Shown here: positions 1-64,000 of the stretch, one piece after another
How positions within the stretch are numbered: position 1 is the first letter of the stretch
How the letters are laid out: each line of letters opens with the position of its first letter
Source: Clostridiales bacterium
GTDB lineage: Bacteria > Bacillota > Clostridia > Oscillospirales > CAG-272
Assembly: GCA_012800735.1 (NCBI GenBank)
Contig: JAAZIU010000013.1
Coordinates: 1-64,000, forward strand
Direction: 5' to 3'
DNA: 64,000 nucleotides
Translations under genes and position numbers: made by a program
The notes under the pieces: generated by a model
Database searches by the model: none
What the model saw: the letters and a program-made list of their open reading frames with translations, nothing else
Told to the model about the DNA's origin: nothing

Positions 1-171
1 CGAAGTCACAGGAACGATCAGGAGCGTTTCTACAATCACCTGAACTTCTATTCTTTCAGCGATCTGCAAAAACAGATGAAGAATTATTTATACCGTTCAA
101 ACAACATCCCGATGGCGGTGCTTGGTTGGAAAACACCCTCTCAGAAGCACCGAGAACTCGGCGGTCGCTGA
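1..171 (+). CDS. IS transposase, DDE integrase core, C-terminal fragment (5' truncated by window)
   Basis: Frame 1 reads RSHRNDQERFYNHLNFYSFSDLQKQMKNYLYRSNNIPMAVLGWKTPSQKHRELGGR* (stop 169-171), typical of integrase-core transposase C-termini. Confidence 0.75.
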   Translation, partial: RSHRNDQERFYNHLNFYSFSDLQKQMKNYLYRSNNIPMAVLGWKTPSQKHRELGGR

Positions 172-178
172 CGCGCCG

Positions 179-233
179 AATTTAGTAATGTTGAAAAGAG
201 GGGCGAAGCCCCGAACGAAAACATTACTAAATT
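179..233. repeat. Nested inverted repeat downstream of the transposase (14-bp perfect outer arms, inner ggggc-gaa-gcccc hairpin)
   Basis: aatttagtaatgtt (179-192) / aacattactaaatt (220-233); inner arms 200-204 / 208-212. Confidence 0.8.
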
Positions 234-373
234 CCTTTCTCTACTTTTTCTTCTCATTTGCTTTTTTCGGTCTCACATCATTGACAAATGTACATTTCCC
301 GAATTTAATACCGACGCGCCGGTTAACAGATTGTCTTCAAATTTACAAATCGGTAGTTTACAATCGGCGTTAA

Positions 374-1000
374 TCATGATATAATATTTTTGATTAAGCC
401 TAAAACTTCTTCAAGGATCGAAGATTCGTCCCGCGAGGCGTCTACGACAACGATATTGTCTGCTTCTTTGCGCAGATTTATTGCTTTTTCATAGTTGCGT
501 GAAATTTTTTCGAGGCGGTCGCGGGATTCGTATTGCTCACGCTCCTCTCCTCTTGATTCTACCCGACCGAGAGCAACCGAGACACCGACTGAAAGATATA
601 TGGTAAGATCCGGTTTTACCAGTTCCATCGAACCTTTATTCAAGTCAAGTATATATTCCATCGGGAAAGCGCCTGTCTGATACGCGCAGGAAGATAGCCA
701 GAAACGGTCGCAAAGGACATTTACCCCGGCGTTCAGCTTTTCGCTTATTCCCTCCGGGCGAAGTATATGGTCAAGTCTGTCTGCGGCAAAAAGAGCGGCT
801 ATGACTCGTTCGTCAATTTCGTAATCTCCCTTACCCTTGATAAAGTGTTTTATCAGGCGGCCGACATGATTATCGGTCGGCTCTCTTGTGAGATATATAC
901 AGCAGCCCTCCTCCGTAAGAGACGAATAAACAGAATTAATCACGGTCGTCTTGCCGCTGCCGTCTATACCTTCAAAAACAATGAATTTGCCGCGACGCAT
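374..1000 (-). CDS. tmk: Thymidylate kinase
   Basis: MRRGKFIVFEGIDGSGKTTVI P-loop; DRFWLSSCAYQ. Confidence 0.9.
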   Translation of the reverse strand: MRRGKFIVFEGIDGSGKTTVINSVYSSLTEEGCCIYLTREPTDNHVGRLIKHFIKGKGDYEIDERVIAALFAADRLDHILRPEGISEKLNAGVNVLCDRFWLSSCAYQTGAFPMEYILDLNKGSMELVKPDLTIYLSVGVSVALGRVESRGEEREQYESRDRLEKISRNYEKAINLRKEADNIVVVDASRDESSILEEVLGLIKNIIS

Positions 1001-1172
1001 CTTAAACCCTCCGTTTTTACCGAAGTTATCTCCGGCGGTTAAACTACCATATTATATCATATGTCGCGAATAAAATCAAGAGAAATAATCGCACTTATAC
1101 CGAACATTGATTCGTCGCCTGCAATACTTTTTGCAAACAAGCATTTTTGATAAATGCCATTAAATAAATAAT

Positions 1173-4100
1173 ATGAAAAAAGCAATTTTATTTTTGATGT
1201 TCATCGCAGCAATTCTGCTGACTGCAACTTTAGGTTCCTACTCCGCCGGCTCAGCTGCGGCCGCGGGACCGGATGCCGGAGTTTATGATGTTTGGGCTGT
1301 AAGACAGCTTGAAAGCTTTGAAAACAAACATTTGACCGGCGACAGCTTTGACAACCGAAGCAACCGAGGCAGCCTGAATACCGTGGTATCTGCCGGTTTG
1401 AACACCGCTTCGGCGAGACAGTCTTCCGAATTGTCTTTTTTTCCGTATCAACCTTTTTCCGGGGAAAGTTTTCTTTTATGCAAAACCGACGGCGGTTCCT
1501 CTGCGACCCACAATTATTATAAAGCCGAGGTCGACATTTCGCTGAGTCTTTACAACCTTAACGCCGATGACAAATGCTTCGCTTATGCAGTAGCTCTTCC
1601 GGAACGGCTGGATATCTCCGGTTCCATTCTTCAATACACCGTAACGACGGTAATAAGCGCTGATACCGGAGATATAACCTTAAGGCATAATATATACGGC
1701 GGAGCCTGGACCGCTATTTTTTGCGACATTTCCACCTGGAGCGGCAGGATTTCCATAAATTCGCTTCGCGTTTCGGTACTATGCAAGGATATTCCCGTCG
1801 GAACCGAATACTCTTTCGGTATAGATGACATTTCCCTTTTCAGCTCAGCTGATATTTCTTCGGCGATGAATTGGTTCGTGCCGATTGAAAACTGGTATTA
1901 TCTTTATGCTCATAAATCAGACGGCGGCAGCATGAAATTTATACCTGAAAGCGATGAGTTCTACATTGAAACCTATGGCTCGGGATTGAAATCCGGACTT
2001 ACGGCAACGGGCAGATATCTTTGCATGCGGCTCGACAACAGATGCGGAGCCCAAAGCGTTTCGATGCAGCATACCACCGCCGAACGGATGAGCTTCGCCG
2101 AAAACATGGGGGAAATATTGGAGTTATCAGACGGCGAACAGCTGATTTATTTTTCTCTACCCGAAGATGACGAAAGCGAATTTACCCAGCTGCGCTTTGT
2201 CTTTGACGGCATAACTTCTTATGGCGAAAATTCTCAGGCTTTTCTTGAAATCAAGGCAATCTATCCGGCTTCGACATTTAAACAGGAGCCTGAGACGCTC
2301 GGAAGAATTGACAGCTGCCTTGCCGACGGTTCCGGCAAAGTAACGGTAACCGGCACGCTTTCGGATAATGCCGCAGCAAATAATGCTTTTAATGAAATCT
2401 GTCTTTTCCAGACAAATCCCGTCGCTGACTTGTCACAGACTTTACATGGGCTTGAACCGCTTGCAAGAACAAGAGTTTCAACAAACTTCAGACTTACGGC
2501 TGAAGGTAAAATCGGGTATTCATCCGACAGGTTTGTTGTCGCGCTTAATACCGGAAAAGATTATATAATAATAGGCGATTATTTTATAACAAACCCCGAA
2601 GCTGTATGCGCTTCTCCGGCTTCATTCAAAGAGATTCCCGCATTGAAAGGGATATCGGCAAGCTCTTCTTCCGATATTGCGGAAGCATCGAAACTCGTTT
2701 ATTTCGAGGGAGCCTCAACTCTTGTTATCCCTCTTGCCATAGAGCGCCTTTACAGTCCAAAAATTACCTCGGTACAATACGAATTTGAGGGAACAACTTA
2801 CTACTTTGATCCGTCTTATTGTCAGTCTGTTCAAAGAATACTCGGTTCTCTCAACACCAGCGGCGTGTGTGTCTATATGAGGCTTACTCTTAAACCGACA
2901 TCAAACGAAGTGCTTAACGCCGCGCTCTGCGCTCCCGGATGGATCCAGGGCTCGGAAGCTGCATTTAATACCGATACGCCCGAGGGATTGAAACTTTACC
3001 GCGCTATTTTCAGCTTTATTGCAAACAGATGGTCTCACAAAGGCGACGCCCGGGTCACCGGCTACATTATCGGTGATTCGGTAAATGAAGCAAGACTGCA
3101 CTGGTCTAAAACCGGCGCTCCGCTCGAACAGTTTGCCGAAAGCTACGCGCTTACCCTTCGTTCGGCTTTCACATCGATGCGCTCCGCTTCCGGTCCTGTA
3201 AGGGTTATAGCTTCGGTCAGCTCGCTGCTTTTTGACGGTTTCCCTTCCGACAATCAAAACCGCTTCGGCGCAGGAAAGTTTCTTTCGGCGCTTGATGCCG
3301 CGGCAGAAAGCGCGGGAGATTTTAACTGGGGAATTGAGCTTAAACTTCCCGCCGGCGGACTAACGTATATCGGAGACTCCGATTCGGTAAATTCAGACAT
3401 ATCCGAAACTTCCAAAATAATGATTTCCGCTGATAATTATGAGCTTTTCGATGTCTTTTTAAACCGTAAGGAGCTGCTGTTCAAAGACAAAACCCGCGAT
3501 GTTATCATAACGGCGGCGCCGGGAGTTGACGAGGTTCAATATGTCTACGCATTCTATAAACTCAGCTCCAATCTCTGCAACACGGCAAAAGCCCTTGTAA
3601 TATCCGCATCCGACGCGGCAGCTTACGGCGATTCGTTTAATATGATAGACACAAGTCAAACCCTCGATTATACATCAGAAGTATTGAACACGCTCGGATA
3701 CACGGACTGGTCGCATCTGATTCCCGGGCTTGATTATAACCGCGCCGTCAGCCGCAAATATGCTGATACCTTATTCAGCCCGACAATTCCATACGAACTG
3801 GACGGCATTTTCACTTTGAAGAGCTTTGACGCTCAAAACGATATTTCCGATATATATTTGGGCAGCGGCGTTGAATCGTCTGAATGGAAATCGGGTTTTT
3901 CCTCCCGTAACGGTCTTCTTATGCTGAATTACGCTCTGAATGACAGAAAAAGCTTCGGCGGCTTATTTTATGTACTTGACTATCCTCTTGATTTATCAAA
4001 ATCTCCGGTAATCACTCTTGATATCGCCGTTGTATCTCTTCCGGAGGGCACATCACAGGCGCAGCTTGCCGTTATGCTGTGCTCCGGCAGAAGCGCCGTA

Positions 4101-4484
4101 ATTTGTTCGGGGCAGATCTCCGAGAACGGATGGCAGAAAGCGGTATGCGATCTATCTGGCTGCAGAGAGCTTTTGGGTTCAATAGATACGGTGCGTATCT
4201 GGCTTTCAAGTTACGACGGAAAACCTTTGGGCTCTCCGTCTCTGCTGATAGATGAAATAAGCGTCAGAAGTTTTACCCTCAATTCCGAGGAACTTTCCGA
4301 ATACTTCCTGCTGCAGCAGGCTGACTGGAAAAAATCCGCCGCTGCCGAATCGGATATAAAAATTGTTTACGCTTTATTGGCGCTTGCTTTTGTCTGCGCC
4401 GTAATACTGACTTTCAGAATAACGCGCGGTAAAATTATTTATAAACGGCGCTCGGCATCTCACGGCGAATGGAAATTCGACTGA
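1173..4484 (+). CDS. Large secreted membrane-anchored protein; central DUF5722-like (glycosidase-like) region flanked by beta-rich modules
   Basis: N-terminal signal peptide; C-terminal TM plus basic tail (IVYALLALAFVCAVILTFRITRGKIIYKRR); YEFEGTTYYFDPSY...GYIIGDSVNEARLHW region. Confidence 0.6.
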   Translation: MKKAILFLMFIAAILLTATLGSYSAGSAAAAGPDAGVYDVWAVRQLESFENKHLTGDSFDNRSNRGSLNTVVSAGLNTASARQSSELSFFPYQPFSGESFLLCKTDGGSSATHNYYKAEVDISLSLYNLNADDKCFAYAVALPERLDISGSILQYTVTTVISADTGDITLRHNIYGGAWTAIFCDISTWSGRISINSLRVSVLCKDIPVGTEYSFGIDDISLFSSADISSAMNWFVPIENWYYLYAHKSDGGSMKFIPESDEFYIETYGSGLKSGLTATGRYLCMRLDNRCGAQSVSMQHTTAERMSFAENMGEILELSDGEQLIYFSLPEDDESEFTQLRFVFDGITSYGENSQAFLEIKAIYPASTFKQEPETLGRIDSCLADGSGKVTVTGTLSDNAAANNAFNEICLFQTNPVADLSQTLHGLEPLARTRVSTNFRLTAEGKIGYSSDRFVVALNTGKDYIIIGDYFITNPEAVCASPASFKEIPALKGISASSSSDIAEASKLVYFEGASTLVIPLAIERLYSPKITSVQYEFEGTTYYFDPSYCQSVQRILGSLNTSGVCVYMRLTLKPTSNEVLNAALCAPGWIQGSEAAFNTDTPEGLKLYRAIFSFIANRWSHKGDARVTGYIIGDSVNEARLHWSKTGAPLEQFAESYALTLRSAFTSMRSASGPVRVIASVSSLLFDGFPSDNQNRFGAGKFLSALDAAAESAGDFNWGIELKLPAGGLTYIGDSDSVNSDISETSKIMISADNYELFDVFLNRKELLFKDKTRDVIITAAPGVDEVQYVYAFYKLSSNLCNTAKALVISASDAAAYGDSFNMIDTSQTLDYTSEVLNTLGYTDWSHLIPGLDYNRAVSRKYADTLFSPTIPYELDGIFTLKSFDAQNDISDIYLGSGVESSEWKSGFSSRNGLLMLNYALNDRKSFGGLFYVLDYPLDLSKSPVITLDIAVVSLPEGTSQAQLAVMLCSGRSAVICSGQISENGWQKAVCDLSGCRELLGSIDTVRIWLSSYDGKPLGSPSLLIDEISVRSFTLNSEELSEYFLLQQADWKKSAAAESDIKIVYALLALAFVCAVILTFRITRGKIIYKRRSASHGEWKFD

Positions 4485-4509
4485 TTTTTACTCAAATTTA
4501 AAGGAAAGG

Positions 4510-5871
4510 ATGGGTTTGATGACAATGCGTTCTACCGCAAGAATCACCGCGGCATCGGTCATCGCTTTGTTTATTTTTATTGGAGTTGTGCTTCCCGCGG
4601 CTGCCCAGGAAATAGCTAAGCTTTCCGGTGATTTTACATATATAACCAATCCTACCGGCATAACTATTTTGAAATGCAAAGCTTCGGGAGAGATTGACAT
4701 CCCTCCTGCGCTTGACGGAAAAACCGTTACAATGATTGCCGCCGACGCTTTTAAATCATGCGGCGCTACCAAAATAAAAATCCCCGCCTCCGTCACTTCG
4801 GTGGGGGACGAGTCGGTCATATCCGCGAATACAATATTCTCCTCCTCGGTTGAAGAGATTAATGTTGAAAGCGGAAACGCCGTCTATACCTCGTTAAACG
4901 GTGTGCTTTACCGCGCCGATCAAGGTAAGTTAAGCCTCGTCTATTATCCGAGAGCAAAGCCCGACGACAGCTTTTCCGTACCGGCGAACATAACCGGGAT
5001 ATCGAAATATGCCGCGGCGGGATGCAAAAATCTTACCCGGCTCAGCTTTACCGGAGTTACCGAAGAAATAGCCGAGGGAGCCTTCTCCGGGTGTACAAAA
5101 CTTGCCGCGCTGCAACTCAACGAAGAGCTTGCTGAAATTGGAGCGGGAGCTTTCAAAAACTGTTCCGCGCTTACCGCCGTAACATTGCCGGCTTCGGTTA
5201 AGAATATTGCAGCCGGCGCTTTTGCCGGGTGCTCAAGGCTTTCCAATATAATTGCAGCCGGTGTCCTTTCCGACGATTCTCTTGCGGCTTTAGCCGGTTC
5301 TTCAAAAAACCTTACGGTATACAACGGAGACGGCAGCGTTTACAGTACCTCCGATTCGGGGGAACTTATAAAAGGAGCAACGGTACAGCAAAATCCGACA
5401 AACAACCATCCGCCGATAATAACGGAGACCACCGCTCCTAAAAAAAATCCGGAAAAAACTACGTCGGAGGAGACATCCGATGAAACGACCGAGGATGTTA
5501 CAGTTACCCTTTCTCCGCCTGTCACAAAGATAGATCCATTGATCGGCGTTGAAGTTACCGATGAACAGGGATTTTCCAAAAACACCACCGCTGACGAAAC
5601 CGAAGTCACCGAAACCGAGCCGCTTCTTACCTCAGATACCGAAGAGGTGACGGTAAGCGATATCGACACCTCTCCTGAAACAGTTTATTTCGTTGAACCC
5701 GCAAAAGGAATTTTCAATGTCTCCGGCGAAGATTTAACCCTTATCTGGATATTAGGCGCGGCAGCCGTTGCCGCGGCATTGTCCGCCGCAATCTGGCTCG
5801 GATTCAATCGACGTAAAAAGAGCAGGATCGGCTCGGACGGTTTGAGACACAGCAAGTATTACGAAGAATAA
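4510..5871 (+). CDS. BspA-like leucine-rich-repeat (LRR_5) surface protein with Thr/Glu-rich stalk and C-terminal TM anchor
   Basis: Repeats such as ITGISKYAAAGCKNLTRLSFTGVTEEIAEGAFSGCTKLAALQL; C-terminal LIWILGAAAVAAALSAAIWLGFNRRKKSR. Confidence 0.85.
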   Translation: MGLMTMRSTARITAASVIALFIFIGVVLPAAAQEIAKLSGDFTYITNPTGITILKCKASGEIDIPPALDGKTVTMIAADAFKSCGATKIKIPASVTSVGDESVISANTIFSSSVEEINVESGNAVYTSLNGVLYRADQGKLSLVYYPRAKPDDSFSVPANITGISKYAAAGCKNLTRLSFTGVTEEIAEGAFSGCTKLAALQLNEELAEIGAGAFKNCSALTAVTLPASVKNIAAGAFAGCSRLSNIIAAGVLSDDSLAALAGSSKNLTVYNGDGSVYSTSDSGELIKGATVQQNPTNNHPPIITETTAPKKNPEKTTSEETSDETTEDVTVTLSPPVTKIDPLIGVEVTDEQGFSKNTTADETEVTETEPLLTSDTEEVTVSDIDTSPETVYFVEPAKGIFNVSGEDLTLIWILGAAAVAAALSAAIWLGFNRRKKSRIGSDGLRHSKYYEE

Positions 5872-5888
5872 CTCTATTTAAGATAATT

Positions 5889-5916
5889 AAATCCCGCCTT
5901 CGTGACGGGATTTATT
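5889..5916 (+). terminator. Rho-independent terminator
   Basis: aaatcccg ccttcgtga cgggattt followed by T-rich tract. Confidence 0.75.
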
Positions 5917-5963
5917 TTATCCGTTTGATTAAATATTTGTATATTATAATGTAGTAATAATAG

Positions 5964-6023
5964 TTTTATCATGTGGTGTGTTTTCACACGATATTATCGC
6001 TTTAGTATGGTAACATGATGAAA
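5964..6023. repeat. Nested inverted repeat upstream of the opp promoter
   Basis: ttttatcatgt (5964-5974) vs acatgatgaaa (6013-6023), 10/11 paired; inner gtgtg-tttt-cacac. Confidence 0.5.
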
Positions 6024-6070
6024 CAATGGAGGTTTTATTACAGTTTTTTTCAATTTTTAAACAATATATG

Positions 6071-6099
6071 TTGACATTAGTTTAGAAGTATGTTATAAT
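6071..6099 (+). promoter_or_regulatory. Sigma-A promoter, perfect consensus
   Basis: TTGACA (6071-6076), 17 bp, TATAAT (6094-6099), TG-extended -10. Confidence 0.85.
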
Positions 6100-6139
6100 T
6101 CACTTTAAGCAGTCTATTAATATTAGGAGGAATAATACC

Positions 6140-8581
6140 ATGAAAAAACGGCTGAAAATATTAGCCGCTGTTTTGGCGTGTGTGATGTTCGCGGGGGTTG
6201 CCGCCACACTCACGTCATGCGGTAAATCTCTTGCAACTGCACCTACCATCACTACCCCTTTGGTAGTAGCTTATTCACCTTTCAGCGAGAAGTTCTCACC
6301 TTATTATGCCGACACAGCGTATGACGTTGATGTTGCCGGCATGACTCAGCTTTCTCTGCTTACCACCGACCGCGCCGGCGGTATAATCTACAACGCCATC
6401 AGAGGCGAAACCGTAGAATATAACGGCACGCCTTATAACTACAAAGGCATCTCCAACATTAAGGTGGAGCAGAAAAAGAATTCCGACGGAACCGTCGCGA
6501 CCACCACTTACAAGATCGAGCTTAAGAAGGGCGTTCTCTTCTCCGACGGCGTCGAAATGACCGCCGACGACATAATCTTCAACTATTATGTCTTCCTCGA
6601 TCCGTCCTATGTCGGTTCTACCACCCTTTCGTCCTATTCCATCGTAGGTCTTAAGAACTATCAGACACAGACCACCGACGAAGTCTACGAAAAGTATTCG
6701 AAGATGGTCGGAGACATTTACGCCGCCGGCGAAGATCATCAGTGGTCTTCTTCCGACTCCTGGACCCAGGAACTTCAGACCGCTTACTGGGATCTGATGA
6801 AGCAGACCTGGAAAGACGACAACCAGGCTATCGTTGACTATGTCTTCAACAACTATCTCGGCTACTCTCAGGACTATTTCGGCATGTCCGGTGAAGAAAT
6901 CGCCGCTAACGAAGGACTCAAGGTAGCTTACGGAATGGTCATGTGGGGCTTTGGTTCAAGGAATGAAGACGGCTCCTTCACAACCGCCGCAGGCAAAACT
7001 TACGACCTTGTCAACGACTTCCCGACAATCGACGATTACTACGAATCCACCTATCAGGCATACGAAGGCGACCCGGAAGCTTATTTTGCTACCGAAGCCG
7101 CTGACGACACCGACGTTCGCGGCACTACCGACACCGCATTCATCCTTCAGTACGGTTCTAAGGACGAGGCGATGGGCGGAGCCGGCGTTCCTAATATTTC
7201 CGGTATCAAGAAGACCGGCAAATACAAAGTAGAAGTCACCATCGAAGGTTTTGAAGCTCCGGCTATCTATTCAATCTGCGGTATTTCAGTCGCTCCGATG
7301 CATTACTACGGCGACGAAACCAAGTATGATTACGACAACAACAAATTTGGCCATGACTTCGGAGACCTTTCTTCCGTTCAGGCGAAGACCAACTTCCCGA
7401 TGGGCGCAGGTCCATATAAGTTTGTCGAATATAAAGACAAAGTAGTTTACTTTGAAGCCAACGAACATTACTTCAAGGGATGTCCGAAGATCGCAACCAT
7501 CCAGTTCAAGGAAATGAGCGACGACGATAAGATCACCTCGCTCACCACCGGCGACGCCGATGTTTCCGATCCCTCCGGCTCCAAAGCTAAATTCCAGCAA
7601 ATCCGCGATATAAACGGCGGAGAGCTTGACGGCAATATCATCACCACCAACGCTGTCGACAACCTCGGCTACGGCTACGTCGGTCTTAACGCCGACACCA
7701 TTAATGTAGGCGGCAAATCCAGTTCCGTCGAATCCAAGAACCTGCGCAAGGCTATCGCTACCGTTATCGCGGTATACCGCGACGTTGCCATTAACTCTTA
7801 CTACGGCGACGCAGCTTCCGTTATCAACTATCCGATATCCAACACCTCCTGGGCGGCTCCGCAGAAGTCGGACGCCGACTATAAGGTTGCTTTCTCGGTT
7901 GACGTTGACGGCAATGACATATATACCGCCGACATGAACGCCGAAGCCAAGTATGCCGCCGCTCTCGAAGCTGCTAAGGGCTTCCTCAAGGCTGCGGGTT
8001 ACACCTATGACGAAGGCTCAGGCAAATTCACCGCCGCTCCCGACGGAGCCAAGCTCGCTTATGAAGCGCTTGTTCCCGGCGACGGCACCGGCGACCACCC
8101 GAACTTCCAGGTGCTTTCCAATGCTGCGGCCGCACTCGGAACGATAGGCATCACCCTCAACATCAACGACCTTACCGACAGCTCTATCCTCTGGGATCGC
8201 CTTGATGCTCACAACCAAGAAATCTGGACTGCCGCCTGGGACGCAACCATCGACCCGGATATGTATCAGGTATATCACAGCTCGGGTATAGTCGGCAGAG
8301 GCGGTTCCGATTCCAACCATTACGGAATCGATGACCCGGATCTTGACCAGCTGATAATCGACGCGCGTCAGTCCGCCGACCAGGATTACCGCAAGTCTAC
8401 TTACAAAGCCTGCCTCGACATCATTATCGACTGGGCGCTTGAAGTTCCTTCCTATCAGCGTCAAAACATCGTTATCTTCAGCACCGAGCGCGTTAATATC
8501 GAAACCATTACCCCTGATATTACAACTTATTGGGGCTGGATGAACGACCTTGAAAATCTCGAGGTTTATCAGGCTCAATAA
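6140..8581 (+). CDS. Oligopeptide ABC transporter substrate-binding lipoprotein (SBP family 5), enlarged
   Basis: Lipobox LTSCGKS; SBP_bac_5 features (FNYYVFLD, GAGPYKFVEY); SD aggaggaataatacc; first gene of opp operon. Confidence 0.9.
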   Translation: MKKRLKILAAVLACVMFAGVAATLTSCGKSLATAPTITTPLVVAYSPFSEKFSPYYADTAYDVDVAGMTQLSLLTTDRAGGIIYNAIRGETVEYNGTPYNYKGISNIKVEQKKNSDGTVATTTYKIELKKGVLFSDGVEMTADDIIFNYYVFLDPSYVGSTTLSSYSIVGLKNYQTQTTDEVYEKYSKMVGDIYAAGEDHQWSSSDSWTQELQTAYWDLMKQTWKDDNQAIVDYVFNNYLGYSQDYFGMSGEEIAANEGLKVAYGMVMWGFGSRNEDGSFTTAAGKTYDLVNDFPTIDDYYESTYQAYEGDPEAYFATEAADDTDVRGTTDTAFILQYGSKDEAMGGAGVPNISGIKKTGKYKVEVTIEGFEAPAIYSICGISVAPMHYYGDETKYDYDNNKFGHDFGDLSSVQAKTNFPMGAGPYKFVEYKDKVVYFEANEHYFKGCPKIATIQFKEMSDDDKITSLTTGDADVSDPSGSKAKFQQIRDINGGELDGNIITTNAVDNLGYGYVGLNADTINVGGKSSSVESKNLRKAIATVIAVYRDVAINSYYGDAASVINYPISNTSWAAPQKSDADYKVAFSVDVDGNDIYTADMNAEAKYAAALEAAKGFLKAAGYTYDEGSGKFTAAPDGAKLAYEALVPGDGTGDHPNFQVLSNAAAALGTIGITLNINDLTDSSILWDRLDAHNQEIWTAAWDATIDPDMYQVYHSSGIVGRGGSDSNHYGIDDPDLDQLIIDARQSADQDYRKSTYKACLDIIIDWALEVPSYQRQNIVIFSTERVNIETITPDITTYWGWMNDLENLEVYQAQ

Positions 8582-8618
8582 TCCTTTATTTGAAACAGAT
8601 TCAATCTGATTGATTTCC

Positions 8619-8656
8619 AAAGCAAGCCCGACTTGCACGGTTGGGCTTGCTTTATT
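8619..8656 (+). terminator. Rho-independent terminator between SBP and permease genes
   Basis: aaagcaagccc (8619-8629) / gggcttgcttt (8643-8653), perfect 11-bp stem. Confidence 0.75.
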
Positions 8657-8762
8657 GGGTTTATATACCGGCCATGAAATATTGTAAGGTTTTATTTCTG
8701 TTATTCTGACCGGTATATCAGCTCAATACTGCAATTCTTTTTATAACTCCGAGGTAAAGTTT

Positions 8763-9749
8763 ATGTGGAAATTCCTGATCCGACGACTGCTTTTAAGCAT
8801 TCTGATACTTTTTTTGGTGTCGGCAGTCATTTATACCGTAATGCGCTGTCTGCCGGTTTCCTTTATCGAAGCTAAAGCGCGTGAAATGTCAGCTCTTCCG
8901 GGAGCAAAAAGCTATTCCGAATGTCTTGCGCAGCTTAACGAAGTTTATCAGATGGACGGAAATCCGGTCATCGGTTTCTTTAAGTGGCTCTCTCGGGCTA
9001 TGCGCGGCGATTTCGGAGACTCCTGGATGTATAATAAACCGGTTACCGCCAAATTCAAAGAGGTTATCTGGGATTCCTTCTTTTTGTCGCTTATTTCACT
9101 GGTTCTTGAGCTTGTGATAGCAATACCTCTCGGCATACGCGCCGCAACCCGTCAGTATACCCGTACCGACTATGCGATAACGGTGGTTGCTTTGATAGGT
9201 ATTTCCCTGCCCTCCTTCTTCTTTGCAACGCTGCTGAAGCTTTTATTCTCGGTAAAATTAGGAGTCCTTCCGCTGAACGGCAAAGTAGGACGCTATTACA
9301 ACCAGCTTTCAGCTTTCGGCAAGTTTCTCGACGTCGTACAGCATTTCATCCTTCCGATAACTACCCTTACAATAGTTTCTATCGGATTTTTGATGCGTTA
9401 TACCCGTACAAATATGCTTGAAGTGCTCAACTCCGACTATATCCGCACCGCGCGCGCAAAAGGGCTTTCCGAAAGCAAGGTAATCAACCTTCACGCTTTC
9501 CGCAACACCCTTATACCGGTCATAACGATGGTCGGCGGCACTCTGCCCGGCCTTTTCAGCGGCGCGATGATAACCGAGCAGCTGTTTGCGATTCCCGGTA
9601 TCGGCTATACCTCATACAACGCAATGATAAGCGGCGATATTCCTTTTTCAATGTTTTATCTGATGTTTATGGCAATTCTCACGCTTGTCGGCACGCTTAT
9701 TGCCGATATCCTGTATGCCGTGGTTGACCCGCGGGTACGAGTCAACTGA
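8763..9749 (+). CDS. oppB: Oligopeptide ABC transporter permease
   Basis: MWKFLIRRLLLSILILFLVSAVIY; EAA-loop DYIRTARAKGLSESKVINLHAFRNTLIPV. Confidence 0.92.
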   Translation: MWKFLIRRLLLSILILFLVSAVIYTVMRCLPVSFIEAKAREMSALPGAKSYSECLAQLNEVYQMDGNPVIGFFKWLSRAMRGDFGDSWMYNKPVTAKFKEVIWDSFFLSLISLVLELVIAIPLGIRAATRQYTRTDYAITVVALIGISLPSFFFATLLKLLFSVKLGVLPLNGKVGRYYNQLSAFGKFLDVVQHFILPITTLTIVSIGFLMRYTRTNMLEVLNSDYIRTARAKGLSESKVINLHAFRNTLIPVITMVGGTLPGLFSGAMITEQLFAIPGIGYTSYNAMISGDIPFSMFYLMFMAILTLVGTLIADILYAVVDPRVRVN

Positions 9750-9763
9750 CGGAGGTGCGACTT

Positions 9764-11509
9764 ATGGCAAACAAGGATAAAAAAGATTTAAATTACGATC
9801 AGCATATTTCCACATCAAACTCGCTCGGCGATGAGCAGCGCGTAAGGGTACTTTCCCCTTCGATGCTGGTAATCAAGCGATTTTTCCGCAATCGTCTGGC
9901 GGTTATTGGGCTTGTTACGATTGCTGCAATGTTTGTTTTCTCATTCCTCGGCCCGCTGTTCTCCCCTTACGGCGAGATTCAGCAATTCATGAAAGTCGAG
10001 AGAGAAATTCAGACTTACGCCGGCGCGACATACAACACAAATTATTATTACTTGACTGCTCCCGGGCATGATTTCACCTCAATCGACAAGGCGGCATTTG
10101 TTTTAGCCGCAAACAACCGCGAAGACAGCTTCTCTTCCAGCGGCAGCACTTATCATGTCAACACCCTTTCTCCGGATGACACCTATCTGCTTGGCGAAGA
10201 GAATGTTATTGCCGATTTTATTTCGCTTGGCGATAATATCACAATAACCCCTAAAGCCGGCGCCGCCCTTCCTTCCGGGTTTAATGAGGCTGCCGCGGAA
10301 GCAGTCGCTTCCGGCTCCGAAAGCTTTACGATAGACGGTGTTGAGTTTCACGTTTTCTCATCAAAACGTTCATCATATTTTTATACTCTCTCTGATACCG
10401 TTCTTTTGACAAAAGACTTATTCAACCCTTATGATCCGGACAGCGAAATAACCTTCGAGCTTCAGAAAAACTCCGAGCTTGCTATGGCATCGGGTGAAAA
10501 AAACTTTGAGGCTGACGGCATTAAATATACGCTTGAAACCGGAGACAACAAGATAACTATTTTAAAGGACGGCGAGCCATATGCCGATATCTCCAATCTT
10601 ATCGTAACCTCAACCGCGGCGGGGCGTTTTATAAGCATTCCGTTCCGCAATGCAGTTGAGAAAGCTATCGCAGAAAACACAGGCTCCTTTACAATGCCTG
10701 ATGAAAGCGGAGAAGAAACAGAATACACCGTTATCCGCCGCGATTTGGAATATGCGATACAAACGATTACCGATGTCGATTTGCTTGATACCTACGCCGC
10801 TCCTTCCGCAAAGCACTGGGTGGGAACCGACGGCTCCGGCATGGATATGCTCACCCGTTTGATGTACGGCGGACGCATTTCTCTTTCCATCGGCTTTGTC
10901 GTCATATTCATCGAAATGTTTATCGGCGTCATAATGGGCGGTATTTCCGGTTACTTCGGCGGAGTTGCCGACACCATAATCATGCGTATAGTTGACACGC
11001 TGAACTGTATCCCCACTCTGCCGCTGTATATCATACTCGGTACCATTATGGCTACGCTGCATATCGATCCGACTTTGCGAATCTACCTGCTTATGGTAGT
11101 TCTGGGAATTACCGGCTGGACCGGCATTGCCCGAGTTGTCAGAGGTCAGATCCTCTCGCTCCGCGAACAGGAATTCATGCTCGCAGAAGAAGCGCTGGGC
11201 ATGTCAACACGCAGACGCATCTTTCATCACCTTATCCCCAATGTTATTCCTCAGCTTATAGTCTATGCGACAATGGGTCTCGGTTCGATTATACTTACCG
11301 AAGCTACCCTTTCCTTCCTCAATTTGGGGGTAAAATATCCCTACGCTTCATGGGGAAACATAGTCAACGCAGTAAACGACAGCTATGTTTTGACAAACTA
11401 CACCTTCGTCTGGATCCCCGCAGGTCTTCTGATTCTTATCACGGTGCTGGGTTTCAACTTCATCGGTGACGGTCTTCGAGACGCCTTCGACCCGAAGATG
11501 AAGAGATGA
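9764..11509 (+). CDS. oppC: Oligopeptide ABC transporter permease with large extracytoplasmic insert
   Basis: OppC_N-like start, HWVGTDGSGMDMLTRLMYGGRISL, EAA loop EFMLAEEALGMSTRRRIFHHLIPN; ATG 9764 behind SD ggaggtgcg (ORF track start 9755 overlaps the SD). Confidence 0.9.
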   Translation: MANKDKKDLNYDQHISTSNSLGDEQRVRVLSPSMLVIKRFFRNRLAVIGLVTIAAMFVFSFLGPLFSPYGEIQQFMKVEREIQTYAGATYNTNYYYLTAPGHDFTSIDKAAFVLAANNREDSFSSSGSTYHVNTLSPDDTYLLGEENVIADFISLGDNITITPKAGAALPSGFNEAAAEAVASGSESFTIDGVEFHVFSSKRSSYFYTLSDTVLLTKDLFNPYDPDSEITFELQKNSELAMASGEKNFEADGIKYTLETGDNKITILKDGEPYADISNLIVTSTAAGRFISIPFRNAVEKAIAENTGSFTMPDESGEETEYTVIRRDLEYAIQTITDVDLLDTYAAPSAKHWVGTDGSGMDMLTRLMYGGRISLSIGFVVIFIEMFIGVIMGGISGYFGGVADTIIMRIVDTLNCIPTLPLYIILGTIMATLHIDPTLRIYLLMVVLGITGWTGIARVVRGQILSLREQEFMLAEEALGMSTRRRIFHHLIPNVIPQLIVYATMGLGSIILTEATLSFLNLGVKYPYASWGNIVNAVNDSYVLTNYTFVWIPAGLLILITVLGFNFIGDGLRDAFDPKMKR

Positions 11510-11512
11510 CCA

Positions 11513-12793
11513 TTGAAAAAAGACAAAACAAACAACAACAGAGGTCAGAATATCATGGCAGATAAAGACGAAATGAACATATTAAATAACGGCAACGGCG
11601 AAGGCAAACCCAAAGTTGCTGTCAAAAATGTAAACTATCTTACGGCGAAGGAATCGCGGGAAATTGCCCGCCGAAACCGCAAAATTGTCAGCGCGCTCGA
11701 GAAGGAGTATAATCGCAAGAATATATCTCCCGAAGAATATACAATCGAGATGCGCGACAAAAACAACATCCTCGAAGTCGATAACCTTCACACCTATTTC
11801 TTTACCGATATCGGCACAGTCAAGGCTGTTGACGGCGTAAGCTTTGAAGTTCCCCGCGGCAAAACCGTCGGGATAGTCGGCGAATCCGGCTGCGGAAAAT
11901 CAGTCACCTCTCTTTCTATAATGCAGCTTTTGCAGCGCCCTCAGGGGCAGATAGTCAAGGGGGAAATCCGCTTCAATTTAGGCGACAAAGCGGTCAATAT
12001 CGCAAAAGTGCCGATTAAACACATGCAGAAGATCCGCGGCAACAAGATCAGCATGATCTTCCAGGAACCGATGACTTCTTTGAATCCGGTATTCCGGATA
12101 GGAATGCAGCTTGATGAAGTTATAGCGCTGCACAATCCCGACTATTCAAAGGAGACGGTTAAGGATCGCTCTATCGAGATGCTGCAAACCGTCGGTATAG
12201 CCAATTCCGAAGGCGTTTACAGAATGTATCCGCATGAACTCTCGGGCGGTATGCGTCAGAGGGTCATGATAGCGATGGCGCTCGCCTGTTCCCCCTCGCT
12301 TATTATCGCCGACGAGCCTACGACGGCGCTTGACGTTACGATACAGGCGCAGATACTTGATTTGCTTCGCACTCTCAAGGAAAAGATCAACAGTTCCATC
12401 ATGCTTATAACCCACGACCTGGGGGTTATCGCGGAAATGGCGGATTTTGTTGTCGTAATGTATGCGGGGCGCGTTATTGAAAGCGGCACCTCGATGGATA
12501 TATTCAAGAATCCGCTGCATCCTTATACCCTCGGTCTTATGAAATCGAAACCGGTCATCAACCGCCGGGTCGACAGGCTTTATAATATCCCCGGCAATGT
12601 GCCGAACCCCATTGATATGCCCGATTACTGTTATTTCAAAGATCGCTGTTCCTCCTGCATTCCGCGCTGCGACGGCGCTTATCCTCACATGATTAAAATC
12701 AGCGATACTCACAAGGTCAGCTGCTGGCTTTATGAAGACGAAAACATAAACTCCCCCCTCGCAAGCGGCACAGAGAAAGGCGGCAGCAAATGA
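11513..12793 (+). CDS. oppD: Oligopeptide ABC transporter ATP-binding protein (start may be ATG 11555)
   Basis: GESGCGKS Walker A, LSGGMRQRVMIAMAL signature, ADEPTTALD, C-terminal oligo_HPY Cys motif. Confidence 0.92.
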   Translation: MKKDKTNNNRGQNIMADKDEMNILNNGNGEGKPKVAVKNVNYLTAKESREIARRNRKIVSALEKEYNRKNISPEEYTIEMRDKNNILEVDNLHTYFFTDIGTVKAVDGVSFEVPRGKTVGIVGESGCGKSVTSLSIMQLLQRPQGQIVKGEIRFNLGDKAVNIAKVPIKHMQKIRGNKISMIFQEPMTSLNPVFRIGMQLDEVIALHNPDYSKETVKDRSIEMLQTVGIANSEGVYRMYPHELSGGMRQRVMIAMALACSPSLIIADEPTTALDVTIQAQILDLLRTLKEKINSSIMLITHDLGVIAEMADFVVVMYAGRVIESGTSMDIFKNPLHPYTLGLMKSKPVINRRVDRLYNIPGNVPNPIDMPDYCYFKDRCSSCIPRCDGAYPHMIKISDTHKVSCWLYEDENINSPLASGTEKGGSK

Positions 12794-13899
12794 GCGAAAA
12801 ACTGAATTCAATGAATACTGCATCAGAATCCATCGTTCACAGCGATGAAAATATAATTGAAGTCGCCAATCTTAAAACCTGGTTTCCGATACGAAACGGA
12901 CTTTTCTCCCGTGTCACCGGTCATGTAAAAGCTGTCGACGGGGTAACATTTTCTATCAGGAAAGGCGAGACTATGGGTCTTGTCGGCGAATCCGGCTGCG
13001 GAAAGACGACGGTCGGGAGAACTATCCTCCGTCTCGTACCCAAAACCGCCGGAGAAGTCCTCTTTGACGGACGGGACGTTTACGCTCTTACCCCAAAGGA
13101 ACTGCGAGATATACGCCCGAGGATGCAGATCATTTTCCAGGACCCTTATTCCTCCCTTTCTCCGAGAATGCCGGTCGGAGAGATAATCGGCGAAGCCGTC
13201 CGCGAACACGAAATAGTTCCGAAGGAAGAATTTGATGATTATATCACCTCTGTGATGCAAAACTGCGGTCTGCAGGCTTATCACAAGGATCGCTATCCTC
13301 ATGAGTTCTCGGGCGGTCAGCGGCAGCGTATCTGCATCGCCCGCGCTCTTGCCCTTGATCCCAACTTTATTGTTTGCGACGAGCCGGTTTCCGCTCTCGA
13401 CGTTTCGATTCAGGCGCAGATAATAAACTTATTGAGCGATCTTCAGGAAAAATTCAATCTTGCCTATCTCTTTATATCTCATGACCTTTCGGTTGTTGAG
13501 CATATATCGAATACAATAGGCGTTATGTATTTAGGTTCGCTGGTCGAATCCGGCGACAAGGAATCGATATTTTCGCACCCGTGTCATCCTTATACTCAGG
13601 CGCTCTTTTCCGCAATCCCGGTTCCCGATCCGACACACAAGATGCAGAAGATTCCGCTTGAAGGCTCAATTCCTTCTCCCGCAAATCCTCCCGCCGGATG
13701 TAAATTCCATACAAGATGCCGTTACTGCATGGATAAATGCAAAAAGGAAACCCCAAAGACATTTGAGGTCGAGAAAAATCACTATGTTGTATGTCATCTT
13801 TACGACGACAATAAAACCGTTGAGGATGTGGACGCTATCATAAAGGCGAAGGATGACGAAATAAGCAAGCTGGAGAACATCTCGACAGCCGGTATATAA
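12790..13899 (+). CDS. oppF: Oligopeptide ABC transporter ATP-binding protein
   Basis: GESGCGKTTVGR, FSGGQRQRICIARALA, CDEPVSALD; overlaps oppD by 4 nt. Confidence 0.92.
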   Translation: MSEKLNSMNTASESIVHSDENIIEVANLKTWFPIRNGLFSRVTGHVKAVDGVTFSIRKGETMGLVGESGCGKTTVGRTILRLVPKTAGEVLFDGRDVYALTPKELRDIRPRMQIIFQDPYSSLSPRMPVGEIIGEAVREHEIVPKEEFDDYITSVMQNCGLQAYHKDRYPHEFSGGQRQRICIARALALDPNFIVCDEPVSALDVSIQAQIINLLSDLQEKFNLAYLFISHDLSVVEHISNTIGVMYLGSLVESGDKESIFSHPCHPYTQALFSAIPVPDPTHKMQKIPLEGSIPSPANPPAGCKFHTRCRYCMDKCKKETPKTFEVEKNHYVVCHLYDDNKTVEDVDAIIKAKDDEISKLENISTAGI

Positions 13900-13902
13900 A
13901 CA

Positions 13903-14199
13903 ATGAAGCGCAGACAATACGACGATGACGACGGCCGCGTTATAGCGCCGATGAATATCGACGGTATGCCTTACAACACTGGGCTGCGGGGTTTTATCCG
14001 ACAACAGATGGAAAAGCGCCGCGAAGAAAAAGAATCTTTAAGAGACGGAAATTCAAATACAGCCGCGCCGGAAACCGATCGCCAAACCGAACGAATGGTT
14101 TATCGTCACGCCATTATAGCCGCGCTTATTGTCGCGCTGATTTTCGGCGGAAGTATCGCTCTTTTCATCCTATTCTGCACTAATATTTGGTTTGCATAA
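13903..14199 (+). CDS. Small single-TM protein of unknown function at the end of the opp operon
   Basis: 98 aa; charged N-terminus then AIIAALIVALIFGGSIALFILF; 3-nt gap after oppF. Confidence 0.65.
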   Translation: MKRRQYDDDDGRVIAPMNIDGMPYNTGLRGFIRQQMEKRREEKESLRDGNSNTAAPETDRQTERMVYRHAIIAALIVALIFGGSIALFILFCTNIWFA

Positions 14200-14210
14200 T
14201 CAAATAACTG

Positions 14211-14238
14211 CCTCCCGGCTGATTAAGTCGGGAGGTTT
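14211..14238 (+). terminator. Rho-independent terminator of opp operon
   Basis: cctcccg gctgattaagt cgggagg then tttattg. Confidence 0.75.
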
Positions 14239-14524
14239 ATTGTCATGTAATGTAATCTCTGTGTTTTCCGCTGTTGCTCTTAACATAATCGTGTGAATTA
14301 TAAACTGATGTTTTTACATATGTAACATTTTGTCTTTATTAACATATCGTTTAATAATTCCGCTTTAAAGAGAGTATCTTTTAAGGTAAAATATTATTGG
14401 TATAATGGGGGAATATGGGTTAAATAAATTAATCTCTTTCCATTACCATGTTTTTTTATCCGCCCGCTGCCGACAGGCGAGCGGATTTTATACAAATACA
14501 ATGCCGGAGATTGGAAGCAATTAA

Positions 14525-15931
14525 GTGAAAAACGACAAGAACTCAGTACAGCTCCGTGAACAGCTCGAAAATGAGTCTTCGCCTGCCCGGAATCTTATTT
14601 CCGGTCTCTTCGATGAGAGGACTTTCACTGAGCTCGGCGCGTATATCCGCCGCGAACCAAGCAAAGCCGACAAGCTTTTCGGAACTCCCGACGAAGGTGA
14701 CTTCGAGTCGGTGATCTGCGGCTACGGCTCTGTTGACGGTCGGTTGGTATACGCCTTCGCGCAGGACAGCACGAAAATGAAAGGCGCTCTTACCTCCGCC
14801 CATGCAAAAAAAATCACCGACCTGTTGGATAAAGCCCTTCAAAGCGGCGCTCCGGTAGTCGGTATATTTTCATCCAACGGCGCCGTTGTTACCGAAGGCG
14901 TTGCGGGATTGGCCGGATACGGAGCTATTATCCGCCGCTTTACCGAATGTAAAGGCGAGATACCTATCATTTCGATTATTGACGGTGTCTGCGCTTCTAC
15001 CGCCGCTGCGATAGCCTCGATTTCCGATGTAGTCGCAATTACCGACAACGGCTCTCTTTATGTCGCTCCGCCCTTTATTTTGAAAGAGAGATATTCGGAC
15101 AATTCCGCCGGCAGCGCTGATTTTGCCGCCGAAACGGGACAAGCGGATATACGGGTTAAAACATCTGATGAAGCCGTAGTTGCGGTGAGAACTCTGCTTG
15201 AGAAGCTGCCCGCAAACAACGGTGAGCTGGCAATTGACGCCTTTGACGACGACCTCAATCGGCTTACTCCCGAAATTGCCGATCTTGATCCCGACAATCT
15301 TGACATAAATGACGTAATAAAAGCAGTTTCCGACAATGGCTTTTTCTTTGAGCTCGGAGCCAGATACGCGCCGGAGCTGGTAAGCGGACTTATCTCCCTT
15401 GCCGGACGCACCGTCGGTGTTGTTGCAAATCAGCCTAAAATTAACGGCGGCCGGATAACCCCGAAAGCCGCAGAAAAAGCTTCAAAGCTTGTCAGTTTAT
15501 GTGATTCCTTTAATATACCGATATTGACGCTTGTTGATACTCTCGGTTTTGACATAAGCGACGAAGCTGAAAAGAACGGCTTTGCTCAATCACTCGGCGT
15601 GCTCGGATTTTCATACAGCTCTGCGCTGGTGCCGTTGGTTACGGTTGTAGTAGGTCCGGCTTACGGCGGAGCATATGTGCTGATGGGTTCGAAGTCACTC
15701 GGCGCAGATATCTGCTACGCGCTTGACACCGCCCGCATCGCTCCTCTCGCTCCTGCTGCCGCGGCTGAATTTTTAAAAGGCGATATGCCGAAAGACGACG
15801 CGGAAAAACTTTACAACGAAATGATCGCCTCCCCGCTTGCGGCGGCCAAAGCCGGCGATATAGACGACATTATCGCCCCGGAAGAGCTTCGTCAACACAT
15901 CATCTCGGCTTTTGAGATACTTTGCAACTGA
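14525..15931 (+). CDS. Divergent carboxyltransferase (MmdA-like) subunit of Na+-pumping decarboxylase
   Basis: YAFAQDSTKMKGALTSAHAKKI, ELGARYAPELVSGLISLAGRTVGVVANQP, AYGGAYVLMGSKSLGADICYA; operon context. Confidence 0.82.
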   Translation: MKNDKNSVQLREQLENESSPARNLISGLFDERTFTELGAYIRREPSKADKLFGTPDEGDFESVICGYGSVDGRLVYAFAQDSTKMKGALTSAHAKKITDLLDKALQSGAPVVGIFSSNGAVVTEGVAGLAGYGAIIRRFTECKGEIPIISIIDGVCASTAAAIASISDVVAITDNGSLYVAPPFILKERYSDNSAGSADFAAETGQADIRVKTSDEAVVAVRTLLEKLPANNGELAIDAFDDDLNRLTPEIADLDPDNLDINDVIKAVSDNGFFFELGARYAPELVSGLISLAGRTVGVVANQPKINGGRITPKAAEKASKLVSLCDSFNIPILTLVDTLGFDISDEAEKNGFAQSLGVLGFSYSSALVPLVTVVVGPAYGGAYVLMGSKSLGADICYALDTARIAPLAPAAAAEFLKGDMPKDDAEKLYNEMIASPLAAAKAGDIDDIIAPEELRQHIISAFEILCN

Positions 15932-15942
15932 GGAGCTTTAAG

Positions 15943-16365
15943 ATGAATTCTGTTAATTTATTATACATTGCCGCATCGGTCACCCGCCGGCTTGAATCTA
16001 ACATCGGCAGTTCGATGTCCGACGCGCCGCGCGGCGAAAGTCTGCTGCTCGGACTGAGGGTGACAATCCTTGGAATGGGAATGTGTTTTCTTGTCTTGAT
16101 GCTGCTTTGGGGAGTGCTTGAACTTTTCCGTGTTCTCTCATACAGAAAAAAACCGGACGAAAAGCAGGATGACGGCGAAAAGGCAATCGAAACTGCGGAT
16201 GCTCCCGTAATTGAGTCAAGCTCATACGCCGGAGACGAACTTATCGCGGTTATTACAGCCGCCGCAGCCGCGTATCTGTCCGCAGAAGCCAAAGAAAAGG
16301 CTGCCGCGGGAGAACCGGTTTCCGATACGCGCTTCCGTGTGGTAAGCTTCAGGAAAAAAGCTTAA
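15943..16365 (+). CDS. OadG-family decarboxylase gamma/delta subunit
   Basis: LGLRVTILGMGMCFLVLMLLWGVLELFRVL single TM; start ATG 15943 after SD gaggag. Confidence 0.8.
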   Translation: MNSVNLLYIAASVTRRLESNIGSSMSDAPRGESLLLGLRVTILGMGMCFLVLMLLWGVLELFRVLSYRKKPDEKQDDGEKAIETADAPVIESSSYAGDELIAVITAAAAAYLSAEAKEKAAAGEPVSDTRFRVVSFRKKA

Positions 16366-16396
16366 ATTCAAAAATATTATAACGAGGATTTATATA

Positions 16397-16783
16397 ATGA
16401 AAAAATTCAATATAACCGTCAACGGCACAACTTATGAAGTTGTTGTGGAAGAGATCGACGCATCTAACGCGCCCGCTCAGGCGGCTCCCGCTCCGACAGC
16501 GGCGCCTGCACCTGCTGCGCCGGCTCCTAAACCCGCTGCTCCTGCAGCTCCTAAAACCGGCGGCGAAGGAACCGTTAAAATAACCTGCCCGATGCCCGGT
16601 ACTATTGTCAAACTGAATTATTCGGCCGGTCAGACTGTCAAGCGCGGCGATATACTCTGCCTCTTTGAAGCCATGAAAATGGAAAATGAGATCATGTGTC
16701 CGCAAGACGGAGTCGTCGCTTCTGTCAACGTTACCATCGGACAGTCGGTAAATGCCGGAGATCTCCTCTTTACGCTGAATTGA
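16397..16783 (+). CDS. Biotin carboxyl carrier protein with Ala/Pro linker
   Basis: Ala/Pro linker then CPMPGTIVKLNYSAGQTVKRGDILCLFEAMKMENEI biotinylation motif. Confidence 0.92.
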   Translation: MKKFNITVNGTTYEVVVEEIDASNAPAQAAPAPTAAPAPAAPAPKPAAPAAPKTGGEGTVKITCPMPGTIVKLNYSAGQTVKRGDILCLFEAMKMENEIMCPQDGVVASVNVTIGQSVNAGDLLFTLN

Positions 16784-16884
16784 CCGCTGTCGAATGACGG
16801 GACCGTCCGGCGGCGGGCCCTCATGGCTTTGAGCATCTTCGAAAATTCTTTGCCGTGTGACTTCGCCGGAGAAAGCTTGTTATT

Positions 16885-18069
16885 ATGATAGATTTTTTTG
16901 TAAATTTCTGGAAAACCACGAGTATTTATTTTGCAGCTTCCGAACCTCTGACCTTCCTGAAATATATTATAATGTATGTGATCGTGGTAATACTTTTTTA
17001 CCTTGCGATCAAAAAAGACTTTGAACCGCTTTTGCTCATTCCGATTGCTTTCGGAATGTTTCTTGCCAACCTTCCCGGCGCGAATCTATATCATCCGGAG
17101 CTTTTCCTCGTTCCCGACGCTCAATTTGATATTATACGCGTGTTTAAAGAGGGCGGGCTGCTTGACTTACTTTACCTCGGTGTAAAGCTCGGAGTTTATC
17201 CCTCGCTTATCTTCATGGGCGTCGGCGCTATGACCGACTTCTCTCCGCTTATAGCAAATCCGAAATCTATACTTTTAGGCGCTGCCGCGCAGCTTGGCGT
17301 GTTCGCAGCCTTCCTCGGCGCTATTGCAATCGGATTTACCCCCGAAGCCGCTGCTTCCATAGGAATAATCGGAGGCGCTGACGGACCTACCGCCGTGCTT
17401 GTCACAAAGACGCTGGCGCCTCAGCTGCTCGGAGCAATCGCTATTGCCGCTTATTCATATATGGCGCTGATTCCTATTATACAGCCTCCGTTCATGCGCA
17501 TGCTTACCACAAAGAAAGAACGCAGCATAGTTATGGAGACACTGCGCCCTGTGTCCAAACTTGAAAAAGTTGCCTTCCCGGTTGTCGTAACCATAATCGT
17601 TTGCCTTATACTGCCGGACGCCGCTCCGCTTGTCGGTCTTCTGATGCTCGGAAACTTGTTTACCGTCTCCGGTGTTACTGACAGGCTTTCAAAAACTGCT
17701 CAGAATGAACTGATTAATATCGTAACTATTTTCCTCGGGGTATCGGTCGGCGCAACGGCTAACGCCGAAAGATTCCTGACATTTGAAACGATTTCAATCA
17801 TCGTTTTAGGTCTCTGCGCATTTATCTTCTCTACCATCGGCGGAGTTTTATTCGGCAAATTCATGTGCTGGGTAACCAAAGGAAAGATTAATCCGCTTAT
17901 CGGTTCTGCCGGCGTTTCCGCCGTCCCGATGGCTGCGAGAGTTTCTCAGGTAGTCGGTCAAAAGGAAAATCCGGCAAACTTCCTTCTCATGCACGCAATG
18001 GGACCTAATGTTGCCGGAGTTATCGGCTCTGCCGTCGCCGCGGGTGTCTTCCTAAGCACATTCAAATAA
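16885..18069 (+). CDS. oadB: Sodium ion-translocating decarboxylase beta subunit
   Basis: [62 protein letters not shown]. Confidence 0.93.
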
Positions 18070-18151
18070 ACGGCGCTTGCCAAGCTATCTATCAAAACGA
18101 TACGGCTTCCGTCAATGTTAATGATAATTCGTCAACCTACAGGAGATATAT

Positions 18152-19549
18152 ATGGCTAAAGTAAAAATATGCGAGACGGTGCTGCGGGACGCGCATCAGT
18201 CTCTTATCGCCACCAGAATGACTACCAATGACATGCTCCCGGCGCTTGAGCTGCTGGATGACGTCGGGTATCATTCGCTTGAAGTATGGGGCGGGGCTAC
18301 CTTCGACTCATGTCTTCGCTTCCTAAACGAAGACCCGTGGGAGCGGCTTCGCAAAATTCGCAAAACCTGCAAAAACACCAAACTGCAAATGCTTTTCCGC
18401 GGTCAGAACATATTGGGATATCGACATTATCCCGACGATGTCGTCGAATATTTCGTTCAGAAGTCTCTGGCCAACGGTATTGATATAATCCGCATTTTCG
18501 ACGCTTTAAACGACCCGCGCAACCTTGAGACAGCCGTAAAAGCGACAATAAAAGAAGGCGGGCATGTTCAGGCATCGCTTTCCTACACTATTTCCCCGGT
18601 TCACAACAACGAGTATTTCGCTAATTTCGCAAAAAACCTTGAAGAGATGGGCGCAAATTCTATCTGCATAAAGGATATGGCGGGACTGCTCAAGCCTTAC
18701 AGCGCATACGAACTCGTCAAAGCGATAAAGTCTAATTGCAATCTTCCGGTTGAGCTCCACACCCACTATACCACCGGACTCGCTTCGATGACTGCAATCA
18801 AGGCTGTCGAAGCCGGCTGCGATATTATTGATACCGCAATCTCACCGCTTGCCATGGGCACCTCTCAGATGCCTACCGAGGCTCTTGTCGCGTCTCTTCA
18901 GGACACCGAATACGACACCGGTCTCGATTTAAAGAAGCTCGACGCCGTCGCGGTACATTTCACCAAACTCCGTGAGAAATACCTTGAAACCACTCTGCTT
19001 GACCCGAAGGTGCTTTCCGTCAACGTAAAGACCTTACTTTATCAGGTTCCGGGCGGTATGTATTCCAACCTGATTTCCCAACTTAAAGCTCAAGGAAAAT
19101 CCGACAAGTTGGACGAGGTGCTTGAAGAAGTGCCGCTCGTGCGCAAAGATGCGGGTTATCCCCCGCTCGTCACCCCGACTTCTCAAATAGTCGGCACTCA
19201 GGCGGTTATGAATGTTCTCTCCGGCGAAAGATACAAGATGGTTTCGAATGAATTCAAGGCTCTTGTCCGCGGAGAATATGGAAAAACACCCGCTGAGATC
19301 GACGCGGATTTCCGCCGTCAGATAATAGGCGACGAAGAACCGATCACCTGCCGTCCCGCCGATCTTATCGAACCGGAGCTGCCGAAGATTCGCGAAAAGC
19401 TCAAGGATATAGCAATTCAGGATGAGGATATACTCAGCTACGCTTTATTTGATCAGGTAGCGATGAAATTCTTCGACTACCGAGCGATGCAGATACTGAA
19501 CCTTGACGGGGAAGCCGGCGACAAGGAGCTTAATGTTCATCCGGTATAA
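18152..19549 (+). CDS. oadA: Oxaloacetate decarboxylase alpha subunit / pyruvate carboxylase subunit B-like (no biotin domain)
   Basis: ETVLRDAHQSLIATRM, LEVWGGATFDSCLRFLNEDPWERLR, IKDMAGLL, PGGMYSNL. Confidence 0.93.
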   Translation: MAKVKICETVLRDAHQSLIATRMTTNDMLPALELLDDVGYHSLEVWGGATFDSCLRFLNEDPWERLRKIRKTCKNTKLQMLFRGQNILGYRHYPDDVVEYFVQKSLANGIDIIRIFDALNDPRNLETAVKATIKEGGHVQASLSYTISPVHNNEYFANFAKNLEEMGANSICIKDMAGLLKPYSAYELVKAIKSNCNLPVELHTHYTTGLASMTAIKAVEAGCDIIDTAISPLAMGTSQMPTEALVASLQDTEYDTGLDLKKLDAVAVHFTKLREKYLETTLLDPKVLSVNVKTLLYQVPGGMYSNLISQLKAQGKSDKLDEVLEEVPLVRKDAGYPPLVTPTSQIVGTQAVMNVLSGERYKMVSNEFKALVRGEYGKTPAEIDADFRRQIIGDEEPITCRPADLIEPELPKIREKLKDIAIQDEDILSYALFDQVAMKFFDYRAMQILNLDGEAGDKELNVHPV

Positions 19550-19566
19550 TAAACTTTATTAAACGC

Positions 19567-19603
19567 AATCAGAGGAAGCATTTTTAAGCTTCCTCTGATT
19601 TTT
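19567..19603. terminator. Bidirectional terminator between oadA (+) and clpX (-)
   Basis: aatcagaggaagc (19567-19579) / gcttcctctgatt (19588-19600), then ttttt. Confidence 0.85.
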
Positions 19604-19646
19604 TATATTGTTCGTTTCTGCTCTTAAAACGCTTTGTCGAGCTATG

Positions 19647-21023
19647 TCAGGCATTTTCCTCAATCGCTTCGGTTTCGATGACTTCGGTTTCGGATTCTTC
19701 TTTGTCTGTCGAAGGTTCTTTTGTGTTTTTATCGGCTTTCTTTTCAATATAAACGGGTGTTCCGCTGCCGCCGACACATTCTGCCGTAATGATGACTTTT
19801 TTCACGTCGCTTCTTGAAGGTACTTCATACATTACGTTGAGCATGATGTCTTCAATTATGGCGCGAAGGCCGCGGGCTCCGATGCTGCGTTCTATCGCGA
19901 TGTCGGCTATCTTTTCGAGAGCGGCTTCTTCGAACTCCAACTTAGCTTTGTCATAACCGAGCAGTTTTACATACTGCTTTACAAGAGCATTTTTAGGCTC
20001 TTTAAGTATGCGCACAAGCGCGTCGCGGTCGAGCGGATCGAGCGCGACCATGACCGGCAGACGGCCTACAAGCTCGGGGATAAGACCGTATTTGATTATA
20101 TCGTGCGGGGTTGCGTGGTGGAGAGTGGTAGATTTAAGCTTGTCGGCTTTATTTTTAATGTCGCCGCTGAAACCTATAACCGATTGTCCGAGCCGCTCCT
20201 CAATTATTTTATCAAGCTGATCAAAGGCGCCGCCGCAGATAAAGAGGATGTTCGCGGTATTTATCTGAATGAAGTCCTGATTCGGGTGCTTGCGGCCGCC
20301 CTGCGGCGGAACATTGGCGATGGTGCCCTCAAGTATCTTTAAAAGCGCCTGCTGAACGCCTTCGCCGGAAACGTCGCGGGTGATGGAGCGGTTTTCGCTC
20401 TTGCGGCTGATCTTATCGATTTCATCGATATAGATTATGCCTTTCTCGGCTTTTTCTATATCGAAGTCGGACGCCTGGATCAGGCGGAGCAGGATGTTCT
20501 CAACATCCTCTCCGACATAGCCGGCTTCGGTAAGAGTCGTTGCGTCGGATATTGCGAATGGGACTTTCAGGGTGCGCGCAAGCGTCTGCGCAAGATATGT
20601 CTTTCCTACGCCGGTCGGACCCAAAAGCAGGACGTTGCTCTTTTGAATGTCAACGCCGTCGTCTTTATGTTCCGCATCCTTTGAAAAGATGCGTTTGTAG
20701 TGGTTATAAACCGCGACGGAAAGCGACTTCTTCGCGGCGTCCTGTCCTATCACGTATTCGTCAAGCTGAGCTTTTATCTCCCTCGGTTTCGGCAGATTTG
20801 CAAGCGTCAGCGCCTCATCGTCGCTTCTTTTTCCGCGGGAGTAGGATGACGGTGATTCTGAGCCGAAATGCTCGGATACTATTTCGTTGCAGGCTTCGAT
20901 ACAGCTGTCGCAGATACAGGCGCCGGTCGGGAACGGAATAAGGAACATCACCTGAGTTTCATCCCGCCCGCACATGGTGCAGCGCTTTCTCTGGGCGCCG
21001 CGGGTTCTGTTATTCGTTGGCAT
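19647..21023 (-). CDS. clpX: ATP-dependent Clp protease ATP-binding subunit ClpX
   Basis: Zn finger [10 protein letters not shown]...[36 protein letters not shown]. Confidence 0.96.
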
Positions 21024-21051
21024 TATTTCTGCCTCCGATTTTTAATATCAG

Positions 21052-21636
21052 TCATGCTCTTTTTTCAATTACCTTGTCTACGATTCCGTATATCCTGGCT
21101 TCTTCGGCGGTCATAAAACGGTCGCGCTCGGTATCTCGGGCGACTTCCTCAATCGGCTTGCCGGTATTGAGGGCAAGTATACGGTTGAGATTCTCTTTCG
21201 TCCTTTGCATCAGCTCTGCCTGAATCTGAATATCGGTAACCTGTCCCTGAGTGCCGCCGGACGGCTGATGGATCATAATCTCGCTGTTGGGAAGGGCGAG
21301 ACGCTTTCCCTTTGCGCCGGAGCTTAAAAGGAAGGCGCCCATTGAAGCTGCCATTCCGATGCAGATGGTGGATACATCGCACTTGATGAAGTTCATCGTG
21401 TCGTAAATTGCCATGCCCGCGGTTACTGAGCCGCCGGGGCTGTTGATATAAAGACTGATATCTTTATCCGGGTCCTGCGCTTCAAGGAACAAAAGCTGCG
21501 CTACAACAAGCGAAGCGGTTACATCGTTTACCTGATCGGCGAGGAATACAATGCGGTCGTTCAGCAGCCTTGAAAATATATCATAGGCGCGTTCGCCGCG
21601 ATTGGTGGTTTCTATTACGGTTGGTACGAGCGGCAT
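21052..21636 (-). CDS. clpP: ATP-dependent Clp protease proteolytic subunit
   Basis: [53 protein letters not shown]. Confidence 0.97.
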
Positions 21637-21774
21637 AATTTTTCCTTTCGTTTTCTAAAACAAAGTCGATATAAGACGACAAAGTGAATGAACCCGCCAA
21701 AAGCGATTCCATTCACATGTCTGTCTTATTACAAGTTTTTCATTTGATTGATTTTAAGGCTTATCAGCGGGAAA

Positions 21775-23166
21775 TTATTCATTCTCTTCTTCAGCCTTGT
21801 TTTCGACAGCGGTTTCTTCTGTGTTGTCGGTGTTTTCCGCTTCATGGTCGTGCGCGTGATCGTGGTCGTGTTCTTCCGGCTTTGCCTCGACGTCGGTAAT
21901 AACGGCTTTGGATTTGACTGCATCAAGCGCCTTGCGGATCTTGATGTCTTCCTTCAAGGTATCAGCCGGGATAGATTTAGCCTGTTCGAGATCAACGCTG
22001 TAGCGCTTTGCGATTTCCTCGTATTCCTTTTCCAGATCATCGTCGGAAACCTCGATATTTTCAAGCGCGGCGACCTTTTCAAGCGCAAGGCGGGTTTTTG
22101 TCTGGCGTTCAGCCTGCGGACGGAACTGGGCGCGCATTGCATCGAGGTCCATGCCGGTATATTTGAGATATGTCGAAAGATCCATGCCCTGCATACGGAG
22201 GCGGTTATCGAAGTCTCGAAGCTGATTTTCCTGTTCTGCCGCATACATCGGCTCGGGAACCTCAACGGTCATCTTTTCAAGCAGCTTGTCGATAACGGCG
22301 GTCTCGACATGCATATCGGCGTGGTTTTTATTGGACTCTTCAAGCTTTCTTCTGAGATCTGCGCGATATTCGTCAAGAGTGTCAAATTCGGAGACGTCTT
22401 TTGCAAATTCGTCGTCAAGCTCCGGAAGCTGAGTCATTTTAATGGCGTTCAGCTTGACTTTGAATACTACCGGTTTGCCTTTGAGCGACTCTTCGTGATA
22501 CTCCTCCGGGAAAGTGACGTTTACATCAAACTCGTCGCCAATGACATGACCTACGATTTGATCTTCAAATCCGGGGATAAAGGTATTCGAGCCGAGTTTA
22601 AGGCTGTAGTTCTCTGCTTCGCCGCCTTCAAAAGCGACTCCGTCATTAAATCCCATGTAGTCGATAACGGCGGTGTCGTCCATGGCTGCGGCGCGATCGG
22701 TTACTTCTATTGTGCGGGAATTGCGGTTGCGGATGCGTTCGACTTCGCGGTCGACATCTTCTTCCTTTACCGGTATTATTTCGCGGTCAATTTCAAATCC
22801 AGAATAATCTTCAAGCTCAACTTCGGGCTTTACAAAAACCTTGGCTTTTACGACTACTCCGTTTTCGTCAATTGTGTCGACATCGTATTCAGGGGCGGAA
22901 ACCGCGTCTATCTTGCTCTCGGTTAGCGCTTCCTGATATGCCGGCGGAATCAGTTCCTGAAGCGCATCCTCGTAGAACACGCCCTTGCCGTACATCTTCT
23001 CTATGATGGCTTTTGGAGCTTTGCCTTTGCGGAAACCGGGTATATTCATCTGACCGACATTCTTGCGGTATGCTTTGTTGACAGCTGCGTCGAATGCCGG
23101 CTTATCTATCGTAAATTCAAGTTCTGCAACATTCTTTTCCGGGTTTGACACGCTTTTGAGACTCAT
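21775..23166 (-). CDS. tig: Trigger factor with His/Glu-rich C-terminal tail
   Basis: N-terminal ribosome-binding domain GFRKGKAPKAIIEKMYG; FKBP domain DDTAVIDYMGFNDGVAFEGG; tail EEHDHDHAHDHEAE. Confidence 0.95.
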   Translation of the reverse strand: MSLKSVSNPEKNVAELEFTIDKPAFDAAVNKAYRKNVGQMNIPGFRKGKAPKAIIEKMYGKGVFYEDALQELIPPAYQEALTESKIDAVSAPEYDVDTIDENGVVVKAKVFVKPEVELEDYSGFEIDREIIPVKEEDVDREVERIRNRNSRTIEVTDRAAAMDDTAVIDYMGFNDGVAFEGGEAENYSLKLGSNTFIPGFEDQIVGHVIGDEFDVNVTFPEEYHEESLKGKPVVFKVKLNAIKMTQLPELDDEFAKDVSEFDTLDEYRADLRRKLEESNKNHADMHVETAVIDKLLEKMTVEVPEPMYAAEQENQLRDFDNRLRMQGMDLSTYLKYTGMDLDAMRAQFRPQAERQTKTRLALEKVAALENIEVSDDDLEKEYEEIAKRYSVDLEQAKSIPADTLKEDIKIRKALDAVKSKAVITDVEAKPEEHDHDHAHDHEAENTDNTEETAVENKAEEENE

Positions 23167-23233
23167 TTATTTATTCCTCCGATATTTATTGCTTACATTA
23201 AATATTAATTGGCGCAAAAGGGTATACTTTATA

Positions 23234-23262
23234 ATTATAACCAAAAAAGCGCTTTGTGTCAA
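23234..23262 (-). promoter_or_regulatory. Sigma-A promoter for tig
   Basis: Minus strand TTGACA (23257-23262), 17 bp, TATAAT (23234-23239). Confidence 0.85.
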
Positions 23263-23274
23263 GACAAAAGCGCT
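23242..23274 (-). terminator. Rho-independent terminator downstream of the metallophosphoesterase gene, overlapping the tig promoter
   Basis: Minus strand agcgctttTGTCTTGACACaaagcgct then ttttttgg. Confidence 0.8.
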
Positions 23275-23318
23275 AAAATTATTAAAAATTTAAAGATTGA
23301 ACATTCAGGGAGCGGTCT

Positions 23319-24035
23319 TTAGTTAACCCTTTGGGGAATAAAGTCGAGATAGTCTCCGGATATCAATACAAACTCAATTCCCTCTTCTTCCGTCACCTGC
23401 GGAAGGTCGTATTGACCGTGAATATGACCGTAAAAGCACAGCTTTACCCCGTGGCGATGCATCACATCGAGCAGCTCTTCGCATTTGTAATTTGCAAACA
23501 GCGGCGGAAAGTGCATGAACACGATGTTCTCTCGGTTTTCTCCGGTTTCTTCGTTTAAGCGATTGGCGGCGGAAAGGCTGAGCTCAAGCCTGGCTGCCTC
23601 TCTTGATACGATTTTATCATAGTCGGTGTTTTTCGGAGAATTGTTTTTGTCAACATACCACCCGCGGCTGCCGCAGATATTGATGTCCTCGCAGCTATAT
23701 GCGTTGTTATAAAGGAATTTAAGGGTGGTAAGACCGTTTTCCTCAAAAAAGGCGTTCATTTTTGTCAGGCTTGTCCACCAGTAATCATGATTCCCTTTAC
23801 CCAGCAGCTTTTTGCCGGGCAATGAGTCGAGAAAACGGAAATCCTCAAGAGCTTCTTCAAGATTCATTCCCCAGCTTATATCTCCGGGGATTACAACGGT
23901 ATCTTCATCGGTGACTGCGGATTTCCATCCGTTTGTAAGTTTTTCTATATAATTCTCCCAACGGCTGCCGAAGATATCCATCGGCTTGTCGGTTGTAAGA
24001 GAAAGATGAGTGTCTGCAATCGTATATATCGCCAT
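23319..24035 (-). CDS. Metallophosphoesterase (cytoplasmic, calcineurin-like)
   Basis: IADTHLS, IPGDISWG, GNHDYWW, YGHIHG motifs. Confidence 0.88.
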   Translation of the reverse strand: MAIYTIADTHLSLTTDKPMDIFGSRWENYIEKLTNGWKSAVTDEDTVVIPGDISWGMNLEEALEDFRFLDSLPGKKLLGKGNHDYWWTSLTKMNAFFEENGLTTLKFLYNNAYSCEDINICGSRGWYVDKNNSPKNTDYDKIVSREAARLELSLSAANRLNEETGENRENIVFMHFPPLFANYKCEELLDVMHRHGVKLCFYGHIHGQYDLPQVTEEEGIEFVLISGDYLDFIPQRVN

Positions 24036-24040
24036 GTCGT

Positions 24041-25537
24041 TCAGTCGTATAAATTTATAAGTCTGTTTCTTGCGGCAAGGTATCTTGCGTATTTTTTGTC
24101 GTATTGTTTTTGTGATTCAGGTGCGGGATAATAAGTTTTTCCGTTTCTGACACAGTTCTCCGCAGCTTCGTCAAAGGACTTATACAGTCCGAGCGCTTTA
24201 GTTACGGCAAGCATCATGGCTCCGAGCGCGCCCGCTTCCTTTACTCCGCTTAACGTAATCGGAAGCCCGAAAATATCGCTCTTTATCTGAATCCAGAGCG
24301 GGGATTTGGCTCCTCCGCCGGCGGCTGTAAGCGAGTGAACCTCTGCGCCGAGAGCCTTTAGTCGCTCAAGGTTGTATCTCATCTCAAACGCGCTTCCTTC
24401 AAGAGCGGCGCGGTAGATATCGTAAATATCAGAAGAGAAAGTCAGTCCCGTTATCGCCCCTTTCGCACTCGGAACCCTGTCGGGAGTAAAGCCGGCGCCG
24501 GCAAAATGAGGGATCACAAGGATGTCGGAAATTTCTTTAAGCGCGGCTTTTTCGTCGAGCAGACGATATGCACCGCTGTCGCCGGAAAACTCGGTTAAAT
24601 TATCGCGCAGCCACCGAAGCAGACTGCCACCGGTATAGTTATAGGCGTAATTTGCCAAAAGACCGCTGTCGGAAAAGGGGACACAGACATAGCCAGAGCG
24701 GTAATATTCCGTGTCTGTTGGGATTTTATCGAACACCGAAGTTATACATTCAACCGAGCCGGTGGTGTTGACTGCTTCTCCTGCAACACAGACACCGCAG
24801 CCCAATGCGTTTGCGATTTGGTCGTGACTGCCGGCGACAACAAGGATATCCGGCGGAAGATCGAGTTTATCAGCTTGTGATTTCAGTATTTTGCCTATCG
24901 GCGAGCCGTCGGGAACGGGAGTCGAAAGAAGACCTGAATTTATACCGGCGGCTTCAAGCAATTTTGTGTCCCATTTCTTAGCTCTGACATCAAACGCCAT
25001 GGTTCTCGCGGCAAGAGACCAGGGGATTGCCGTTTCTCCGGTCAGAAAGTAAGTTATGTAATCGGATATAAGCAGGAATTTACTCATCCTGTCTGCAATC
25101 TGAGACTCGCGGCGCATTATGCGCATCATCATCGGCGCTGAATATGTCGCGTCCGGAACAAGACATTCCCTGTCGATAATATGTTCAATCCCTAGGTCTG
25201 ACTCGAGTCGTTTCGCCTCATCGGCGCCATAGCCGTCGGTATACATTACGACCGGAGCAAGAGGATTCATTTTGCTGTCAAGAGCAACGAATGACTCGCC
25301 GAAAGAGGCGACGGCGATGGCGGAAATATTGCCGTAATCGTTTTCAAAGGCGCGCGCGGCGGCTGCGGTTTCGGCAATTGTTGCGAAAACCGCTTCTTTT
25401 AAAATCTCCGCGTCAATTCTTAAAGCTCCGGTCGGAAGAGGGTATTCTTTATAACTGCCGCAGATATAGGCGCCGCTTTCTGAATATGCCGCGCATTTAC
25501 AGCCGGTCGAGCCGACGTCCAGTCCGAGGATTATCAT
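24041..25537 (-). CDS. FGGY-family carbohydrate kinase (xylulokinase-like)
   Basis: MIILGLDVGSTGCKCAAYS; VAGSHDQIANALGCGV; TAAGGGAKSPLWIQIKSDIFG. Confidence 0.88.
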   Translation of the reverse strand: MIILGLDVGSTGCKCAAYSESGAYICGSYKEYPLPTGALRIDAEILKEAVFATIAETAAAARAFENDYGNISAIAVASFGESFVALDSKMNPLAPVVMYTDGYGADEAKRLESDLGIEHIIDRECLVPDATYSAPMMMRIMRRESQIADRMSKFLLISDYITYFLTGETAIPWSLAARTMAFDVRAKKWDTKLLEAAGINSGLLSTPVPDGSPIGKILKSQADKLDLPPDILVVAGSHDQIANALGCGVCVAGEAVNTTGSVECITSVFDKIPTDTEYYRSGYVCVPFSDSGLLANYAYNYTGGSLLRWLRDNLTEFSGDSGAYRLLDEKAALKEISDILVIPHFAGAGFTPDRVPSAKGAITGLTFSSDIYDIYRAALEGSAFEMRYNLERLKALGAEVHSLTAAGGGAKSPLWIQIKSDIFGLPITLSGVKEAGALGAMMLAVTKALGLYKSFDEAAENCVRNGKTYYPAPESQKQYDKKYARYLAARNRLINLYD

Positions 25538-25597
25538 TAATTTATCTCCGGTAAATATATTGTTTACAACGCGCGCTTTTAAATATATCCGAAATTT

Positions 25598-25626
25598 ATT
25601 ATAATATATTTACTTATTTATGTCAA
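25598..25626 (-). promoter_or_regulatory. Sigma-A promoter upstream of FGGY kinase gene
   Basis: Minus strand TTGACA (25621-25626), 17 bp, TATAAT (25598-25603). Confidence 0.8.
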
Positions 25627-25662
25627 GCTTTTGGTTTGGATTTTGCGTAAAACTATTTATTT

Positions 25663-26535
25663 ATGGTTAAATATCTGCTTATACCGGTTGCTCTTGCAGC
25701 CGCCGTCTTCGCCTTATGGAGCGGACTTGTCCTCCGCCGCTATGAAATTTCAACAGACAGAATAAACGGCGCATCGATACGCGCCGTTCATCTTTCCGAT
25801 CTGCACAGCACTCGATACGGCAAAAATCAGCAAAAACTTCTTTCGATAATCAGCGAGTGCAAACCGGATATTGCTTTCTTGACCGGTGACATAGTCGACG
25901 ACCGTAAAAAAAGAAATCCGGCGTTTGAATTTTTTGAAGGGCTTGCCGATTTCGGGGTTCCTGTCTTTTACGTGACCGGCAATCATGAAATAAATATCTC
26001 TGACCTTGATGCCGTAAAAGCCGAAATTGAGCGCTATGGCGTCCGCGTCCTTGACGGTGAATGCGAAAAAGTCGTTATAAACGGTGTCAGGCTTAATATC
26101 TGCGGTATCTCCGACCCGCGCAGATACAACAGAGAGGGCGGATATGACGGCTGGGAAAGCGCGATGAGGATCGCGTTTGCCGATGTAAAAGACAATTCCG
26201 ATTACAATATCTTACTTTCTCATCGACCGGAGAGGCTAAACTTTTATCATGAACTTGGTTTTGACGCCGTTTTCTGCGGTCATGCGCACGGCGGACAGGT
26301 GAGAATTCCCTTTCTTTTAAACGGGCTTTTTTCACCTCATCAGGGGCTTTTTCCGAAATATACAGGCGGGATTTATAAAATCAACAAGCTGCCTCGCGCT
26401 ACCTTTGAATGTGTCAGCCGGGGGCTTTCCGTCTTTTGGAACCTTCCGCGGGTATTCAATCCGCCGGAGGTGGTATTGACTGTCATAAAGGGTAATGCCA
26501 GTCAAGACGATTCGACAAATGAAAATCAGTTATAA
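25663..26535 (+). CDS. Membrane-associated metallophosphoesterase (YkuE/YaeI-like)
   Basis: N-terminal TM; HLSDLHSTRYG, FLTGDIVDD, VTGNHEI, CGHAHGGQVR. Confidence 0.87.
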   Translation: MVKYLLIPVALAAAVFALWSGLVLRRYEISTDRINGASIRAVHLSDLHSTRYGKNQQKLLSIISECKPDIAFLTGDIVDDRKKRNPAFEFFEGLADFGVPVFYVTGNHEINISDLDAVKAEIERYGVRVLDGECEKVVINGVRLNICGISDPRRYNREGGYDGWESAMRIAFADVKDNSDYNILLSHRPERLNFYHELGFDAVFCGHAHGGQVRIPFLLNGLFSPHQGLFPKYTGGIYKINKLPRATFECVSRGLSVFWNLPRVFNPPEVVLTVIKGNASQDDSTNENQL

Positions 26536-26543
26536 ATATTTTA

Positions 26544-26581
26544 AGCCGGATACTGACAAGATCAATATCCGGCTCTTTTTT
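26544..26581. terminator. Rho-independent terminator
   Basis: agccggata (26544-26552) / tatccggct (26566-26574) then cttttttt. Confidence 0.8.
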
Positions 26582-26609
26582 TGTGATTTTACAGTTCTGT
26601 GAATTCGCC

Positions 26610-27515
26610 TTATTCTATCTCTTGTTCTTCGAATTCTTCGGCGTATTCTGCTTCTGTTTCCTGCATGGACTTATCTGCCATGGATATTGAACGAACCAGA
26701 CTTTCTTTATAACCGCCGAATTCTTCGGTGACGGCGCGAGCGCTTTCGTTTATACCCGATTCAAGCTCGGAAAGCAGCGCCGACATCCGGCTCTGTGATT
26801 CGGCGAGGAGCGCTTTCCAGTTCTCGGCTGTCCGGACAGCGTATTCACCGACCAGGCGATTTGCTTCATCGGCGGAATTGCGGACATTGTTTCTCGCGTA
26901 ATTCAGGAAATCTTCGGCTTCTCTCGCCGCTTCCGCGCGGATGCCGTTTGCGTCTTCCTCAGCTTGATTTTTCATAGCTTCGGTTTCGGTTGCTGCGTTT
27001 AACCTTATGTCTTCGGCATCTTTCGTGGCGTTTATTATAAGCGAGCCGATCTTCGCCGATACGGCGTCGTATTGACGGGCTTTTTCCTCTGATTCGGTAA
27101 GGGTGTTGTTCATTACCTGACGGTTTTCTTCAACTCTCAGCCGCAGCGCTTCAATCTCACCCTCCTGTTCAAGAATCCTTTCCTCAGCTTCGCTTCTTTG
27201 ATTTTCACTTTCGCTGAGCTTGTTTTCAAGCTCGGAATAATTTGAGTTCAGCTCATTATACTTTTGAGTGAGCGCGTCAAATTCGGAATTTTTCTCGTCA
27301 AGCTGCCTGCTGATCTCATAAACGGCGTCGTTATTGCCTGCCTTGGTTGATTCGAGCTCGTTCTTCAGCCGGTTAAGCTCATTTGTCACAGCTGTAAAGT
27401 ATTTGTCGACATCTTCTTTGTTATAACCGAACATTGAGCTGCGAAAAGCCTCTGCCTGCTGAGTCGGTGCGGGCTGACGGGGCTGTTGATTCTGCTGATA
27501 ATCGTTGTTGTTCAT
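26610..27515 (-). CDS. DivIVA-domain coiled-coil protein
   Basis: FRSSMFGYNKEDVDKYF then long coiled coil; SD aggaggaatttccatg. Confidence 0.8.
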   Translation of the reverse strand: MNNNDYQQNQQPRQPAPTQQAEAFRSSMFGYNKEDVDKYFTAVTNELNRLKNELESTKAGNNDAVYEISRQLDEKNSEFDALTQKYNELNSNYSELENKLSESENQRSEAEERILEQEGEIEALRLRVEENRQVMNNTLTESEEKARQYDAVSAKIGSLIINATKDAEDIRLNAATETEAMKNQAEEDANGIRAEAAREAEDFLNYARNNVRNSADEANRLVGEYAVRTAENWKALLAESQSRMSALLSELESGINESARAVTEEFGGYKESLVRSISMADKSMQETEAEYAEEFEEQEIE

Positions 27516-27719
27516 GGAAATTCCTCCTGAGCTGATTCTGTATTTAACGGATAAGAGGCTTCCGCCGCCTTATATTCCGCGCCTTCGATTCAAAGGCTTC
27601 CGACTAATATTATAGCATACTGCCGACGCATAATCAACCGTGAAATGATAACGATTGATAAAAAATATAAGTGAAAAAGATGTTATATAAACATTATTAT
27701 ATCTTATGATTTCAGGCGG

Positions 27720-29624
27720 TTAAGATTTTCGCTTCGGTTCACGGTCTGATAAAAAGCTGCGGATTTCAGCTATAAAATCTTCGCCGAACTGTCGGTATTT
27801 ATTCTGACCGACTCCGCTGCATGAAAGAAACTGTTCGCGATCCAAAGGACTTTTTTTGACGATCTCAATGAGGGTTTTGTCAGAAAATACCATATACGGC
27901 GGGATTCCGCGGTTATCTGAAAGCTTTTTTCGAAGCGCGCGAAGCCGCTCGAACAGATCAGTTTTTCTTATCTCGGCATCGTCAAGGGCTGCGGCAGAGC
28001 CGTCACGGGGAAGCGGAACAACTTCCTCGGTTTTTTTGGCGCTTCCTTTGCTTTGATATCTCGGGTCGTTCTTTATATAGATTTTATCGTCTTTTTTGAG
28101 TTTTTCATCTCCGATTTCCAGGGTACGGTATTTACCCGTCGAATATTCAAGCAATCCGCGAGAAACAAGGGTGTCTATCAGACGCCTGATATCCGCGAGA
28201 GGCATAAGCGAAAGCGCGCCGTAATAAATCTCCTCGTCCAATCCGAGACGCTTCACCGCGTCGGTGCGGCTTCCTTTGAGCGCGTCCGCCAGGTTTGAAG
28301 CGCCTATCCCGAAACCGAATCCGTTTTCATTGAATCTGTGAAGGAATTTCAGCGCAATTCCGGCTTCCTTTGTCACATCGGTGGTCTTATATCTACCCAA
28401 ACAGTTAGCGCAGTTTCCGCAGTTGCCCGATCGCTGCTGCGTTTCACCGAAATACTCAAGAATAAAATGGCGCAGACAGCCGGGAGTCAAACAGTAATCA
28501 ACCATAAGATCGAGGCGTTTTAAGTCGCGTTCTCTGAGTTCGGCTAAGGTTTTCTCGTCGAGATCTGCGCCTTCGGAGGAATTTTCGATGAGAAACTTAC
28601 CGATTATAACATCCTGACCGCTGTAAAATAAGATACATTCGGCGGCGGCTCCGTCACGGCCGGCTCGGCCGGCTTCCTGATAATAGCTTTCCGGATTTTT
28701 CGGCATATTGTAGTGGATCACATAGCGGATATCCGGTTTGTCGATGCCCATTCCGAAAGCGTTGGTCGAAGCTATTACATCAATGCGGTCGTAGGTGAAA
28801 TCTTCCTGGTTTGCACGCCGCTCTTCGTCGTCCATACCGGCGTGGTATCTGCCGACTGAAATTCCGTCGGCCGTAAGTTTTGAGTAAAGGTCGTCTACCG
28901 TCTTTCGTGTTGAGCAATAAACAATGCCGCGGTCGGACTTATGGGCTCGAATATAATCAAGAAGCGCAGAATATTTGTTTTTCGGCTGAGCTACTTCGTA
29001 ATATAAATTATCCCGATCAAAACCGGTTACCATGACATCCGGATTGCAAAGACCGAGGTATTTTACGACATCTTCCCGAACCTGTTCGGTTGCCGTCGCG
29101 GTAAAAGCCGCGACTGTCGGGCGTTTTGAAAGGGAGCTTATAAATTCCGGGATGTCAAGGTATGAGGGACGGAAATCCTGTCCCCATTGGGATACGCAGT
29201 GCGCTTCGTCTACCGCCAAAAGAGATATTTCCACCGAGGAGGCAAAATCAAGGAATCCCTGGGTGAGCAGCCGCTCCGGCGCTACATATATGATTTTATA
29301 AAGACCGTATCTGGCGTTTGACAGCGCGAGATCGAACTGACGCTGGGTAAGCGAGCTGTTCAGATAAGCGGCGGCGACGCCGAGCTGCTTCAGCGCAGTT
29401 ACCTGATCCTTCATAAGCGAGATAAGCGGCGACACCACGAGCGTAATCCCCTGCAGCATAAGCGCCGGAATCTGATAGCAGCATGATTTGCCGGCTCCCG
29501 TCGGCATAACCGCGAAACAGTCGCGGCCGGACAAAATATCGTCTATCATCCGCTCCTGGCCGGGGCGAAAGGTGTCGTAGCCGAAAAGATTTTTGAGTAT
29601 TGTATATTTATCGTTAAAAGACAT
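27720..29624 (-). CDS. recQ: ATP-dependent DNA helicase RecQ
   Basis: FRPGQERMIDDILSGRDCFAVMPTGAGKSCCYQIPAL, DEAHCVSQWGQDFRPSY, RQC Zn site, C-terminal HRDC. Confidence 0.95.
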   Translation of the reverse strand: MSFNDKYTILKNLFGYDTFRPGQERMIDDILSGRDCFAVMPTGAGKSCCYQIPALMLQGITLVVSPLISLMKDQVTALKQLGVAAAYLNSSLTQRQFDLALSNARYGLYKIIYVAPERLLTQGFLDFASSVEISLLAVDEAHCVSQWGQDFRPSYLDIPEFISSLSKRPTVAAFTATATEQVREDVVKYLGLCNPDVMVTGFDRDNLYYEVAQPKNKYSALLDYIRAHKSDRGIVYCSTRKTVDDLYSKLTADGISVGRYHAGMDDEERRANQEDFTYDRIDVIASTNAFGMGIDKPDIRYVIHYNMPKNPESYYQEAGRAGRDGAAAECILFYSGQDVIIGKFLIENSSEGADLDEKTLAELRERDLKRLDLMVDYCLTPGCLRHFILEYFGETQQRSGNCGNCANCLGRYKTTDVTKEAGIALKFLHRFNENGFGFGIGASNLADALKGSRTDAVKRLGLDEEIYYGALSLMPLADIRRLIDTLVSRGLLEYSTGKYRTLEIGDEKLKKDDKIYIKNDPRYQSKGSAKKTEEVVPLPRDGSAAALDDAEIRKTDLFERLRALRKKLSDNRGIPPYMVFSDKTLIEIVKKSPLDREQFLSCSGVGQNKYRQFGEDFIAEIRSFLSDREPKRKS

Positions 29625-29642
29625 TCAAAATCCTGATTTTCA

Positions 29643-31094
29643 TTATCTTGCCTTTCTCCATGTAGTCGGAGAAAAGAGCAGCAGCACCGGAAATATTTCG
29701 AGACGGCCGATAAGCATATCCGCGCTCAGGACAAGCTTGCTGATGGCTGAATAGCCGGCAAAATTGCCCGACGGCCCGACATCGCCCAGCCCGGGAGCGA
29801 CATTGTTTAAAGCGGCCGAAACGGCGGTAAAGTTAGTTGTAAAGTCAAGATTGTCGACTGAAATCAAAAGCAGCGAGATGGCAAAAATGATACTATAAAT
29901 CCCGATATAGACTCTGACTCCGCGGGCAACTTCTCCGCTTATTGGTTTCCCGGAAATTCTCATCTGTTTCACGCTTTGCGGATGAATCATTTTTCTTATC
30001 GCAAGGCGGGCGGATTTAAATAATATGATAACCCGGCTTACCTTTAATCCCCCTCCGGTCGAGCCGGCGCAAGCGCCGATGAACATCAGTATTATGATAA
30101 CAGCTTTGGAAAATTCCGGCCATAGATTATAGTCCGTTGTTGTAAAACCGGAGCTTGAAATTATCGAACCCACATGAAACACCGATTTCAGCAACGCTTC
30201 TTCGGGATGCGGATAAAGTCTGCGGAGATCAAACATAATCGTAAGGGTGGAAACAGCAATTATCGCAAGATAAGTCAGCGTTTCCTCGTCTCGGAAAAAA
30301 GCCTTTAAATTTCCTGTCAGCAGAAGAAAATAAAGCGAGAAACTGATGCCGAAAAGAATCATAAAGACCGTGATTATTACCTGCTGCTCTGCGGTATACG
30401 AAGCGCAGCTGTCAGAAAGAACGCTGATACCGCCGGTTCCGGCGGTGCCAAAGGAAATACAGACAGCGTCGAAGACCGGCATCCTGAATATTATCAGAAG
30501 CCCGGTCATGACAGCGGTCATCACAACATAAATGCCGTAAAGGATACGAGCATTGCTGCGCATCTTCGGAACAAGCTTGCCGACGGACGGTCCCGGGCTT
30601 TCCGCTTTCATTATATGCAGACCGGTACCGCTGCCGGCACTGCGCGGCATTACCGCGATTATGAATATAAGCACTCCCATTCCGCCGAGCCAGTTTGTAA
30701 AGCAGCGCCAATACTGCATGCTCCGCGGCAGCGCCTCAATATCCGTAAGGGTGGTAGCGCCGGTGGTGGTAAATCCGGATATGCACTCAAACAGCGCGTC
30801 TATATAGTTCGGTATCGAACCGCTTAAGGTATACGGCAACGCTCCGACAGCCGACAGCACGATCCATGCAAGCGCGACGGTTACATAGCCCTCTTTTGCG
30901 TATACTTTGCTGAAGTCCGCCTTTAATATTATACCCCCGGCTCCGAGCAGAAAACAAAAGGCTATAACCTCTGCAAAAGCGATAATTGATGCTCTTTCGC
31001 GAAGGACCGCGGCGATTATCAGCGGCGGAATCATGAAGACTCCTTCAAGAGCAAGCATATATCCGATATATTTCAGAAGAACCCTTTTATTTAT
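29643..31094 (-). CDS. trkH: Trk/Ktr potassium uptake membrane protein TrkH, copy 1 (proposed AUA start at 31094; first ATG at 31058)
   Basis: SGFTTTGATTLTDIEALPRSMQYWRCFTNWLGGMGVLIF, GACAGSTGGGLKVSR, GNFAGYSAISKLVLSADMLIGRLEIFPVL. Confidence 0.92.
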   Translation of the reverse strand: MNKRVLLKYIGYMLALEGVFMIPPLIIAAVLRERASIIAFAEVIAFCFLLGAGGIILKADFSKVYAKEGYVTVALAWIVLSAVGALPYTLSGSIPNYIDALFECISGFTTTGATTLTDIEALPRSMQYWRCFTNWLGGMGVLIFIIAVMPRSAGSGTGLHIMKAESPGPSVGKLVPKMRSNARILYGIYVVMTAVMTGLLIIFRMPVFDAVCISFGTAGTGGISVLSDSCASYTAEQQVIITVFMILFGISFSLYFLLLTGNLKAFFRDEETLTYLAIIAVSTLTIMFDLRRLYPHPEEALLKSVFHVGSIISSSGFTTTDYNLWPEFSKAVIIILMFIGACAGSTGGGLKVSRVIILFKSARLAIRKMIHPQSVKQMRISGKPISGEVARGVRVYIGIYSIIFAISLLLISVDNLDFTTNFTAVSAALNNVAPGLGDVGPSGNFAGYSAISKLVLSADMLIGRLEIFPVLLLFSPTTWRKAR

Positions 31095-31171
31095 AAAATA
31101 TCACTCCAATCAACCGGAAAGCAGGCAACGCCAAAATAATTTCCGGTAATGAATATGATTTCCGAAAATCA

Positions 31172-32623
31172 CTAAACCGCCCTTCTCCATGTCGCGGGAG
31201 AGAAGAGCAGCAGCATCGGGAACAATTCAAGACGGCCGATAAGCATATCTGCGCTCAGGACAAGTTTGCTTATATATGAGTAGGAAGCGAAATTGCCGGT
31301 CGGTCCGACCCCGCCGAGACCGGGACCAATATTATTTATAGTAGCGGCAACTGCGGTAAAATTAGTTACAAAGTCGAAATTATCGAAGGAAATCACAAAA
31401 AGCGAGAGCGCGAATATAATACAGTAAACACTTATATATATGCTAACGCCACTTACAGTGTCTGCATCAACGGTTTTTCCGGAGATTCTAACATGCTTGA
31501 CAGCTTGCGGGTGGATCATCTTCTTTACCGCGAGGCGGGAGGATTTGAGCAGGATAAGGATACGGCTTACCTTCAGTCCTCCGCCGGTTGAGCCGGCGCT
31601 GGCTCCGATGAACATGAGCGTTATAAGGATGGTTTTTGAAAGTTCCGGCCACTTGTTGAAATCGGTTGTAGCAAAGCCGGAAGTCGTTATTATCGAACCC
31701 ACCTGAAACGCCGAATCCTTCAGCGCTTCTCCCCAGTTAGAGTAAAAACCGCGGATATTGAACATAATAACCAAAGTCGAGACGGCTATTATCCCAAGAT
31801 AAGTCATTGTCTCCTCATCTCGGAATACCGCTTTGATGTTTCCTATAAGCATAAGAAAATACATCGAAAAATTAATACCGAAAAGTATCATGAAGACAGT
31901 TATTATTATCTGCTGAGCCGAAGTATATGATGCGCAGCTGTCCGCCAATATCCCGAATCCTCCGGTTCCGGCGGTTCCGAAAGTGATGCAGACGGCGTCG
32001 AAAACCGGCATTCTGAAAATTATCAGGATAACCGCCATTAATACGGTCATCGCAACGTAAATGCCGTAAAGAATCCTTGCGTTGCTGCGCATTTTCGGGA
32101 CGAATTTGCCTACCGACGGTCCGGGGCTTTCCGCTCTCAATATATGCAGACTGGTACCGCTGCCGGGATTGAGTGGCATTATCGCAAGAATGAACACAAG
32201 AACTCCCATGCCGCCGAGCCAATGGGTAAAGCTGCGCCAATAAAGCATACTGCGCGGCAGGGCTTCAACATTTTTCAGTATGCTTGCGCCGGTGGTGGTA
32301 AATCCGGAGATACACTCAAAAACAGCGTCTATATAATGGGGGATTGAACCGCTTAATGTAAAAGGCAGCGCGCCGATAAGAGAGAGCAGGATCCAGGCAA
32401 GCGCTACGGTTACATAACCCTCTTTTGCATATACCTTGCTGAAATCCGCTTTCAAAATAATTCCGGCGGCTCCGATAACCAAACAAATTCCGATAACCTC
32501 CGCAAAAGCAATCGCCGAGGCAGTTTCGTCGAGTACAATGGATATTATCAGCGCCGGAATCATGAAAGCGCCCTCGAGAGCAAGCATATATCCGATATAT
32601 TTAAAAACAATCTTTTTATTTAT
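31172..32623 (-). CDS. trkH: Trk/Ktr potassium uptake membrane protein TrkH, copy 2 (proposed AUA start at 32623; first ATG at 32587)
   Basis: Co-linear with copy 1 along full length; SGFTTTGASILKNVEALPRSMLYWRSFTHWLGGMGVLVF. Confidence 0.92.
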   Translation of the reverse strand: MNKKIVFKYIGYMLALEGAFMIPALIISIVLDETASAIAFAEVIGICLVIGAAGIILKADFSKVYAKEGYVTVALAWILLSLIGALPFTLSGSIPHYIDAVFECISGFTTTGASILKNVEALPRSMLYWRSFTHWLGGMGVLVFILAIMPLNPGSGTSLHILRAESPGPSVGKFVPKMRSNARILYGIYVAMTVLMAVILIIFRMPVFDAVCITFGTAGTGGFGILADSCASYTSAQQIIITVFMILFGINFSMYFLMLIGNIKAVFRDEETMTYLGIIAVSTLVIMFNIRGFYSNWGEALKDSAFQVGSIITTSGFATTDFNKWPELSKTILITLMFIGASAGSTGGGLKVSRILILLKSSRLAVKKMIHPQAVKHVRISGKTVDADTVSGVSIYISVYCIIFALSLFVISFDNFDFVTNFTAVAATINNIGPGLGGVGPTGNFASYSYISKLVLSADMLIGRLELFPMLLLFSPATWRRAV

Positions 32624-32665
32624 AAAATATCACTCCCATCAACGGAAAATGACGCGGGAAACGCA

Positions 32666-34039
32666 TCACTGACTGTCGGTAAAAATATCGTTCAGCTCCA
32701 AAACAGTATGCTCTGCCGTGGTTACGATTATAACCGTATCATCTATCTGCAGATAATCGGAACCGCCCGGGAAAATGACTTTGCCCATTCTTGTAATGCA
32801 GGCGACAAGCAGATCCTTGCGGAACGGAATTCTGCTGAACGGTACCCCCAGATGCTTGGTGTCGGCGCCGACTTCGAATTCTATCGCTTCTGCTTTTTCG
32901 TCCACGATGCGATGGAGGGTAATGGCTGTGCCGCTGCCGCTGCTGCCGCTCGACATCGCGCGGACATAGCGCAGAATGTCGGTAGTTATAAGCTCCGTCG
33001 GGCAGACGGTGGAACCGATGCCCTTGTCGGCAAAAAGCACGTTATATTCGTTATGATCTAATTTGGTAATCGTCTTTGGCACTCCTGCCTTTGACGAAAA
33101 CATCGAGATAACGATATTCATCTCATCAACTCCGGTAAGAGTGACAACGGCGTCGGTTTCATCGATCCGCTCGGCTCTTAAAACTTCGTGTGAGCTGCCG
33201 TCGTCGTGAATTATAAGCGCCTTCGGAAGGCGTTCGGCAAGCTCGTTTGCGCGCTTTTCGTCTATCTCGATTATCTTTACGCCGATACCGACGTTTATAA
33301 GGTCATCGGCGAGATATTCAGCTATTGTCGAGCCGCCGATTATCATAACGTTTCTGATTTTTTGAGCGTCCAGCTCAAGCTGCTTTATGACCTTTGCGAG
33401 ATCTCGACGCGGCGCGGTTATCGTGATTTTATCGCCTGAGCGGAAGACAAATCCGCCTCTCGGGATTATAACCTCTCCGTCACGCTCGACGGCGCAGACG
33501 AGGATATGTCGCCGAAGCTCCCCCTTCATGTCGTCAATGCGGCGATTGGTAAGCGCATTTTTTTCGTCAAGCAGAAGTTCCACAAGCTCGACGCGTCCCT
33601 TCGCGAAGGCGTCAAGGTTAAGAAATGACGGAAATTCAAGGGAACGGAAAATCTGATGCGCAGTCATAAGCTCCGGGTTTATTGCCATCGAAAGTCCCAA
33701 ATCCTCGCGAAGATATTGAATCTGCTGGTTATATTCCGAATTTCGAACCCTTGAAATGGTATGGCTGCAGCCGAGTTTTTTTGCAAGAATGCAGCAAAGC
33801 AGGTTAGTTTCATCACTTGACGTCACCGCTACCATAAGGTCGCAGTTTGCGATATCCGCCTCGCGCTGCACTTCAAGCGACGCGCCGTTTCCTGAAACGA
33901 CAAGAACGTCAAGCCGCTCCTGTGAACGCTGTAAAACATCTGGATCCGAATCTATCAGAACAAGATCATGCCCTTCTTTGGATAACTGTTTTGCCAGCGT
34001 AAATCCGACATTGCCGTCGCCTATTATAGCTATTTTCAT
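32666..34039 (-). CDS. trkA: Trk potassium uptake regulatory NAD-binding protein
   Basis: MKIAIIGDGNVGFTLAKQLSKEGHDLVLIDSD; two RCK-N/RCK-C units. Confidence 0.95.
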   Translation of the reverse strand: MKIAIIGDGNVGFTLAKQLSKEGHDLVLIDSDPDVLQRSQERLDVLVVSGNGASLEVQREADIANCDLMVAVTSSDETNLLCCILAKKLGCSHTISRVRNSEYNQQIQYLREDLGLSMAINPELMTAHQIFRSLEFPSFLNLDAFAKGRVELVELLLDEKNALTNRRIDDMKGELRRHILVCAVERDGEVIIPRGGFVFRSGDKITITAPRRDLAKVIKQLELDAQKIRNVMIIGGSTIAEYLADDLINVGIGVKIIEIDEKRANELAERLPKALIIHDDGSSHEVLRAERIDETDAVVTLTGVDEMNIVISMFSSKAGVPKTITKLDHNEYNVLFADKGIGSTVCPTELITTDILRYVRAMSSGSSGSGTAITLHRIVDEKAEAIEFEVGADTKHLGVPFSRIPFRKDLLVACITRMGKVIFPGGSDYLQIDDTVIIVTTAEHTVLELNDIFTDSQ

Positions 34040-34623
34040 AAAATTCCGTCTTTCTTCAGCAGCTGCGTTTTCTTTCTCTCGGTATTTAAAATTGCCTCGT
34101 AAGCGCGTATCACTCCGTCACCGAATCCGTTTTCGTTATCCAGCATCAGATCGGCGTATTTCGACGAGGGGATTGAATACTCCCTCTCTCTGTATCTTAC
34201 GGTGGCAAGGTAGTAATCGGCTATCTCTTCGAGTGTCTGATTCTTTATTATCAAATTGCGTTTTATCCGCCGGTAAAGCCGGGTCTCGATAGATGCGGTA
34301 ACGTATATTTTATAGTCGCACAGCTCGCGCAGCTCGTCTATGCAGAACAGAAAGGCTCCGTCGAGGAGCAGATATTTGATTCCGCTTGAGATTTCATTTT
34401 TTATAAAATCATAAGCCGCCGGGCGGTTGATCGAGTCGGGATGGTTCCAGTCGGGGTATTCCTCCCCGTCAAGCGGAGATATTATCCGCGGCAGCTCTTT
34501 TTTATAAAACTTGTCGAGAAGTATATAAGAGGTACTCTCGCCTAAAATCGGAATGAGGTTTTCGCAAAGCGTTGATTTCCCGCTTGCCGAAGCTCCGGAT
34601 ACGCCGATAACAAATGCTTTCAT
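34036..34623 (-). CDS. Uridine kinase-like P-loop kinase
   Basis: GVSGASASGKSTLCENLIPIL; YPDWNHPDSINRPAAYDF; overlaps trkA by 4 nt. Confidence 0.8.
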   Translation of the reverse strand: MKAFVIGVSGASASGKSTLCENLIPILGESTSYILLDKFYKKELPRIISPLDGEEYPDWNHPDSINRPAAYDFIKNEISSGIKYLLLDGAFLFCIDELRELCDYKIYVTASIETRLYRRIKRNLIIKNQTLEEIADYYLATVRYREREYSIPSSKYADLMLDNENGFGDGVIRAYEAILNTERKKTQLLKKDGIL

Positions 34624-34742
34624 AATACAATTATACCTTGTTTTATCGTTATATTTATTTTGAATCGGTAAATATTACGGAATAATATTATGGCGGATAG
34701 CCGATTATTAAGTAAAATATGAGGGTTATTATTTCAAAGCCC

Positions 34743-34771
34743 TTGACAAAATCTCCCGGATAGGGTAAAAT
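34743..34771 (+). promoter_or_regulatory. Sigma-A promoter
   Basis: TTGACA (34743-34748), 17 bp, TAAAAT (34766-34771). Confidence 0.7.
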
Positions 34772-34808
34772 AAGACTAATCAATTATGTGATTCACGGAG
34801 GTATCAAT

Positions 34809-35609
34809 ATGTTTACTTTATCCATCGCAGGCGGCTGGCTGCCCGGTAATTATTATGAGAAATACGCGGCGGCTAAAAAATACGGATTCAAAGCGCTTGA
34901 GATGCTCGGCTGGACCGGAGTTGATCTCGACCGCGCAAGAAACGCAATCGATGAGAGTGGCGTGGCGCTTTCCGCAATTCTTACCCAGTCTACCGATCCC
35001 GAAATTCAAAAGAAGCTGGACAACAGCCACGGTATCGTCTGGGAAGACCTTTACGACGATTATGTCAAAGCGATGACCGAGACGATAAACGCCGCAGTTA
35101 AACTCAACTGCCGTCAGGTAGTCGCAGTTTCCGGAAACGAGCGCAGCGATGTTGAAAGATACACTCAGCACCTTAACATCGTAAAAGCGCTTGCCCGCGT
35201 TGCTCCGATTGCAGAAGACGCCGGAGTTACCATTGTACTAGAGCCGCTCAATATTCTCGTTGACCATATGGGTTATTATCTTGTGACATCAAAAGAAGGC
35301 TTTGATGTCATCCGCGAAGTCGGAAGCCCGAATGTCAGGCTGCTGTATGACGTTTATCACCAGCAGATCTCAGAAGGAAACATCATCAACAATATCAAGA
35401 ACAATATTGATCTGATAGGACACATCCATTTGGGCGACGTTCCCGGACGCAGGGAACCCGGAACCGGCGAGATAAATTACCGCAATGTCTTCAAAGCTAT
35501 CTGCGAATCCGGCTATACCAAATACGCCGCTCTCGAGTGCGGACTTACCACCGACCTTGATACCGGTGTCAAGAATATGCGCGCTCTTACCGACGGATAC
35601 GCCGACTGA
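34809..35609 (+). CDS. Sugar phosphate isomerase/epimerase (AP endonuclease 2-like TIM barrel)
   Basis: VTIVLEPLN, LLYDVYHQQISEGNIINNI, HIHLGDVPGRREPGTGEINY; ATG 34809 after SD cggaggt. Confidence 0.88.
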   Translation: MFTLSIAGGWLPGNYYEKYAAAKKYGFKALEMLGWTGVDLDRARNAIDESGVALSAILTQSTDPEIQKKLDNSHGIVWEDLYDDYVKAMTETINAAVKLNCRQVVAVSGNERSDVERYTQHLNIVKALARVAPIAEDAGVTIVLEPLNILVDHMGYYLVTSKEGFDVIREVGSPNVRLLYDVYHQQISEGNIINNIKNNIDLIGHIHLGDVPGRREPGTGEINYRNVFKAICESGYTKYAALECGLTTDLDTGVKNMRALTDGYAD

Positions 35610-35623
35610 TTATCAGCCTAAGC

Positions 35624-35656
35624 GGGATGACGGGGACTTCCCCGTCGTCCCTTTTT
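35624..35656. terminator. Rho-independent terminator
   Basis: gggatgacgggga / tccccgtcgtccc then tttttattt. Confidence 0.8.
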
Positions 35657-35665
35657 ATTTTATGT

Positions 35666-36646
35666 TTATATATCCAGCTCTTCTTTTTCGATTCTGAGGC
35701 AGGACAGAGCGGTAAAATCATCACGCTCGAAAAAGACGCAGACGGAGCCGTCCGGATTTATCGCGATATCGGCGTAACCGGCTTTGTCGTAAATTATCTT
35801 TCTGCTTTTGGTGCCGAGACCGTCCGGCGACAGGCGGGTGATGCAGAGCTGTCTGCGTTCCTTTTCCGAATAGCAGTTGACGAAATATATATCGTCTCCG
35901 CGACGGCAGGCAGAACCGAAGCAGACGGGATCGACAAGTTCATAGTCAAAGCGAGGTTCGGTAAATCTGCCGTCTTTTTCGTATACATATCCGCGGCGGC
36001 GCTCCGGCGAAACGTTGCGGAGATTGAAAATTATTCTGCCGTCGGGAAGGGCTGCCGCGGCAGTCTCGCTTGGATCTTTGAGACAGCCTTTTATATACTC
36101 CCGGGCGGGATACCATTTGCCGTTTTCGCAATAAAGCGCGCTTACGACCGACGGGGCGTGCGGCCGAGGAGCGCCGGGGGTTCCTTCCCCGTTCGCCATC
36201 CAGACCGGGACGATTATCCTTCCGGCTGAAACAATACCGTGACCGGGACCGGGTGCTATAACATTATATTGCCAAAGCTCCTTCAAATCGTCCGCCGCGT
36301 CTATCCGCTCCGGTTTTGAGAATGTTTTGCCTTTATCGTCGGAATATATGGTAAAAACATCGTAATAATCTATTGCGTAAACAAGACGCAGCCGACTTCC
36401 TTCGGCTATAAGAGTGGGGTTGTTGACCGCTAAATTACCTGAATAAGCCGGCTGACGGTAATATCCCCAGGTAATTCCGCCGTCTTCGCTTACCGCAGTT
36501 TCAATGGCTCTTGTATCCCAGTCGTTGAGAGTTTCTCTGCATTCATAGGCGCAGATAAGCGTCCCGCAGTCAAGCGAAACTATGGCGGGTATCCTGTGCC
36601 AGGCAAAGCCGTGTTCACCCCGCCGTATCACATCTGTTATGATCAT
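35666..36646 (-). CDS. Sialidase/neuraminidase-fold (BNR repeat) protein, no signal peptide
   Basis: RIPAIVSLDCGTLICAYECR, SEDGGITW, YSDDKGKTFSKPERI; start refined to ATG 36646 behind ggaggacag. Confidence 0.8.
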   Translation of the reverse strand: MIITDVIRRGEHGFAWHRIPAIVSLDCGTLICAYECRETLNDWDTRAIETAVSEDGGITWGYYRQPAYSGNLAVNNPTLIAEGSRLRLVYAIDYYDVFTIYSDDKGKTFSKPERIDAADDLKELWQYNVIAPGPGHGIVSAGRIIVPVWMANGEGTPGAPRPHAPSVVSALYCENGKWYPAREYIKGCLKDPSETAAAALPDGRIIFNLRNVSPERRRGYVYEKDGRFTEPRFDYELVDPVCFGSACRRGDDIYFVNCYSEKERRQLCITRLSPDGLGTKSRKIIYDKAGYADIAINPDGSVCVFFERDDFTALSCLRIEKEELDI

Positions 36647-36713
36647 TGGAACTGTCCTCCGATATTTTATTGATATTCCCGTAAAGAATAAATAAACCGT
36701 TTTCATTTTTATA

Positions 36714-36742
36714 ATTATATCACAGAAGAAACCGTTTTTCAA
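36714..36742 (-). promoter_or_regulatory. Sigma-A promoter for sialidase-like gene
   Basis: Minus strand TTGAAA (36737-36742), 17 bp, TATAAT (36714-36719), TGA-extended. Confidence 0.75.
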
Positions 36743-36771
36743 TAAGCAAGCGACTTTTTTGGTATTCCCGC

Positions 36772-36800
36772 TTGAAATTTCTTACGGTATATGGTATTAT
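36772..36800 (+). promoter_or_regulatory. Sigma-A promoter for MBL-fold gene
   Basis: TTGAAA (36772-36777), 17 bp, TATTAT (36795-36800), TGG-extended. Confidence 0.65.
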
Positions 36801-36832
36801 GTTTTTATACAAAACAACGGAATAATGGGATT

Positions 36833-37792
36833 ATGTCGGAAAAACAATCAAAAAAGGTAAAAAAACCCGGGAAGACAGGAAAACGGTATTTTAAAACAGC
36901 GGATATCTTCAGGGCAGCGCTGTTTGCCGCTCTGATAGTTTTCGGAGTTATTTATTATTTCACTCATCCTGATGCTGCGATTCCAAAGGCGGATATCAGC
37001 GTAAAAAACAATGCCTTTCGCGATTCGCTGATTATCAGCTTTATAGATGTCGGTCAGGGAGATTCCTCACTTATTATCGCGCCCGGAGGCGAGGCGATGC
37101 TTATCGACACCGGTTTGCGCGACAAATTCTCCGACGTCGAGTCAGAATTGAAGGCGAACGGAGTATCATCTCTTGAATATCTTGTCCTGACGCATCCTCA
37201 CGACGACCATATCGGCGGAGCTTCGAAAATACTTCGGCAGTTTGAGGTAGACAAAGTTATTATGCTGAATACCGCTGTCGATTCGCCTTCGTATTCAAGA
37301 CTTGTCAGTATTTTGGCTGAATCAGACACCGCAGTTGTATATCCCGCGCAGGGGGACAAATTCGCCCTCGGCGAAGCCGAATTTACCATACTCTCTCCCG
37401 CTTCCGCATCGAATGAAGATATGAACGAAAATTCAATCATACTCAGGCTTGTCTACAAAGAAACCTCCGCCGTTTTCACCGGGGATGCCGGAGAGATTTC
37501 GGAAAGCGAAGTGATAGAAGCTTTCGGCGCGTCATCGCTTAAATCTGATGTTTTAAAGGTAGGACATCACGGCTCTTCTTCATCGACTTCGGTCAGATTT
37601 CTTCAAGCCATTCAGCCGGAATTTGCCGTTATCAGCTGCGAGAAGAACAACGATTACGGTCATCCGCACGGCTTGACTTTGCGTAAGCTCGCTGATATCG
37701 ACGCGCTGATATTAAGAACCGACATATCCGGAACCATTACCCTGATAAGCGACGGAAAAGAGTTTATATATGTCGGCAAAACTGAGGATTAA
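36833..37792 (+). CDS. ComEC/Rec2-related MBL-fold hydrolase, N-terminal TM
   Basis: SFIDVGQGDSSLIIAPGGEAMLIDTG, LTHPHDDHIGG, LKVGHHGSSSSTS. Confidence 0.88.
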   Translation: MSEKQSKKVKKPGKTGKRYFKTADIFRAALFAALIVFGVIYYFTHPDAAIPKADISVKNNAFRDSLIISFIDVGQGDSSLIIAPGGEAMLIDTGLRDKFSDVESELKANGVSSLEYLVLTHPHDDHIGGASKILRQFEVDKVIMLNTAVDSPSYSRLVSILAESDTAVVYPAQGDKFALGEAEFTILSPASASNEDMNENSIILRLVYKETSAVFTGDAGEISESEVIEAFGASSLKSDVLKVGHHGSSSSTSVRFLQAIQPEFAVISCEKNNDYGHPHGLTLRKLADIDALILRTDISGTITLISDGKEFIYVGKTED

Positions 37793-37907
37793 TCTATATA
37801 TGATTTATAATTGTTTTGTGTAATCCGTTTTTTTAGATGTTTGTGTGCATATTAACATCGGTGTTGTTTTTAACATAGTTTTTGTGTAGATTTCTTTGAC
37901 AATATAT

Positions 37908-37935
37908 TGACTTTAGTTTTACAATGTGATATAAT
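37908..37935 (+). promoter_or_regulatory. Sigma-A promoter
   Basis: TTGACT (37908-37913), 16 bp, TATAAT (37930-37935), TGA-extended. Confidence 0.7.
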
Positions 37936-37965
37936 ATTTTTATGTTTATTATGGAGGAATTTATT

Positions 37966-39150
37966 ATGAAACTAAATAAGATTATTCGCGCAGGCGCGAT
38001 TTTTCTGACGGCGCTGATGGTCGCCGCGGTTATCGCATCCTGCGGCGGCGCCGGTTCATCCGACAAAATAAAACTCGGCGGTATCGGTCCGCTGACCGGC
38101 GGCGCGGCTATTTACGGCTCCGCCTGCAAGAACGCCGCTGAGATTGCGGTTGAAGAAATCAACGCTTTGGGCGGACTTCAATTTGAGCTTAACTTCCAGG
38201 ACGATGAACACGACGCGGAAAAGGCGGTAAACGCTTACAACAACCTCAAAGACTGGGGAATGCAGGTTCTTGTCGGAACCACTACCACTACCCCCTGCAT
38301 TGCCGTTTCTGCCGAAGCTTACAACGACCATCTCTTTGTACTGACCCCCTCGGCATCATCCGAAAAGGTAGTCGAGCTTGAAACGAACGCCGACGGTAGC
38401 GTCACCTACAAAGGCAATATGTTCCAGATGTGCTTCACCGACCCGAACCAGGGACTGGCATCCGCCCAGTATATAAACGACAAGGGGCTGGGTACAAAAA
38501 TTGCGATAATTTACAAGAATGACGACCCGTATTCCAAGGGAATATACGACCGCTTTATCGCAAAAGCCGCTGAACTCGGAGTAAGCGTTGTTTCGGAGAC
38601 CAGCTTCACCGATGACTCTGCAAACGATTTCTCGGTTCAGCTTTCTCAGGCGCAGGCTGCCGGAGCCGACCTTGTCTTCCTGCCGATGTATTACACCCCG
38701 GCTTCCCTTATCCTGACTCAGGCGCACAACATGAACTACACTCCCAAATTCTTCGGAGTTGACGGTCTTGACGGCATACTCACGATGGAGGGATTCGACA
38801 CCTCTCTCGCCGAGGGCGTTATGCTTCTGACCCCCTTCTCCGCCGACGCCACAGACGAGCGTACTCAGAACTTTGTCAAGAAATATAAGGAAAAGTTCGG
38901 TGACATTCCCAACCAGTTCGCAGCAGATGCTTACGATGTTGTCTATTCGATCTATCAGGCTTGCAATAACGCCGGTGTTACGGCTTCGATGACTCATCAG
39001 GAAATCTGCGACAAACTGATCGAGCAGTTCACCACCATGACATATGACGGACTTACCGGCGCCGGAATGACTTGGGCGCCCTCCGGAATGGTCTCAAAAG
39101 AGCCCCGCGGAATGATTATCAAAGACGGCGCATACGCCGGCATGGATTGA
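37966..39150 (+). CDS. livK: Branched-chain amino acid ABC transporter substrate-binding lipoprotein
   Basis: Lipobox IASCGGAG; KLGGIGPLTGGAAIYGSACKNAAEIAVEEIN; ATG 37966 after atggagg SD. Confidence 0.9.
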   Translation: MKLNKIIRAGAIFLTALMVAAVIASCGGAGSSDKIKLGGIGPLTGGAAIYGSACKNAAEIAVEEINALGGLQFELNFQDDEHDAEKAVNAYNNLKDWGMQVLVGTTTTTPCIAVSAEAYNDHLFVLTPSASSEKVVELETNADGSVTYKGNMFQMCFTDPNQGLASAQYINDKGLGTKIAIIYKNDDPYSKGIYDRFIAKAAELGVSVVSETSFTDDSANDFSVQLSQAQAAGADLVFLPMYYTPASLILTQAHNMNYTPKFFGVDGLDGILTMEGFDTSLAEGVMLLTPFSADATDERTQNFVKKYKEKFGDIPNQFAADAYDVVYSIYQACNNAGVTASMTHQEICDKLIEQFTTMTYDGLTGAGMTWAPSGMVSKEPRGMIIKDGAYAGMD

Positions 39151-39218
39151 TTTCCCATTCATTTAAACGGCTAAGCTCTGATAACTTTTTTCAGTTGTTA
39201 TTTTCCGATTAAAAGCTT

Positions 39219-39257
39219 CAGGGTTGTCGTATAATTTACGGCAGCCCTGTTTATTTT
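39219..39257 (+). terminator. Terminator between livK and livH
   Basis: cagggttgtcgta taattt? tacggcagccctg type stem (39219-39249) with G-U pairs, then tttatttt. Confidence 0.7.
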
Positions 39258-39379
39258 AAAACCGCAACAGAGATTTTTTCGTTTTAATCATATAATCTGA
39301 AATTTGTATGCTTTTCCTGTTTTTAATTTCGGATTTATATGCTGCCGACATCAGTTTTAAACGAAAGTGTATAAACAAT

Positions 39380-40264
39380 ATGGCGTTTCTTTCATATCTG
39401 ATTAAAGGACTGAGCCTCGGTTCGGTCTATGCAATTATCGCGCTGGGGTATACGATGGTATACGGGATCGCGAAAATGCTTAATTTCGCCCACGGCGATG
39501 TTATTATGATAGGCGGCTACGCCGCTTATATTTCGACGGTTTATCTCGGCTTTCCGCCTGTTGTCGCGCTTATAATAGCTATTCTTGTCTGTACTTTACT
39601 CGGAATAGTTATCGAAAAGCTTGCTTATAAACCGCTTCGCAGCGCCGATTCGCTCGCCGTGCTGATTACCGCTATCGGAGTTTCCTATTTTCTGCAGAAC
39701 ATCGCTCTGCTCATCTGGGGCTCCGACCCCAAGGTCTTCCCATCGATCGCCAAGTCGATGACATCTATCAGCTTATTTGACGGGCAGCTGGTAATCTCCT
39801 GGGAAACCATCATCACAATTATCGCCAACATAGTTATAATGGTATCACTCACTCTGTTTACTAGCAAAACCCGAACCGGCAAGGCGATGCGAGCTGTTTC
39901 GGAGGACCGTGAGGCAGCTCAACTGATGGGGATAGACGTAAATAAAACAATTTCGATAACTTTCGCTATCGGCTCGGGGCTGGCTGCGATAGCCGGTGTT
40001 CTGCTCTGCTCTTCATATCCCACTTTGATGCCGACTACCGGTTCAATGCCGGGCATAAAAGCGTTCACGGCGGCTGTTTTCGGAGGTATCGGTTCAATAC
40101 CCGGAGCTTTACTCGGCGGTCTGCTGCTCGGTATAATCGAAACGCTTGCAAAGGCGTATATATCGATGCAGCTTTCCGACGCCATAGTTTTCGCCGTGCT
40201 TATTATAATACTGCTCGTTAAGCCCACCGGACTTCTCGGCAAGAAAGTCATTGTAAAGGTGTAA
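39380..40264 (+). CDS. livH: Branched-chain amino acid ABC permease LivH
   Basis: LIKGLSLGSVYAIIALGYTMVYGIAKMLNFAHGDVIMIGGYAAY; EDREAAQLMGIDVNKTI. Confidence 0.92.
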   Translation: MAFLSYLIKGLSLGSVYAIIALGYTMVYGIAKMLNFAHGDVIMIGGYAAYISTVYLGFPPVVALIIAILVCTLLGIVIEKLAYKPLRSADSLAVLITAIGVSYFLQNIALLIWGSDPKVFPSIAKSMTSISLFDGQLVISWETIITIIANIVIMVSLTLFTSKTRTGKAMRAVSEDREAAQLMGIDVNKTISITFAIGSGLAAIAGVLLCSSYPTLMPTTGSMPGIKAFTAAVFGGIGSIPGALLGGLLLGIIETLAKAYISMQLSDAIVFAVLIIILLVKPTGLLGKKVIVKV

Positions 40265-40266
40265 AG

Positions 40267-41373
40267 ATGTCCGGAAAGAAAGTAAATATCTTGAAAAGTA
40301 TTCCTCCGGCGACGAAAAACGCTTTTATAAACTATGGAATAGTCATAATCGCTTTTGCTGTTATATCTGTTCTCCGCTCCCTCGGACTTCTGTCAATCAG
40401 TCTGGAAGGACAGCTTGTGCCCATATGTTGTTATATCGTTATGGCTATCTCCCTGAATCTTACCGTAGGCATTTTAGGTGAACTTTCGCTTGGTCACGCC
40501 GGATTTATGAGCGTCGGAGCATTTACCGGAATAATAGTCTCCGGACTTATGTCTCAGACGGTACAGAGCGGAGCGCTACGGCTGTTTATTGCGATAATTA
40601 TCGGAGGTGTTGCCGCCGGCATCGTCGGAATTTTAGTCGGGATTCCAGTTCTCAGACTCAATGGCGACTACCTTGCCATTGTCACGCTTGCGTTCGGAGA
40701 GATTATAAAGAATCTTATCAACTGCCTTTATATCGGTTACGACAGCACCGGTATCCATATCTCAATGACAAGCGAGGCGGCTCTTGGACTCGGTCCCGAC
40801 GGCAAGATAATAATCGACGGCGCGATAGGAGCAGTAAACATTCAGAAGATATCGACATTTACAGCCGGATTTCTGCTTGTTTTAGGCTGCCTCATAGTTA
40901 TTCAGAATCTTGTCAACAGCCGGAACGGCCGCGCTATTATGGCTCTGCGCGACAACCAGATAGCGGCGGAGTCTGTCGGTATAAATATCGTTAAATACAA
41001 GATGATGGCATTTGTCACCTCCGCCGTTATGGCGGGAATGGCAGGTTGCCTTTTCGCGCTGAATTATTCTACCGTTGTTGCAAAGAAATTTGATTTCAAC
41101 ACCTCTATTTTGGTACTCGTCTTCGTTGTTTTAGGCGGGATAGGCAATATCCGCGGCTCAATGATCGCAGCTACCGTTCTTTACATCCTGCCGGAAATGC
41201 TGCGCGGCATCCGCGATTACCGGATGCTGGTTTACGCTGTTATATTAATCCTGGTAATGATCGTTACTAATAATCCGACAATACGAAACCTTTTGTATGA
41301 GAAGATAATAAACCCGATAAGGGCATTTTTACCGAGGAAGAAAGGAGGCGCGGCAGATGGATACGAAAACTAA
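40267..41373 (+). CDS. livM: Branched-chain amino acid ABC permease LivM
   Basis: LNLTVGILGELSLGHAGFMSVGAFTG; ALRDNQIAAESVGINIVKYKMMAF. Confidence 0.92.
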   Translation: MSGKKVNILKSIPPATKNAFINYGIVIIAFAVISVLRSLGLLSISLEGQLVPICCYIVMAISLNLTVGILGELSLGHAGFMSVGAFTGIIVSGLMSQTVQSGALRLFIAIIIGGVAAGIVGILVGIPVLRLNGDYLAIVTLAFGEIIKNLINCLYIGYDSTGIHISMTSEAALGLGPDGKIIIDGAIGAVNIQKISTFTAGFLLVLGCLIVIQNLVNSRNGRAIMALRDNQIAAESVGINIVKYKMMAFVTSAVMAGMAGCLFALNYSTVVAKKFDFNTSILVLVFVVLGGIGNIRGSMIAATVLYILPEMLRGIRDYRMLVYAVILILVMIVTNNPTIRNLLYEKIINPIRAFLPRKKGGAADGYEN

Positions 41374-42214
41374 AATGGTGCCGATACCTTCGACAGGGTT
41401 AATGCCGGAAAGGGATCTCGGAACGAGACCGATACTTGAAGTTTCGCGTTTAGGCATAAAATTCGGCGCTCTTGCCGCCGTCGACGACGTAAACCTGACT
41501 ATCAGCCGCACCGAAATAGCCGGACTCATCGGTCCCAACGGCGCCGGAAAAACCACTATATTCAATCTTATAACCAAGGTTTATCCGCCGGACTCCGGGA
41601 TTATAATGCTGGACGGTAAGGATACAAGCGGCATGAACACCGCGGCAATCAGCCGCGCCGGAGTTGCCCGGACATTTCAGAACATTCGGCTTTTCGACAA
41701 GCTATCCGTTGAAGACAACGTTAAAATCGGTCTTCACAATCAGACGCCGTATAGCATACTCGATTCGGTTCTGCGCCTGCCGAAATACTGGAGGCAGGAA
41801 AAAATCGCCCATGAGAGGGCCCTGGAGCTGCTCTCCATCTTCGATATGCAGGATTTGGCCGATGATGAAGCCGGTTCCCTTCCTTACGGTGCGCAGCGCC
41901 GGCTGGAAATCGTAAGAGCGCTCGCAACGAATCCGATTCTTTTGCTGCTCGACGAGCCGGCGGCTGGAATGAATCCCTCCGAAACCGAAGCTTTGATGGA
42001 GACGATAGTAAAAATCCGGGACAAATTCGAAATTGCGATTCTTATTATCGAGCATGACATGAAGCTGGTTATGGGTATCTGCGAGGGAATTGCCGTTTTA
42101 AACTACGGCCGTATTATCGCCAAGGGGACGGCTTCCGACATACAAAACAACCCCGAAGTAATCGAGGCGTATTTAGGGCGTTCACGCAGCGGTTCTGCCC
42201 CTGAAATACTATGA
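41357..42214 (+). CDS. livG: Branched-chain amino acid ABC ATP-binding protein LivG
   Basis: GPNGAGKTTIFNLIT; GVARTFQNIRLF; LPYGAQRRLEIVRALA; LLDEPAAGMNP. Confidence 0.93.
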   Translation: MDTKTKMVPIPSTGLMPERDLGTRPILEVSRLGIKFGALAAVDDVNLTISRTEIAGLIGPNGAGKTTIFNLITKVYPPDSGIIMLDGKDTSGMNTAAISRAGVARTFQNIRLFDKLSVEDNVKIGLHNQTPYSILDSVLRLPKYWRQEKIAHERALELLSIFDMQDLADDEAGSLPYGAQRRLEIVRALATNPILLLLDEPAAGMNPSETEALMETIVKIRDKFEIAILIIEHDMKLVMGICEGIAVLNYGRIIAKGTASDIQNNPEVIEAYLGRSRSGSAPEIL

Positions 42215-42227
42215 GGACGTTATAATA

Positions 42228-42935
42228 ATGAGTATGCTTAAAGTAAATGACATAAACGTATACTACGGCGCGATACACGCGATAAAAGACGTCAGCTTTG
42301 AAGTAAACGAAGGGGAGATCGTAACTCTTATCGGCGCGAACGGCGCGGGCAAATCCACCATTCTTAAAACAATTTCCGGCATGATGCGCTCAAAAACCGG
42401 CTCGATAAGTTTCATGGATGAAGATATCAGCGCGGTCGATTCTTATAAGCTTATTTCAAGAGGAATAACTCATGTGCCGGAGGGACGGAGAGTTTTTTCT
42501 CAGCTTACCGTTGAAGAAAACCTTGAGATGGGAGGATACACCGTCAAATCGTCGGAAATCCCCGCGCTTTTGGAAAATGTATTTGAGCAATTCCCGAGGC
42601 TGAAGGAACGCCGGCGTCAAGTCGCCGCAACACTCTCGGGCGGTGAGCAGCAGATGCTTGCGATGGGACGGGCTCTGATGGCAAAACCGAAGCTGATAAT
42701 GCTCGATGAGCCGTCAATGGGTCTTGCGCCGATACTCGTCGATCAGATTTTCGACATTATACGCCTGATGAATCGCAACGGGACGACGATACTGTTAGTC
42801 GAACAGAACGCAAACATGGCGCTTGCAATAGCCGATCGCGGTTATGTGCTGGAAACCGGCAGGATAGTTATGAGCGACAGCGCAAAATCCCTGCTTGCCG
42901 ACAATTCGGTGAAAAAAGCTTATTTAGGCGGCTGA
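42228..42935 (+). CDS. livF: Branched-chain amino acid ABC ATP-binding protein LivF
   Basis: GANGAGKSTILKTISG; LSGGEQQMLAMGRALM; LLVEQNANMALAIADRGYVLETG. Confidence 0.94.
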   Translation: MSMLKVNDINVYYGAIHAIKDVSFEVNEGEIVTLIGANGAGKSTILKTISGMMRSKTGSISFMDEDISAVDSYKLISRGITHVPEGRRVFSQLTVEENLEMGGYTVKSSEIPALLENVFEQFPRLKERRRQVAATLSGGEQQMLAMGRALMAKPKLIMLDEPSMGLAPILVDQIFDIIRLMNRNGTTILLVEQNANMALAIADRGYVLETGRIVMSDSAKSLLADNSVKKAYLGG

Positions 42936-43122
42936 AAAGCTAACCCCTTTATAAAGAGGAGACACTACCTGTTTATCGGCAGTTTTCAGTGACTGTCGGA
43001 CGGAGTCAATCTGAAAATTAACATATTTCGCTTTACTTTTTGTGACAAATATGATATAAATATATAGTTATTTTCATTAAAATCGCAAATATTACACTCA
43101 TCACGAAAGGAATCTTTCCAAA

Positions 43123-44139
43123 ATGAAAAAACTCCGCATCGGCGCTGCTCTCTTGTTCTGCGCCATTCTTTTGACCGCTCTTGCTTCCTGCGGTAAGTCA
43201 TACAACTATGATCTTTCGGAATATATTACCCTCGGCAATTACAAAGGCGTTGAAATCGCCGCAGCTGAAATTGATTCTCAGGTCCAGTCACAGCTCGACT
43301 CTCTGCTTGAACAGAAAGCGACTACCGAAGATATTGCCGACCGCCCCGCGGCGCTTGGCGATATAGTGAACATCGACTATACCGGAACTATCGGCGGCGC
43401 TGCTTTTGAAGGCGGCACAGCATCGGCTCAGGAGGTAACCCTCGGCGCCGGCGGTTATATTGACGGCTTCGAAGACGGTATCGTCGGTATGGCCATGGGT
43501 GAAGAGAAGACAGTTACCTGCCTCTTCCCCGAAGACTATCAAAACACCGAGCTTGCCGGTAAGGCTGCTGATTTTGCAATCACGCTGCATTCAATTAAGC
43601 ACAAAACGCTCCCCGAGTTAAACGACGAATTCATCCTCTCGCTTGAAAACGGCTATGATACCCTTGACAGCTACAAGGCATATCTGCGCAAAGCGATAAA
43701 GGAAAACAGCGTCTGGACAAAAATCATCTCTGAAGTTGCCGTTATTAAATATCCAAAAAAGGAAGTCAAGGCGGCTTACAACCAGATGGTGACATATTAC
43801 AAGTCCCTCGCCGCGCAATACAACGCTACTCTTGACGAATATATCATGAACTATCAGGGTTCCGATACCAACACCTTCCTTTCCCACATCGCGTCATACG
43901 CTCAGGAAGCCGTAAAGAGTGAGATGTGTCTGTATGCCATTGCCCGCGCCGAAAACATAACCGTTTCCGACAGCGATTATCAGACTAAAGGCGCCGAGCT
44001 TGCTTCGGCAGCCGGATTTGAAGATTTAAAAGCTTATGAAAAATCCGTTGGCAAGGAAAACATTGAAAACTCGATTCTGAACACCTTGGTTCGTGAGTGG
44101 TGCGCAAACCAGGCTGTTGAAACCGCAGCCGAAGGCTGA
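43123..44139 (+). CDS. Secreted FKBP-type peptidyl-prolyl isomerase lipoprotein, trigger-factor-like architecture
   Basis: Lipobox LASCGKS; GDIVNIDYTGTIGGAAFEGGTASAQEVTLGAGGYIDGFEDGIVGMAMGEEKTV. Confidence 0.85.
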   Translation: MKKLRIGAALLFCAILLTALASCGKSYNYDLSEYITLGNYKGVEIAAAEIDSQVQSQLDSLLEQKATTEDIADRPAALGDIVNIDYTGTIGGAAFEGGTASAQEVTLGAGGYIDGFEDGIVGMAMGEEKTVTCLFPEDYQNTELAGKAADFAITLHSIKHKTLPELNDEFILSLENGYDTLDSYKAYLRKAIKENSVWTKIISEVAVIKYPKKEVKAAYNQMVTYYKSLAAQYNATLDEYIMNYQGSDTNTFLSHIASYAQEAVKSEMCLYAIARAENITVSDSDYQTKGAELASAAGFEDLKAYEKSVGKENIENSILNTLVREWCANQAVETAAEG

Positions 44140-44154
44140 AGATGATATGATTTT

Positions 44155-44183
44155 AGGGGCAGTCTAAAAACTGCCCTGTTTTT
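44155..44183 (+). terminator. Rho-independent terminator
   Basis: gggcag tctaaaaa ctgccc then tgtttttg. Confidence 0.75.
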
Positions 44184-44196
44184 GTTTTAAAACTGA

Positions 44197-44225
44197 TTGA
44201 CAGAAGCGCCGCGCTGTGATATAAT
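44197..44225 (+). promoter_or_regulatory. Sigma-A promoter for xylA, perfect consensus
   Basis: TTGACA (44197-44202), 17 bp, TATAAT (44220-44225), TGA-extended. Confidence 0.85.
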
Positions 44226-44261
44226 GACTTCAACGAATACATATAAACGAAAGGAATAATT

Positions 44262-45581
44262 ATGGAATTCTTCCCGAAAATACCAACGATTAAATATGAA
44301 GGCAAAAAATCCAAAAACCCGCTTTCCTTTAAGCAGTACGATGCAGACAAGGTTATCGCGGGAAAGACGATGCGCGAGCATCTTAAGTTTTCGATGGCCT
44401 GGTGGCACACCATGATAGCCGACGGTACCGATATGTTCGGCGTCGGCACGATGGATAAGAAATTCGGCGCGGTCTCCGATATGGATGTATCGAAAAACCG
44501 TATATCCGCCGCCTTTGAGCTTATGCAGAAGTTAGGTATCGGTTATTTCTGCTTCCACGACAAGGATTTGGCGCCGGAGGGAGATGACCTCGCCTCCTTC
44601 CACAAAAATCTCGACATTGTCGTTCCACTTGTAAAAGCGGAAATGGATAAAACAGGCATCAAGTGCCTCTGGGGCACCGCAAATCTTTTCAGCAATCCGA
44701 GATATATGCACGGCGCCGGAACTTCCTGCGACGCCAATATCTTCGCTTACGCCGCGGCGCAGATTAAGAAAGCTATCGACATAACCGTTTACTTCGGCGG
44801 CGATGGATATGTGTTCTGGGGCGGCAGAGAGGGCTATGACACCCTGCTCAACACCGACATGGGGCTTGAACTTGATAACCTCGCGCGTTTGCTTACTCTT
44901 TCAAGAGATTACGGCCGCAGAAACGGCTTTAAGGGCTGCTTCTATATCGAGCCGAAGCCGAAGGAGCCGACAAAGCATCAGTATGACTTCGACGCATCGA
45001 CGGTTCTTGCTTTCCTGCGCAAATACAATCTCATGTCAGACTTCAAGCTGAATATCGAAGCGAATCACGCCACCCTGTCTCAACACACCTTCCAGCACGA
45101 ATTGGTGGTCGCACGGATAAACGACGCGCTCGGCTCAATCGACGCAAACCAGGGAGACCCGAACCTCGGATGGGACACCGACCAGTTCCCGACAAACGTC
45201 TACGACACCACCCTCGCTATGCTTGAAGTGTTAAAAGCCGGAGGATTTACAACCGGCGGACTTAACTTTGACGCGAAATGCCGGCGTCCTTCAATGACTC
45301 ACGAAGATCTCTTCCTTTCCTTTATCGCCGGTATGGACAGCTTCGCCTTTGGTCTCAAAGCAGCGGACGCTATTATGAAAGACGGCCGGATCTGTGATTT
45401 CACTAAGAATCGCTACTCAAGCTACGAAAGCGGCATCGGCAAAAAGATAGTCTCCGGCGATACTACCCTTGAGGAGCTGTATGATTACGCTCTGAATTTA
45501 GGCGAATACAATGTTAAAGAAAGCGGACGCCAGGAGTATCTTGAAGATATATTCAATCAGGTAATGCTATCCGCTGACTGA
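44262..45581 (+). CDS. xylA: Xylose isomerase
   Basis: [71 protein letters not shown]. Confidence 0.97.
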
Positions 45582-45595
45582 CAAATAATTTTTAC

Positions 45596-45617
45596 AGCCC
45601 CGAAAGGGGCTTTTTTT
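45596..45617 (+). terminator. Rho-independent terminator
   Basis: agcccc gaaa ggggct then ttttttt. Confidence 0.85.
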
Positions 45618-45647
45618 ATCTGCTTTTGCGAAAAATGTTCTATTTTA

Positions 45648-45676
45648 TTGAATTCCGTCGCGGAATATGATATAAT
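45648..45676 (+). promoter_or_regulatory. Sigma-A promoter
   Basis: TTGAAT (45648-45653), 17 bp, TATAAT (45671-45676), TGA-extended. Confidence 0.7.
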
Positions 45677-45751
45677 ATCCGAAGTTTGTTTCTGCGTATG
45701 TTTTTGTATAATTATTCATCGGGGTCGATATAAAACAAGGCGGTAAATGGT

Positions 45752-47572
45752 ATGTCAAAAAGCGAAAGCATTAAAAACTCTCGGGGTCTGAGCGGGAAAA
45801 ATTCCCGCGGAACGCTCCGGACTTTATTTATCTTTATTAAAAAAGCAAAAAAGTATCGGAAATACATTGTTTTTGCTGCCGCGGCGCTTATTCTTTCTTC
45901 GCTGCTCAGCCTTTTCACTCCTTATATCGTTCAGCTACTGATTTCAAAGCTGACCGCCGCAGAAGGAGTTGTATTAAACGAACTTGTAAAACTTGGCGTC
46001 ATTTTGGTTGCCGCATATCTCGGAAGAGCTGTATGCCGATTTATCAGTTTGTCTCAAAGCCATGTCGCGGCCTGGAATTTCGTCGGCGAACTCACGCTTG
46101 AGTGTTACGATAAGCTGCAGTCGCTCTCGATGCGCTATTACAGCGACAAGCAGACCGGACAGCTTATGAGCACGATGCTTAACGACAGCCGTCAGCTTGA
46201 GCTGCTGATCGCTCATTCCCTGCCAGACCTCTGCTCAAATGTTATTATAATCATCGCGGTCGCGGTCGCATTGCTTATAATAAATCCTGTCTTGATGCTG
46301 CTTACCATGATTCCTGTTCCCTTTATCATTTTTGTCTCCTCTCTCTTTTCAACCCGCGTCGCTCCGCTGTTTCAGATAAATCAGAAGGTTTACGCAGAGC
46401 TGAACGGTCTGACTCAGGAAAAGCTTTCCGGAATGAAGGAAATTCAGGCAAATTCAAAAGAAAAGTTTGAACACGGAAGAATGAAGGACTTTTGCAAGCA
46501 TTACAGCTTTGTCAATATACGGGCGAACTACGCCGGGGCGTTGTTCCATCCTTCCGTTGAGCTGCTGACTTCCATCGGCACCGTTATAGTGCTTGTTGCC
46601 GGCGGGTTCTTCGTAACAAATGGGAAAATGGATGTCGCGGAAATAGTCGGCTTCTTTATGTATCTCAGCCTGTTCTATACCCCTCTTGCGGCGCTTTCAA
46701 GACTCAACGAGGATGTGCAGAACGCGCTTGCCTCCGGTGAACGGGTTCTTAATCTTCTTGAGACGGAACCGGACATAGTCGACAGCAATGACGCCGTTGA
46801 AATCTCTGTCGACGCTGAACCGGAAATAACTTTCGACGATGTAACTTTTTCATACAACGACGATATAAAGGTACTAGAAAACGTCAGTTTTACCGCAAAA
46901 GCCGGGGAGATGACCGCTGTTGTCGGAGTGACCGGGGCGGGAAAAACGACTCTTGTCAGTCTTGTGGAAAAGTTTTATCAGCCCGACAGCGGCAGAATTC
47001 TTTACGGCGGGGTGGATATAAACGAATACAAGATAGATTCGGTGCGCTCAAAGCTCTCGATGGTTATGCAGGATATCTTTCTTTTTAACGGCAGCGTGGC
47101 CGAAAATATCGCATACGGAGTTGATAACGCGACACCCGAGCAGATAAAAGCGGCGGCAGTTATCGCCTGCGCCGACGGATTTATCTCTCGGATGCCGGAA
47201 GGCTATGAAACGCAGATCGGCGAACGCGGAGTCAAGCTGTCGGGAGGACAAAAGCAGCGCATTGCTATTGCCAGAGCGGTGCTGCGTAAAACTCCGGTAA
47301 TAATACTTGACGAAGCGACAAGCGCTGTCGATACCGAGACGGAATCCGAAATACAGCGGGCAATCGAGAATCTGCGCAGCGGTGATACAAAGCCGACGCT
47401 TATCGTTATAGCTCATCGCCTCTCTACCGTCAGGCGCGCAAGCAGCATTATCGTGCTTGAGGACGGGAAAGTCGCTGAAACCGGTAATCACGAGACGCTT
47501 ATCCGAGCGGGTGGAATTTACGCAAAACTTTGCGGCGTTCAGGATGCGTTGTTGGATATTAAGCAAGCATAA
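45752..47572 (+). CDS. ABC exporter, fused permease/ATPase
   Basis: Six-TM ABC_membrane domain; GVTGAGKTTLVSLVEKFY, LSGGQKQRIAIARAVL, DEATSAVDTETE. Confidence 0.93.
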   Translation: MSKSESIKNSRGLSGKNSRGTLRTLFIFIKKAKKYRKYIVFAAAALILSSLLSLFTPYIVQLLISKLTAAEGVVLNELVKLGVILVAAYLGRAVCRFISLSQSHVAAWNFVGELTLECYDKLQSLSMRYYSDKQTGQLMSTMLNDSRQLELLIAHSLPDLCSNVIIIIAVAVALLIINPVLMLLTMIPVPFIIFVSSLFSTRVAPLFQINQKVYAELNGLTQEKLSGMKEIQANSKEKFEHGRMKDFCKHYSFVNIRANYAGALFHPSVELLTSIGTVIVLVAGGFFVTNGKMDVAEIVGFFMYLSLFYTPLAALSRLNEDVQNALASGERVLNLLETEPDIVDSNDAVEISVDAEPEITFDDVTFSYNDDIKVLENVSFTAKAGEMTAVVGVTGAGKTTLVSLVEKFYQPDSGRILYGGVDINEYKIDSVRSKLSMVMQDIFLFNGSVAENIAYGVDNATPEQIKAAAVIACADGFISRMPEGYETQIGERGVKLSGGQKQRIAIARAVLRKTPVIILDEATSAVDTETESEIQRAIENLRSGDTKPTLIVIAHRLSTVRRASSIIVLEDGKVAETGNHETLIRAGGIYAKLCGVQDALLDIKQA

Positions 47573-47580
47573 CTATAAAA

Positions 47581-47618
47581 GCCGTATACGAGTTGGATTC
47601 CCGTATACGGCTTTATTT
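47581..47618. terminator. Bidirectional terminator between ABC exporter (+) and MATE (-)
   Basis: gccgtatacg (47581-47590) / cgtatacggc (47602-47611). Confidence 0.85.
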
Positions 47619-47621
47619 CTT

Positions 47622-49004
47622 TTATCTTGTCAGCTTTTTCATCCACCGCCAGCGGTTTACCTTGATATATGCGACGATACATTTTAGTATCTGGTCGCAT
47701 TTGAGGCAGGCGACTGTTATCCATGTCGGTAGCTGCAACACAAAGGCTGATATGGCGGCGCTCGGCAGAACCACGCACCAGACGAAGATGAGGTCGTTTA
47801 TCAATACGAATTTGGTGTCGCCGCCGGCCCTTACTATTCCGGTGTTTACCGACATCTGATAAGATGTACCGACGGAGCAGACCGCGAGAACGCGGAGAAA
47901 CCGATCGGCATATGTAAGAGTCAGATCTTCAAGCTCCCCGAAATGAGAATATATCGCAAGCACAAGCGGACGGGAAAACCAGATAAGACTGCCGGTTATG
48001 ATACCGACGCCGACGAATATCAGCTGAAGCGTCCTTGCGTATTGCTTTACAATCGTCATATCGCCGTTTCCGACCGCTTTGCCTATTACTATCGATGAGG
48101 CGGTTGCCGAGCCGTATGCGCCTACCGTCAATATCGAGAATACCGTCGAGGCGATCGAATAGGCGGCTATCGAATTGACGTCAAAGCGGCCGACTATCAT
48201 GCCCTGAACGCTGAGGTTGATTCCCCAAGTGATAGCGCCGATGAACACCGGCAGACCGTAGCGGAAAAAATCTGATGTCAACTGAGGATCGGATTTGCCG
48301 AAAACATCGGAAAGATTCATATCGAGTCTTTTGTCGTGAAAAAAGACAAACCAGATCATAAGAACACATTCGGCCAGTCTTGCGATTACCGTAGCGAGCG
48401 CCGCGCCGGTAACCCCGAGTGCCGGAAATCCTAATTTACCGTAAATCAAAAGGTAGTTGAGCGTTATATTGATAACCAAAGCCACGATCGAATCTATCAT
48501 CCCGATACGAACCGATTCGACACAGCGCATTGCTGAAATCAGAACGTTTGAAATACAGAAAAACAGATACCCGAATCCCATTATCCGCGCATATGGTACT
48601 CCCGCAGCGATAACCTCGGAATTTGAATTAAAGATACTCAGCATCTGCGCCGGGAAAAATATCATCAGCAGCGATATCACCGCCGTGCAAGCAAAACTTA
48701 GTTTAATCCCAATCGAAACTATCTTCTTTACGCTTTCGCCGTCGCCTTTGCCCCAATACTGGGCGGCGAGAACTATCATTGCGGGGGCAATGCCGTGGAT
48801 TATCTGACCGACGAAAGTTGAGACTACATTTGTGGCGTAAACGCCGTCTAAAACTATCTCGCCTAAATTCGCGACCATAACATTGTCGGCAAGATTTACC
48901 GCCTGAGTTATGATATTCTGAAAAATAATCGGTATCGCAAGCAATGCGAATTTCTTATAAAACGACGCGTCTCTTACATATCTGGAACTTATCGCTGCAT
49001 CCAT
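47622..49004 (-). CDS. MATE family efflux transporter
   Basis: FALLAIPIIFQNIITQAVNLADNVMVANLGE; start refined to MDAAISSRYVRD at 49004. Confidence 0.9.
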   Translation of the reverse strand: MDAAISSRYVRDASFYKKFALLAIPIIFQNIITQAVNLADNVMVANLGEIVLDGVYATNVVSTFVGQIIHGIAPAMIVLAAQYWGKGDGESVKKIVSIGIKLSFACTAVISLLMIFFPAQMLSIFNSNSEVIAAGVPYARIMGFGYLFFCISNVLISAMRCVESVRIGMIDSIVALVINITLNYLLIYGKLGFPALGVTGAALATVIARLAECVLMIWFVFFHDKRLDMNLSDVFGKSDPQLTSDFFRYGLPVFIGAITWGINLSVQGMIVGRFDVNSIAAYSIASTVFSILTVGAYGSATASSIVIGKAVGNGDMTIVKQYARTLQLIFVGVGIITGSLIWFSRPLVLAIYSHFGELEDLTLTYADRFLRVLAVCSVGTSYQMSVNTGIVRAGGDTKFVLINDLIFVWCVVLPSAAISAFVLQLPTWITVACLKCDQILKCIVAYIKVNRWRWMKKLTR

Positions 49005-49149
49005 ATCTGTCCTCTTTGATTTAAACTTTACAATAATTATACACCGTCTTATGCGGGATTTTATCAAGCGGAGATGAGCGATTAATGAATTGTTGACGCT
49101 CAATAGTTTTACCTGTTCCTTACGCCTTTGAATTGTGCATTTTGCCATC

Positions 49150-49178
49150 TTGATATTTTTCGGTAAAAGTGATATAAT
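49150..49178 (+). promoter_or_regulatory. Promoter of tRNA-Trp
   Basis: TTGATA (49150-49155), 17 bp, TATAAT (49173-49178), TGA-extended. Confidence 0.75.
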
Positions 49179-49191
49179 ATTATAGTCGCAC

Positions 49192-49267
49192 AGGGGTATA
49201 GCTCAGTTGGTAGAGCAGCGGTCTCCAAAACCGCGTGTCGAGCGTTCGAGCCGTTCTGCCCCTGCCA
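49192..49267 (+). tRNA. trnW: tRNA-Trp (anticodon CCA), 3' CCA encoded
   Basis: Cloverleaf: acceptor aggggta/tgcccct, D-arm gctcagttggtagagc, anticodon arm gcggt-ctCCAaa-accgc, T-arm gagcg-ttcgagc-cgttc, discriminator G + CCA. Confidence 0.95.
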
Positions 49268-49299
49268 AAACGCCTCCGGATTTCCGGGGGCGTTTTTTT
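49268..49299 (+). terminator. Terminator after tRNA-Trp
   Basis: aaacgcctccggatttccgggggcgttttttt. Confidence 0.8.
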
Positions 49300-49324
49300 C
49301 TTTCTGTTTTTTACCGGATTCAGG

Positions 49325-50071
49325 TCATATCTCGATAATATCACCTGCGTCACGTCCTCCGGGAGGAGATTTAAGCAGTTTCTCGCATCTGCGTCTGTCG
49401 CTGATGTATTTATCCATCAATATATAAAATCCACGCGAATGACTAGGTTCGCTCAGGTGACAGAGTTCGTGGACGATGATCATACGCAGGCACTCCGGGG
49501 GATATTGCGCAAGACGGAGATTAAAGGACAGTCGGCGGGTCTTCATGCTGCAGCTTCCCCAGCGGCTTTTCAGATATTTTACCGCCGCACCGCTGCTATA
49601 TAATCCGGTTATTTCTTCAAATCGCGGCAGCTCTGTTTTTAATGCGGCTGAAAGTTCCTCGCCATATACCTTGCGTAAAAACTCCTTGCGTTTTTCCTCT
49701 GTGTCGGACGGAGGAACTGACAGCAAAGCCGTCATGGTTTCGCCGTCGAAACTTATCGAGTAAGCGTCCGACGGGATGAGCTTTATTTTATAAGGTTTTC
49801 CCCAGAGACAAATATGGCTGCCTTCGGTTATATTCTCGGTTTCTTTTTCGGATTTTGGAGAGGATCGCAGTTTTTTGTTTATCCATGTCATGTTGAGGCG
49901 GATAAAGCGTTCGGTGGCGATTTTCGGTGTGCCGAACGGCGCCGTTACAAAAATTTCCCCCTCCCGAACGCGAAGATAGGAATGTTTATTAGGCTTATAA
50001 CTTATATTGACTTTTATGCCTTCCACGCTTATCTGCGCGGAGGAAACAACTTGCTTCTTTTTTGATTTCAT
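49325..50071 (-). CDS. YgjP/SprT-like M48-type zinc metallopeptidase (DUF45)
   Basis: KYLKSRWGSCSMKTRRLSFNLRLAQYPPECLRMIIVHELCHLSEPSHSRGFYILMDKY. Confidence 0.88.
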   Translation of the reverse strand: MKSKKKQVVSSAQISVEGIKVNISYKPNKHSYLRVREGEIFVTAPFGTPKIATERFIRLNMTWINKKLRSSPKSEKETENITEGSHICLWGKPYKIKLIPSDAYSISFDGETMTALLSVPPSDTEEKRKEFLRKVYGEELSAALKTELPRFEEITGLYSSGAAVKYLKSRWGSCSMKTRRLSFNLRLAQYPPECLRMIIVHELCHLSEPSHSRGFYILMDKYISDRRRCEKLLKSPPGGRDAGDIIEI

Positions 50072-50075
50072 TTAC

Positions 50076-50104
50076 TTGACAGATTCATTAAATAGTGGTA
50101 TTAT
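50076..50104 (+). promoter_or_regulatory. Sigma-A promoter
   Basis: TTGACA (50076-50081), 17 bp, TATTAT (50099-50104), TGG-extended. Confidence 0.7.
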
Positions 50105-50141
50105 TATCAAAAGAAATTGAGCGCCGAAAGGATATGATGAT

Positions 50142-51086
50142 ATGATAAAAGCAATACCCGGAGCATACCCGACTATGATAACGCCGTATAATTCGGATAA
50201 GACCGTCGACTACGGCGCCGTAAGGGCGCTGACTGCGTGGTATTACGAGCGCGGCTGCGCCGGAGTCTTCGCTTCCTGCCAGTCGAGCGAGATATGGTAT
50301 CTGGGACTTGAAGACAGGGTGAAGCTGGCGCAAACGGTCAAGGACGAGTCGGACAGGCTCGCCGTGGAATACGGTCGAAAGCTGATGGTCGTCGCGTCGG
50401 GTCATGTTTCTTACGACCGCGAGGAACAGGTGCGTGAGCTTAACCTGATGGCTGAAACCGGCGTTGACGCGGTTATCCTGATCTCAAATCGCCTCAATAT
50501 CGAAAACACCGGCGATGACGACTGGATATCCGACCTTTCAAGGCTGCTGCCGCGGCTTCCCGATGAAACCGCACTCGGAGTCTATGAATGCCCGCATCCC
50601 TATAAAAGGCTGATGAACGACAAGCTGCTTTCCTTCTGCGCTTCGACCGGACGGTTCGCTTTCATGAAAGATACCTGCTGTGACGCCGACCTGATAGCGC
50701 ACCGCTGCGAAAAGCTTTTCGGCACCGGAATGTCGCTTTTCAACGCAAACGGACAAACGCTGCTGACTTCTCTGCGCGACGGCGCGGCGGGTTATTGCGG
50801 CGTTATGTGCAACTTTTATCCGGGGCTTATAAGCTGGCTTTGCCGGAACTTCGACACCCAGCCGATGACGGCGGAGAGAGTCGCTTCCTTCCTCTGTCTG
50901 GCGTCTTTTACCGAAGGGCTGACTTATCCCGCGTCTGCGAAATATTATCTTGCGAAATATCAGGGGTTTGATATGAGTACCTTTTCCCGGTCGACCGACG
51001 AGCGGAGGCTTGACCGTTATGCACGTGACTGCATAGACATGATGACGACAAGCGCGAATGAGCTATCCGACGAGTTAGGGCTCTGA
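50142..51086 (+). CDS. Dihydrodipicolinate synthase/N-acetylneuraminate lyase (DapA) family protein
   Basis: PGAYPTMITPYNSDKTVDYGAVRALTAWYYERGCAGVF; Y-x-C-P (YECPHPYKR); Schiff-base Lys candidate FAFMKDTCCDADL. Confidence 0.82.
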   Translation: MIKAIPGAYPTMITPYNSDKTVDYGAVRALTAWYYERGCAGVFASCQSSEIWYLGLEDRVKLAQTVKDESDRLAVEYGRKLMVVASGHVSYDREEQVRELNLMAETGVDAVILISNRLNIENTGDDDWISDLSRLLPRLPDETALGVYECPHPYKRLMNDKLLSFCASTGRFAFMKDTCCDADLIAHRCEKLFGTGMSLFNANGQTLLTSLRDGAAGYCGVMCNFYPGLISWLCRNFDTQPMTAERVASFLCLASFTEGLTYPASAKYYLAKYQGFDMSTFSRSTDERRLDRYARDCIDMMTTSANELSDELGL

Positions 51087-51104
51087 TTTAATATGCATTA
51101 TTAT

Positions 51105-51137
51105 CCTGCCGGACGAAAAACGTCCGGCAGGTGTTTT
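51105..51137. terminator. Rho-independent terminator between convergent genes
   Basis: cctgccggacg aaaaa cgtccggcagg then tgttttt. Confidence 0.85.
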
Positions 51138-51172
51138 TCTCGGATTTCGAAAAATCGGCGGTTTTGCACAGT

Positions 51173-53026
51173 TTATCTGATATTATATTCGTCGGTTTTA
51201 AAGTTGACTTCGACTTCGGTTCCGTCGGCGAAGACCGAGCGCTGACGGGATATATCGCCGTCTATAAACTCGTGCGAAAGCATTTCGAGCGCCGCTACGC
51301 GCTTATGGAGCCGCAGGACAATCTTAGACTGTTCGATTTCCGCTTTATCGGCTGTGACAGACAGATAGCAGGTGTCGCCGTTGAGCAGCGAGTGCAGCAG
51401 TCCCCAATCATTTTTAGGCATGCCCCAGTCGCCGCGCTTTACCTGACTTGACCATGGAATGACGATGCTGTCATGCCAGACAAGGTTGAAAAGTGGGACA
51501 GGGATACCGAAGTGTTCATGCTCGGGATTTCCTAAATTCGTGAAATACGGCGCGTGATGGCAGAGGGCGAGAGACGGGACTATGCAGTCGGTCGTTTCCT
51601 CCGACGACGGGATTATCCCGCGGGAGGTGAGTATATCGAGGCAGAGACGGCGGTATTCTGCGGATTCGCGTCTTGTCATCGGGTGATCCGGGTCAAAGCA
51701 GCGGTCGAGGTAAACGACGGAAAAGACGTCGAGATAAGAGCCGTCGATCTGTATTCCGAGACGCTCAAATTCGTTGTAGTTGCGGCGGACATAATCGGGG
51801 GCGAGTTTCTGGCAGAGTATCGAATGTTCTCCGCCGTACCAGATAGAGCAATAAGGATAGCTGCCGTCCTGCTGCAGCGTTGCGTTCTTGAAATCAAAGC
51901 TGTCGCCGTCGTAATAATAGTCGCGGTACTGGTCGTGTATACCGAAGCGGTAGCCGAGTTCGCGGCATCCGTCGCTGAGGCGCTTCATTCCGGCGGCGCC
52001 TCCGGCTTTCTCATTCACCGGAAAAACGTCGGGGTGGAGGTTATCGTAGCCGTGCTTTCCCCAGCCGTCAAGATGCAGATAGACTTTATCGGCGCCTTTC
52101 TCTTTAAGCGCCTGAAGTTCACTCAGACGCTGCGAGAAGGGAGTATACCATTCGTTTTTCTCCGGTTCGTCTTTATTATAGTAATTAGATTTCGGGCTTA
52201 TCGTCGCCGCTATGCCGGTATGCACCACCGGGGCGCCAAGAAGATAAGCGACATTTTTGTTGCGGGCGATTTTTTCTTCAAGCGAGACGAAAATCCCCTT
52301 TTCGATAAGATATTTGCGATATTCTTTCATCAGACCGACATATCCGGAACCGTCGTTTCTGAAGACACAGATGATCCGGCGGTTATAGCGGATGGTATTC
52401 ATCTCGGGTATCCAGATCGGCCGGATAAGGGTATCGCCGCCGGGTTCGTGGTCTATATGGTAAAGCGCGTCATAGGGAGTGTCATAAATCATGACATAAC
52501 CGTTTGAGCTTACCACCTGCCCATAGACCGGCATATAGCTGTCGCGCTCAAAGATAATGCCGTCCCAGGAACCACCGTGTATTGTTTTTTCGTATTTTGC
52601 CGGAATAATGCTGCCCTGCATACGGGAAAGCACGGTATAACCCTCTCCCTCGGCTGCGCCGAATGCGAAGCCTTTTGGCCATGCGATCCTTTGCACCGCG
52701 TTGTCAGGCTCGTTTCCAAGCCTGCACTCGAATATCAGCTCCTCGCTTTCAAAATTCACAGAAACCGTGGTAATAAGCGATAGGGCGGCTAAATCGCATT
52801 TGTCGGAGAAGCCGCGGTATTCGGCTTTGAATTCAATTCCGACACCGGTTTTGCGCTCCGACGAGGAAATGTATTTTCCTTCAAGGGAAATGCGGCTGCC
52901 GGAAATTTCGACATAGGAGTCCCCTGTCCAGCTCCAGACGCGGCCGGGAGTCGAAACGCCGAGGGTCAGCTCTTTCGGGTTATAGGAGAGTTCATAGCTT
53001 CTGCTTTTATAAGTGTATAGAGACAT
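51173..53026 (-). CDS. Predicted glycosidase-like protein (DUF5696-like, TIM-barrel region)
   Basis: DKVYLHLDGWGKHGYDNLHPDVFPVNEKAGGAAGMKRLSDGCRELGYRFGIHDQYRDYY; QIDGSYLDVFSVVYLDRCFDPDHPMTRRES. Confidence 0.6.
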   Translation of the reverse strand: MSLYTYKSRSYELSYNPKELTLGVSTPGRVWSWTGDSYVEISGSRISLEGKYISSSERKTGVGIEFKAEYRGFSDKCDLAALSLITTVSVNFESEELIFECRLGNEPDNAVQRIAWPKGFAFGAAEGEGYTVLSRMQGSIIPAKYEKTIHGGSWDGIIFERDSYMPVYGQVVSSNGYVMIYDTPYDALYHIDHEPGGDTLIRPIWIPEMNTIRYNRRIICVFRNDGSGYVGLMKEYRKYLIEKGIFVSLEEKIARNKNVAYLLGAPVVHTGIAATISPKSNYYNKDEPEKNEWYTPFSQRLSELQALKEKGADKVYLHLDGWGKHGYDNLHPDVFPVNEKAGGAAGMKRLSDGCRELGYRFGIHDQYRDYYYDGDSFDFKNATLQQDGSYPYCSIWYGGEHSILCQKLAPDYVRRNYNEFERLGIQIDGSYLDVFSVVYLDRCFDPDHPMTRRESAEYRRLCLDILTSRGIIPSSEETTDCIVPSLALCHHAPYFTNLGNPEHEHFGIPVPLFNLVWHDSIVIPWSSQVKRGDWGMPKNDWGLLHSLLNGDTCYLSVTADKAEIEQSKIVLRLHKRVAALEMLSHEFIDGDISRQRSVFADGTEVEVNFKTDEYNIR

Positions 53027-53064
53027 GATTATACCTCCTCTTATTACATTTTACCTTATGATTT

Positions 53065-53093
53065 ATTATAACTCATTTCCATTATCTTGTCAA
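53065..53093 (-). promoter_or_regulatory. Sigma-A promoter for glycosidase-like gene, perfect consensus
   Basis: Minus strand TTGACA (53088-53093), 17 bp, TATAAT (53065-53070). Confidence 0.85.
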
Positions 53094-53138
53094 CTTATTA
53101 TTCAAACTTGCAAAACCTGATTTTATATCCGGAAACGC

Positions 53139-53167
53139 TTGATTTTTACCTGTTTTTTAGGTATAAT
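53139..53167 (+). promoter_or_regulatory. Sigma-A promoter for sugar isomerase/GH51 pair
   Basis: TTGATT (53139-53144), 17 bp, TATAAT (53162-53167). Confidence 0.7.
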
Positions 53168-53206
53168 TATAACAGATGAAAAAAGACCGAACGGAGGATT
53201 AAAAAT

Positions 53207-54082
53207 ATGAGATGCGGTATCTGCACAACCGACGTTAAACCGGCTTCGGCAGATGTGATATTCAGGAAAATCAAGGGATGGGGCTTTGAATGCGTTCAAT
53301 TCAGCTTTGTTTCGGTAATTGAAAGCAATTTCATTGAGGACGGAAGGATAGAAATCCCCTGGAGCGTGAGCCCCGCTGCGATAGACGCCATTATCCGCGC
53401 TTCGGAGAAATACGGCTTGCCGATTGAAGCGGTCAACGGCACTTACAACATGGCGCATCCCGATAAAAATGTCAGAGATGAAGGCGCGGCGCGTTTTGTC
53501 GGCTTTGCCGAAGCTACCAAGGCTTTGGGCGCAAAATACATAACCCTTTGCAGCGGTTCGAGAAACCGCGAAAACCTCTGGGGCTACAGCCCGGAAAACA
53601 ACACCGCCGACGCCTGGCGCGATATGGCGGACAGCATGAAACGGGTGGTTGATATAGCGGAAAAGCTTGATATGACCCTCGCCATCGAATCGGAAGCCGC
53701 GAATGTCATCTCGACGCCGGAAAAAGCTCGACAGATTATGGACGAAATAGGCTCTCCCCGGCTTAAGATGATCATTGATTTTGCAAACCTTTTCCACGCA
53801 GGCGAAGCTTACAGAGAAAATGTCCGGCCGACGATAAAGCACGCGATCGATGTGTTCGGGCATGATATCGTTATCGCTCACGGAAAGGATATAAAAGAAG
53901 GGGACGGGATTGAGTTCACCGGAACCGGTGAAGGTATCGTAGACTTCGCTTACTGCGCAAAACTTCTGAATGATATCGGATACGGCGGGGATATGTTCCT
54001 TCACGGTATATACGATGAAGACAAGATGATTTCCGCCCGCGATCATTGGCTGAACGCGGAAAAAGAAGCATTAAGCATATAA
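53207..54082 (+). CDS. Sugar phosphate isomerase/epimerase (TIM barrel)
   Basis: MTLAIESEAANVISTPEKARQIMDEIGSPRLKMIIDFANLFHAGE; HGKDIKEGDGIEFTGTGEGIVDF. Confidence 0.85.
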   Translation: MRCGICTTDVKPASADVIFRKIKGWGFECVQFSFVSVIESNFIEDGRIEIPWSVSPAAIDAIIRASEKYGLPIEAVNGTYNMAHPDKNVRDEGAARFVGFAEATKALGAKYITLCSGSRNRENLWGYSPENNTADAWRDMADSMKRVVDIAEKLDMTLAIESEAANVISTPEKARQIMDEIGSPRLKMIIDFANLFHAGEAYRENVRPTIKHAIDVFGHDIVIAHGKDIKEGDGIEFTGTGEGIVDFAYCAKLLNDIGYGGDMFLHGIYDEDKMISARDHWLNAEKEALSI

Positions 54083-54098
54083 TACAGGAGGTCCTGAA

Positions 54099-55595
54099 AT
54101 GAAAAAAGCAAGAATCATTACCGACAGGCACTATATAAAAGGAGAAGTTGACAAAAACATCTTCGGTTCCTTTACAGAGCAGCTCGGACGCTGCATTTAT
54201 GAAGGAATTTACGAGCCGGACAGCAAGTTTGCCGATGAAGACGGCTTCCGCTGCGACGTCATCGACCTTGTCCGGGAACTTGATGTGCCGATCATCCGCT
54301 GGCCCGGCGGGAACTTCGTTTCCGGCTACAACTGGGAAGACGGGATAGGTCCGAAAGAGAGCCGCCCTGCAAGGCTTGAGCTTGCCTGGGGCGTCACCGA
54401 GGACAATCAGTTCGGCATCGACGAATTCGCAACCTGGTGCAAAAAGGTCGAAGCCGATCCGCTTGTTGCGGTCAATCTCGGTACCGGCACTCCCGAAGAC
54501 GCAAGGCGCCTTGTCGAATACTGCAACCATCCTTCCGGCACCGCGTTGAGCGATCTCCGCATCAAACACGGATATAAAGAGCCGCACGGCATTAAATACT
54601 GGTGTCTCGGAAACGAGATGGACGGTCCCTGGCAGATAGGTCATAAGACGGCGTATGAATACGCGCGCGTCGCAAACGAGACGGCAAAGGTGATGAAGTG
54701 GGTCGATCCTTCTATCAAGCTCGTCGCCTGCGGTTCCTCCGGTCTCTGGATGAAGACCTTCGGCGAATGGGAAGTCACCGTGCTTGACGAATGTTATGAC
54801 AACGTCGATTACATATCTCTCCACACTTATTACGGAAATCAGGCGAAAGACACCCCCTCATTCCTTGCGAACACCGTCGGATTCAATGATTTCATCAAGG
54901 CCGTTATTTCCATCTGCGATTATGTCAAGGCAAAAAGGCACAGCCGCAAGGATATCATGCTCAGCTTCGACGAATGGAATGTCTGGTATCACAGCCACAA
55001 CGTTCATTTTGAAAAATGGTCTAAGCACCCGCATCAGCTGGAAGATCATTACAACTTCGAAGACGCGCTTCTGGTCGGCGGCATGCTTATCAGCCTTATC
55101 AACAACTGCGACCGGGTTAAGATCGGCTGCCTTGCTCAGCTTATTAACGTTATTGCGCCGATAATGACAAATAAAGACGGAGCGTTCAGACAGACTACCT
55201 TCTGGCCGTTTGCGCAGGCTTCGAAATACGGCCGCGGAACTGCGCTTGACCTTCGTATCGACTGCCCGAAATACGATGCGAAAAACTATACCGATGTGCC
55301 GATCCTCGACGCCGCCGCGGTTGCGAACGATGAGAAGGAGACTATTTCCCTGTTCATCGTCAACAAAGACCTTGCGGAAGATGTCGAAGTAACCTGCGAT
55401 CTGAGACAATATGAAGGTTACAGAGTGAAAGAATCTACCGAACTTGTAAGCGATGACCTTCTTGCCACAAACTGGTTCAACGATGAAAAGTTACGTCCGA
55501 CAAAGACCGACAACGCGGCGATTGACGGCGGGATTCTGACCGCGGTATTGAAGCCGGCAAGCTGGAATGTTATTATCCTGAAAAAACAAGCTTGA
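54099..55595 (+). CDS. abfA: Alpha-N-arabinofuranosidase, GH51
   Basis: IFGSFTEQLGRCIYEGIYEPDS; IRWPGGNFVSGYNWEDGIGP; KYWCLGNEMDGPWQIGHKTA; LSFDEWNVWY. Confidence 0.95.
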   Translation: MKKARIITDRHYIKGEVDKNIFGSFTEQLGRCIYEGIYEPDSKFADEDGFRCDVIDLVRELDVPIIRWPGGNFVSGYNWEDGIGPKESRPARLELAWGVTEDNQFGIDEFATWCKKVEADPLVAVNLGTGTPEDARRLVEYCNHPSGTALSDLRIKHGYKEPHGIKYWCLGNEMDGPWQIGHKTAYEYARVANETAKVMKWVDPSIKLVACGSSGLWMKTFGEWEVTVLDECYDNVDYISLHTYYGNQAKDTPSFLANTVGFNDFIKAVISICDYVKAKRHSRKDIMLSFDEWNVWYHSHNVHFEKWSKHPHQLEDHYNFEDALLVGGMLISLINNCDRVKIGCLAQLINVIAPIMTNKDGAFRQTTFWPFAQASKYGRGTALDLRIDCPKYDAKNYTDVPILDAAAVANDEKETISLFIVNKDLAEDVEVTCDLRQYEGYRVKESTELVSDDLLATNWFNDEKLRPTKTDNAAIDGGILTAVLKPASWNVIILKKQA

Positions 55596-55637
55596 TTAGT
55601 TTTACGGCAAACCGATCAAATAAAAAACAGACATGAA

Positions 55638-55685
55638 AATTCCCTCCCGCGGCAGATTTGTCTTTTTCTGCCATGGGAGGGAATT
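55638..55685. terminator. Bidirectional terminator between convergent genes
   Basis: aattccctccc (55638-55648) / gggagggaatt (55675-55685), inner ggcaga/tctgcc. Confidence 0.8.
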
Positions 55686-55693
55686 GGTTTATT

Positions 55694-56509
55694 TTAGTTG
55701 TCCTTTTCGGCAAGCGCTCTCACTTCACATATCCACTCAAGCATCTCCGGACCGATATAGCGCTCGGGAGCAGTATTGAGCTGCCTCAGCGTCTCTTCCG
55801 ATGACGGGCGGGCTTCGACGCAGAGCAGTTCCGCATTGCCGCAGGCTGTTTTGCGCACAAGACCGGCTGCTTCAAGCGCCGATTGCATCGCGACGGCGTC
55901 GTAAAAAGGCCAGAGTCCCTCTCCGAACCTTTCGAATACCATCAGCCGAGAACGATATTCGTCGGCGCGGGCTTTGTCGGGGACGGCGTTTAGCAGGCTT
56001 TCTAAAAACATCCCCTCGAGCATATGCTTCATGGTATGATACATCATACTTACGCCGATGAAAACGACCTTTGCGTTCCGCTCGTACATTTTATACCAGG
56101 GCGAGGTGTCGCAGAAGGCGTATTCTCCGAACGGACAGAGTCTCGGTTTTCCTGCGGTGTGCTCGTATGTCAGCTCATACGCTAATTTCCCACGCGCCGC
56201 CACCGAGTGAGTGGCCTGATTTGAACGGTATACATAAGGCTGCTTGCGAAAATACTCGGTCAGCCAGCCCGCGTCGCTGGGTTTGTCCATATACCATGTT
56301 TTATATGAGTTTTTGAAGTCGACCTGACATAGGGTGGGGAGGACAAGGGTGCCTTCTTTGCCGAGCAGCGACTCAAATCCGGCGATTACCGCCGCAGCGC
56401 CGCCGTCGACCGGACCGAGGCTTTTATAGGAGGAATGAAAGAGGCAGATATCGCCCGCCTTGACTCCCAGCTCGGCAAGAGCTGAGGAAATATCCGCTGA
56501 TGTTATCAT
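55694..56509 (-). CDS. AAC(3)-family (Antibiotic_NAT) acetyltransferase-like protein
   Basis: GVKAGDICLFHSSYKSLGPVDGGAAAVIAGFESLLGKEGTLVLPT; SNQATHSVAARG; GVSMMYHTMKHMLE. Confidence 0.85.
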   Translation of the reverse strand: MITSADISSALAELGVKAGDICLFHSSYKSLGPVDGGAAAVIAGFESLLGKEGTLVLPTLCQVDFKNSYKTWYMDKPSDAGWLTEYFRKQPYVYRSNQATHSVAARGKLAYELTYEHTAGKPRLCPFGEYAFCDTSPWYKMYERNAKVVFIGVSMMYHTMKHMLEGMFLESLLNAVPDKARADEYRSRLMVFERFGEGLWPFYDAVAMQSALEAAGLVRKTACGNAELLCVEARPSSEETLRQLNTAPERYIGPEMLEWICEVRALAEKDN

Positions 56510-56521
56510 TTCCTCACCATA

Positions 56522-57415
56522 TCACAGACCCAGGAGTTGGGCGGCATTATCATACGCTATCTTGCGGAAGGTTGTTTTGCTTATCTTTCCCGTCTGTTCC
56601 CAGGAAATGAGCAGGCTGTCAAGCTCTACCGGCATACCGTCAAAGCACATATCCGTGCCGAAGAAAAGCCTGTCTTCGAATTCGGTAAGGAAGCGCGGAC
56701 CGTATTTCTCGTCGCGGGCGATGGCGTTATAGGCGGTGAAGTCGGAAAGATCGCCCATCAAATTCGGATAGAGGCGCAGGAGCTTCGGAACAACGCCCTC
56801 TTCTTCGATAGGCGTCTTTGGCAGGCGTCCCACCTGTCCGCCGAAAGGCTTGAAGAAGAAGCTGCGCTCGCCGACGGTTTCAAGCTTTGCTATTTCACTC
56901 CAAAATACCGGACCGTGTCCGAATATAGTAAGGTTAGGGAACGCCATTAAGGAGTATTCAAGCTGCGGCAGTCCCGGGTCGTCGTAAAGCCCGAAGTCGC
57001 CCTCTCTCTGACCGGTGCCGTCGTATACCACCGGCAGACCGACTTTTTCGGCGCACCGGAAAAGATTCTGAACCCGGTAGTCCATAAGCTCCATTGAGGG
57101 CATTATTTCGCCAACTCCCTTGCAGCCTTTTCCTTTATAGTATTCAAGAAGCTTGTCAAGGGGAGAGTGGGGGGAGTTATCCATCGCGCGGGGGTCGATG
57201 TTGCAATAGGGGATGAAGCGATCGGGATATTTTTCGCTCATCTCGATTATGTCTTCCACCGCCTGCGGCAGATATATTTCAGGATTAACCACCGGCAGCA
57301 GCACCGCCATATCGACTTTCATCTCGTCATAGCGGCGTATAAGCTGCTCCGGAGTGCAGAATTGGTAGATAGGCGGGGTAATGCGGAAAGCGTGGCTGTG
57401 AATATCAATAAACAT
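56522..57415 (-). CDS. Amidohydrolase family (amidohydrolase_2) metal-dependent hydrolase
   Basis: MFIDIHSHAF; FIPYCNIDPR; FGHGPVFWSE; LFFGTDMCFD. Confidence 0.88.
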   Translation of the reverse strand: MFIDIHSHAFRITPPIYQFCTPEQLIRRYDEMKVDMAVLLPVVNPEIYLPQAVEDIIEMSEKYPDRFIPYCNIDPRAMDNSPHSPLDKLLEYYKGKGCKGVGEIMPSMELMDYRVQNLFRCAEKVGLPVVYDGTGQREGDFGLYDDPGLPQLEYSLMAFPNLTIFGHGPVFWSEIAKLETVGERSFFFKPFGGQVGRLPKTPIEEEGVVPKLLRLYPNLMGDLSDFTAYNAIARDEKYGPRFLTEFEDRLFFGTDMCFDGMPVELDSLLISWEQTGKISKTTFRKIAYDNAAQLLGL

Positions 57416-57470
57416 GTTTGACCCTCCCGGATTATATATACTGTTGATATTATTTAAATAGCGCCGGATG

Positions 57471-58886
57471 TTATCTGAATTTAAGCAGCTTATGAAGTTT
57501 TATTACATCTCCGGCGCCCATTGTGATAACAAGATCGCCTGACCTTGTATTTTCTTCAAGCCACCCGGCTATTTCGGCAAAGCCGCCTAAATATCTGCTG
57601 CCGGTATCTGCGGCAAATTGTTCGGATGAGACGGAAAAATCGGCTGCATTTTCCCTTGCGGCATAGATGTCGGCAATTATAGCTTCATCTCCGGCTTTTT
57701 TTGATAGAAACACCTCTTTGAAGCTGTCGTAAAAATCGGAAAGTCTTGAAAAGGTGTGCGGCTGAAAAACGGTTATCACCCTATCGAAGCCAAGTCTTGA
57801 AACGGCTTCGAGCGTCGCTTCAACCTCGCTCGGATGATGCGCGTAATCATCGTAAACTACGGCGCCGCCGCCCAAAATGCCGATTCTCTCAAAACGGCGG
57901 GCGCAGCCGGTGAACTGAGGCAGAACCGAAGCGATGACATCGGCGCCGACTCCGTTTATTCTTGCCGATGCTATCGCTGCCAGGGCGTTATATATATTGT
58001 GTGTACCGACGACGGACAGCTCGCAGGATGTCAGCTTTTCGCCCCGTTCGATGAGATCAAACGATGCGCAGCCGTTTTTCCATTTGATATTTTCGGCTCT
58101 GTAATCGGCGGATTTATCTTCCCCTAAAGAAAAAGTTACAAGTCTGCCTTTATATCCGTCGGCTGCAGCCAATACATTCGGGTCGTCGGCATTGACAACC
58201 GCGGTTTTGCTCATGCCGATGTATTTGGCAAAGCTCTCAAGAATATGATCGAGATCGTTAAAATAGTCAAGGTGCTCTGTTTCGATGTTAGTTACTATTA
58301 CCTCGGTAGGAGAAGTCGCAAGGAAGGAGTCGGTATATTCGCAGGCTTCGTATATAAAAAAGTCCCTGCCGCCTTCGCGGCAGTTGCCACCCAGCTGCGC
58401 CACTGCCGCGCCTACTTCCACCGTCGGATCAAGTCCTGCCGAGATGAAAAGCAGCGAGAGCAGCGCGGTAGTCGTACTTTTGCCGTGCATACCCGATACG
58501 CCGATGCGGTTATTGTAATCTGACATTATATAACCCAAATATTCTGCGCGGGTAAAGCATGGAATGCCGTTATTATGCGCGAAAACAAGCTCGGGATTGT
58601 CACTGTGAATCGCGGCGCTGTAAACAAGCAGGTCCGGGGAAAAGCGCCTGACATTTTCGCAGTCATGACCGATATTGACATCAGCTCCGCGTCTTTTAAC
58701 CATCTCGGTCAAGTCGCTTTCATTTCTGTCGCTTCCGGCTGATTTAAAGCCTCTTTCCATAGACGCAACTGCGAGAGAGGAGACAGACACCCCGCCGATA
58801 CCTATAAAATAAACTTTAGGCTGCTTTCCTTCAGCTAATTTTCGGTTTATTATTCTATCTATATTATTATTTTTTGATATAATCAT
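57471..58886 (-). CDS. murC: UDP-N-acetylmuramate--L-alanine ligase
   Basis: VYFIGIGGVSVSSLAVASMERGFKSAGSD; GVSGMHGKSTTTALLSLL; DDYAHHPSEVEATL. Confidence 0.96.
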   Translation of the reverse strand: MIISKNNNIDRIINRKLAEGKQPKVYFIGIGGVSVSSLAVASMERGFKSAGSDRNESDLTEMVKRRGADVNIGHDCENVRRFSPDLLVYSAAIHSDNPELVFAHNNGIPCFTRAEYLGYIMSDYNNRIGVSGMHGKSTTTALLSLLFISAGLDPTVEVGAAVAQLGGNCREGGRDFFIYEACEYTDSFLATSPTEVIVTNIETEHLDYFNDLDHILESFAKYIGMSKTAVVNADDPNVLAAADGYKGRLVTFSLGEDKSADYRAENIKWKNGCASFDLIERGEKLTSCELSVVGTHNIYNALAAIASARINGVGADVIASVLPQFTGCARRFERIGILGGGAVVYDDYAHHPSEVEATLEAVSRLGFDRVITVFQPHTFSRLSDFYDSFKEVFLSKKAGDEAIIADIYAARENAADFSVSSEQFAADTGSRYLGGFAEIAGWLEENTRSGDLVITMGAGDVIKLHKLLKFR

Positions 58887-59103
58887 GTAATACCTTTATA
58901 TAAAAAATATTATGGTAATTTAAAACTGTCGAAAACAATAGCAACTTAATCTACATGGATTGATTTATAAAAGAAGGACAATCAAAAAACACGTTTTAAA
59001 CTTTATTTGTTTCGTATTAAAGAAAATATTCCATAAAATCCTAAATACCGTAACAAAAAAATAGTATAATCAATTCAGGGTCTAAAACTCAGGAGGAATA
59101 TCA

Positions 59104-59454
59104 ATGGAGATCACCGATATTAAAGTCAGAAAGTTATTTAATGACGACGGTCCGATGAAAGCGATCGTTTCGGTAACTTTTGACAACCAGCTCGCTCTGC
59201 ATGATATAAAAGTCATCAATGCCAGAGACAGATTATTTATAGTTATGCCGAGCCGTAAAAATCCAGACGGAACTTATCGCGACATTGCGCACCCGATAAA
59301 CGCAGATTTTCGGGCAAAGCTTGAGGAACTGGTTATCGAAGCATATACCGGGGCGGTTGCGATTTTTGAAGCGGAAACCGCCGCTGCGGCAGAGTCTGCC
59401 GCAGAAGCGTCTGTTGACGCCGAAGACGCTAACCAAAGTGAAGATACCCAATAA
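59104..59454 (+). CDS. spoVG: Septation/sporulation regulator SpoVG
   Basis: [62 protein letters not shown] aggaggaat. Confidence 0.96.
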
Positions 59455-59505
59455 TTGGATTGGACAATGCCGTCCGGCAAAACCGGTAAATCAAACGCTG
59501 AAACT

Positions 59506-59535
59506 TACCCCGTGCCCGCGCATGGGGTATTTTCT
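59506..59535 (+). terminator. Probable terminator after spoVG
   Basis: taccccgtg cccgcg catggggta then ttttctg. Confidence 0.65.
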
Positions 59536-59573
59536 GTTTGACAGTTTTCAGGTTTATTACTCACTTGACGGTA

Positions 59574-59602
59574 TTGACAAAAACTCGGGTTTATCATATA
59601 AT
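59574..59602 (+). promoter_or_regulatory. Sigma-A promoter, perfect consensus
   Basis: TTGACA (59574-59579), 17 bp, TATAAT (59597-59602). Confidence 0.85.
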
Positions 59603-59642
59603 ATATTCTGACAAATGACGCGGACGAGGGGAGGGTAATTTT

Positions 59643-60191
59643 TTGGACAGTCTGCCGCATCCGAGGATTTACAATGTCTTTGAGATGCCACCGCCCGAAT
59701 GCTTTGACAAAGCTTACAGCTGTTTTATCACCGGACACCGAGATTTTTATCCCACAGCCGAGGCGCGGAGTCTTCTTTCAAATCAGCTTGATGATATGAT
59801 AAAATACGGTATCGACCATTTTTATATAGGCGGGGCAAAAGGCTTTGATACGCTTGCCGAAATGATGATCTGCGCAAGAAAATACGAAAATCCGAAGATT
59901 AAGCTGAGTCTTGCTCTGCCCTTTCCCGGTTATACGCACAAGGAAGACGAGAAGCTCAGAGCGCAATTTGAAGTAATCACAAGACTTGCTGACGAGATAT
60001 TCTATGTTTGTCCGAAATTCTCAAAGGAGAGCTATCAGAAGCGCAACGAATTCATGGCCGACCGCTGCGATTTCTGCATTTGCTGGCTGGAAAAACAAAG
60101 CGGCGGAACGGTAAATGCGGTCGCATACGCGCGAAGACGCGGACTGCGTATTTTTAATCTTGCCGACAATCAGGTTAAACTCGAAATATGA
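59643..60191 (+). CDS. SLOG-superfamily (DUF1273/YpsA-like) protein, TTG start
   Basis: SCFITGHRDFY; HFYIGGAKGFDTLAEMMICARKYENPKIKLSLALPFPGY; FCICWLEKQSGGTVNAVAYARRRGLRI; SD ggggagggt. Confidence 0.82.
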   Translation: MDSLPHPRIYNVFEMPPPECFDKAYSCFITGHRDFYPTAEARSLLSNQLDDMIKYGIDHFYIGGAKGFDTLAEMMICARKYENPKIKLSLALPFPGYTHKEDEKLRAQFEVITRLADEIFYVCPKFSKESYQKRNEFMADRCDFCICWLEKQSGGTVNAVAYARRRGLRIFNLADNQVKLEI

Positions 60192-60193
60192 AG

Positions 60194-60220
60194 GTCATAC
60201 GTTTATCGTATGGCTTTTTT
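60194..60220. terminator. Terminator between SLOG gene (+) and SBP gene (-)
   Basis: gtcatacg tttat cgtatggc then tttttt. Confidence 0.75.
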
Positions 60221-61859
60221 ATTCTGCCGTTGTCGGTCTTCTTGTTTCGAATTTTTCGGCGTTCATCTCTGCGACATTCGACATGGTAGCACTTACGGCT
60301 GCCGCATAGTCCCTGCCTGTTTTAACGCAGGAGCGCATAAGTTTATAACCGGCGTCGCCGACATAAGGTAAAGCTTCGCCGAAATTAACGGCAAAGTCGA
60401 CATAAGTTCTACCCTTTTCATTGCGCGCAAGAACGATATCCAGCATATTCAGCGTATCGCCGTCGCGAATAACATCGCGGGCAAGCTCGTCGTACCAGAC
60501 ATCTTCGATAAAGTTATACGACGCAGCGTTTGCCGCCTGCAAGAACAGACCGGCGTTTTTTGCCGTCGCGGAATTCTTTATAACTGCGAGAACCGGAAGC
60601 GTTCTGTCGACATAACTGTAATAATGCTTCTGTGATGCCGTATTTTTCGGAAGCGGAAGAACTCCCCAGTCGTCCTTCATATCTGAAAACGCAGAGATCA
60701 TATATGTATGATCGATATAAAACAGCAGCTTACCCATGTAAAAAGCAGTTCTTGCGCCGTCGGGGGTATAAGAGCCGGTGCCGCCGTCGAAGGCGACGCC
60801 GTCTTTGTATATCAGCTGTCTCATTCTTTCGACAAGCTTTGTTACGTTTGATGTAACCGTCCGCTGCGCCGGTATCCGTCCGAGCGACGTTGCAAAAAAG
60901 TTTTCGCCCGACGAAGCGAACAGCGCGTCTATAATTCCGTCTTCTGCAAGCTGCGCGCCGAATCCGTAATATCCGGCTGCCTTTGCCGAAAGACAATACT
61001 CCCTGAATTTATCCTGCGTCCACTCGTCGTTGTAAGCGAGGGCGTAAGGCGATTCAAGACTTAGGGTATTAATAAGAGATTTGTTGAAATAAAGACAGTA
61101 ATAATAATTCGGACTTTCATTCAGGTCGCCGTATGCCCCCCAGATATTATACTGAGTGGTTGTCTGAGCCATTGCTGCAGAGTCGAAGTAGGGCGCGCTG
61201 TAATTGGTAAACGGAAGCGAGCGAAGATTCAAAAGCAAACCGCTCATCGCAAAGCTGCCGAGCCAATTTTGAGGCACAGCGATAAGGTCGGTGTAATAGT
61301 CGCCGCTCATAACCGCCAGCCGTGTATTTGCGTAAATCTCGGATACCGGTGTGTCGATGGCGATTATCCGAGTATTGTATTTCTCCTCGACCATCTCGTT
61401 GCGCTCGATTCGGGCGTTATCGACCGGATCGCCGACGCTGTCCGGCATGAAAATCGAGGCGTCGGATGTCATTATCGTCACTGCAACTCCGCCGAAGTCA
61501 TCGGCGGTCAACGCTTCAAGATATTTATTTGCTATCGCAAAATTGTCCTGAAGAGTTACCGGTACAACCTGACCGAAGGGTTGAGGCGCCGGCTGCGTTA
61601 CGATTTCCGCGCCGTCCGGCAGCGTCATCGCCTCGGTTACTTCGGTTTCCTCGTTTTGCGGAGCTTCTTCCGACTCCGTCGTCTGCGGAGGATAAATATC
61701 CGGGTTTACTTCTATCGTTGTTACCGGGGTGCCGTCAAGGCGTTTGTTTACCGTAATAACGGAACTGCAGCCGAATACCGAAGCAAATAAAACTGCTGCC
61801 AGTCCGCAGATAAAAATTCTCTTAAACAATTTACCGATTTTATTATTAAAAAGGAGTGA
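60219..61859 (-). CDS. Orphan extracellular solute-binding lipoprotein (family 1-like)
   Basis: Signal and lipobox FASVFGCSS after start MSLLFNNKIGKLFKR (61859); Thr/Glu-rich linker; SBP-like body GVAFDGGTGSYTPDGARTAFYMGKLLFYIDHTY. Confidence 0.75.
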   Translation of the reverse strand, partial: SLLFNNKIGKLFKRIFICGLAAVLFASVFGCSSVITVNKRLDGTPVTTIEVNPDIYPPQTTESEEAPQNEETEVTEAMTLPDGAEIVTQPAPQPFGQVVPVTLQDNFAIANKYLEALTADDFGGVAVTIMTSDASIFMPDSVGDPVDNARIERNEMVEEKYNTRIIAIDTPVSEIYANTRLAVMSGDYYTDLIAVPQNWLGSFAMSGLLLNLRSLPFTNYSAPYFDSAAMAQTTTQYNIWGAYGDLNESPNYYYCLYFNKSLINTLSLESPYALAYNDEWTQDKFREYCLSAKAAGYYGFGAQLAEDGIIDALFASSGENFFATSLGRIPAQRTVTSNVTKLVERMRQLIYKDGVAFDGGTGSYTPDGARTAFYMGKLLFYIDHTYMISAFSDMKDDWGVLPLPKNTASQKHYYSYVDRTLPVLAVIKNSATAKNAGLFLQAANAASYNFIEDVWYDELARDVIRDGDTLNMLDIVLARNEKGRTYVDFAVNFGEALPYVGDAGYKLMRSCVKTGRDYAAAVSATMSNVAEMNAEKFETRRPTTAE

Positions 61860-63105
61860 CATCACATTCGTTTTCTTTGAGATAACCGTAATAACCGCTT
61901 TGACGCAGACGCTCAAGAGCTCTTCCGAATTTCTTCCTGGATGGCTCTTCGACAAGCGTAACGTCGTATCTGTCTCTTAATTCCGCTGCTTTCAGCTCTG
62001 CCGAGATAAAGCTTTCCTCGTGATTTTCAGTGTCATAAAACACAGCCACAGCCGGACGCAAGCCTTCAGCTTTATCTCCGCGGGCAGAGAGAATCGAGAA
62101 GATTCGCTCAAAACCGATTGAAAAACCGACCGCCGGGGTGTCTTCACCGGTGAACTTGCCTATAAGTCCGTCGTATCTGCCTCCGCCGGCAACCGAGCTG
62201 CCGAACGAAGCCGATACAATTTCAAACACAGTTCCGGTATAGTAGCCCTGACCTCTGACAAGAGTGGGATCATAAACGATATCAAGCGCCGGGTCGATGC
62301 GTTTGACCGCATTTATGATTTTTTTGAGGTTATCCGCCGTCTCTCCGGACACAGCCTCCGCTGCGTCTTCAAGGTTAAAGGGGGAGCGGCTCATAAGCTC
62401 TCTAAGAGCGGTTACAACCGTATCGGCGATTCCCTTTTCCGACATCTCCGCGCAAACGCCGTCCCAGCCGATTTTGTCGAGTTTATCAAGGACTATGCAA
62501 ACGGAATCGTTCATTTCGGAGCTTACGCCACAGGAGGATATGATTGCCTTTAAGAGAACTCTGTCGTTTATCCGGACGGTGAAATCGTCAAGCCCGATAC
62601 CTCTCAGCGCCCTTGCGGTCGTTAGTATAAGATCGACTTCGGCTGTGTAGGAGGAATCTCCTATAATATCGATATCGCACTGAACGAATTCCCGCATCCG
62701 CCCTTTCTGAGGGCGCTCGGCGCGATAAACCCTGTCAAGCTGAATGACTTTAAACGGAAGCGGCAGCTTTGCGCGGTTGTTGGCGTAATATCTTGAGAGA
62801 GGAAGGGTAAGGTCGTATCTCAGCCCCAGATCGCAGAAAGTGTTTTCCGAAGGCTCTGAAACCGTTTTTGCCTCCTCCGCTGCTGATATAAACTTATCTC
62901 CGCGTTTCATTATCTTGAATATCAGCGCGAGATTTTCGCCGCCGTCGCTGTTGTCAAGGTTATCGATATCCTCAAGAATCGGGGTGGATATCCTTGTATA
63001 TCCCGATGCGCGGTAAGCCTTTAAAATAATATCCTGCAGCCTGTCGCGGAGGGCAACCTCCTCGGGCAGGTAATCGTTTGTGCCTTTTACCGGTGTTATC
63101 TTCAT
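61846..63105 (-). CDS. hisS: Histidyl-tRNA synthetase-like protein with short C-terminal domain
   Basis: GTNDYLPEEVALRDRLQDIIL; LRYDLTLPLSRYYANN; RAERPQKGRMREFVQCDIDIIG; LVRGQGYYTGTVFEI. Confidence 0.82.
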   Translation of the reverse strand: MKITPVKGTNDYLPEEVALRDRLQDIILKAYRASGYTRISTPILEDIDNLDNSDGGENLALIFKIMKRGDKFISAAEEAKTVSEPSENTFCDLGLRYDLTLPLSRYYANNRAKLPLPFKVIQLDRVYRAERPQKGRMREFVQCDIDIIGDSSYTAEVDLILTTARALRGIGLDDFTVRINDRVLLKAIISSCGVSSEMNDSVCIVLDKLDKIGWDGVCAEMSEKGIADTVVTALRELMSRSPFNLEDAAEAVSGETADNLKKIINAVKRIDPALDIVYDPTLVRGQGYYTGTVFEIVSASFGSSVAGGGRYDGLIGKFTGEDTPAVGFSIGFERIFSILSARGDKAEGLRPAVAVFYDTENHEESFISAELKAAELRDRYDVTLVEEPSRKKFGRALERLRQSGYYGYLKENECDVTPF

Positions 63106-63109
63106 TTAT

Positions 63110-63550
63110 TTATCCTGTTTGTTGTTTTTTTTGCTTTTGCAGATCAAGCCAGTCCTGAAGTATTATCTGAGCGGAAAGGGTATCTATCACGCTCTTTCGT
63201 TTTTTTCCGCGGGTATCTGTCGCGTTGAGATATTCCGAAGCCGAAACGGTTGTCAGCCTCTCGTCGAATAACTCAACCTCGCGCCCGGAAATTTCTCTTA
63301 ATATCTCGGCGAATCGCCCCGCCTTTTCCGCCCGCGGTCCCGGAGTGCCGTCCATGTTGTAAGGACAGCCGATAACTATTTTAACTGCGTTATATTCATC
63401 GCAGTATCTTGTTATTTTATTTGCCAGATCGCGCATTCCGTTGGCCTTAAGGGTACACAGACCACCGGCTAAAAATCCCGATGCGTCGCTGACGGCAAGT
63501 CCGGTGCGGGTATCGCCGAAGTCGACTCCGATAACTCGTTTTTCTGTCAT
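63110..63550 (-). CDS. ruvX: Putative pre-16S rRNA nuclease / Holliday junction resolvase-like RuvX (YqgF)
   Basis: VIGVDFGDTRTGLAVSD; IGCPYNMDGTPGPRAEK; FDERLTTVSA; start refined to 63550. Confidence 0.92.
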   Translation of the reverse strand: MTEKRVIGVDFGDTRTGLAVSDASGFLAGGLCTLKANGMRDLANKITRYCDEYNAVKIVIGCPYNMDGTPGPRAEKAGRFAEILREISGREVELFDERLTTVSASEYLNATDTRGKKRKSVIDTLSAQIILQDWLDLQKQKKQQTG

Positions 63551-64000
63551 ATGTCGGTGTCTTCGACTTGCTTCGGCGGCGGGTAAATCGAATCGGCAAA
63601 TGCAACCGAGTCGACCGAGGCGACTGTCGGAGGCCATGCGCCGTACATTCTCGCTTCGTTCACTCCTTCGGTTATGTCTTTTATAAATTCCAGGAGATCA
63701 TTCCATACCGTTTCGCGGTCGGTCTCGTTTAGTATTTCATGGCGGTCGCCGGAGTAAATCTTTATCCTAAGGTCGTTTACCTCCCGCTCGTTTAAATCAT
63801 CGTAGACTTCATTCGGTCCCTTGCCGTTTCCGCCGACGGGGTCATCGGCTCCGGATATGATATATATCGGCAGCGATAAAGGAACTTTTTCCGCCCAGCC
63901 TTCTTCGGTAACATTTTTCATAAGCAGAAACTCCTGCCTGAAACCTTCGGCTGTAAACGGGAAGCCGCAGTATTTGTCTTCCGAATATTTCTTGACTATT
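63547..64000 (-). CDS. Alpha/beta hydrolase (lysophospholipase-like), C-terminal part; 5' end outside window
   Basis: Frame stays open to the window edge: IVKKYSEDKYCGFPFTAEGFRQEFLLMKNVTEEGWAEKVPLSLPIYIISGADDPVGGNGKG...IKIYSGDRHEILNE. Confidence 0.82.
   Translation of the reverse strand, partial: IVKKYSEDKYCGFPFTAEGFRQEFLLMKNVTEEGWAEKVPLSLPIYIISGADDPVGGNGKGPNEVYDDLNEREVNDLRIKIYSGDRHEILNETDRETVWNDLLEFIKDITEGVNEARMYGAWPPTVASVDSVAFADSIYPPPKQVEDTDI

Follow-up and report, generated by a model that had tools for sequence, protein, structure and literature searches.

A probable AUA start codon in both tandem trkH genes of an uncultured Clostridia genus

AUA is very likely the start site of both trkH genes in the window (the whole 64,000-nucleotide stretch of DNA analysed here), and the use of this near-cognate codon is best explained as a brake on translation. 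The proposal draws on comparison of the start region with homologous loci in the same genus, family and order and with known TrkH structures. The genus is an uncultured one within the Clostridia; the window belongs to genome G000, and its trkH locus was compared with those of three further genomes, G001, G002 and G003.

The trkH locus and its start region

Within the window, the gene cluster runs trkA, trkH copy 2, trkH copy 1 and a recQ-like helicase gene, the last named from its sequence (Table 1). The two tandem trkH copies (29643-32623) are 74% identical and stand behind a single trkA, the 3' end of which lies 42 nt ahead of the copy 2 ATA. Both copies pass the cut-off of 27 for PF02386 (TrkH), copy 1 with a single match and copy 2 with pieces of 118 and 106 bits. 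Against the NCBIfam models they score 267 and 271 bits for TIGR00933 (curated cut-off 331) and 293 and 298 for NF008020 TrkH (curated cut-off 866); since these cut-offs are missed, the proteins belong to the TrkH superfamily but fall outside those named subgroups. No riboswitch or structured-leader match was found by Rfam at E<=1 in positions 29000-36000, and local folds near trkH were no better than those of shuffled sequences.

Table 1. Features of the trkA-trkH locus and of the trkH start regions
Feature	Position	Strand	Remarks
trkH copy 1	29643..31094	-	483 codons from ATA to stop; PF02386 188 bits; colinear with 3pjz/4j9u
trkH copy 2	31172..32623	-	483 codons from ATA to stop; PF02386 in two pieces
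trkA, ordinary ATG start	32666..34039	-	NCBIfam TrkA score above cut-off
Shine-Dalgarno core GGAG, trkH copy 1 (extended GGAG.TGAT)	31104..31107	-	direct reading; 9 nt ahead of ATA
Proposed start ATA, trkH copy 1	31092..31094	-	aligned to ATG of family relatives; ATA/ATT/ACG in sister species
Shine-Dalgarno GGGAG, trkH copy 2	32633..32637	-	direct reading
Proposed start ATA, trkH copy 2	32621..32623	-	arrangement as copy 1; found unprompted by near-cognate scan
First in-frame ATG, copy 1; rejected as main start	31056..31058	-	weak Shine-Dalgarno; conserved coding extends upstream
Second in-frame ATG, copy 1, behind AAGGAG; possible minor internal start	31032..31034	-	-9.0 kcal/mol

On the minus strand, the frame of copy 1 opens after a TGA at 31103-31101 and reaches ATA at 31094-31092, which is followed by AAT AAA AGG GTT CTT CTG AAA TAT ATC GGA TAT and the ATG at 31058. 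An earlier sequence-only reading of this region had placed the start at this ATA, 9 nt behind GGAG, and direct reading bears out both its coordinates and the arrangement. As it also stated, the frame upstream of the ATG at 31058 contains no ATG, GTG or TTG back to the TGA; the same is true of both tandem copies, in which these codons are absent from the upstream stop to codon 13. A CTG (codon 7) that it had assigned to copy 1 alone is indeed missing from copy 2 in the window; G002 and G003 also have it in copy 1. Copy 2, which had received little attention, repeats the arrangement of copy 1, with GGGAG followed by ATA.

Comparison of trkH N-termini

N-termini were compared across the genus, family and order, with 105 trkH genes from outside the genus scored by script. 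ATG is the start codon in 98 of these, TTG in four, GTG in three and any other codon in none; three further non-genus genes, outside the script scoring, have ATG as judged by eye. Asparagine is the second residue in 102 of the 105. The closest outgroup, G064, reads ATG AAT AAA CGT TTG ATA TTA AAA TAT ATC GGC TAT ATG, colinear with the start of G000 trkH and with ATG where G000 has ATA. The earlier reading had proposed asking whether relatives carry ATG in place of the ATA; the outgroups do, with ATG-AAY at this position. The TrkH structures 3pjz and 4j9u, compared as deposited proteins, are homologous to and colinear with the window TrkH from residue 4: query residue 4 aligns with chain residue 4 and the N-terminus is ungapped, so the ATA codon corresponds to residue 1. 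Both the start position in relatives and the structure alignment thus support the proposal that the natural N-terminus maps onto the ATA.

Within the genus, the seven trkH copies of the four genomes have ATA (five copies), ATT (one) or ACG (one) at the start position. G000 and G003 each have ATA in both copies, G002 has ATA in copy 1 and ATT in copy 2, and the single copy of the more distant G001 has ACG. Start codons outside ATG, GTG and TTG therefore occur in 7/7 genus copies against 0/105 relatives, more than expected by chance. The outcome that would have overturned the proposal, relatives exposing the ATA as an error, did not come about: in neither paralogue do the sister species have ATG, but always ATA, ATT or ACG. 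An internal deletion and a stop codon disrupt copy 1 of G002 (L036 2843-3793), though its ATA and strong Shine-Dalgarno (SD) sequence are intact. In G003 (L035 2964 and 4528, minus strand), mechanical ORF calling stretches both trkH genes to an upstream in-frame TTG, masking the ATA.

A protein tree places the trkH duplication before the species split, with G001 (ACG) outside the duplicated ATA/ATT clade and G064 (ATG) also outside. AUG may have been lost once before the radiation of the genus, with later exchange among near-cognate codons, or it may have been lost twice; either history fits the tree. Under either history, AUG was apparently given up and has been regained in none of the genus copies seen. 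Between copy 1 orthologues, 4/99 sites differ in codons 2-12, all synonymously, and 33/90 differ in the 30 nt upstream of the ATA, the pairs compared not being independent. In G003 copy 2 the spacing from SD to ATA is 1 nt shorter, and the frame is therefore conserved from the ATA onward and not ahead of it.

Shine-Dalgarno strength and genome-wide use of near-cognate codons

SD strength was scored as the energy of the duplex with the anti-SD, taking as reference the ATG starts in 1.19 Mb of G000. The ATA of copy 1 scores -11.8 kcal/mol and that of copy 2 -12.4 kcal/mol, stronger than ~90% and 93% of genome ATG starts, respectively. These energies lie in the top 7-10% among genome ATG starts, and also among family trkH starts, and are reached by just 0.4% and 0.3% of internal ATGs. 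A strong SD ahead of ATA or ATT is retained in 6/6 copies of the duplicated clade, and the ACG site of G001 has a moderate one (-7.0 kcal/mol). Family trkH genes with GTG or TTG starts also tend to have a stronger SD than those with ATG, though such cases are few.

The start-codon scan covered the same 1.19 Mb, sampled in stretches that make up ~45% of the G000 genome. Early in genes, ATG shows a ~10.7-fold SD enrichment, while ATA (1.2), ATT (1.4) and ACG (1.2) stay in the range of unrelated codons; no notable early enrichment was found in this 1.19 Mb for ATA, ATT, ATC, CTG or ACG. Widespread use of AUA starts in G000 was rejected, given that ATA lacks SD enrichment in the sequence scanned. 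A search for strong SD sequences without a nearby standard start returned both trkH copies and one other convincing case, amrS.

The amrS gene (AmmeMemoRadiSam radical SAM; L076, G000:C20, 3440-4270, minus strand) has an apparent ATT start behind GAGGTGG (-15.8 kcal/mol). The ATT is retained in G002 and G003, and G050, from another family, has ATG exactly there; the ATT and the tail of the upstream gene overlap, which may constrain the codon. The infC gene (L078 ~1471, G000:C8; L077, L079) also has an apparent near-cognate start after GGAGGTG, ATC in G000 and G003 and ATT in G001; in G000 and G003, the ORF caller chooses a GTG within the SD. An altered initiator tRNA was also considered: two CAT tRNAs were read, both without the initiator's three G-C pairs, and the initiator tRNA was not among them.

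Alternative explanations

Were translation to start at a downstream ATG (31058, or 31034 behind AAGGAG), TrkH would be 12 or 20 residues shorter and the upstream codons would be a relic. Both ATGs have counterparts in every genus copy, and the AAGGAG ahead of 31034, which coincides with Glu-Gly codons and has a weaker counterpart in copy 2, reaches -9.0 kcal/mol; a shorter copy 1 product is therefore possible. As the main start, however, a downstream ATG is very unlikely. The SD of the ATG at 31058 is nearly nil (-2.6 kcal/mol, as at its copy 2 counterpart 32587) and weaker than that of 92% of genome ATG starts, in accord with the earlier judgement that this ATG has no good SD. Amino-acid constraint on codons 2-12 extends all the way to the ATA, family TrkH proteins start at the ATA position, and the SD kept across the duplicated clade stands ahead of ATA or ATT. 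Shortening would also cost part of the first membrane segment, judging from the structure alignment and from general knowledge of TrkH. A sequencing or assembly error might be suspected given that the genus relatives include metagenome assemblies, but three separate assemblies between them have ATA in five gene copies, and two more copies have ATT or ACG, so that a base error is practically excluded. Equally remote is a reading in which ribosomes enter the frame, by frameshifting or coupling, from an out-of-frame GTG within GGAGTG that opens a short frame (GTG ATA TTT TAT AAA TAA) in both window copies. This GTG overlaps the SD and has no SD of its own; G001 lacks it, as does copy 1 in G002 and G003, and copy 2 of G003 has it in frame. 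Such lack of conservation largely excludes it.

The apparent near-cognate starts of infC and amrS in G000 could suggest that start selection is generally relaxed in this organism, or that AUA is widely used. This is highly improbable given the ~10.7-fold early SD enrichment of ATG against the values for ATA, ATT and ACG in the 1.19 Mb scanned, and the small number of near-cognate candidates with a strong SD. A possible, if somewhat unlikely, reading accepts the start at ATA and treats the weak codon as neutral, low output having been tolerated and AUG lost by drift and left unrestored. The varying identity of the near-cognate codon agrees with this, and the broken copy in G002 suggests relaxed demand for that copy. 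On the other hand, a single substitution would turn any of the three codons into AUG, yet 7/7 copies lack it despite divergence as deep as that between the paralogues; the unusually strong SD and the absence of any such loss among the 105 relatives also argue against neutrality. With four genomes, it is hard to tell neutrality from selection for low output.

Proposed role of the near-cognate start

Initiation very probably takes place at the AUA itself, judging from the comparisons above. The codon would be decoded by initiator fMet-tRNA with a third-position mismatch, the strong SD helix anchoring initiation there, so that each TrkH would begin (f)Met-Asn-Lys-Arg/Lys and have a normal N-terminus. 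We propose that the near-cognate codon, which takes the place of the family's ATG throughout the genus, is a built-in brake. As IF3 would often reject this codon, only part of the TrkH that an AUG would yield would be made; the start thus probably keeps TrkH output low, and perhaps below that of TrkA from the same gene cluster. Selection for such low output appears somewhat favoured. The level of TrkH could also track the supply of IF3, although a physiological response by this route seems rather unlikely. More speculative still, and improbable, is that infC, trkH and amrS might form an IF3-responsive translational regulon linking potassium uptake to initiation-factor or ribosome supply. We know of no link between trkH and IF3.

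Few bacterial genes are known with starts outside AUG, GUG and UUG, and gene callers are blind to them; here they would shorten TrkH or take an upstream TTG, as in G003. The trkH case suggests that near-cognate starts are detectable through comparison alone. A transporter gene that apparently uses near-cognate codons genus-wide would be a clean natural case of a start codon setting expression.

Comparison with known systems

No earlier report of a non-canonical trkH start was found in the open-licence literature searched. The sequence-only reading had called AUA initiation very rare in bacteria; rare it is, but there are precedents in Staphylococcus aureus, where infC, ccpN and citZ start with AUA and cvfC1 with AUU (PMC13009471). 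These AUA and AUU starts give ~10% of the output of AUG in poor medium, and the near-cognate start of ccpN up to 30% in rich medium (PMC13009471). Near-cognate starts, AUA included, are thus already known in bacteria, and what trkH would add is comparative evidence of unusual clarity. Like trkH, ccpN and cvfC1 combine an extended SD with an AUA or AUU start, and the ccpN start is conserved in B. subtilis too (PMC13009471). The S. aureus starts differ in having been mapped by Ribo-Ret and reporters, whereas the trkH start is deduced from comparison, and ccpN, cvfC1 and citZ encode a cytoplasmic regulator, a small protein and an enzyme rather than a transporter.

The infC gene starts with AUU in E. 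coli, ATC in Streptomyces and AUA in S. aureus; as in trkH, the near-cognate class is kept while the codon varies, and the SD is strong. In the present genus infC appears to be patterned in the same way (ATC, ATC, ATT). IF3 autocontrol via near-cognate starts is established outside this genus (PMC5472188); infC is regulated by its own product, whereas trkH encodes a membrane transporter. In Streptomyces, the GTC start of sigR is repressed by IF3 (PMC5472188). SigR and RsrA are encoded together, and the non-canonical start lowers SigR relative to RsrA, as may be the case here for TrkH relative to TrkA, although GTC differs from the trkH codons and the sigR result is experimental. Three traits of infC, ccpN and sigR-type starts recur in trkH: a homologous start codon other than ATG, GTG or TTG (ATA in both window copies), its non-canonical nature conserved across species (7/7 copies), and a strong or extended SD (both window copies). 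By analogy, the trkH start is most likely a conserved weak start of the infC, sigR and ccpN kind.
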